Shown here piece by piece: positions 1 to 31,045 of a stretch of DNA of 31,045 nt (position 1 is the first letter of the stretch; each line of letters begins with the position of its first letter). The position numbers and the translations under genes are program-made. The stretch is from an uncultured bacterium (GTDB taxonomy: Bacteria; Hydrogenedentota; Hydrogenedentia; Hydrogenedentales; CAILVY01). The stretch is taken from assembly GCA_937951485.1 (NCBI GenBank), contig CALEDJ010000064.1:1-31045 (forward strand), in the 5' to 3' direction. Under the pieces are notes generated by a model that was not told the origin of the DNA, made no database searches, and saw nothing but the letters and a program-made list of their open reading frames with translations.

Positions 1-1605
1 GTGACGGTGGTGGACAATATCCCGCCGGTCATCACGCTGTTGGGCGCTCCTTCGGTGACGGTGGAATGCGGCGGTGCGTATGAGGACGCCGGCGCCACGG
101 CGCAGGACAATGTTGACGGGGATATCACGGCGAATATCGTCGTTGTGAATCCGGTGAACACCGCTGTGCCCGGTGTGTACACCATCACCTACAACGTGTC
201 CGACGCGGCAGGCAATGCGGCGGTGCAGGTCAGCCGAACGGTCACGGTAGTGGATACCACAGCCCCAGTCATTACCCGAAACGGCCCGGCGGCGGTCACC
301 GTCAACGTCGGCGCTGTCTATACTGACGCCGGCGCCACCGCGACAGACCTGTGCGACGGAGACCTGACCGCGAGTATTGTGGTGGTCAACCCTGTGAATA
401 CTGCTGTGCCCGGTGTCTACACGGTAACCTATAATGTCTCTGACGCCGCGGGCAATCCCGCCCCGCAAGTCACCCGCACCGTGACGGTGGTGGACAATAT
501 CCCGCCGGTCATCACGCTGTTGGGCGCTCCTTCGGTGACGGTGGAATGCGGCGACGTGTATTTGGACGCAGGCGCCACGGCGCAGGACAATGTTGACGGG
601 GATATCACGGCGAATATCGTCGTTGTGAATCCGGTGAATACCGCTGTGCGCGGCGTGTACAGCATCACCTATAACGTGTCCGACGCGGCAGGCAACGCGG
701 CGGCCCAAGTGACGCGGACGGTGACGGTGGTTGACACGACGGCCCCCGTGCTCACGCTTATCGGGGACAATCCGTTGATTCTGAGTTGCAACGAATCCTA
801 TGTCGAACCCGGCGTAACGGCTACCGACAACTGTGACACCGACCTGATGATCGTCAGCGATGCGAGCACGGTTATTGACAATACGCAGAACGGCGATTAT
901 CTCGTGACCTACTCCACGGTTGACGCCGCCGGCAATTCTGCCAGCATCACCCGCATGGTAACGGTGGTGGATTGTGGCGAAGGCGAAGGTGAAGGCGAAG
1001 GCGAAGGTGAAGGTGAAGGCGAAGGCGAAGGCGAAGGTGAAGGCGAAGGCGAAGGCGAAGGTGAAGGTGAAGGCGAAGGCGAAGGCGAAGGCGAAGGTGA
1101 GGGTGAAGGCGAAGGCGAAGGCGAAGGTGAAGGCGAAGGTGAAGAACTTGCGCCGCGGCTGACCGTTTCTCCGAACCCGACCTACGACTTGGTCCTGGGT
1201 ATTGTCAAGGTGGGTGAAACCGTGACACGCACCGTAACGCTTAAAAACACCGGTGGCGGCGTGGTTGTCGGTTCGGCGGTGCTGGTGGACCCGGGCGACG
1301 TGTTCAGCCTGGTTGGCACGACCAACTACAGTTTGGCGGCCGGCCAGTCAACAACGCTGATCATCGGGTTCACACCGGATGCGTTGGATGATTTCGTGGC
1401 AACAGTTACCTTCACTGGCGGCGAAAGCGATGTGGTCATCACGCTGCGCGGCACTGGTTCCGTGCGCACCAAGCGCTTCTCGCTCTTCGGCTGCTCGCCC
1501 ATGGGCGATGGCGGCGGCAGCGCCGCCGATATCGTGATCATGGCGTTGGCGCTGGGTGTGCTGGTTGTCGGCGGACGCGCCTGGCGCAGGGTGCGGGTGC
1601 AATAA
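1..1605 (+). CDS. Ig-like (DUF5011) repeat surface protein, 5' truncated by window edge
   Basis: The 3' part of a gene whose true start lies before the window. The 534 visible residues are four Ig-like repeats of about 80 residues (roughly 1-80, 81-160, 161-240, 241-325), each opening with VTVVD and a PVIT/PVLT strand and carrying a YxVTYxVxDAAGN-type strand, as in the DUF5011/HYR family. Repeats 1 and 3 are almost identical, while 2 and 4 diverge. Residues 326-381 are 28 consecutive Gly-Glu pairs. Residues about 384-490 look like an ASH/choice-of-anchor D beta domain. The C-terminus (about 495-534) has a Cys, a Gly-rich stretch, a hydrophobic helix (IVIMALALGVLVVGG) and a final Arg cluster. 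This tripartite tail suggests cleavage or anchoring by a sorting enzyme. Likely role: exported, surface-attached, adhesive or structural. The ligand is unknown. A strong terminator follows. Confidence 0.85.
   Translation: MTVVDNIPPVITLLGAPSVTVECGGAYEDAGATAQDNVDGDITANIVVVNPVNTAVPGVYTITYNVSDAAGNAAVQVSRTVTVVDTTAPVITRNGPAAVTVNVGAVYTDAGATATDLCDGDLTASIVVVNPVNTAVPGVYTVTYNVSDAAGNPAPQVTRTVTVVDNIPPVITLLGAPSVTVECGDVYLDAGATAQDNVDGDITANIVVVNPVNTAVRGVYSITYNVSDAAGNAAAQVTRTVTVVDTTAPVLTLIGDNPLILSCNESYVEPGVTATDNCDTDLMIVSDASTVIDNTQNGDYLVTYSTVDAAGNSASITRMVTVVDCGEGEGEGEGEGEGEGEGEGEGEGEGEGEGEGEGEGEGEGEGEGEGEGEGEGEGEGEELAPRLTVSPNPTYDLVLGIVKVGETVTRTVTLKNTGGGVVVGSAVLVDPGDVFSLVGTTNYSLAAGQSTTLIIGFTPDALDDFVATVTFTGGESDVVITLRGTGSVRTKRFSLFGCSPMGDGGGSAADIVIMALALGVLVVGGRAWRRVRVQ
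976..1143 (+). repeat. GGYGAR hexamer tandem repeat encoding (Gly-Glu)28
   Basis: 28 hexamers of GGC/GGT plus GAA (one GAG), in frame inside the surface-protein gene. The third positions vary irregularly between C and T, so the tract is not a perfect microsatellite. It encodes a highly acidic flexible linker between the Ig-like repeats and the membrane-proximal domain. Copy number is likely to vary by slippage and may be misassembled. Confidence 0.95.
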
Positions 1606-1631
1606 CCGGCCCTGTTGAAAGATAGTATTCC

Positions 1632-1663
1632 GGCCCCGTGGGCAAACGCCCCCGGGGCCTTTT
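1632..1663 (+). terminator. Rho-independent terminator after the surface protein
   Basis: GGCCCCG (1632-1638) pairs with CGGGGCC (1653-1659). Inside this stem GGGC (1640-1643) pairs with GCCC (1648-1651) around an AAAC loop, with one T/C mismatch between the two helices. TTTT follows at 1660-1663. It lies 26 bases after the stop codon and before the next promoter. Confidence 0.85.
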
Positions 1664-1679
1664 CCACGTCTGCGCGGGC

Positions 1680-1709
1680 TTGATGTCAGGCGGGCGGGCA
1701 TCTTACGAT
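1680..1709 (+). promoter_or_regulatory. Possible sigma-70-type promoter for the GH38 gene
   Basis: TTGATG at 1680-1685 and TACGAT at 1704-1709 with an 18-base spacer. It sits between the terminator and the start codon at 1796. Each box has two mismatches to the E. coli consensus, so this is a weak call supported mainly by position. Confidence 0.35.
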
Positions 1710-1795
1710 ATTTCTTCAGTCATGCCTTCACAACGTATGCACGGGAACATGGCGTCGGAAGCCATGCCAAACGGAAGCGCCGGAGAGAAGCATTC

Positions 1796-4588
1796 ATGAG
1801 CGAAGAACGCAAGACCATCCATGTTGTGTCCAATTCCCACTGGGACCGGGAATGGGGCTACCCATTTGAGGAAACGCGCCTGTTGCTGATTGATTTCATG
1901 GATGAATTGCTGGAATTGCTGGACAGCGATCCGGAATTCCATTCCTTCACCTTCGATTCGCAGACCGTCGCACTGGAAGACTACCTCGAATTGCGGCCGG
2001 AGAAACGCGAGGCCATTCAGAAGCATGCCAAATCCGGGCGTCTGATCATCGGCCCCTGGTACTCCCTGCCGGAGGAGTACATCGTCAACGGTGAATCGCT
2101 CGTGCGCAACCTGCTCGTCGGCCATCGGGTCGCCAAAGCGCTGGGCAGGGTCTGCAAGGTCGGCTACACGCCCTTCAGTTACGGCCAGACATCGCAGATG
2201 CCGCAAATCTACAACGGCTTCCGCATTGACACCATCATCTTCTACCGCGGCATCAACACCCCAAAAAGCGAATTCATCCTGGAGGGTCCCGACGGATCGC
2301 GCCTGCTCGGCATGCGCTTCGGCTGCATGAGCCGGTTCAGTTACTACATCTATGTTTATCGCGTGTTGCGCTATGGCAGCGATGATGTCTTTGCGTTCTA
2401 TGACTGGGACCGCGGCGCGGCGCCTTTCCGGCTGGCCACTTCGTGGAATCCGCGCGGCCATTATTACGTGCTGGACGACAAAAAGAAGCAGTGGAACGAC
2501 GCGCCTATCCGCGATCAGTTGCTGAAACTGGTGCGGGATGAATCCGCGCATTTCTCCACCAGCCAGATTTGCTGCATGCAGGGTTTTGACTCGTCGAATC
2601 CGGACCCCAAGGAGACGGAGATCATCAGGTTATGCCAGAAACTCCTGCCGGAGCATGAGATCAAGTTCTCCAACCTTGAAATCTACATGGATGCGATGCG
2701 CAAGGAGGTGAAGAATCCCACCGTGCTGACGGGGGAAAGCCGCGATCCCGGAGCGACGGGCAAATGGACCCATCTCATGGGCGATGTCATCAGCGCGCGC
2801 CCCCGGCTTAAGCGCGCCAACCATCTTGCGGAGATCTGGCTGCAACGCCAGGCGGAACCCTGGAGCGCCATCGGGGCCATGGTGGGCGGCGAATATCTCA
2901 AGTCCGCCCTCGACCGCGCCTGGAAACTCCTTTTGCAAAACCACCCGCACGACACCATCACCGGCGCCGGCATTGACCAGATGGAGCGTGATTCGCTCCA
3001 CCGCGCCGATCAGGTCCGTATCATCAGCGAGGGCTTGGCGCGGCGTGGCATGCAGGCCGTGCAGATCAGCGTCAACAACGGCGATCTGGACCCCCGCGAT
3101 GCCGTGCTCACGGTCTTCAACGGCTGCCCCTTTCCCCGACGCGGCGTCATCTCCTGCTACGTGGATATGCCCGACGGCATGGGCTACGAGGCGTTCAGCG
3201 TGCAATCGCCTGACGGGGCATATACGGGCAGGCTGCAACTCAAGGAGCAATTCGAGGCGGGCGTGCTGGTCCGCAATCTCCAGGACATCTCCATCGAATT
3301 GCGGGCAAAGCGCGCGCTATGCCACGTCGAGACCGACGAGATTCCGGCCTTCGGTTACAAGACCTACCACCTGATCAGGGAAAACCGGTTCGCCTATTGC
3401 CCCGGTACGCTCGCTCCGGAAAGCAATGTCTTGGAGAACGAGCATCTGCGGGTCCATTTCAATAGCGATGGTACCCTGGATATCACGCACAAAGCGACCG
3501 GCCATGTTTTTATGGGCCTGCACTATCTGGAGGACACAGGCGAGACCGGCCATTCCTGGATACACATGGAACCCGATGAGAACGAGACCATCACGTCGCA
3601 CGGATTCCCGTGCGCGATCACCCTTGAAGAGGCGGGGCCGCTTCTCGCGCGCATGCGCGTGGACTATCACATGCAAATCCCCATCGGCCTGCAGGATGAA
3701 CTCACAGTGGAATTTCGCGAAGCCGAAATGAACCACACCCGCCGCCGCCGGGAACGCCGGGAAATGGTCGTCACCAGCCGCTTCACGCTCCGCGCAGGCG
3801 CGAAGCGCCTCGATGTCGTCACGACCTTCGACAACCAATGCCGCAACCACCGTCTGCGCGTTGTGTTTCCCACGCGGCTCGACTGCGATCGCACCGACGC
3901 CGAAGCGGCGTTTGATGTCATTTCGCGCGACATCCATGTCAAGCCCGGCAACGCCTATTACGGGCGGCCCAATCCGCAATATCCGATGTATCGCTTCGTG
4001 GACATGTCGGGCAAGCGCATGGGTTTCGCCGTGATTAACAATTCAGGACTCCGTGAATACGAGGCGATGGATCAGCAGGACCGCCCTCTCGCCATTACGC
4101 TCATGCGCGCCTTCACCTATCGCAACTGCCCCATCTTCGGCCGTTGGGAGGTCTATCCCGACATGGACCTCGCCCAGTGCATCGGCGCGCATGAGTGCTC
4201 CTATGCGCTGTATCCGCACGAAGGGGACTGGACCAGCGGCGTTTACGAAGAGGCCGAGGACATGAACATTCCCCTCGAAATTGCACAGGCCGGCCCGCAT
4301 GAAGGGACTTTGCCCAAGGCCATGAGTTTTTTGGAACTCGACGCGCCCAATGTGCAATTGACAGCATTCAAGCGATCGGAAGACCGCGCCGGCAGTTACG
4401 CGGTTCGCCTCTTCAATCCCACGACAAAATCCGTCAATGCCCGCATGAAACTGTTCAAAAACGTCCGTTGCGCATGGTTCACCAATCTGGACGAAGAACG
4501 CGGCGAGGCAATCCAGCCCAAGGGCGACACGCTGTTGTTCAAAATCGGAAGGAAAAAAATCGTCACCATCGAGTTTGAATTGCAGTAG
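1796..4588 (+). CDS. Glycoside hydrolase family 38 (alpha-mannosidase-like) protein with altered active site
   Basis: A 930-residue protein with the GH38 layout: catalytic barrel (about 8-270), helical middle domain (about 290-390) and long C-terminal beta domain (about 420-930). Family members are zinc-dependent retaining glycosidases acting on alpha-mannosides or mannosylglycerate. Visible zinc-site motifs are SHWDREW (H15, D17) and NHPHDTITG (H383/H385). The segment that normally reads PDxFGHxxQMPQ is TPFSYGQTSQMPQ here, so the Asp that is both nucleophile and zinc ligand is Phe127. No signal peptide is seen, so it is probably cytoplasmic. ATG 1796 is chosen because GGAGAG lies at 1782-1787 and the protein begins as the family does. 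It stands alone, not in an operon. It may be a subfamily with different chemistry or substrate, or a non-catalytic protein. The fold assignment is firm and the substrate unknown. Confidence 0.88.
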   Translation: MSEERKTIHVVSNSHWDREWGYPFEETRLLLIDFMDELLELLDSDPEFHSFTFDSQTVALEDYLELRPEKREAIQKHAKSGRLIIGPWYSLPEEYIVNGESLVRNLLVGHRVAKALGRVCKVGYTPFSYGQTSQMPQIYNGFRIDTIIFYRGINTPKSEFILEGPDGSRLLGMRFGCMSRFSYYIYVYRVLRYGSDDVFAFYDWDRGAAPFRLATSWNPRGHYYVLDDKKKQWNDAPIRDQLLKLVRDESAHFSTSQICCMQGFDSSNPDPKETEIIRLCQKLLPEHEIKFSNLEIYMDAMRKEVKNPTVLTGESRDPGATGKWTHLMGDVISARPRLKRANHLAEIWLQRQAEPWSAIGAMVGGEYLKSALDRAWKLLLQNHPHDTITGAGIDQMERDSLHRADQVRIISEGLARRGMQAVQISVNNGDLDPRDAVLTVFNGCPFPRRGVISCYVDMPDGMGYEAFSVQSPDGAYTGRLQLKEQFEAGVLVRNLQDISIELRAKRALCHVETDEIPAFGYKTYHLIRENRFAYCPGTLAPESNVLENEHLRVHFNSDGTLDITHKATGHVFMGLHYLEDTGETGHSWIHMEPDENETITSHGFPCAITLEEAGPLLARMRVDYHMQIPIGLQDELTVEFREAEMNHTRRRRERREMVVTSRFTLRAGAKRLDVVTTFDNQCRNHRLRVVFPTRLDCDRTDAEAAFDVISRDIHVKPGNAYYGRPNPQYPMYRFVDMSGKRMGFAVINNSGLREYEAMDQQDRPLAITLMRAFTYRNCPIFGRWEVYPDMDLAQCIGAHECSYALYPHEGDWTSGVYEEAEDMNIPLEIAQAGPHEGTLPKAMSFLELDAPNVQLTAFKRSEDRAGSYAVRLFNPTTKSVNARMKLFKNVRCAWFTNLDEERGEAIQPKGDTLLFKIGRKKIVTIEFELQ

Positions 4589-4600
4589 CGCTTCCGGAGT

Positions 4601-4616
4601 ACAGGCTTGCGCCTGT
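4601..4616. terminator. Short hairpin downstream of the GH38 gene
   Basis: ACAGGC (4601-4606), loop TTGC, GCCTGT (4611-4616), then a short T run. It lies 12 bases after the GH38 stop codon. The stem is only 6 bp and the U tract poor, so terminator function is uncertain. Confidence 0.35.
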
Positions 4617-4639
4617 TTCGGGAATGCCGGGGTTGCGGC

Positions 4640-4766
4640 GTCGGACAGGTCGGACAAGTCGGACGAGCCGGACAGGTCGGACGGGTGAAGCGCGGGTCAA
4701 GCGGCTGCGCTTCGCTTACAGATGGCACACCTGATCTACACTGCGCATTCCGCGCTCCGCATTCCG
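4640..4766 (+). repeat. Composite intergenic repeat, copy A: GTCGGACNN x5 plus GCATTCCGC motif
   Basis: Five 9-bp units (GTCGGACAG, GTCGGACAA, GTCGGACGA, GCCGGACAG, GTCGGACGG) fill 4640-4684. About 60 bases later GCATTCCGCGCTCCGCATTCC (start 4745) carries two GCATTCC copies. The same two blocks recur in reverse orientation at 17829-17943. It lies in the convergent spacer between the GH38 and protease genes. Confidence 0.8.
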
Positions 4767-4769
4767 GCG

Positions 4770-6410
4770 CTACTCTTCCAGACAGAGTCCGAGGGCGGCG
4801 ACAGGCGCAGTGTATGCAGCGAAAGCGGCGCGGGTGTTTTCCGACTGGTCCAGGCTGTGCGCTATTACGGGGGAAATCCGGTAATACCAGGCCACGAGGT
4901 CGCGGCCCGCATCGAATGACAGGAGCGCCTTGTCGCGGAGGGCGCGGAATCCGTCGAGGGCGCGGGCGGTCCCGCTGAAGGCCTTGCTCACAACGCACAG
5001 GCTGTCAGCGCCGGTGTTGGAGGGGGAGCAAATCCGGCCATCCTTCAGGTAGCAGCCGATTTGCTGGTAAAAGGCGCGAAAGGATGCGAAGTTGTCAATG
5101 TTGCTCTCCGGGGTGTCGCAATGATGGATGTTCCCGTTGCTCAGCATGCCGAGGATGCGGTACGACCCGTCATAGAACACAAGCGGCGACCCGGAAGAGC
5201 CGCTCTCGGTGATGCCCTCGTTCCATCGGGCGGTGGTCTGCTGATATACGGGCCGCATGCAGATGAGGTCCAGGCATGCCCGGACATTTACGGCGGTGAC
5301 GCGCCCGTAGGCGATTTTCATTGGCGTTCCGCGGGGGTGGTGGATGCCCATGACGGCGTTGCCGATGGCGGGCGTGCGGGTGTCCCAGCCGAACCAGGCG
5401 CGCCCCAGCGAAGCGATGGGCGCGTCATCGAGCCGCACCAGCACGGCGTCGAGCACGGCATCTCTGGCCAGGAATGACACGCCCCTGCTGCGCGGCGTTT
5501 CCGAGAGCGCCGGCGCGCCGCTACCATTACACTGCGCGGCGCGGTAATCCCAGACCACGTCAATCTGGTTGGGCCGGGGATTGCCGCTGAAACAGTGGTT
5601 GGCGGTCAGTAGATAGGGTTGCAGTCCCGACCCCATGAGGCTGTGCAACAGCGCGCCGGAGCATTGCACCTGATTGAATGTTTCCCCTGCGATGATGAGC
5701 ATGGCGACGCCGGTGGATACTTCGCGAAACGCGGGGTCGGTATCGCAATTCGCGGGAATGGGACAAGGCAGGGCTTTTTCCGCGTCGTCCTCAAACAGCG
5801 TGAAGAAATGCGACAGCCCTTCGATGTAGAGCATGGGGAGCGCATCGCCGGGCGTGCGCAGGAGCAACACCGCCGTGTCGCCCAGCACCGTCGGCAACCA
5901 GACCCCCTCATCCTCTGCGTCCGCCGCCGTAAACGGCCCGAAGGCCCGCGGCCCCGTAGGATCAATCACCCACAGGCTCTCGCCATCCTGCAGGCCGCTC
6001 AGGTCCACACGCAGACGAACCGCCAGTGCGCCCTCGGACGCGATGCCCGCCAGAAAACAGCGGCCCGCCCCATCCGCCGCGGGCGGCCCGAAACATTCAT
6101 GCGCGTTCAGATTCACTGCATGGCCTGTGGCCACGACAAGCGCGGGATAGCGTTGCGCCTGGGCCTGCAAGGCGGCGTTTTTTCCGGCATATTGCGTGTA
6201 AACCCGCCGGGGATAACCCTGTTTCAGATAGGCGGTCACCTGCGCGCGGGGCATGGTGGAATATGCTTCCCGGGATTTTACAGGCGGGACATAGACGTAA
6301 TCGGCGTAGTCCGCCGGCGCGGGCGCGGCCGCGCTCAACAGGGCTGCCGCCAAGGCGACCACGATGGTGTATCCGTGATATGCGCTCATGATCATCCAGA
6401 CCGATTTCAT
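4770..6410 (-). CDS. Secreted trypsin-fold serine endopeptidase with degenerate CFI-box C-terminal domain
   Basis: 546 residues. The N-terminus has a hydrophobic stretch (TIVVALAAALLSAAAPAPA, about 15-33) read as a signal peptide. Residues about 225-450 form an S1/lysyl-endopeptidase-like domain with the whole triad visible: His272 in LLTANHCF, Asp321 in LDAVLVRLD, Ser406 in GSSGSPLV. Several Cys (250, 273, 379, 384, 431) could form disulfides. Residues about 470-546 match the pattern of the C-terminal CFIATAAYG-type domain of secreted proteins (FRALRDKAL, LVAWYYRISPVIA), but the box itself is degraded to LCVVSKAFSG. The region 35-220 is an unassigned prodomain-like part. No strong ribosome site is seen. 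The first ATG lies in a 15-base tandem duplication, and in-frame ATGs at 6395 and 6389 are alternatives. Substrate unknown. Confidence 0.85.
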   Translation of the reverse strand: MKSVWMIMSAYHGYTIVVALAAALLSAAAPAPADYADYVYVPPVKSREAYSTMPRAQVTAYLKQGYPRRVYTQYAGKNAALQAQAQRYPALVVATGHAVNLNAHECFGPPAADGAGRCFLAGIASEGALAVRLRVDLSGLQDGESLWVIDPTGPRAFGPFTAADAEDEGVWLPTVLGDTAVLLLRTPGDALPMLYIEGLSHFFTLFEDDAEKALPCPIPANCDTDPAFREVSTGVAMLIIAGETFNQVQCSGALLHSLMGSGLQPYLLTANHCFSGNPRPNQIDVVWDYRAAQCNGSGAPALSETPRSRGVSFLARDAVLDAVLVRLDDAPIASLGRAWFGWDTRTPAIGNAVMGIHHPRGTPMKIAYGRVTAVNVRACLDLICMRPVYQQTTARWNEGITESGSSGSPLVFYDGSYRILGMLSNGNIHHCDTPESNIDNFASFRAFYQQIGCYLKDGRICSPSNTGADSLCVVSKAFSGTARALDGFRALRDKALLSFDAGRDLVAWYYRISPVIAHSLDQSENTRAAFAAYTAPVAALGLCLEE

Positions 6411-6712
6411 TCAGACCGATTTGTTGTGTTGCATACGGGAATACAGTGTACCAGAAACCGTTTGCGGCATGATGTCGTTCCGTGTACCGTTGCGCGTTCG
6501 CACGCGGGTCGCGCCGGGACCCGCAGTAAGGACAGCCGCCTGGTGGCGGCAAACGCCGGAGACTGGCCCTGCGTTCCCAGGCCCCAGACAGGCGCGCGTT
6601 TCTGTTGGAGTGTGTAATCTATGCCTGCGTTTTCGCTTCGAGCAGTTACATCGTGGTTTTACGGTTGTCATGGCAGGATGGCGAAGATGCTGAAGGGGGA
6701 CATGAAAAGAGA

Positions 6713-6788
6713 GGGAGATGCCGGTAGGGGGCGACCGGCATCTCCGGTGAGGTGCGTTGCTCTGACGGGCATCAGAGCTTCGCAGAGG
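6713..6788. repeat. Structured 76-bp element, copy 1
   Basis: Two hairpins in tandem. Hairpin 1: a 12-bp perfect stem, 6714-6725 with 6734-6745, 8-base loop AGGGGGCG. Hairpin 2: TGCG (6753-6756) with CGCA (6781-6784), a TT/TT internal loop, then GCTCTGA (6759-6765) with TCAGAGC (6772-6778). It repeats 102 bases downstream with 73 of 76 positions identical. It is not a riboswitch class I recognise. It lies in the region upstream of the leftward protease gene. Confidence 0.8.
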
Positions 6789-6814
6789 TAGCAAGGGAAC
6801 GGGGTTTAAGAGGG

Positions 6815-6890
6815 GGGAGATGCCGGTAGGGGGCGACCGGCATCTCCGGTGAGGTGCGTTGCTCTAACGGGCGTTAGAGCTTCGCAGAGG
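6815..6890. repeat. Structured 76-bp element, copy 2, with compensatory changes
   Basis: Same architecture as copy 1: hairpin 1 is 6816-6827 with 6836-6847, and hairpin 2 is GCTCTAAC (6861-6868) with GTTAGAGC (6873-6880) around GGGC. All three differences from copy 1 fall in hairpin 2. The G-C pair 6764/6773 becomes A-T (6866/6875), and the C/A mismatch 6766/6771 becomes a C-G pair. A further hairpin, AGAGGAT-TAGGC-ATCCTCT (6886-6904), overlaps its right end and is absent after copy 1. Confidence 0.8.
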
Positions 6891-7140
6891 ATTAGGCATC
6901 CTCTCTTAGGGGAAACTCTTATCCGGAACGCCTTCGGCGTGTCAGCGCCGTTGCGGCCGACATGACCGCCCGGATGACCGCCCTGCCACCCTGCGCGCCG
7001 CGCATGGGTGTCGGCCCGGTCATCCCCCACATTCGCCGGACGGACGGCCTTTGCCGCCGTCTGCGCCGAATGGCGTTCGGTCCCGTAATGGATTCAATTC
7101 TTATGTCACGCTTTGCCCGCGCATTTTCATCGCGTTCACG

Positions 7141-7157
7141 TGTGGGATGTTCCCACA
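7141..7157. promoter_or_regulatory. 17-bp palindrome, operator-like
   Basis: TGTGGGA-TGT-TCCCACA is a perfect 7-3-7 inverted repeat, followed 3 bases later by an A6 run. It could bind a dimeric repressor or form a short hairpin. No gene start is close on either strand, so the function is open. Confidence 0.35.
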
Positions 7158-7320
7158 TCGAAAAAACGCACTGGCATCCGCGCGCCGAAATTCTTTAACT
7201 GTTCTCTGGCGTTTTGCAGGGTGCCTTTTGCGGCCCCCTGTATAACGGCCTCGCCTGTCTGTATCATGAAAGCGAACTGATTTCTCTTCGCTCCCGGCCG
7301 CAGGTCCTTTCCCTGCTCGC

Positions 7321-7640
7321 TTTGATGTTAGTTTAAACCAATCTGCGCACAAAAACAATACCCATTTTCAATAAAAAAAACGTCATGGAAAATTTTTTTA
7401 AGTGCCGTGTTTCCAATAATTTACAACGACTTTCGTTTTAGAATCGCCTCTTTTTTTTGTTTCAGCCATGAACTTTCCAGATTTTTTGGGCAAAAAATTT
7501 ATGTAATATTGATTACAAATGCATTGCTGCCGGATATTTGATAAAATGGAATTTATTTTTTTATTTGAATATGACATACTCGATGCGGGATCCGGCAAGT
7601 GCGAGAAAATACAGAGACATTGAGATGTTTTTTTCCCTGT
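7321..7640. other. AT-rich island with many A/T tracts
   Basis: Strongly AT-rich against a GC-rich background, with repeated runs of 6-8 A or T. It lies 3' of the leftward membrane-protein gene. A 66-codon minus-strand frame (7398-7598) is low-complexity and has no recognisable features. The base composition fits horizontally acquired or intrinsically curved DNA. Confidence 0.5.
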
Positions 7641-8269
7641 TATGGAGACGGTTGGTTGTTGTTTGGACTGGGTTTTCCGTTGCGGGTTTCGTTGTTCTCC
7701 GGCGGCGAAAGATTTCCGGGCGATGCGGTTTCAAGGCGTTTTTCCGCATCAGGCCGGAGGGACATCGGAGCGGTATCGCAAGCGCCGTGCTTGACGCTTG
7801 GAAAGAGAATCTGCATGTGTTGAAAGACCCGGTCGCCGCTCCAGGTGTAATAGCGGAGGATGATCAGGAACAGATAAAGCCAGGCGGCGGTCTTGGCGGC
7901 GGCGAAGAAGAGAAGGAGCCGTCGGTGTTCGCGGACGGGGATGGCGAGGTAGTCGCGGAGGTACTCCATGCGCATGGGCAGAAAGGCGAGCAGGGCGACG
8001 ATGCCCAGTTGTATCGCCTTTCCCTGTGCGGCAGGCGATTCGTCGCCGGCGTCGCGGCATCGCCAGTAGGTGAAGAAGGCGACATAGGCGGCGCATGCCA
8101 GGGAGACGGCGTAATGAGAATTGGTGATGGCGCGTTGGGTGACCACGCCGCCGAGATCGCGCAGCCAGTGGAAAGTCCACTCCGGAAAGTAGCCCGCAAG
8201 AAAAATGGGAATCCATGCGAGAAAAGCGAGGCCGCGCCACCAATTATTTGAACGCAACAAAGAGAACAA
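7640..8269 (-). CDS. Hypothetical multi-pass membrane protein
   Basis: 209 codons from a TTG start. About four hydrophobic segments are visible: residues about 10-27 (WWRGLAFLAWIPIFLAGYF), 49-70, 86-100 and 120-142 (LLLFFAAAKTAAWLYLFLIIL). They are separated by basic or polar loops, and a hydrophilic tail of about 55 residues is rich in Asn, Pro and Ser. GGAGGT at 8273-8278 supports translation starting here, though spacing to TTG 8269 is only 3 bases. Later in-frame TTGs at 8260 and 8257 are further away. I do not recognise the family. The opposite-strand frame over the same DNA is low-complexity acidic sequence, so the minus strand is the likelier coding strand. The next genes are over 700 bases away on either side. 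Confidence 0.6.
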   Translation of the reverse strand: MFSLLRSNNWWRGLAFLAWIPIFLAGYFPEWTFHWLRDLGGVVTQRAITNSHYAVSLACAAYVAFFTYWRCRDAGDESPAAQGKAIQLGIVALLAFLPMRMEYLRDYLAIPVREHRRLLLFFAAAKTAAWLYLFLIILRYYTWSGDRVFQHMQILFPSVKHGACDTAPMSLRPDAEKRLETASPGNLSPPENNETRNGKPSPNNNQPSP

Positions 8270-8449
8270 AAGACCTCCACGTGCCTGTGCATAGAAACGC
8301 AGTGAACGCCGGCGGGTTCAACACCATCTTATATGGTTGGATGCATTTCCTGGGACATTGGAACAAAAGCGGGGAAATGTTGTCAACCGCAACGGAATCA
8401 ACGCTCAGTGACCCCCGGTTTTCAGATGAAGGGATAGATAAAAGGCGCG

Positions 8450-8518
8450 CATGGTCTTTTTTGCCTTCAAATGGTCTCACGTTGAGGAATCGAGTTCCAT
8501 TTGGAGGGAAAGACCATG
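8450..8518 (+). promoter_or_regulatory. Foldback leader hairpin covering the transposase ribosome site and start codon
   Basis: CATGGTCTTT (8450-8459) pairs with AAAGACCATG (8509-8518), and CCTTCAAATGG (8464-8474) pairs with CCATTTGGAGG (8497-8507) with one G-U. The internal loop between the helices is TTTG opposite a single G. CTC (8476-8478) and GAG (8492-8494) extend it inward. The ribosome site GGAGGG (8503-8508) and the ATG at 8516 lie in the 3' arm. This matches the known foldback inhibition of IS10/IS50 transposase messages read in from outside. Confidence 0.6.
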
Positions 8519-8897
8519 TACGCCACGAGCAGGATTCTGACATGGATAGTGGGCGATGTACAAGACATGCGTTGGTCGCGGGCCAGGACACATGCGGGCA
8601 TTGTAAGCGCCGCGCTGTTGATGAAGGGGGTTGGGGTATTGGCGTCAGGGCGGACCATGTCGGGGGGAATAGCGGCAAAGCACCGCATAAAACACGTCCG
8701 GCGTTTTCTGCGCAACGAGCAATCTCGCCGCGGAAAGGGAAGCGCTGGAGATGTTGGCGCGGATTTGTCCTCGGAATATTCAGCCCATCCTCAATTAGCA
8801 AGTCATGAACCTTGCGCGGATTGGGAATTACTTCGTGCAATTGTACCGATGTTCGCTCAAGGACGCATTCGCCGCATTACAGGCGTTGCCTGCATGA
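8516..8897 (+). pseudogene. Broken IS4-like transposase gene
   Basis: ATG 8516 follows GGAGGG by 7 bases. The first about 68 residues end in IAAKHRIKHVRRFLRNE, a segment typical of the N-terminal helical part of IS4-group transposases. Coding sense then moves to another frame near 8720 (NLAAEREALEMLARICPRN, 8721 onward), a one-base shift. It hits TAG at 8796 and resumes in that same frame as MNLARIGNYFVQLYRCSLKD (8805 onward) to TGA 8895-8897 beside the right terminal repeat. The whole DDE catalytic core is missing between the last two pieces. It is non-functional. The family call rests on the KHRIK..RFLRN segment and overall layout. Confidence 0.6.
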
Positions 8898-8915
8898 AAC
8901 CGGGGAGCATTGAGG

Positions 8916-8987
8916 GCTGAAGCGTGAACAACGTACAGGATGAAACATGAGGAAAATACGAGGCACGCTGAAGCGTGAACAACGTAC
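8916..8987 (+). repeat. 21-bp direct repeat pair next to the IS remnant
   Basis: GCTGAAGCGTGAACAACGTA plus C occurs at 8916-8936 and again at 8967-8987, a 51-base period, with no mismatch. The second copy runs into the 10-bp palindrome AACGTACGTT (8981-8990). It starts 4 bases after the right end of the IS remnant and ends about 80 bases before the glycosyltransferase start. Confidence 0.75.
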
Positions 8988-9068
8988 GTTGGTTTTTGGG
9001 GCGGGCGATGCATCGTGTACCATTGGGGGATTGCCCGAGGCGGGAAAGAATGCGCAGAAAGGCGTGTT

Positions 9069-10166
9069 GTGAAAATCCTGCATGTGTATAAAGATTTTGA
9101 TCCGCCGGTGCGCGGCGGAATGGAGCGGCACATCGCGCTGATGTGCCGTTTTCAGCGGCAGTGGGCGGAGGTGGAGGCGCTGATGTGCAGCCGAAGGCTG
9201 CGCACGCGGCGGGTCGTGCGCGACGGGACGCCGGTCACGGAGGTGGGGGAGTGGGGGCGATTCCAGAGCGCGCCGGTCGCGCCGATGTTCCCGTGGCATT
9301 TGCGGCGGATGCGCGCGGATGTGGTGGTGATTCACAGCCCGAATCCGACGGCGGAGGTATCATGTCTGCTGGCGCGCCCGCGCGGGCGGGTGGTGGTTCG
9401 CTACCACAGCGATGTAGTGCGCCAGGCCGCCGCCATGCGGCTTTACAAGCCGCTGCTGATGCGGTTTCTCCGCGAATCTGCTATCATTCTCCCCACTTCG
9501 GAACCCTACTTGGACACGTCGCCGTATCTGGCCGCGGTGCGGGACAAGTGCCGGGTGGTGCCGCTGGGCATTGTGGCGGAGATGTTCGCGCATCCTGACG
9601 CGGCGCGCGTGGCCGCGCTGCGCACGGCCTACGGCGGCGATTTTGTGTTGTTTTCGGGCATGCACCGGTATTACAAGGGGCTGCCCTGGCTGGTGCGGGC
9701 GGCGGGCGCCATCCGCGCCAAGGTGGTGATCGCGGGTGACGGGCCGGAACGGTCCGCGTGCATGGCGCTGGCAAAGGAACTTGGGGTGGATATCGCATTC
9801 CCCGGCAGTCTGGAACACGATGATCTGGTCGCGCATCTGCATGCGTGCGCCGTGTTCGCATTTCCATCGGTGGCGCGCAGCGAAGCCTTCGGCATCTCGA
9901 TTCTGGAAGCCCACGCCTGCGGGAAGCCGGTGGTGGCCACGCGCCTGGGCACGGGCGTGGAGTTCGCCAACCTGGACGGGGTGACGGGGCTGAACGTGCC
10001 GCCCCAGGACGCGCAGGCGCTTGCGGAAGCGATCAACGCACTGCTGGCCGACCCGGAACGCGCCCGGGCGATGGGCGTGCGCGCCCGGGAACGGGTCTTG
10101 CGTGATTTTGACGCCGAGGCGGTGGCGCGTATGGAATTCGATATTTACCAGGAAATTGCCGGATGA
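9069..10166 (+). CDS. Glycosyltransferase family 4 protein
   Basis: 365 residues from GTG 9069, which gives the usual beginning KILHVYKDFDPPVRGGMERH with the Gly-Gly loop of GT-B enzymes. GAAAGG lies just upstream, and an upstream GTG at 9015 would add 18 atypical residues. The C-terminal half has the nucleotide-sugar site: MHRYYKGLPWLV, IAGDGPE, and the E-x7-E motif SEAFGISILEAHACGKPVVA (Glu272 and Glu280). The enzyme should transfer a sugar from a nucleotide-activated donor to a lipid-linked or growing glycan on the cytoplasmic side. Its stop overlaps the start of the WecA-like gene (ATGA type), so the two are translationally coupled. Donor and acceptor cannot be read from the sequence. Confidence 0.9.
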   Translation: MKILHVYKDFDPPVRGGMERHIALMCRFQRQWAEVEALMCSRRLRTRRVVRDGTPVTEVGEWGRFQSAPVAPMFPWHLRRMRADVVVIHSPNPTAEVSCLLARPRGRVVVRYHSDVVRQAAAMRLYKPLLMRFLRESAIILPTSEPYLDTSPYLAAVRDKCRVVPLGIVAEMFAHPDAARVAALRTAYGGDFVLFSGMHRYYKGLPWLVRAAGAIRAKVVIAGDGPERSACMALAKELGVDIAFPGSLEHDDLVAHLHACAVFAFPSVARSEAFGISILEAHACGKPVVATRLGTGVEFANLDGVTGLNVPPQDAQALAEAINALLADPERARAMGVRARERVLRDFDAEAVARMEFDIYQEIAG

Positions 10167-11278
10167 TGCGCTGGTTCATACAACACCATTATTATCTTTA
10201 TCTCTACACGCTGTCGGCGTCGTTCCTGCTGGCGCTGGGGTTGACTTGGCTGATGCGGCGCCTGGCGCTGCGCTGGGGCTTCCTGGACCATCCGGGCGAT
10301 CGCAAGATCCACCATTCTCCCATTCCGCTCATGGGCGGCGTGGCCATCGTTGCCACCTTCTACATTATGGTCTTCGGCCACATGGTCCTGTTCTGGGTGA
10401 TGGATCAATACGGTCCGGAGTGGATCGAGCGGAACCTGTCGTCGCATTTTGGCGCAAACGGCGGATTGAAACTCGCCGGAGTACTCCTGGGCGGACTCAT
10501 GATCTTTGCGTTGGGGGTGGTGGACGACCTGAAGGTGCTGAGGCCGTGGACCAAACTCCTGGGGCAGATCGCGTCGGCGGCGGTATTGGTGCTTGCGGGC
10601 AACCGCATCGAGGTGTTCGTTTTGTCAAACTGGTGGCTGTCGGTCTTCGCCACGATTTTCTGGGTGGTGCTGATCGTCAATTCGATGAATTTTCTGGACA
10701 ACATGGACGGGTTGTGCGGCGGCGTGTCCATCATTGCGGCCTATTCCTTCTTCTTGTGCCTGCAACCGCACGAAGACCAACTGGCCCGTTTCCTGTTGAT
10801 GATCTTCGCGGGGTCCGTGGCGGGTTTCCTGTATTTCAACCTCAGTCCCGCGCGCATTTTCATGGGCGATGCCGGGGCAATGTTCAACGGGTATTTCCTG
10901 GCGACGGTGGCGGTGCTGGGCACCTTCCACATGGAAACGACGCCGTCGCGCATTGCGATCGCCGCGCCGCTGCTGGCGCTGAGCGTGCCGCTTTTTGACA
11001 CCATCAGCGTGGTCTATCTCCGGATACGCAGCGGCCAGAACATCATGCTCGGCGACAAGCGGCATTTTTCGCACCGGCTGGTGGATCTCGGCATGTCCCC
11101 GCATCAGGCGGTCGCATTTATCTTCCTCGTGGCGGGCGTGGCCGGGCTGGGAGGCGCACTGCTGCCGCTGATGGACCTCGGCGGCACGCTGATCATCCTG
11201 GCGCAGACCTGCGGACTGTTCCTGCTCATCGTGCTGCTCATGAACGCCAAGCGGCGCAACGGCGGGATCAACTCATGA
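10163..11278 (+). CDS. WecA/MraY-type polyprenyl-phosphate sugar-1-phosphate transferase
   Basis: 371 residues, about 10-11 membrane helices. It transfers a HexNAc-1-phosphate or similar unit from a UDP-sugar to undecaprenyl phosphate and so starts a lipid-linked glycan. Family motifs are all present: HPGDRKIHHSPIPLMGG near the N-terminus, the Asp pair in GVVDDLK (121-122), NSMNFLDNMDG (Asn176, Asp179, Asp182), FMGDAGAMFNGY (Asp236) and the substrate-loop HFSHR (301-305). The His-rich loop and length fit the WecA/TagO branch better than MraY. The start overlaps the GT4 stop (ATG 10163, with 10166 as alternative), and its own stop overlaps the next start by 4 bases, so the three genes form one translation-coupled unit. 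Confidence 0.92.
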   Translation: MMRWFIQHHYYLYLYTLSASFLLALGLTWLMRRLALRWGFLDHPGDRKIHHSPIPLMGGVAIVATFYIMVFGHMVLFWVMDQYGPEWIERNLSSHFGANGGLKLAGVLLGGLMIFALGVVDDLKVLRPWTKLLGQIASAAVLVLAGNRIEVFVLSNWWLSVFATIFWVVLIVNSMNFLDNMDGLCGGVSIIAAYSFFLCLQPHEDQLARFLLMIFAGSVAGFLYFNLSPARIFMGDAGAMFNGYFLATVAVLGTFHMETTPSRIAIAAPLLALSVPLFDTISVVYLRIRSGQNIMLGDKRHFSHRLVDLGMSPHQAVAFIFLVAGVAGLGGALLPLMDLGGTLIILAQTCGLFLLIVLLMNAKRRNGGINS

Positions 11279-14169
11279 AGAGCGGGAAAAAGCGCGGCGG
11301 CAACGCCATCGGCAAGCGCGGCGAAGCGGCCCCGACAGTGCTCTCCAAACCGGTCCCGGATTCTTGCGCTTCGGGGTGGTGGCCTGAAGAGTTCTGCCGT
11401 CCGCGGACGGCATGGATGCTCGCAGGGGCGATCCTCGCGTGGGGGGTGTTGCTGTTCGGCCTTGCGGCCATGGACCGGCTGCTGTGGCTGAAGATCATTA
11501 TCGGCTGGCTGGTGGGGTTGTGGCGGCCCGAAGTGGTGAACCCCTATCCGTGGGATCTGGCGGGCGTGTGGTGGTGCCTGGGAACCACGATTCTGGCGGG
11601 GTTGGTGCATCCTGCGGTGGGGCTTGCCGTGCTGGGTTTTCTGCGGCCCTGGCTGGATGGTTACACCTATCCCCGCGACAACGTGTATTTCCTGTGGGCG
11701 GCGGGGGTCTTGTTTGCGTTCTGGAGTGCGCGCGTCATGCTTCGGGGCGAGCGCATCCGTTTCAAGACCCCGCTGTCGCTGCTGGGGGCCTTTCTTGTGG
11801 TGGCCGCCGTAAGCAGCGCGGCCAGCATCCAGTTTGACCGCACCTACCGCGAGTTGTTGAACTGGTGCGGGTACTTTGCCCTGTTTGCGTTGGCCGCGAA
11901 TACGCTGCGTTCCCGGCGGGTTTCCAGTTTTCTGCTCATTGCGCTGGCCGTGTCCATGGCCGCCGAAACCGTCTTCAGCCTGCTCCATTTCCACTATCTG
12001 TTGCCGTATCTGCGTAAAATGGTGCAGCATCCACAGGTATTGCGCTACTTCTTCGACACCGACGTCATGACTCCGGAACTGGCCCGGCGCTTCAACGTCA
12101 ACCGCGCGTTCGGCTCCATGCTTTTTCCCAATGCGCTGGCGGCTTTCCTGATCCTGGGGTTGCCATACCACACAGCAGCGGCGGTCACGGAGTGGCGGCG
12201 GGTGAAGAGCCTGTGGCAACCGGCGGGCGACCCGGAAAAAGCCGCCGCGCGGCGCTATCGCGCGCTGGCCATCGGCGCCATCGTGTGGTTCGTGGTGTTT
12301 CTGGCGTTCTATGCCGGCGGCCAATTCGCCGCCATGTACCAATATGAAGATGCGTCGTTGTCGAGCGTGATTATCGGCGTGGGGATCGCTGCGGCGATTG
12401 TGGCGCTGTTGCCCGCCGTGTTTTTCTTCTGGGTGGCCGACGGCTATGGGGCTGCGGTGTCCGGGCGGTGCCTGCTCGCCGCCGGATTGAGCCTGCTGAT
12501 CGCGCTGCAATGCCGGGCATTGTGGCTGACTTATTCCCGGGGGGGCATGCTTGCGCTGATCGCGGGCGCAGGGGCGGCGCTGTTCCTGTATTGGGGCCGC
12601 TCGTTGCCGTTTTCAGGCCGATGGCTTGCCAGGACCGCTGTCCCGATCCTGATTGGCCTCGCGGCGGCAAGCATGCTGCTGGGAAACGCCAATGCAATCG
12701 AAGCGGCCGATCCGCCCGCCGCTGCTGACGCGGCCTCCGGCCCCAGCGTCGAGGTGACCGAAGAGGGGCTTCAAGTGACGTTGCAGGACCTGGCCGACCC
12801 GGCCACCATGGCGTTGCGGCTCACCTACTGGCGCGTCGGATGGAACATGTTCCTGAACCATTGCTGGACGGGCGTGGGTCTGAAGAATTTCGGCATCGCC
12901 TATCCCAGTTATCAGTACCTTGGCGCCGGCGAGGTGCGCGAAGCCCACAACAGTTTCCTGCAGGTCTTCTGTGAAACGGGTGTGGCGGGCGGCCTGCTGA
13001 TGCTGGCGTTCTGGGCGTGGGTGGCGCTGTGGGGGGCGGGCCGCGTATTGGGGCAGGCAGAGCGCAGTGATCGGCTGATTCTCGCCGGATTGCTCGGCGG
13101 GGTGCTCGCATTCCTGGCGCATTCGGCCATAGACATCAACTTTTCCCATCCCTCGCTGATGATGTTTGTCATGATGTACGCGGGAATTTTCTGCGCCCGC
13201 GCCGAGCAGGCCCCGGTGGCGCCGGTCCCGGAGACAGCCGACAGCGACCGGCATTTGCCCAGTCAAATCGCCGGGATGGCCTTCCTGCTGGGGATGGCCC
13301 TGTTGCTGGGGTTGAGCGTGCGGGTCTTTTCCCAGGACCTTGCGCTGACGCGCGTCTCGTTCATCAATCTCGGCAATCAGGATGAACTGATGCGCCGCTA
13401 TCATGCCGGACGCTTTTTCACGGAAGAGGTCCAATACAACGCGTGGGACCGCAAACAGGGCAAGGAACTGCCTGATCCGCGCATCGGATTCCACACCGCC
13501 TACGCATTCATCGGCAATGTGGAACTGATCCACCGCTTCGGCCCTGTGATCGCCCCGATGCCCGACCGTGCGCGCGGCGCGCGGCGCGTGCAGCCCGGCG
13601 AACCGGTCCCCCCCAATGCCGTTTTGGTGGTCACCTATCCTGAGCGCGCCGTTTGGCGGGGATTTCAGGCGGCGTACCGCTGGATTGATGAATTGGAGAG
13701 TTATGATGCGCGTTTTCCTTACGACCCCGATTTGGCGTTGCATCTCTCGCGCTGGTGTGAACTGATGGTGACGGTGTGTCATGGGGACGAATTGAAGGAG
13801 AAACGGCGGGAATATATGGACCGCCTGATGTACTGGGCGCAGACCGCTGTCCGGCGCAGTCCCCTGCATGCCGATGTCTATATGAATTACGGCGGCGCGC
13901 TGTGGACCTACGCGTACTTCGCCCCGGGACCGGACAAGGCCGAATGCTATCGGCTTGCCATCGAACAGTTCCGCCGTGCGGCGGAACTGACCCCCACCCA
14001 GGTGCTCCCGCTCATGTATCAGGCCGATGCCTGCCGGAAACTCGCCGACGCCTACCGGGACATCGGCGACGACGCCAACGCCGACCGCTATCTGCAGGAG
14101 GCCGGGGCGGTGGATGCGCAGGTGGAGGCATTGCGCCGGGCGCGGCAGGCGCTGGGGCTTTGGGGATGA
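11275..14169 (+). CDS. O-antigen ligase/polymerase-like membrane protein with large C-terminal soluble domain
   Basis: 964 residues. The first about 650 residues hold roughly a dozen hydrophobic helices and the Wzy_C/O-antigen ligase signature around EAHNSFLQVFCETGVAGG (His558), preceded by the loop GVGLKNFGIAYPSYQYL. Members either ligate the finished glycan to a lipid or protein acceptor or polymerise repeat units at the outer face of the inner membrane. Residues about 680-964 are soluble. The tail (about 845-960) has alternating helices resembling TPR repeats (PLHADVYMNYGGALWTYAYF, AIEQFRRAAELTPTQVLPLM), often seen in this family and likely periplasmic. Start ATG 11275 overlaps the previous stop. 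Ligase and polymerase cannot be told apart from sequence alone. Confidence 0.82.
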   Translation: MKSGKKRGGNAIGKRGEAAPTVLSKPVPDSCASGWWPEEFCRPRTAWMLAGAILAWGVLLFGLAAMDRLLWLKIIIGWLVGLWRPEVVNPYPWDLAGVWWCLGTTILAGLVHPAVGLAVLGFLRPWLDGYTYPRDNVYFLWAAGVLFAFWSARVMLRGERIRFKTPLSLLGAFLVVAAVSSAASIQFDRTYRELLNWCGYFALFALAANTLRSRRVSSFLLIALAVSMAAETVFSLLHFHYLLPYLRKMVQHPQVLRYFFDTDVMTPELARRFNVNRAFGSMLFPNALAAFLILGLPYHTAAAVTEWRRVKSLWQPAGDPEKAAARRYRALAIGAIVWFVVFLAFYAGGQFAAMYQYEDASLSSVIIGVGIAAAIVALLPAVFFFWVADGYGAAVSGRCLLAAGLSLLIALQCRALWLTYSRGGMLALIAGAGAALFLYWGRSLPFSGRWLARTAVPILIGLAAASMLLGNANAIEAADPPAAADAASGPSVEVTEEGLQVTLQDLADPATMALRLTYWRVGWNMFLNHCWTGVGLKNFGIAYPSYQYLGAGEVREAHNSFLQVFCETGVAGGLLMLAFWAWVALWGAGRVLGQAERSDRLILAGLLGGVLAFLAHSAIDINFSHPSLMMFVMMYAGIFCARAEQAPVAPVPETADSDRHLPSQIAGMAFLLGMALLLGLSVRVFSQDLALTRVSFINLGNQDELMRRYHAGRFFTEEVQYNAWDRKQGKELPDPRIGFHTAYAFIGNVELIHRFGPVIAPMPDRARGARRVQPGEPVPPNAVLVVTYPERAVWRGFQAAYRWIDELESYDARFPYDPDLALHLSRWCELMVTVCHGDELKEKRREYMDRLMYWAQTAVRRSPLHADVYMNYGGALWTYAYFAPGPDKAECYRLAIEQFRRAAELTPTQVLPLMYQADACRKLADAYRDIGDDANADRYLQEAGAVDAQVEALRRARQALGLWG

Positions 14170-14220
14170 CCGGAATACGTCGGGCGTGAACAACCCCGGA
14201 TACAGGAACACAGAGAAGAC

Positions 14221-15288
14221 ATGAATTCACGGATGACGGCATTGAGGGAGGGGCTGCGGCAGGCGGATTGTGACGCTTTTTTCAGCCTTTCGCCCCCGGC
14301 CAATCACTACCTCAGCGGCTTTCGAGGCACTGCCTCTAGCCTGGTCATTACGCTGGAGGAGGCATATTTCCTCTGCGATTTCCGTTATGTCGAGCAGGCG
14401 CGGGAACAGGTGAAAGGCTACGAAATCCTGGAGGCCGCCGGCGCGCTGGAAACACGGACGGGGGAGCGCCTGCGCGCATTGGAAGTGGAACGGCCCGGCT
14501 TTGACCCTGCCGCGCTGTCGGTGCAGCAGCACAAGATGGTCCAAGAGTCCTTCGAGGGAACGCTGATTCCTCTCGAGCATCTGCCCGGCGCGCTGCGCGA
14601 AATCAAGGATGCCGGCGAGGTCGCGCGCATGCGCGCGGCCTGCGCCCTGACGGAGCAGGCGCTGGTGAACGTGCTGGAGACCGTGCGGCCGGGCGTGAGC
14701 GAGGCGTCCGTGGCGGCGCGACTGGAATACGAATTCCGCCAATTGGGGGCCGAAGGGCCGGCCTTTCCAGTCATTGTGCTCTTCGGGGCGCGCAGTTCGC
14801 TGCCGCACGGCATGCCCGGAAGCACGCCGCTCTCGGTGGGCGACATTGTGCTGGTGGACTGTGGGTGCATTCTGGACGGGTATTGCGCTGACTTGACTCG
14901 CACCTTTGTATCCGGTAGGATCATGGGGGACTGGTTTAAGGAGATTTATCACGCCGTTTTGCAGGCCCAGCAGGCGGGTATCGCCGCATTGCGGGCGGGC
15001 GCAACGGCCAAGGATGTGGATGCCGAAGCCCGGCGCATCATCAACGATGCGGGCTACGGCGCGCATTTCGGACACGGTCTGGGGCATGGGGTGGGTTTGG
15101 AAGTGCATGAAGCGCCCCGGCTCAATATGCAGTCGGAGACCGTATTGCAGGCAGGCATGGCGGTTACGGTCGAGCCGGGAATCTACCTGCCCGGCCGGGG
15201 CGGCGTTCGGATAGAGGATTTGACGGTGGTCACCGAAGCCGGCTGCGAGGTGATCACCGGATTGCCCAAGGAATTACAGGTTATATGA
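14221..15288 (+). CDS. pepP: Xaa-Pro aminopeptidase/prolidase-type M24 metallopeptidase
   Basis: 355 residues, the length of the short bacterial M24B enzymes that remove an N-terminal residue before proline or split Xaa-Pro dipeptides. An N-terminal creatinase-like domain (1-125) precedes the pita-bread domain. The five dinuclear-metal ligands are visible: Asp213 (VLVDCG), Asp224 (CADLTRTF), His289 (GHGLGHGVG), Glu318 (VTVEPG) and Glu332 (VRIED). His196 in SLPHG fits the substrate-proton site. The stop codon overlaps the efp start by 4 bases. The order pepP-efp-accB-accC is a common bacterial arrangement and strengthens all four calls. PepP or PepQ specificity cannot be decided. Confidence 0.92.
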   Translation: MNSRMTALREGLRQADCDAFFSLSPPANHYLSGFRGTASSLVITLEEAYFLCDFRYVEQAREQVKGYEILEAAGALETRTGERLRALEVERPGFDPAALSVQQHKMVQESFEGTLIPLEHLPGALREIKDAGEVARMRAACALTEQALVNVLETVRPGVSEASVAARLEYEFRQLGAEGPAFPVIVLFGARSSLPHGMPGSTPLSVGDIVLVDCGCILDGYCADLTRTFVSGRIMGDWFKEIYHAVLQAQQAGIAALRAGATAKDVDAEARRIINDAGYGAHFGHGLGHGVGLEVHEAPRLNMQSETVLQAGMAVTVEPGIYLPGRGGVRIEDLTVVTEAGCEVITGLPKELQVI

Positions 15289-15851
15289 CAGCGATATCCA
15301 CGGCGGATTTTCGGAACGGTTTGGTGGTGGATTTGGATGGCCAGTTGATGGAAATCGTTGAATTCCAGCATGTTAAGCCTGGGAAAGGCGGCGCATTCGT
15401 CCGCACCAAGTTCAAAAATGTGCTTACCGGTCGGGTTTTGGAAAAGACGTTTCGTTCCGGGGAACGGATGGAGGAGGCCCGCATTGAAGAGCGGCGGTGG
15501 CAATATCTCTACCACGACGGTGATTTATATCACTTCATGGACTACGAGACCTATGAACAGATGGCGGTGAATGCCTCGGTGGTGGGCGATGCCGCGGAAT
15601 GGATGAAAGAGAACACCGACGCGATCCTGGTTTTTCATAAGGGAAAGGTCATCAAGGTCAAAATCCCGCTTTTCGTGGAATTGACGATCGCCAAGGCGGA
15701 ACCCGGTGTCCAGGGCGATCGCGCCTCCAGCGCCACGAAACCCGCCACGCTCGAAACGGGGGCGGTGATTCAGGTGCCTTTGTTTCTGAACGAGGGCGAC
15801 GTGGTAAAGGTGGATACGCGCACCGGCGAGTATATTGAGCGGGTAAGTTGA
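15285..15851 (+). CDS. efp: Translation elongation factor P
   Basis: 188 residues, the usual EF-P size, with the KOW-like N-terminal domain and two OB-fold domains. It enters the ribosome E site and rescues stalling at consecutive prolines. The tip loop KPGKGGAFVR places Lys34 at the residue that other bacteria beta-lysylate. The Lys excludes the Arg-rhamnosylation type. No EpmA/EpmB modification gene is in the window. The C-terminal signature is changed to LETGAVIQVPLFLNEGDVVKVDTRTGEYIERV, still matching the family. Translation is coupled to pepP through an ATGA overlap. Confidence 0.96.
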   Translation: MTAISTADFRNGLVVDLDGQLMEIVEFQHVKPGKGGAFVRTKFKNVLTGRVLEKTFRSGERMEEARIEERRWQYLYHDGDLYHFMDYETYEQMAVNASVVGDAAEWMKENTDAILVFHKGKVIKVKIPLFVELTIAKAEPGVQGDRASSATKPATLETGAVIQVPLFLNEGDVVKVDTRTGEYIERVS

Positions 15852-15909
15852 ACGCCTTGCACCGCGTGCGGTCGCTTGGGCGATGCACGCAAAAACGGAG
15901 GATAGGCGC

Positions 15910-16371
15910 GTGGACCTGGGTGAACTCCAGGAATTGATAAAAATCCTTGAGGGGTCGCAACTGGCCGAGATGGAAATCGAGGAAGAGGGGCGTCGCGTCC
16001 GCTTGAGCAAACTCACGGCGGCGCAGATGGCAGCCCCGATGCACTTCCTGACAAATCCGGCCGGCCAGGCGGTCCCGACCGCACAGAATCCCGACGCCCA
16101 GGAACAGTCCAATCTTCGGGGGAATGGCCTTATCACCATTGATTCGCCCATGGTGGGCACCTTCTATGCCTCTTCGGCGCCCGGCAAGCCGCCCTTTGTG
16201 CTGCCCGGCGACACGGTCGAGCCGAACCAGACGGTGTGCATTATCGAGGCGATGAAAATTATGAACGAAGTGACGGCGAAACTGCCGGTCATCATTGAAA
16301 AGGTGCTCGTGGAGAACGGGGAGCCGGTGGAGTACGGCCAGCCCTTGTTCACCGCGCGGCCGCTGATATAG
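15910..16371 (+). CDS. accB: Acetyl-CoA carboxylase biotin carboxyl carrier protein
   Basis: 153 residues from GTG 15910, chosen because ACGGAGGAT sits 8-15 bases upstream and the product then starts with the family helix LGELQELIKILEGSQLAEMEIEE. A Pro/Ala/Gln-rich linker (about 40-75) leads to the biotinyl domain. The biotin attachment motif is EAMKIMNEV with Lys116, and SPMVGTFY marks the domain start. The carrier shuttles carboxybiotin between AccC and the carboxyltransferase in malonyl-CoA synthesis. accC follows after 105 bases. The carboxyltransferase genes accA and accD are not in the window. Confidence 0.95.
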   Translation: MDLGELQELIKILEGSQLAEMEIEEEGRRVRLSKLTAAQMAAPMHFLTNPAGQAVPTAQNPDAQEQSNLRGNGLITIDSPMVGTFYASSAPGKPPFVLPGDTVEPNQTVCIIEAMKIMNEVTAKLPVIIEKVLVENGEPVEYGQPLFTARPLI

Positions 16372-16476
16372 GGATTCAGGCAGGGCGGCGAAGGAATCCC
16401 GCCATTTCAGTGTCTTGGCGCGGGACCATCGGTCCGACGCGCCGCAGAATCGCCCGCTCCGTAGAAACAAAGGTTC

Positions 16477-17820
16477 ATGTTCAGACGCCTTCTGATAGCC
16501 AATCGCGGCGAAATCGCCGTGCGGATTATCCGGGCATGCCGGGAAATGGGCATCACTTCCATCGCGGTATATTCCACCGCCGACAGGGATTCTCTCCACA
16601 CCGTGCTGGCCGATGAGAGCATCTGTATCGGCCCGGCGGAAGCGAATGAGAGTTACCGGAATATCCCCGCCATCATCGCCGCGGCGGAAATCACGGACGC
16701 CCAGGCCATCCATCCCGGCTATGGTTTCCTGTCGGAAAGCGCCAAATTCGCCTCGATTTGCCTGGAATGCCGCCTTGCCTTCATTGGTCCAAATCCGAAA
16801 ACCCTCTCGTTGAGCGGCGACAAAGCCGCCTGCCGGAAGGCGGTGGAGGCGGCGGGCGTGCCGGTGGTGCCAGGCAGCCCCGGCATCATCCAAGACCCCG
16901 AAGAGGCCGTGAAAATCGCCGAGAAAATCGGGTTTCCGCTCGTGGTGAAGGCGACCCACGGCGGCGGCGGCAAGGGCATGCGCATCGCGCACAACGATGC
17001 CACGCTGAAGCATGATGTGGCCATGGCGGCGTCGGAGGCTCGGGCGGCTTTCGGCAACGGTGGGGTCTATCTGGAAAAATATATTGAAGGCGCGCGCCAT
17101 ATCGAGTTCCAGATCGTTGCGGACCAGTTTGGGCGCATTGTCAGCCTCGGCGAACGCGAATGCACTATTCAGCGGCGCCACCAGAAACTCATCGAGGAAA
17201 CTCCGAGCACCGCCCTGAGCGCTTCGCTACGGTCCCGCATGGCCAAGGCGGCCCTGCGCGCCGCGCGCGCGATCGGCTACACCAACGTGGGCACGGTCGA
17301 GTTTCTTCTCAGTCCCAACGGCCAGTACTATTTCATCGAATTCAACGCACGCATCCAAGTCGAGCACGGCGTGACCGAGGAAGTGACAGGAATTGACCTC
17401 GTCCGCGAGCAAATCCGTCTGGCGGCGGGCGAACCGCTGGGCTACAGTTCCGTCATCCCCAGGGGCGCGGCCATCGAGGCGCGCATCTACGCCGAAGACC
17501 CGGAACTGAACTTCCGTCCCAGCCCCGGCATCATCAAGCGCTGCCACATCCCCGGCGGCCCCGGCATCCGGGTGGACACGCATCTTTTTCCCGGCTATGA
17601 GGTTTCGCGGTATTATGACGCCCTGCTGGCCAAAGTCATCGCGAGGGGCAAGAACCGCCAGGAAGCCATCGCCCGGCTCGTGGGTGCGCTGGAGGAATTC
17701 CTCACCGATGGCGTCAGCAACACGGCGCGCCTTGCCACGCGCATCGTGCGCGGCGATCGCTTCCGCCGCGGTGACATCGGCCCAGACCTGCTGGAAGAGT
17801 ACCTGCCGTCCATCGGCTGA
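16477..17820 (+). CDS. accC: Acetyl-CoA carboxylase, biotin carboxylase subunit
   Basis: 447 residues, the expected length. It is an ATP-grasp enzyme that carboxylates biotin on AccB with bicarbonate and ATP. Visible parts are the N-terminal FRRLLIANRGEIAVRIIRACRE, the flexible Gly-rich lid THGGGGKGM, the nucleotide/metal segment GTVEFLLSPNGQYYFIEFNARIQVEHGVTE and the biotin carboxylase C-terminal domain starting near EARIYAEDPELNFRPSPG. Two usually fixed positions differ from the E. coli pattern: EFNARIQVEHGVTE here against EMNTRIQVEHPVTE. The catalytic Arg and Glu are kept, so it should be active. AAAGG lies just upstream of ATG 16477. The stop is followed by the composite repeat region and no clear terminator. 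Confidence 0.96.
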   Translation: MFRRLLIANRGEIAVRIIRACREMGITSIAVYSTADRDSLHTVLADESICIGPAEANESYRNIPAIIAAAEITDAQAIHPGYGFLSESAKFASICLECRLAFIGPNPKTLSLSGDKAACRKAVEAAGVPVVPGSPGIIQDPEEAVKIAEKIGFPLVVKATHGGGGKGMRIAHNDATLKHDVAMAASEARAAFGNGGVYLEKYIEGARHIEFQIVADQFGRIVSLGERECTIQRRHQKLIEETPSTALSASLRSRMAKAALRAARAIGYTNVGTVEFLLSPNGQYYFIEFNARIQVEHGVTEEVTGIDLVREQIRLAAGEPLGYSSVIPRGAAIEARIYAEDPELNFRPSPGIIKRCHIPGGPGIRVDTHLFPGYEVSRYYDALLAKVIARGKNRQEAIARLVGALEEFLTDGVSNTARLATRIVRGDRFRRGDIGPDLLEEYLPSIG

Positions 17821-17828
17821 GCGGGAGT

Positions 17829-17943
17829 GCAGAATGCGGAATGCGGAATGGCAGGGTGGGTGCAGCGCAGCGGACCCCACCGATTCATCGTCCGATCTGA
17901 CCGATTTGTCCGACCTGTCCGACTTCTCCGACAGGGCCGACAG
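17829..17943 (-). repeat. Composite intergenic repeat, copy B (inverted relative to copy A)
   Basis: GCAGAATGCGGAATGCGGAA (start 17829) holds GGAATGC-type units, followed by six 9-bp units of the form NTCCGACNN or variants (17890-17943; for example GTCCGACCT, GTCCGACTT, GGCCGACAG). Read on the minus strand the order is GTCGGNCNN units then CATTCCGC units, the same order and sense as at 4640-4766. It fills most of the 180-base spacer between accC and hisF. Confidence 0.75.
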
Positions 17944-18007
17944 TCCGGCCATAAAAACAAATGCGGCGGCCCGGATTTGATCCCGCCGGCCCTAAAAACA
18001 GGTGTTT

Positions 18008-18772
18008 ATGCTGGCAAAACGAATTATCCCATGTCTTGATGTGAGCGACGGCCGCGTGGTCAAGGGCGTCAAATTCCTTGGTCTGCGCGATGCGGGCGAC
18101 CCGGTCGAAATCGCCAGGCGCTACGACGAGGAAGGGGCGGACGAACTGGTTTTTCTGGACATCCGCGCCTCGACCGACAACCGCGAAACGATGATCGACG
18201 TGGTGCGGCGCACCGCCGAGCAGGTCTTCATGCCCCTGTGTGTAGGTGGCGGCATCCGCACCATAGAGGATATCCGGAGGCTGCTCAACGCCGGTGCGGA
18301 CAAGGTCTCAATCAACACACCGGCCATAGAAAATCCCGATTTCATTACGGAAGCCGCCGCCCGCTTCGGGTCGCAGTGCATTGTGGTGGCCATTGACGCC
18401 AAGTGGGAGGGTGACCGGTACGTGGTGCGCAGCCACGGCGGGCGCGACGGCGGACGCCCCACCCCGCTGGAACCCGTCGCCTGGGCCAAAGAGGCGGAAC
18501 GGCGCGGTGCGGGCGAAATTCTGCTCACCAGCATGGACCATGATGGCACCAAGGAGGGATTCAACATCCCGTTGACGCGGGCCGTCGCCGATGCCGTGGG
18601 CATCCCCGTGATCGCCAGCGGCGGCGCGGGCAATCTCGAACACCTGCGTGCCGCGCTCCAGGAGGGCGGCGCGGACGCCGCGCTTGCCGCCTCCATCTTC
18701 CATTTCGGCGAATATACCATCCGCGAGGCTCGCGCTTACCTTGCAACACATGGCGTGCCTGTGCGTCCCTGA
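18008..18772 (+). CDS. hisF: Imidazole glycerol phosphate synthase, cyclase subunit
   Basis: 254 residues forming the HisF TIM barrel. With HisH-supplied ammonia it converts PRFAR to imidazole glycerol phosphate and AICAR, joining histidine and purine pathways. ATG 18008 gives the family start [16 protein letters not shown] 6 bases upstream is the alternative. Catalytic Asp11 (CLDV) and Asp130 (VAIDAK) fall at the canonical numbers. Phosphate-binding loops CVGGGIRT and IASGGAGN are intact. The usual FLDITAS segment reads FLDIRAS. No hisH, hisA or other his gene is adjacent, so the pathway is dispersed or hisF has been moved. The next gene converges on it from the opposite strand. Confidence 0.95.
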
Positions 18773-18883
18773 CCATTATGGCTGCCGGACATTCGGGGGC
18801 GTCGTTATGTGTCATTGATTCAAGATGCCCGATTTTGGGCCATATTCCCGGGGAATTTAGCGCAGGTGGGTGCAAGGGGCGTT

Positions 18884-20329
18884 TTATTTTTTCCAGGCGG
18901 CGAGGGTGACGCGGAGTTGGTCGGGGGCGATGAGTCGGAAGGCGAAACACAGCGCCACGAACGCGGCGGCGGCGATGACGCGCCAGAGGAATGCCCCGCC
19001 TCCCAACAGCATGATACCGACTGCGATCGCCATGAACAGATGGGGCGCGAGGTGCCGGGGAATGCTGACGCGCAGTCCAGCGCGCCGCACGAAGAAGGTC
19101 TGGGCGGCATTGGAGATTGCACCGGCAATCAGGGCCGCCACGGCCGCGCCCTGGATGCCCAGACGCGGGAGGAGCAGGAGATTCGCGCCGACGCTGAGGC
19201 CGGCGGTGGCGATGTTTACGAGGGTGACAATGCCGGGGCGTCCGAGCGCGATCAGGGTCTGTCCCATCAGGCCGGTCTGCACCGCGATGCAGGTGACGAT
19301 CATCAACAGTCCGAGCACCATGGTTGCGCCGAGGTAATCGGCGTTGAAGAGCGCGACAATCAGGGGCTCCTGTATTGTAACCGCCGCGAGCACCCCCAGG
19401 TAGCCGAAAAAGGTGGCCGCCGCTCCGGCGACCCGGAGCAGCCGTGCCGCGCCGTCGGCGTCTTCGCGGGCGATCAGGTCGGAGACGTTGGGCAGATAGG
19501 GGACGAGCATCGCGCCCAGCACCCGCGACAGCATGGTGGCGAGGCGTTTGGCGATCTCGTACACCGCGACGGCTTCCACATCGCGGGTAATCAGCACGAT
19601 CAGGACGGTGTCGAAGCGTTGAAACAGGAAGGTGAGCAGGGTGTTGACATAGAGCGCGAGGCTGAACCGGACGCTCTCCGCCGCCGCGCGCCAGTCGGCC
19701 TGCCAGCGCGCGCCGCGCGGCAGCGCGATGAAGAGCCAGACGGTTTCGAGGGCATAGGCCGCGACAAAGGTCCCCGCCAGCGCGGTCACGTCGCCGCGCA
19801 GTATCCATAGAAAAATGAACACGAGCACCGCCTGCGCCACGGCGGCGGTGATGATGCCCGCGGCGCGTTGGGCATAGCGGTTGAAGCCCGCGAGCGCGGC
19901 GAGCGCGGTGTCGCGGAGTCCCCCGACAAAGAAAAGCGGCGGGAGTAGCCACAGGTACGGCGTCAGCAGGCCGCCGTCACGGCCGAGCACGCGGACGATG
20001 CCGCCAGGGAAGAATCGCCAGGCCGCGAGCACCGCCGCGCCGATGACGACGCCGACGGTCGCCTGAAAGACGACGGCGGAGCCGCTCACGCGGGGGCGGC
20101 GCTCCGCAGGCGCGCCGGCGATCAGTTTGGGCAGGCACATGGCCAGGCCGCAGTTGCCCGCGAGAATAAAAAAATCGGACCAGATGAGGAGCAGGGCGAA
20201 GACGGCCACGCCGGATTTGTCAAGCACGTTGGTAAAAATCTTGCCGACGACCAGCATCGCGGCCATGGACACCAGCACGCTGCCGCCGGAATAGACCGAT
20301 CCCCGCACGATGCTCCGGGTGCGATTCAT
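18884..20329 (-). CDS. Wzx-like lipid-linked oligosaccharide flippase
   Basis: 481 residues, hydrophobic throughout with about 12-14 predicted helices and short basic cytoplasmic loops, fitting the MATE/MOP oligosaccharide-flippase family. It would turn undecaprenyl-PP-linked glycans across the inner membrane. Features include the N-terminal MNRTRSIVRGSVYSGGSVLVSMAAM segment, a central polar break (about 297-312, SDLIAREDADGAARLL) dividing the two halves, and the second-half LLLPRLGIQGAAVAALIAGAISN motif typical of such flippases. It lies 66 bases after the stop of the Wzz-like gene in the same direction, so the two probably share a transcript. The substrate is not readable. The WecA-like, GT4 and ligase genes at 9-14 kb are likely partners. 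Confidence 0.85.
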   Translation of the reverse strand: MNRTRSIVRGSVYSGGSVLVSMAAMLVVGKIFTNVLDKSGVAVFALLLIWSDFFILAGNCGLAMCLPKLIAGAPAERRPRVSGSAVVFQATVGVVIGAAVLAAWRFFPGGIVRVLGRDGGLLTPYLWLLPPLFFVGGLRDTALAALAGFNRYAQRAAGIITAAVAQAVLVFIFLWILRGDVTALAGTFVAAYALETVWLFIALPRGARWQADWRAAAESVRFSLALYVNTLLTFLFQRFDTVLIVLITRDVEAVAVYEIAKRLATMLSRVLGAMLVPYLPNVSDLIAREDADGAARLLRVAGAAATFFGYLGVLAAVTIQEPLIVALFNADYLGATMVLGLLMIVTCIAVQTGLMGQTLIALGRPGIVTLVNIATAGLSVGANLLLLPRLGIQGAAVAALIAGAISNAAQTFFVRRAGLRVSIPRHLAPHLFMAIAVGIMLLGGGAFLWRVIAAAAFVALCFAFRLIAPDQLRVTLAAWKK

Positions 20330-20395
20330 GGCGCTGTCCTCATGATTGGGCGCGGCGGGCGCGGCGCGTCTGCGATGCCGGGCGCGATCCCGGCG

Positions 20396-21499
20396 TCATG
20401 CGGCCCCATGCGCTCCCGCTTCCAGCGATTGCGCGTAGCGGCGCAGGGCGATCATGCCGAAGAGATGCACGGGCACGGCGGTTGCCGCCAGGAAAACCGC
20501 CACCACCACGTACAAGGATCGGCGCGGGGCGTGCCGCTCTTCCGGTGGCAGTGCGCGGGAGACGATCTTGAATTCCGGAATGGTGTCCGCCGCGGCCACG
20601 CGGGCCGCGTGCAGGCTGACGCCCAGTTCGTCCAGTTGCTGGGTGTAGGCGCGGATGCTGATCTCCAGCGCTTCGCGTTCCCGCTTCGCGCGCGCCAGTT
20701 CCGCGCGCAGCGCCGATGCGGACGCCGACAACGTTTTCAGGGTTGTATCCGCCGCCGCCCGTTCCTCAGATGCGCGCGCCAGTTCCGCCTGCCGAAGTTG
20801 TTGGCGGGTGATGGCGCGTTCATGTTCCGCGAGCCGTTCTTCCAGCGCGGCGATGTCCAGGCTCTGGTCCAGCGTCTCCAGCCGGTCGCGGACCGCCGCG
20901 TATTCCGTCCAGAGCGCATCGTAGCGCTCCTGCAGAAACGCCGCCGTGGTCTTGCCCGCCGCCGTTCGCATGCGTTCGGCCATTTCGATGCCCATCTCCG
21001 CCCAGGCGTTCGCGGCGTCGGCGGCCACCTTCGGGTCCTTCGCCGTCACCAGCAATTCCACAACCTGCTGGTACTGGATTTCCAGCGGCGTCTGCAGGTG
21101 CACGCGGGATCGCACTTCCAGCGCGCGCCCGACGTTTTCCAGGCTCAACCTGCCGGAATCGATCCCCGCTTCCCGGTAGCGTTCCTGCAACACGTCGCGC
21201 AGCCGCGCCACGATTTCATCGCTGGTGAGAATCAGCCGGTAATCCGGCATGGCCAGCGCCTCCGCCATCTGCACCTTGACGTAATTGACGCGGCGCGTGG
21301 GGTCCAGCATCGCGGCGATGTTCGACGGCACCTCGTCGGTCTGCTCCAGCGGCAGGGGTGCGAGCATAATCAGCGCCCGCGCGCGATACGTGTTCTCCAG
21401 TCGCGTCGCATAATATGCCGCGATCACGCCCGCAATCGCCATGGCAATCACCATGCGGACTGTGAGACGCCTGAGAATAGCGGTTTCCCTCCGGGCCAT
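20396..21499 (-). CDS. Wzz-like polysaccharide chain-length determinant protein
   Basis: 367 residues. ATG 21499 (ARRETAILRR) is supported by GGAAGG at 21507-21512. The same frame stays open far upstream, but that extension is antisense to the neighbouring SirB1-like gene and is not coding. The architecture is that of PCP proteins: an N-terminal membrane helix (about 14-33), a periplasmic part with LQTPLEIQYQQVVELLVTAKDPKVAADAANAWAEM-like sequence, a long coiled coil (about 185-290, rich in Glu, Arg, Leu, Ala), a C-terminal helix (about 328-352) and a short tail. There is no attached kinase domain. It should control chain length of the glycan polymerised and exported with the downstream flippase. 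Confidence 0.82.
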   Translation of the reverse strand: MARRETAILRRLTVRMVIAMAIAGVIAAYYATRLENTYRARALIMLAPLPLEQTDEVPSNIAAMLDPTRRVNYVKVQMAEALAMPDYRLILTSDEIVARLRDVLQERYREAGIDSGRLSLENVGRALEVRSRVHLQTPLEIQYQQVVELLVTAKDPKVAADAANAWAEMGIEMAERMRTAAGKTTAAFLQERYDALWTEYAAVRDRLETLDQSLDIAALEERLAEHERAITRQQLRQAELARASEERAAADTTLKTLSASASALRAELARAKREREALEISIRAYTQQLDELGVSLHAARVAAADTIPEFKIVSRALPPEERHAPRRSLYVVVAVFLAATAVPVHLFGMIALRRYAQSLEAGAHGAA

Positions 21500-21538
21500 G
21501 GCATTCCCTTCCAACCTTGCTGCCGTAGACACGGGTTT

Positions 21539-21576
21539 AGTATACCAACCGCCGGAAAGCCGCACAAGCGGTTGGT
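21539..21576 (-). promoter_or_regulatory. Putative promoter of the wzz-like/flippase operon overlapped by a 9-bp inverted repeat
   Basis: On the minus strand TTGTGC (21562-21567) and TATACT (21539-21544) are 17 bases apart, upstream of the start at 21499. ACCAACCGC (21544-21552) and GCGGTTGGT (21568-21576) are perfect inverted arms 15 bases apart. They bracket the spacer and touch both boxes, as an operator for a repressor would. Confidence 0.45.
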
Positions 21577-21715
21577 TATTGCTCTGTGCGTCATTGACGC
21601 AAGCGCCGCTTCGCGATGCGTTTGGGCGTGAAGGGGCGTTCGGGGTACAATGGACGCGGGTGCTTTTGTATGCCTGTGTTGCGGCGGCGATGAACGCGGG
21701 AGCGGCGTGTGAACG

Positions 21716-22603
21716 ATGCCCGATGAAAAGGTGTTGCCCCATCTGCTCCGGCTTCTGGACGATGAGTCGGAGGTGGTGCGCGAAGCGGTGGCGCGCGAGT
21801 TGGCGGCCTTCGGCGGCGCGCTGGAGGAGGAACTGCGTCGTCTGAGGGAACCGCCAAACGACGAGCAGCGGCGCGCGATGCGCGCCTTGTTGAGCGATCC
21901 CCGTCGGTGGCAGCGGCTGCGCCACGCCTGGCTGCACGAAGCATGGCCCACCTGGCGGGAAAAGGAGACGCCGCTGGACCGTCTCGAAGCCGCCTTGTCC
22001 ATCCTGGCCGAGTTCCAGAAATCTCCGGAGTACCCGCTTTCGTCCCAGGAAGAATGCGTGCCGCCTCCCCGGAAACCGCTGTCGGTCATGTTGGACGACC
22101 TTGCCGGGGCTTTTCGGGCGGAAGCGCCGCCGCATGATGCGCGCGCGCTTGCGCGCTTCCTCTTTGAGACGCTCGGCATCCGAGGTTCCCGCAGCGATTA
22201 TTACAACCCCCTGCACAGCAGCCTGACCCATGTCATCGAAACCCGCCGGGGCATCCCCATCACCCTGGCATGTATCTATATCCTGACCGGGCGGCGGCTT
22301 GGACTGGATATCCGGGGGTGCAACTGGCCGGGCCATTTCTTCGCGCGCTTTGAAGAGGACGGCGCCATCGTGGTGGTGGATTGCTTCAATGGCGGCGCGT
22401 GCATTGACGAAGAATCCTTCCTGAAAATGCAGGGACCGTCGCGCGACGCAGCAAAAACGGTGCTGGAGGAAGACGCCGGCGTCGAGGACATTGTCGCGCG
22501 CGTGCTCCACAATCTGGTTCATGCCTATCAGCACAGCGAGCAATGGGAAGACAGCCGGATCATGATAGGGCTGTTGAAAGCGATGCCGCGCCCGCAGCAT
22601 TGA
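21716..22603 (+). CDS. SirB1-type transglutaminase-like protein
   Basis: 295 residues. The N-terminus has a HEAT-like helical pair (VLPHLLRLLDDESEVVREAVARELAAFG, about 6-33). The centre (about 115-240) matches the SirB1/PF13369 transglutaminase-like fold: a NPLHSSLTHVIETRRGIPIT-type segment, IYILTGRRLGLDIRGCNWPGHFFARF, then VVVDCFNGG. The tail has a TPR-like helix (VLHNLVHAYQHSEQWEDS). Family members are widespread and mostly uncharacterised, and the classic Cys-His-Asp transglutaminase triad is not obvious, so enzyme activity is doubtful. It is divergent from the Wzz-like gene across 216 bases and convergent with the acetate module. GGGAG at 21698-21702 is somewhat far from ATG 21716. Confidence 0.78.
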   Translation: MPDEKVLPHLLRLLDDESEVVREAVARELAAFGGALEEELRRLREPPNDEQRRAMRALLSDPRRWQRLRHAWLHEAWPTWREKETPLDRLEAALSILAEFQKSPEYPLSSQEECVPPPRKPLSVMLDDLAGAFRAEAPPHDARALARFLFETLGIRGSRSDYYNPLHSSLTHVIETRRGIPITLACIYILTGRRLGLDIRGCNWPGHFFARFEEDGAIVVVDCFNGGACIDEESFLKMQGPSRDAAKTVLEEDAGVEDIVARVLHNLVHAYQHSEQWEDSRIMIGLLKAMPRPQH

Positions 22604-22693
22604 GCGCTCATCATGCCGCGGGGGCTTCGGTCGGTTTTGTCCGAACAGGGTCTCTGCGAGTCACTGCGCCCGTTGCGACGCTTCAAGGAGACG

Positions 22694-24565
22694 CTATTCA
22701 AAATCCATTTCGTAATGAAAGACGCCTTGTCGCAGTTGGCTTCTGACTTTCATGCCGCTGTTCTGGAAGACGTATTGCATGGGCTTGTTGACGTCAAGGA
22801 CTTCAGCGGTGAAACCCGCAATGCCGTTGCGCCGGGCGATGGTGGTGAGGTGCTTGAGCAGGAAACGGCCGATATGCCGGTTCTGAAAGTCGTCGCGCAC
22901 GACGAAGGCGACTTCCGCGCGGTTGGTGCGGTGATCGAGGTAATAGCCGCCCATGGCGACGATGTCTTCGCCGTCGGCCTCGGGGATGGTGGCGACGATG
23001 CCGATTTCGTTTCTGTGGTCAATGAATACGAATTCCTGCATTTGCTTGCGGGGCACCCATTTCATGCGGCTCATGAAGCGGGTATAGAGCGACTGCTGCG
23101 AGAGGTTGTGGAACAGTTCGCGGATGCGTGGCTCGTCGGTGGGGTGGACGGGGCGCACGGTGAGTTGTGTGCCGTCGTCGAGGAGGAAGGTGGTGCGGAT
23201 GTCCTTGGGGCCGACGACGATTTTGTTGGCGAAGTCGGCGAGGTCCGCGCGGACATATCGGGCCTCGATGGCTTCGCGGAGCAGTTTCTCCCTGTACTTG
23301 GGGTGGGCGATGCTCATGAGGGCGAGGGCGCGTTCCTGCACGCTCTTGCCGTGCAGGTAGGCCACGCCGTATTCGGTGACGACGTAGTGCACGTCGCCCC
23401 GGGTGGTGACCACGCCGGCACCCGGACTGAGGTGGCAGACGATGCGCGAGACGCTGCCGCCGCGCGCCGTGGAAGGCATGGCGATGATGGCTTTGCCGCC
23501 GTGCGAGCGGGCCGCGCCCCGGTTGAAGTCCAACTGGCCGCCGATGCCGGAATAGAACTTTGATCCGAGCGAATCGGCGCAGACCTGTCCCGTGAGGTCC
23601 ACTTCCAGCGCGACGTTGATGGCCACCATCTTATGCTGCTGCGCGATGGTAAAGGGGTCGTTGACGTATTCGGTGGGGTGAAAAGCGAAGACGGGGTTGT
23701 TGTCAATGTAATCGTAGAGGCGTTTGGTGCCCATGGCGAAACTGGCGACAATGCGCCCTCTGTCCAATGTCTTGCGTTCGCCGGTGATGGTGCCCGATTC
23801 CACGAGATCAATGATGGCGTCGGTGAACATCTCGGTGTGGATGCCGAGTTCCTTCTTGTCCTTGAGAAATTCCAGGACGGATTGCGGGATTTCGCCGATG
23901 CCCAGTTCGATGGTGGAACCGTCTTCGACGAGTGCCGCGACGTATTCGCCGATTTCGCGGGTGGCCGCGCCCGGTTCGGGGGCCGGCACTTCAATAATGG
24001 GCGCATCCACCGGCACAAGGTAATCGAAATCCAGCACATGCAGCATGCTGTCGCCGAGCGTGCGCGGCATTTGCGGGTTGACCTGCGCGATGACGACGCG
24101 CGCGTTCTCCGCCGCGCTCTTGACGATGTCCACGGAGACGCCCAGGCTGCACATGCCGTGTTCGTCGGGCGGGGTGACCTGGATGAGGGCCACATCGAGC
24201 GGCAGGCGGCCGGAATCGAAGAGGCGGGGGATGTCGGAGAGAAAAATGGGGGTGTAGTCGCCCATGCCTTCCTGGATGATGTCGCGCACGTTCGCGGCAA
24301 TGAAGAAACTGTTGACCGAGAAATGGGAGGCCAGTTCCTTCTCAGCGTAAGGGGCCTCGCCCAGGGTGAGCAGATGGACGATTTCGGTGTCCACCAGTTC
24401 GTTGGAGCGGGCGACGAGGGCGTTCACCAGTTCCACCGGCTGCCCGCAGCCCGTGCCGACGAAGACCCGCTGGCCCGGCTGCACCACGGCCAGCGCCTCT
24501 TTCGCCGTGACGACCATGTCCGCATAGCGTTCCTGCCACCGGGGATCATAACTGGTCTGTTTCAT
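22694..24565 (-). CDS. Acetyl-CoA hydrolase/CoA-transferase fused to a GNAT acetyltransferase domain
   Basis: 623 residues. Residues about 1-450 are a class I CoA-transferase of the acetyl-CoA hydrolase/4-hydroxybutyrate CoA-transferase group. Visible are the Gly-rich FVGTGCGQPVELV loop, the conserved IELGIGEIPQSVLEFL segment, the LGIHTEM motif whose Glu245 fits the family's CoA-thioester nucleophile, and the later QLDFNRGA and GGSVSRIV segments. Residues about 460-623 form a GNAT domain (LTVRPVHPTDEPRIRELFHNLS, AEVAFVVRDDFQNRHIGRFLLKHL, the acetyl-CoA loop). ATG 24565 is chosen because AGGGAAG lies 5 bases upstream. ATG 24580 overlaps the upstream stop as ATGA and is the alternative. It is co-directional with the ADP-forming acetyl-CoA synthetase. 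Possible jobs are acetate or short acyl CoA exchange, with the GNAT domain acting on protein lysines. Confidence 0.88.
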   Translation of the reverse strand: MKQTSYDPRWQERYADMVVTAKEALAVVQPGQRVFVGTGCGQPVELVNALVARSNELVDTEIVHLLTLGEAPYAEKELASHFSVNSFFIAANVRDIIQEGMGDYTPIFLSDIPRLFDSGRLPLDVALIQVTPPDEHGMCSLGVSVDIVKSAAENARVVIAQVNPQMPRTLGDSMLHVLDFDYLVPVDAPIIEVPAPEPGAATREIGEYVAALVEDGSTIELGIGEIPQSVLEFLKDKKELGIHTEMFTDAIIDLVESGTITGERKTLDRGRIVASFAMGTKRLYDYIDNNPVFAFHPTEYVNDPFTIAQQHKMVAINVALEVDLTGQVCADSLGSKFYSGIGGQLDFNRGAARSHGGKAIIAMPSTARGGSVSRIVCHLSPGAGVVTTRGDVHYVVTEYGVAYLHGKSVQERALALMSIAHPKYREKLLREAIEARYVRADLADFANKIVVGPKDIRTTFLLDDGTQLTVRPVHPTDEPRIRELFHNLSQQSLYTRFMSRMKWVPRKQMQEFVFIDHRNEIGIVATIPEADGEDIVAMGGYYLDHRTNRAEVAFVVRDDFQNRHIGRFLLKHLTTIARRNGIAGFTAEVLDVNKPMQYVFQNSGMKVRSQLRQGVFHYEMDFE

Positions 24566-24576
24566 GTTTGCTTCCC

Positions 24577-26685
24577 TCATGATTGCTTGTCACTCCCGAA
24601 AGACAGGGTCATCCGCGCATCGGCGACGAAGGGGGGCGTCCCCACCTCGCCGACGATGAAGGGATTGATGTCCATTTCGATGATCTGCGGGAAATCGGTC
24701 ACCAATTGGCTGATGCGTTGCAGTGCGCCGGCGATGGCGTCGAGGTCCACGGCGCTCTGTCCGCGCGCGCCTTTGAGCAGCGCGAAGGACCGCGTGCCCA
24801 TGAGCATCTGCAGGGCTTCGTCCCTGGTGATGGGCGCAAGATAGAAACTGACGTCTTTCATCACTTCGACGAAGATGCCGCCGAGACCGAACATGAGCAT
24901 GGGGCCGAACTGCAGGTCGCGGTGCATGCCGAGGATGACTTCGCGCCCCGGTTTGCACATCTGCTCGACATAGACGCCCTCGAGCAATGCGTTGGGGGCG
25001 CGCCGACCGATGCGCAGCATCATGAGATCGTAGGCGTCAACCACCTGGGACGCCGTCGCCAGATTCAGTTTCACGCCGCCCATATCCGATTTGTGGATGA
25101 TGTCCGGCGACACGATTTTCATGGCGACGGGATAACCGATGCGATCGGCGATGGCTACGGCATCTTCGGCGCTGCGCGCCAGTTGGCCCGGCAGCACGGA
25201 AAAATCGTAGGCGCGGAGTATCTCCTTGGCGTCCACCTCGCCGACTTCCGTGCGCCCCGCGCGCTGATAGCGCGAAAGGACGCGCTCGACGCGGCGGCGG
25301 TTCACGGGGAAGCGGGTTACGATGCGGGGCGGCCGCCGCCGCCACGCCGCATAGTCGCACATCGCGCGCAGCGCGGCGACGGCCCGTTCGGGCGCGGTGT
25401 AGTCGGGCAGGTGCGCCGCCACGAATTCGCTGCGTGCCGGCATGACGTCCTGCCCGCCCATGAACGCCGCGAGCACCGGCTTGTTGCCGCGCAGATTGTC
25501 AATGACGGCCCGGGCGGTTTCGGCGGGACGCGACATGGCCTGCGGCGTCAGCAGCACGATGATCGCGTCCACGGAATCGTCATCCAGCGCCGCATTGAGC
25601 GCGGTCGCATAGCGGTCGGGGTCGGCGTCGCCCAGCACGTCAATCGGATTGCCCACGCTCGCCGCCGCGGGCAGTTTCTCGCGCAGCGCCGTCGAGATGG
25701 ATTCCGTCAGCGGTTTCACCTGCATGCCCAGGTTTTCCACCGCGTCCGCGGCCATGATGCCCGGGCCGCCCGCATTGGTGATGATCGCCACACGTTCTCC
25801 CTTGGGGAGCGGCTGCATGGCCAGCGCCATTGCCGCGTCAAACAGCCCCTCGAAACTCTCCGCCCGGATCACCCCTGCGCGCCGGAACGCCGCGCCGTAG
25901 GCGATGTCCGTGCCGGCAAGGCTGCCCGTGTGCGATGAGGCGGCCTTGCCGCCCGCCTGCGTGGTGCCCGCCTTCAGAATCACCACCGGCTTCACCGCAG
26001 ACACCGACTCGGCCGCCTTGATGAATTCGTCGCCGGCCGTGATGCTTTCCAGATAGCAGGTGATCACGCGCGTCTGGGGATCGTCCCGCAGCGCCAGCAG
26101 CAGGTCCGTCTCGCACAGGTCCGCCTTGTTGCCGATACTGATGAGTTTGGCCAGACCCACCCCGCGCCCCATGGACCAGTCCAATATCGCCGTGCACAAC
26201 GCGCCCGACTGGGAAATCACCGAAATGCTGCCCGGGCGCGGCATCTGCGTCGCGAACGACGCATTCATGCTGTTTTCCGTATTAATCAGGCCCAGGCAGT
26301 TCGGGCCAAGCAGCCGCATCCCCTTCTTCCGGCAAAACGCCACCATCTCCTGCTCCATCCTTGCGCCGTCCGCGCCCACTTCCTTGAAACCCGCCGTGAT
26401 CACCGCCGCCGCCTTCACCCCCGCTTTCGCCGACATCTCCAGCGCCCCCATCACCGCCGGCGGCGGCACCACCACCACGCTCAAATCCACAGAGCCTTCC
26501 AGTCCGTTCAGGTCCGGGCGGCATTTCAATCCCAGTATCTCGCCGCCCGCCGGATTCACCGCGATGATCTTGCCCGCGTAGCCCCCCTTCACAAGATTCG
26601 ACAAAATGGCGTTCCCCACTTTGCCCGGCGTGCGCGAGGCCCCGATGACCGCAACTCCCTTGGGATGCAATAAGGCTTGAAGCAT
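24577..26685 (-). CDS. ADP-forming acetyl-CoA synthetase (acetate-CoA ligase), fused alpha-beta type
   Basis: 702 residues. Alpha part about 1-455: CoA-binding Rossmann domain (LLHPKGVAVIGASRTPGKVGNAI) and two ligase-CoA domains with MRLLGPNCLGLINT, ISQSGAL and the phospho-histidine loop ASSHTGSLAG (His252). Beta part about 475-702 is an ATP-grasp domain with PVAMKIVSPDIIHKSDMGGV, EVILGMHRDLQFGPMLMFG and the C-terminal IIEMDINPFIV. The enzyme interconverts acetyl-CoA, ADP and phosphate with acetate, CoA and ATP through phosphohistidine, often for ATP gain in acetate-forming metabolism. AGGT lies about 10 bases before ATG 26685. The stop overlaps or abuts the CoA-transferase start, so the pair is an operon. 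No GNAT domain is fused here, unlike Pat-type enzymes, but the partner carries one. Confidence 0.93.
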   Translation of the reverse strand: MLQALLHPKGVAVIGASRTPGKVGNAILSNLVKGGYAGKIIAVNPAGGEILGLKCRPDLNGLEGSVDLSVVVVPPPAVMGALEMSAKAGVKAAAVITAGFKEVGADGARMEQEMVAFCRKKGMRLLGPNCLGLINTENSMNASFATQMPRPGSISVISQSGALCTAILDWSMGRGVGLAKLISIGNKADLCETDLLLALRDDPQTRVITCYLESITAGDEFIKAAESVSAVKPVVILKAGTTQAGGKAASSHTGSLAGTDIAYGAAFRRAGVIRAESFEGLFDAAMALAMQPLPKGERVAIITNAGGPGIMAADAVENLGMQVKPLTESISTALREKLPAAASVGNPIDVLGDADPDRYATALNAALDDDSVDAIIVLLTPQAMSRPAETARAVIDNLRGNKPVLAAFMGGQDVMPARSEFVAAHLPDYTAPERAVAALRAMCDYAAWRRRPPRIVTRFPVNRRRVERVLSRYQRAGRTEVGEVDAKEILRAYDFSVLPGQLARSAEDAVAIADRIGYPVAMKIVSPDIIHKSDMGGVKLNLATASQVVDAYDLMMLRIGRRAPNALLEGVYVEQMCKPGREVILGMHRDLQFGPMLMFGLGGIFVEVMKDVSFYLAPITRDEALQMLMGTRSFALLKGARGQSAVDLDAIAGALQRISQLVTDFPQIIEMDINPFIVGEVGTPPFVADARMTLSFGSDKQS

Positions 26686-26862
26686 GAATAATTACCTATG
26701 ACAAGGGCGTCTGTAGAATACGCCCCCCTCGTTGCACGCGCCGTCCGGAGATGACGCCGCGTTGAACCGGTGTGAATTGCCGTGCGCGTTTTATAGCACG
26801 TCGAGGCCGCGCATTTCCAGATTTTCTGCGCGATTCGCAGGGAGAGCAAGCCGCTTCCTCAT

Positions 26863-26986
26863 TTGGAGTGCGCAAGCCGCGCTTGCGTTTTTGCCCTAAA
26901 ATCATCGGAAACTTCGAGAATGCGCCACAGGCGAGGACATTGGCGATTACGAAAGCGCAAGTGCAAGCGTGGATTGCGCACTCCAA
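26863..26986. repeat. 124-bp MITE-like element with 24-bp terminal inverted repeats
   Basis: TTGGAGTGCGCAAGCCGCGC begins the left arm (26863-26886). The reverse complement of the right arm (26963-26986) matches it at 22 of 24 positions. The left arm also contains its own hairpin, CGCAAGC-CGC-GCTTGCG. There is no coding capacity and no clear target-site duplication. Confidence 0.7.
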
Positions 26987-27187
26987 TAAAGGGCAGTGTT
27001 GACAAACACGAAAGGCAGCGGCCCCGACGCCATCCGAAAGTCTCCTGACTCCGCCCGAAGGGCGGGTATCACGGTTCCTTTGTGCGCAGGCGGATGACCT
27101 TCGATCGGATATGCGGCACGGTCTGGAGAGCGGCCACAGCGGGAATACGGGGGACCTTTGGTCGGATATGTACAGTTACCCCGCTTT

Positions 27188-27261
27188 GTCATTTCGAGGG
27201 AGCATAAGCGACCGAGAAATCCGGGCTTGTGTTGAAGATTTCTCGCTGCGCTCGAAATGAC
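27188..27261. repeat. GTCATTTCGAG-type dispersed repeat
   Basis: GTCATTTCGAG (27188-27198) and CTCGAAATGAC (27251-27261) are perfect 11-bp outer arms. The inner arms GAGAAATC (27214-27221) and GATTTCTC (27237-27244) are also inverted. From memory this matches a dispersed palindromic repeat seen in several bacterial phyla, usually between genes. Confidence 0.65.
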
Positions 27262-27422
27262 AACGCTGCGGGTGAACGTGCGCCGTGGAAAAGTTGCATG
27301 GGGGCGCGGGAAAATGGTATAAGAAGTTTCCTTTGCCGCCATGACAGTGATTCCCGATTCATGATTCCGGGCTTGGAATGCGGGGTGTCGGCGGGGCGGG
27401 TGATGTGCGCCGGAGAAAACCA

Positions 27423-27451
27423 TTGACATAGGCTCGGAATTATGTTAGGAT
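27423..27451 (+). promoter_or_regulatory. Promoter of the str operon
   Basis: TTGACA (27423-27428), exact -35 consensus, is followed after 17 bases by TAGGAT (27446-27451). It is about 73 bases upstream of the rpsL start and co-directional. Strong spacing and box match, expected for a ribosomal-protein operon. Confidence 0.75.
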
Positions 27452-27523
27452 AGAAGGCCGTTGTCTGGAGCGGCGTTTCTGTGTCCAGAATGCCTGAACC
27501 CTGTTTAGTCGAAGGATAGTGTT

Positions 27524-27949
27524 TTGCCTACGATCAACCAATTGATCCGGGATTGCCGGAAAGCGAAGGTCTCGAAGACGAAGTCGCCGGCGCTGAAATC
27601 GTGCCCGCAGGCGTCGGGCACGTGCACGCGCGTGTTCACGATGACGCCGAAGAAGCCGAACTCGGCGCTGCGCAAGGTGGCGCGCGTACGGCTGCGCAAC
27701 GGCATGGAAGTGACGGTGTACATTCCGGGCGTGGGCCACAACCTGCAGGAGCACTCGCAGGTGATGATTCGCGGCGGTCGCGTGAAGGACCTGCCGGGCG
27801 TGCGCTACCACCTGATTCGGGGGGTATTGGACGCGACGGGCGACTGCGGCGGCCAGGCCTCGGTGAAGGATGACGGGGGGAAGAAGGTGCATATGGGCCG
27901 CTGGGTCAGCAGGTCCAAATATGGTGTGAAGAAACCCAAGAAAGGGTGA
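27524..27949 (+). CDS. rpsL: Ribosomal protein S12 with enlarged C-terminal loop
   Basis: 141 residues against about 124 in E. coli. S12 lies at the decoding centre of the 30S subunit. The conserved parts are intact: PTINQLIRD start, [26 protein letters not shown] with Lys43, and [13 protein letters not shown] with Lys88 and Asp89 (streptomycin-related positions and the methylthiolated Asp). The C-terminal [11 protein letters not shown] also fits. Between LDATG (102-106) and RSKYG (130-134) there are 23 residues where E. coli has 7, including [11 protein letters not shown] and [12 protein letters not shown]. The start is TTG 27524, giving the family N-terminus, with GAAGGA about 8-10 bases upstream. 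First gene of rpsL-rpsG-fusA-tuf. Confidence 0.95.
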
Positions 27950-27958
27950 GGTCATAAT

Positions 27959-27976
27959 GCGGCGGCTTTTCGCCGC
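27959..27976 (+). promoter_or_regulatory. Hairpin in the rpsL-rpsG spacer
   Basis: GCGGCG (27959-27964), loop GCTTTT, CGCCGC (27971-27976), 20 bases before the rpsG start. No U run follows the stem, so it is unlikely to terminate. It may affect translation coupling or RNA stability, or be the place of S7 autoregulation known for this spacer in E. coli, which is inference. Confidence 0.35.
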
Positions 27977-27995
27977 GGACGGATGAACGCAAGAG

Positions 27996-28469
27996 ATGGC
28001 AAGAAGACGTGAACCACAGAAACGCGAGCCGCTGGCGGACCCCAAATACGGCAGCACGCTGGTATCGAAGTTTGTGAATACCGTCATGAAGTGCGGCAAG
28101 AAGAGCGTGGCCGAGTCCATCGTGTACGGGGCGCTCGACATTCTCAGGGACAAGGTCCCCAGCGAGGACCCGTTGACGGTCTTCACCGCAGCGGTGGAAA
28201 ACGCCAAGCCGATGCTGCATGTGAAATCGCGGCGCGTCGGCGGCGCCACGTACCAGGTGCCGGTGGAAATCGCCCCGGCGACCCGCACGGCGATTGCGTT
28301 CCGCTGGATTATCGAGTTTTCGCGCAAGCGCGGCGAGAAGACGATGCGGCAGCGGCTTGCCGCGGAACTGCTGGACTGTTATCAGCGGCAGGGGGCGACG
28401 ATCAAGCGCAAGGACGATACGCACCGGATGGCGGAGGCGAACAAGGCCTTCGCGCATTTCCGGTATTGA
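27996..28469 (+). CDS. rpsG: Ribosomal protein S7
   Basis: 157 residues, the normal length. S7 nucleates assembly of the 30S head and contacts E-site tRNA and mRNA. ARRREPQKREPLADPKYGS at the start and KPMLHVKSRRVGGATYQVPV (S7 signature region) identify it, and AFAHFRY ends it as in most bacteria. ATG 27996 gives the usual start. The ribosome site is weak (GGACGGA about 10-16 bases upstream), so translation may depend on rpsL. fusA follows after an unusually long 278-base spacer. Confidence 0.97.
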   Translation: MARRREPQKREPLADPKYGSTLVSKFVNTVMKCGKKSVAESIVYGALDILRDKVPSEDPLTVFTAAVENAKPMLHVKSRRVGGATYQVPVEIAPATRTAIAFRWIIEFSRKRGEKTMRQRLAAELLDCYQRQGATIKRKDDTHRMAEANKAFAHFRY

Positions 28470-28747
28470 TGGTTTCAGCCATGGCAACCACCACGCTGAA
28501 GAGGAGTTTGTTGCGGATATTCGACTGAGCGTCGCGCGCTGCACGGGCAGAAATCCTGTGCGGGCGTGCGGCCTCTGTTTCGACCGATAACGGCGTCCGG
28601 CGCGGCGCCTGAAGCAGTTGAATCAGAGCGAGTGCAGGGCCTCCCGGCCACAGGCGCGCCTCCATGTGCAGCGGTGCGGCAATCCGCGAAACCGGCGCAT
28701 CCCCGGGGAGAAGATCGGGGACGCCGCGAAAGCAAGAGGTGATTCGC
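28470..28747. other. 278-base rpsG-fusA spacer
   Basis: No gene is supported. An upstream in-frame ATG at 28664 would add 28 non-homologous residues to EF-G and is rejected. The spacer contains a hairpin just before fusA and otherwise shows no repeat or promoter I can defend. Confidence 0.5.
28694..28725 (+). promoter_or_regulatory. Stem-loop just upstream of the fusA ribosome site
   Basis: Outer pairs GGCG (28694-28697) with CGCC (28722-28725); inner TCCCCG (28700-28705) with CGGGGA (28716-28721), a CA bulge, 10-base loop. It ends 10 bases before AGAGGTGA (28735-28742). It could influence EF-G expression. No U tract follows. Confidence 0.35.
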
Positions 28748-30844
28748 ATGCCACGAGTATGGCCATTGGAAAGCGTGCGCAACATCGGGATAATGGCCCA
28801 CATTGATGCCGGCAAGACCACCGTCACCGAACGTGTCTTGTTCTACTCCGGCCGGGTGCACCGCGTGGGCGAGGTTCATGACGGTGCGGCTACCATGGAT
28901 TACATGGAGCAGGAACGGGAGCGCGGTATAACCATCACCTCCGCCGCTACGGCGTGTGAGTGGAAAGACCACCGCATCAACATCATAGACACGCCGGGCC
29001 ACATTGACTTCACTGCGGAAGTGGAGCGCAGCCTGCGCGTGCTGGATGGCGCGGTGGCCGTGTTCTGCGCTGTGGCGGGCGTCCAGCCCCAGTCCGAAAC
29101 GGTCTGGCGGCAAGCCGACCGCTACCATGTTCCCCGCATCGCGTTCATCAACAAGATGGACCGCGTCGGCGCGGATTTCGAGCGCGCCGTGCGCAGCATG
29201 CGCGAACGCCTGAACGCGCGCCCGGTGCCGGTGCAGATGCCCATCGGCAGCGAAGATCAGTTTCGCGCGATCATTGACCTGGTGGACCTGCGGATGATCG
29301 GCTGGGACGGCGAAGGGACGAATAACCATCAGGTGATCGGCCCGGTGCCGGAGGAGTACCGGGAAGCCGTGGAGCAATGGCGCCACGACATGATCGAAGC
29401 CGTCGCCGAGGCTGATGAGTCCATTATGGACAAGTACCTGGCGGATGAGCCGATCACGGTGGCGGAATTGAAGGCGGCCCTGCGCAAGGGAACGCTTGCG
29501 CGGACGCTGACGCCGGTGCTGTGCGGCACGGCCCTGAAAAACAAGGGCGTGCGCCTGATGCTGGATGCGGTGATTGATTATCTGCCCGCGCCCATTGACG
29601 TGGGCGACTACAGGGGTTTTTCGCCGCGGCATCCGGAACGCGAAGTGATCCGCAGGCCGAGCGACGACGAACCGTTCGCCGCGCTCGCCTTCAAGATACT
29701 GACCGATCCGCATGTGGGCAAGTTGACCTTTATCCGGGTGTATTCCGGGGTGCTGGAAAGCGGCGACCAGGTGCTGAATGCGCGCACGGGCCGCAAGGAG
29801 CGGCTGGGCCGCCTGCTGGAAATGCACGCAGATGAGCGCACCGACCTGAAGGAATTGCGGGCGGGCGATATCGGCGCGGTCATCGGCTGCAAGGACACGA
29901 CCACGGGCGACACGCTCTGTGATCCGGCCAAGCCCATCGCATTTGAATCGGTGGTTTTCCCGGACCCGGTCGTACACATCGCGATTGAACCGAGAACCAA
30001 GGCGGACCAGGACAAGTTGGCCCAGGCGCTGCGGAAATTGTCGGACGAAGACCCGACCTTCCGCGTGCGCACCAACGAGGAAACAGGCCAGACGATCATC
30101 GCCGGGATGGGCGAGTTGCACCTGGAAATCCTGGTCGAACGCATGAAACGGGAGTTCCGGGTGGCGGCGAACGTCGGCAAGCCCATGGTGGCCTACCGGG
30201 AAACCATCCGGCAGGCGGCGGAGGCGGAGAAGAGATTCGTGCGGCAGACCGGTGGCCGCGGCCAGTATGGACACGTGGTGCTCAGACTGGAACCCGGCGA
30301 GCCGGGATCCGGATTTACATTTGAAGATCAGACTGTTGGCGGCGTCATTCCGAAGGAATACATTCCGGCTATCGAAAAAGGGTGCCGGGAAGCGCTGGAA
30401 ACGGGTGTCGTGTCGGGCTACCCGATGGTGGACGTGAAAGTCACACTGACTTTCGGGTCCTACCACGAAGTGGATTCCTCCGACCTGGCGTTCATGATCG
30501 CCGGCTCCATGGCGGTGAAGGAAGCCGCAATCAAGGCGCGGCCCGTGTTGCTGGAGCCGATCATGAAGGTCGAGGTGATCTGCCCCGAGGAATACACCGG
30601 CGAAATCATCGGTGACTTCGACCGGCGGCGCGGGCGCCTGGAAGGGATGACGGCCGAAGGCGGCAACCAGATCATCCGCGCCCATGTGCCCCTGGCCGAG
30701 ATGTTCGGATACGCCAACGACATGCGTTCGCGCACCCAGGGTCGCGCCACGTACAGCATGCAATTCGAGCGTTACGAACCGGCGCCTGTGAACGTCGCCA
30801 ACGATATTATGCAGAAGATGGGAAGCGCATACCGCTTCCAGTGA
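28748..30844 (+). CDS. fusA: Translation elongation factor G
   Basis: 698 residues, standard size, with all EF-G domains. It is the GTPase that drives translocation. GTPase motifs are AHIDAGKTT (17-25), RGITI switch I (59-63), DTPGH (81-85) and NKMD (135-138). The later parts [22 protein letters not shown] and [20 protein letters not shown] mark domains IV and V. ATG 28748 is chosen because AGAGGTGA lies 5 bases upstream and the product then starts [20 protein letters not shown]. It reads [11 protein letters not shown] in switch I, as in true EF-G. The position between rpsG and tuf supports the elongation role over an EF-G2 or Tet(M)-like paralog. Confidence 0.97.
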
Positions 30845-30904
30845 GACAACGGCGTCGCCGCACCGAATCGGGCAGCGCGCCATAGATTGAGGAGATACAG
30901 CAAC

Positions 30905-31045
30905 ATGGCGAAGGCGAAATTTGAGCGGACGAAGCCGCACGTGAACGTGGGGACGATCGGCCACGTGGACCATGGGAAGACGACGCTGACGAGCGCGATT
31001 ACGCGTGCCCTGGCGAAGCAGGGGAAGGCGAAGGTGATGGAGTTT
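30905..31045 (+). CDS. tuf: Translation elongation factor Tu, 3' truncated by window edge
   Basis: The first 47 residues: [20 protein letters not shown], then the P-loop GHVDHGKTT (19-27) and the start of the switch I region. It delivers aminoacyl-tRNA to the ribosome. GGAG at 30891-30894 precedes ATG 30905. It follows fusA by 60 bases in the classical str order. The rest lies outside the window. Confidence 0.96.

Follow-up and report, generated by a model that had tools for sequence, protein, structure and literature searches.

The cuckoo/CcsR RNAs of Alphaproteobacteria (CIN1 locus) carry CUCCUCCC as the anti-Shine-Dalgarno (anti-SD) motif of their loops. The CcsR small RNAs are arranged in tandem downstream of a protein gene and are ended by a terminator (PMC10253847), and CcsR1-4/cuckoo (ar14) share a common promoter and combine anti-SD motifs in the loops with hypervariable stems (PMC10253847, PMC7143759). 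In LhrC the motif is present in both loops and in the intervening stretch (PMC4132741). In CsrB and RsmZ the hairpins are repeated and share a conserved loop motif that contains GGA. Here we describe a tandem array of hairpin units in the window, i.e. the whole stretch of 31,045 nt that was analyzed, and in related genomes, where it is found across the order as an RNA locus with predicted promoters and terminators.

The array resembles LhrC1-5 of Listeria monocytogenes in that a C-rich motif occupies both loops and the linker of the unit. Each LhrC copy has its own promoter and binds Hfq, whereas the units of the array are mostly joined in a common transcript. A search of 68 Hydrogenedentota genomes detected Hfq in none of them, while the control search recovers it in five known genomes; a sequence relation between LhrC and the array was not found. 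With cuckoo/CcsR the array has in common the tandem units behind a protein gene, the terminal terminator and a CU-rich anti-SD motif, here a CCCCCU loop plus the linker ACCUCACC. The upstream gene of CcsR, however, is of the DUF1127 type, whereas that of the array encodes a cohesin-domain protein or a 209-aa protein, or is missing; the loop motif is a C-run instead of CUCCUCCC, and no homology to an Rfam sRNA family was found. Unlike CsrB and RsmZ, the array has no GGA at its unpaired positions, and it occurs in genomes without detectable CsrA. A function as CsrA sponge was rejected on the basis of these GGA-free loops (G makes up 6.6% of the unpaired bases) and of array-carrying genomes of family f10 without detectable csrA (f1 to f11 are anonymous family labels from the genome search).

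The window contains two copies of 76 bp at 6713-6788 and 6815-6890, spaced 102 bp and identical at 73 of 76 positions; recomputation of the coordinates agrees with the first-pass annotation, and no further copies are present in the 4.55-Mb assembly. All three differences lie in hairpin 2 (hp2), as had been claimed, and one double change converts a G-C into an A-T pair. The third difference had been described as a mismatch becoming a C-G pair, which is true for the plus strand (C/A to C-G), whereas on the minus strand, the RNA strand, it is a change from U-G to C-G, so that all pairs remain intact in both copies. On either strand the fold is far more stable than those of shuffled sequences, with z-scores of -5.2 and -6.0 for the plus and -6.7 and -7.7 for the minus strand.

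All features of the window locus are given for the minus strand. The putative promoter (TTGTTT, 17 nt, TAAACT; 7330-7358) was assigned by eye in analogy to relatives; it scores under the threshold of the automatic scan and is weak for the window itself. The predicted non-coding leader (6905-7322), in which a convincing open frame was not found on the minus strand, includes a conserved box AATTGAATC at 7091-7099, the TTGA(A/C)TC motif of which recurs in standalone relatives. Hairpin 3 (6886-6904; stem AGAGGAU/AUCCUCU, loop GCCUA) follows UUUCCCCU on the RNA strand. This third hairpin, already noticed beside the 6815-6890 copy in the first-pass annotation, is real; many relatives have it too, next to the unit that comes first in RNA order, and it shows a compensatory change from U-A to C-G in L095 and L097. 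Unit 1 in RNA order (6815-6890, the second copy in plus-strand order) is supported by covariation and by a covariance model match of 103.8 bits (E 5.3e-18). It comprises hp2 at 6861-6868/6873-6880 with an outer helix at 6855-6858/6883-6886, the linker CCUCACC at 6848-6854, and hairpin 1 (hp1) at 6816-6827/6836-6847 with the loop CGCCCCCU at 6828-6835. Unit 2 (6713-6788, the first copy in plus-strand order) matches with 101.6 bits (E 1.5e-17) a model built from an alignment to which it belongs itself; its hp2 is located at 6759-6766/6771-6778, its linker at 6746-6752 and its hp1 at 6714-6725/6734-6745 with the loop at 6726-6733. According to the terminator scan, hp1 of this last unit followed by CUCUCUUUUC forms an end resembling an intrinsic terminator (6704-6745). 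Over the extracted unit, the sequence at 6815-6890 does not differ from that at 8031-8111 of L083, from another genus (G001).

Covariation was measured by pair counts, with shuffles and slid partners as controls. Among 40 aligned homologous units, 15 of the 24 stem pairs have changed on both sides in a compensatory manner, scored on a structure drawn from the window unit, which somewhat favors this structure. Compensated cells number 81, compared to 22.7 in shuffles, and 93% of the cells are paired versus 32-53% with slid partners; kinship among the sequences inflates cell counts, but the slid controls preserve this relatedness and nevertheless drop to the lower values. Read on the minus strand of the window, the stem cells include 48 G-U and 13 A-C combinations, eight of the latter from a single outer pair, which indicates an RNA read leftward. 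A structured RNA encoded on the minus strand is thus well supported by the covarying sequences. The first-pass annotation had proposed selection on base pairing either in RNA or as a DNA hairpin; the selection on pairing and the RNA are borne out by the 15 doubly changed pairs, while the DNA hairpin is not, as G-U is tolerated on one strand only. Homologs whose stems vary without keeping the pairing, which had been named as counter-evidence, were looked for and not encountered.

Standalone loci in relatives have leaders of 133-371 nt. The 9/12 scan gives a plausible sigma-70-like promoter in 10 of 16 of these loci, others being read by eye, and the promoters, e.g. TTGCAT-17-TATACT and TTGACA-18-TATATT, are found at the same relative place and are stronger than that of the window. 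In 14 of the 16 loci, TTGA(A/C)TC is present in the roughly 310 nt before the array, at an estimated chance of about 4% per locus. Of the 37 loci that could be judged, 28 have a U-tract or terminator behind the last unit; relatives' arrays end with hp1 and 6-9 U or with a separate terminator, and both the promoter and the U-tract of the window are weaker than those of the relatives. As far as can be judged from these signals, an array without host gene mostly has its own promoter and a leader with the TTGAATC box, and most arrays appear to end at an intrinsic terminator.

The array was detected in 40 of 68 Hydrogenedentota genomes (model R1, E <= 0.01), usually as one locus per genome with one to seven tandem units, and a DNA search of 60 relatives revealed arrays in many of them. 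Nearly all genomes of families f1, f2, f3 and f7-f11 carry it, whereas those of f4 and f5 are mostly devoid of it. Most of the relatives were assembled from metagenomes, and copy numbers are minimum values where arrays reach contig ends, as in several assemblies. A pattern scan of the GTDB r220 contigs yielded 31 stretches, 28 of them titled Hydrogenedentes, Hydrogenedentota or Hydrogenedens; L036 ('uncultured bacterium') and L040 (Nitrospiraceae OTbin.67) belong to the order of the window according to the genome search. The last stretch, from Cyanobium, is a chance match (14.7 bits, E 0.15 by covariance model) and the only one outside the phylum in this GTDB-wide scan; the plasmids, phages and viral contigs searched gave no match. 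Rfam delivered chance matches only at gathering and relaxed thresholds, among them ar15 in L079 with 18.3 bits compared to a gathering score of 40, in line with the earlier remark that no known class could be recognized. The sequences thus point to a previously unlisted RNA gene, found only in the little-studied phylum Hydrogenedentota.

The unpaired positions of the units consist of 59% C and 6.6% G, the paired positions of 32% C and 33% G. The C-rich unpaired positions are both loops and the linker, and loop and linker are mostly unpaired in the fold of the window transcript. Columns without variation in the unit alignment are found in the hp1 loop, in the linker and in parts of the stems; the hp1 loop keeps CCCCCU throughout and the linker hardly changes, while the stems vary. 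CACCUC in the linker is part of the anti-SD sequence, which has its usual form in the window genome. Two unit types are distinguished (L004-L006, L014, L016 and L018 versus others), type A having GCCC or GCCA instead of CCCC in the hp2 loop. The first unit in RNA order carries GCC(A/C) there, often together with hairpin 3, and later units carry CCCC. Later units are nearly identical within a genome, which suggests concerted evolution. Single-unit paralogous second loci exist in G055 (L204, 565-657) and G047 (L205, 528-612). Their hp1 loops are long and even richer in C and U, and each locus has a terminator hairpin of its own.

Sequence evidence strongly supports the prediction that the two-unit array is transcribed from the minus strand and terminated by its last hairpin. 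Each unit would present single-stranded C-rich segments, namely the hp2 loop, the linker and the hp1 loop, on covarying stems. By analogy to the layout of the multicopy anti-SD sRNAs LhrC and CcsR/cuckoo, an mRNA-pairing role is inferred: the array would act in trans, its C-rich segments pairing with G-rich sites near the Shine-Dalgarno region of its mRNA targets to block translation, unit repetition would increase the binding sites per transcript, and pairing would proceed without Hfq. We assign a probability of roughly 0.45 to this tentative reading as a trans-acting, multi-site sRNA that pairs by anti-SD motifs. GGGGG, the complement of the hp1 loop, was found four times at the start codons of 476 genes of the window genome and six times in the control stretch, and any targets must therefore be few. 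AGGAG occurred 37 versus three times before the same starts, which were taken as the first ATG or GTG, blurring the test. Global anti-SD tuning is not supported, as GGGGG before starts is no more frequent than in the control.

The invariant loop and linker sequence, repeated one to seven times, would also suit an RNA that, like CsrB/RsmZ with CsrA, titrates or assembles an RNA-binding protein, and the large closed structure of the f7 form is suggestive of a ribonucleoprotein. CsrA itself, however, is excluded as general partner by the GGA-free loops and the array-carrying f10 genomes without csrA, and we consider protein binding unlikely, though a serious competitor. Family f10 has the largest arrays; CsrA was not detected in its array-carrying genomes, while G022, the one f10 genome without array, has CsrA. 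A phylum-specific, Hfq-free RNA regulator strengthened by unit duplication, possibly replacing CsrA-type control in f10, would be a speculative extension of low probability.

Four f7 loci (L076, L077, L078, L079) possess a leader of some 220 nt that is strongly conserved; it is closed by GGUAGCAGAGCUG/CAGCUCUGCUACC and has UGUCCUCCCAUU and UUUACCCCGG as hairpin loops. The leader has no Rfam match; its fold is a closed helix that carries C-loop hairpins of its own, and 10 of 71 leader and unit pairs are doubly changed in the four sequences. Together with the TTGAATC box common to several families, it would fit units that form the terminal domain of a larger structural RNA with a non-regulatory role; yet leaders outside f7 show no obvious common fold and the cohesin-gene loci have a coding region where the leader would be, which makes this explanation improbable.

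The stop codon of a gene for a cohesin-domain membrane protein precedes the first unit by 3-78 nt in about 20 genomes, approximately half. The product has a signal-like N-terminus, a cohesin domain (PF00963, E 2.3e-7, 31.5 bits) and a C-terminal hydrophobic anchor. This arrangement, seen in at least 20 genomes, could point to a 3' UTR element acting in cis to protect or process the mRNA for this protein, but standalone arrays with their own promoters exist in f1, in f7 and in some of f10, the window among them, and the cohesin gene is kept without array in many f5 genomes, so that gene and array are separable; the 3' UTR reading is accordingly hardly probable. No divergent array was seen by eye downstream of the inspected f5 cohesin genes. 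No remnant of the cohesin gene was found in the window, and no match above threshold in the assembly. The upstream same-strand neighbor of the window array encodes a 209-aa putative membrane protein (7640-8269, minus strand) without Pfam match above cut-off, homologs of which precede the array in 18 genomes. An apparent polysaccharide cluster with two glycosyltransferase-family proteins and a Wzy_C (O-antigen ligase) protein is located at 9015-14169. Downstream of the array the genes vary from one genome to another and are often in convergent orientation, which argues against a leader or riboswitch of the protease gene; the distance of 300-480 bases to this leftward ORF (start 6410) had been stated correctly, but by sequence comparison the gene is incidental. 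No conserved downstream gene without intervening terminator was found, and the riboswitch or leader class was rejected.

A DNA-level element (REP/MITE, transposon end, recombination site or CRISPR-like array) is suggested by the palindromic, tandem units with short spacers but is very improbable, since nearly all genomes have one locus instead of many dispersed copies, G-U is tolerated on one strand only, spacers recur within a genome, the neighbors common to genomes are the cohesin-domain and membrane protein genes, and a search for the transposon end or REP family that the first-pass annotation had named as a possible contrary explanation found neither.

Searches of the open-access literature gave nothing relevant on non-coding RNA in Hydrogenedentota. 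A conserved and countable tandem array would be a tractable entry to RNA regulation in this phylum, in which Hfq appears to be absent, and the natural copy-number series of one to seven units would allow testing of dose dependence. If the anti-SD-pairing mechanism is true, multicopy sRNAs with C-rich loops arose independently at least once more.
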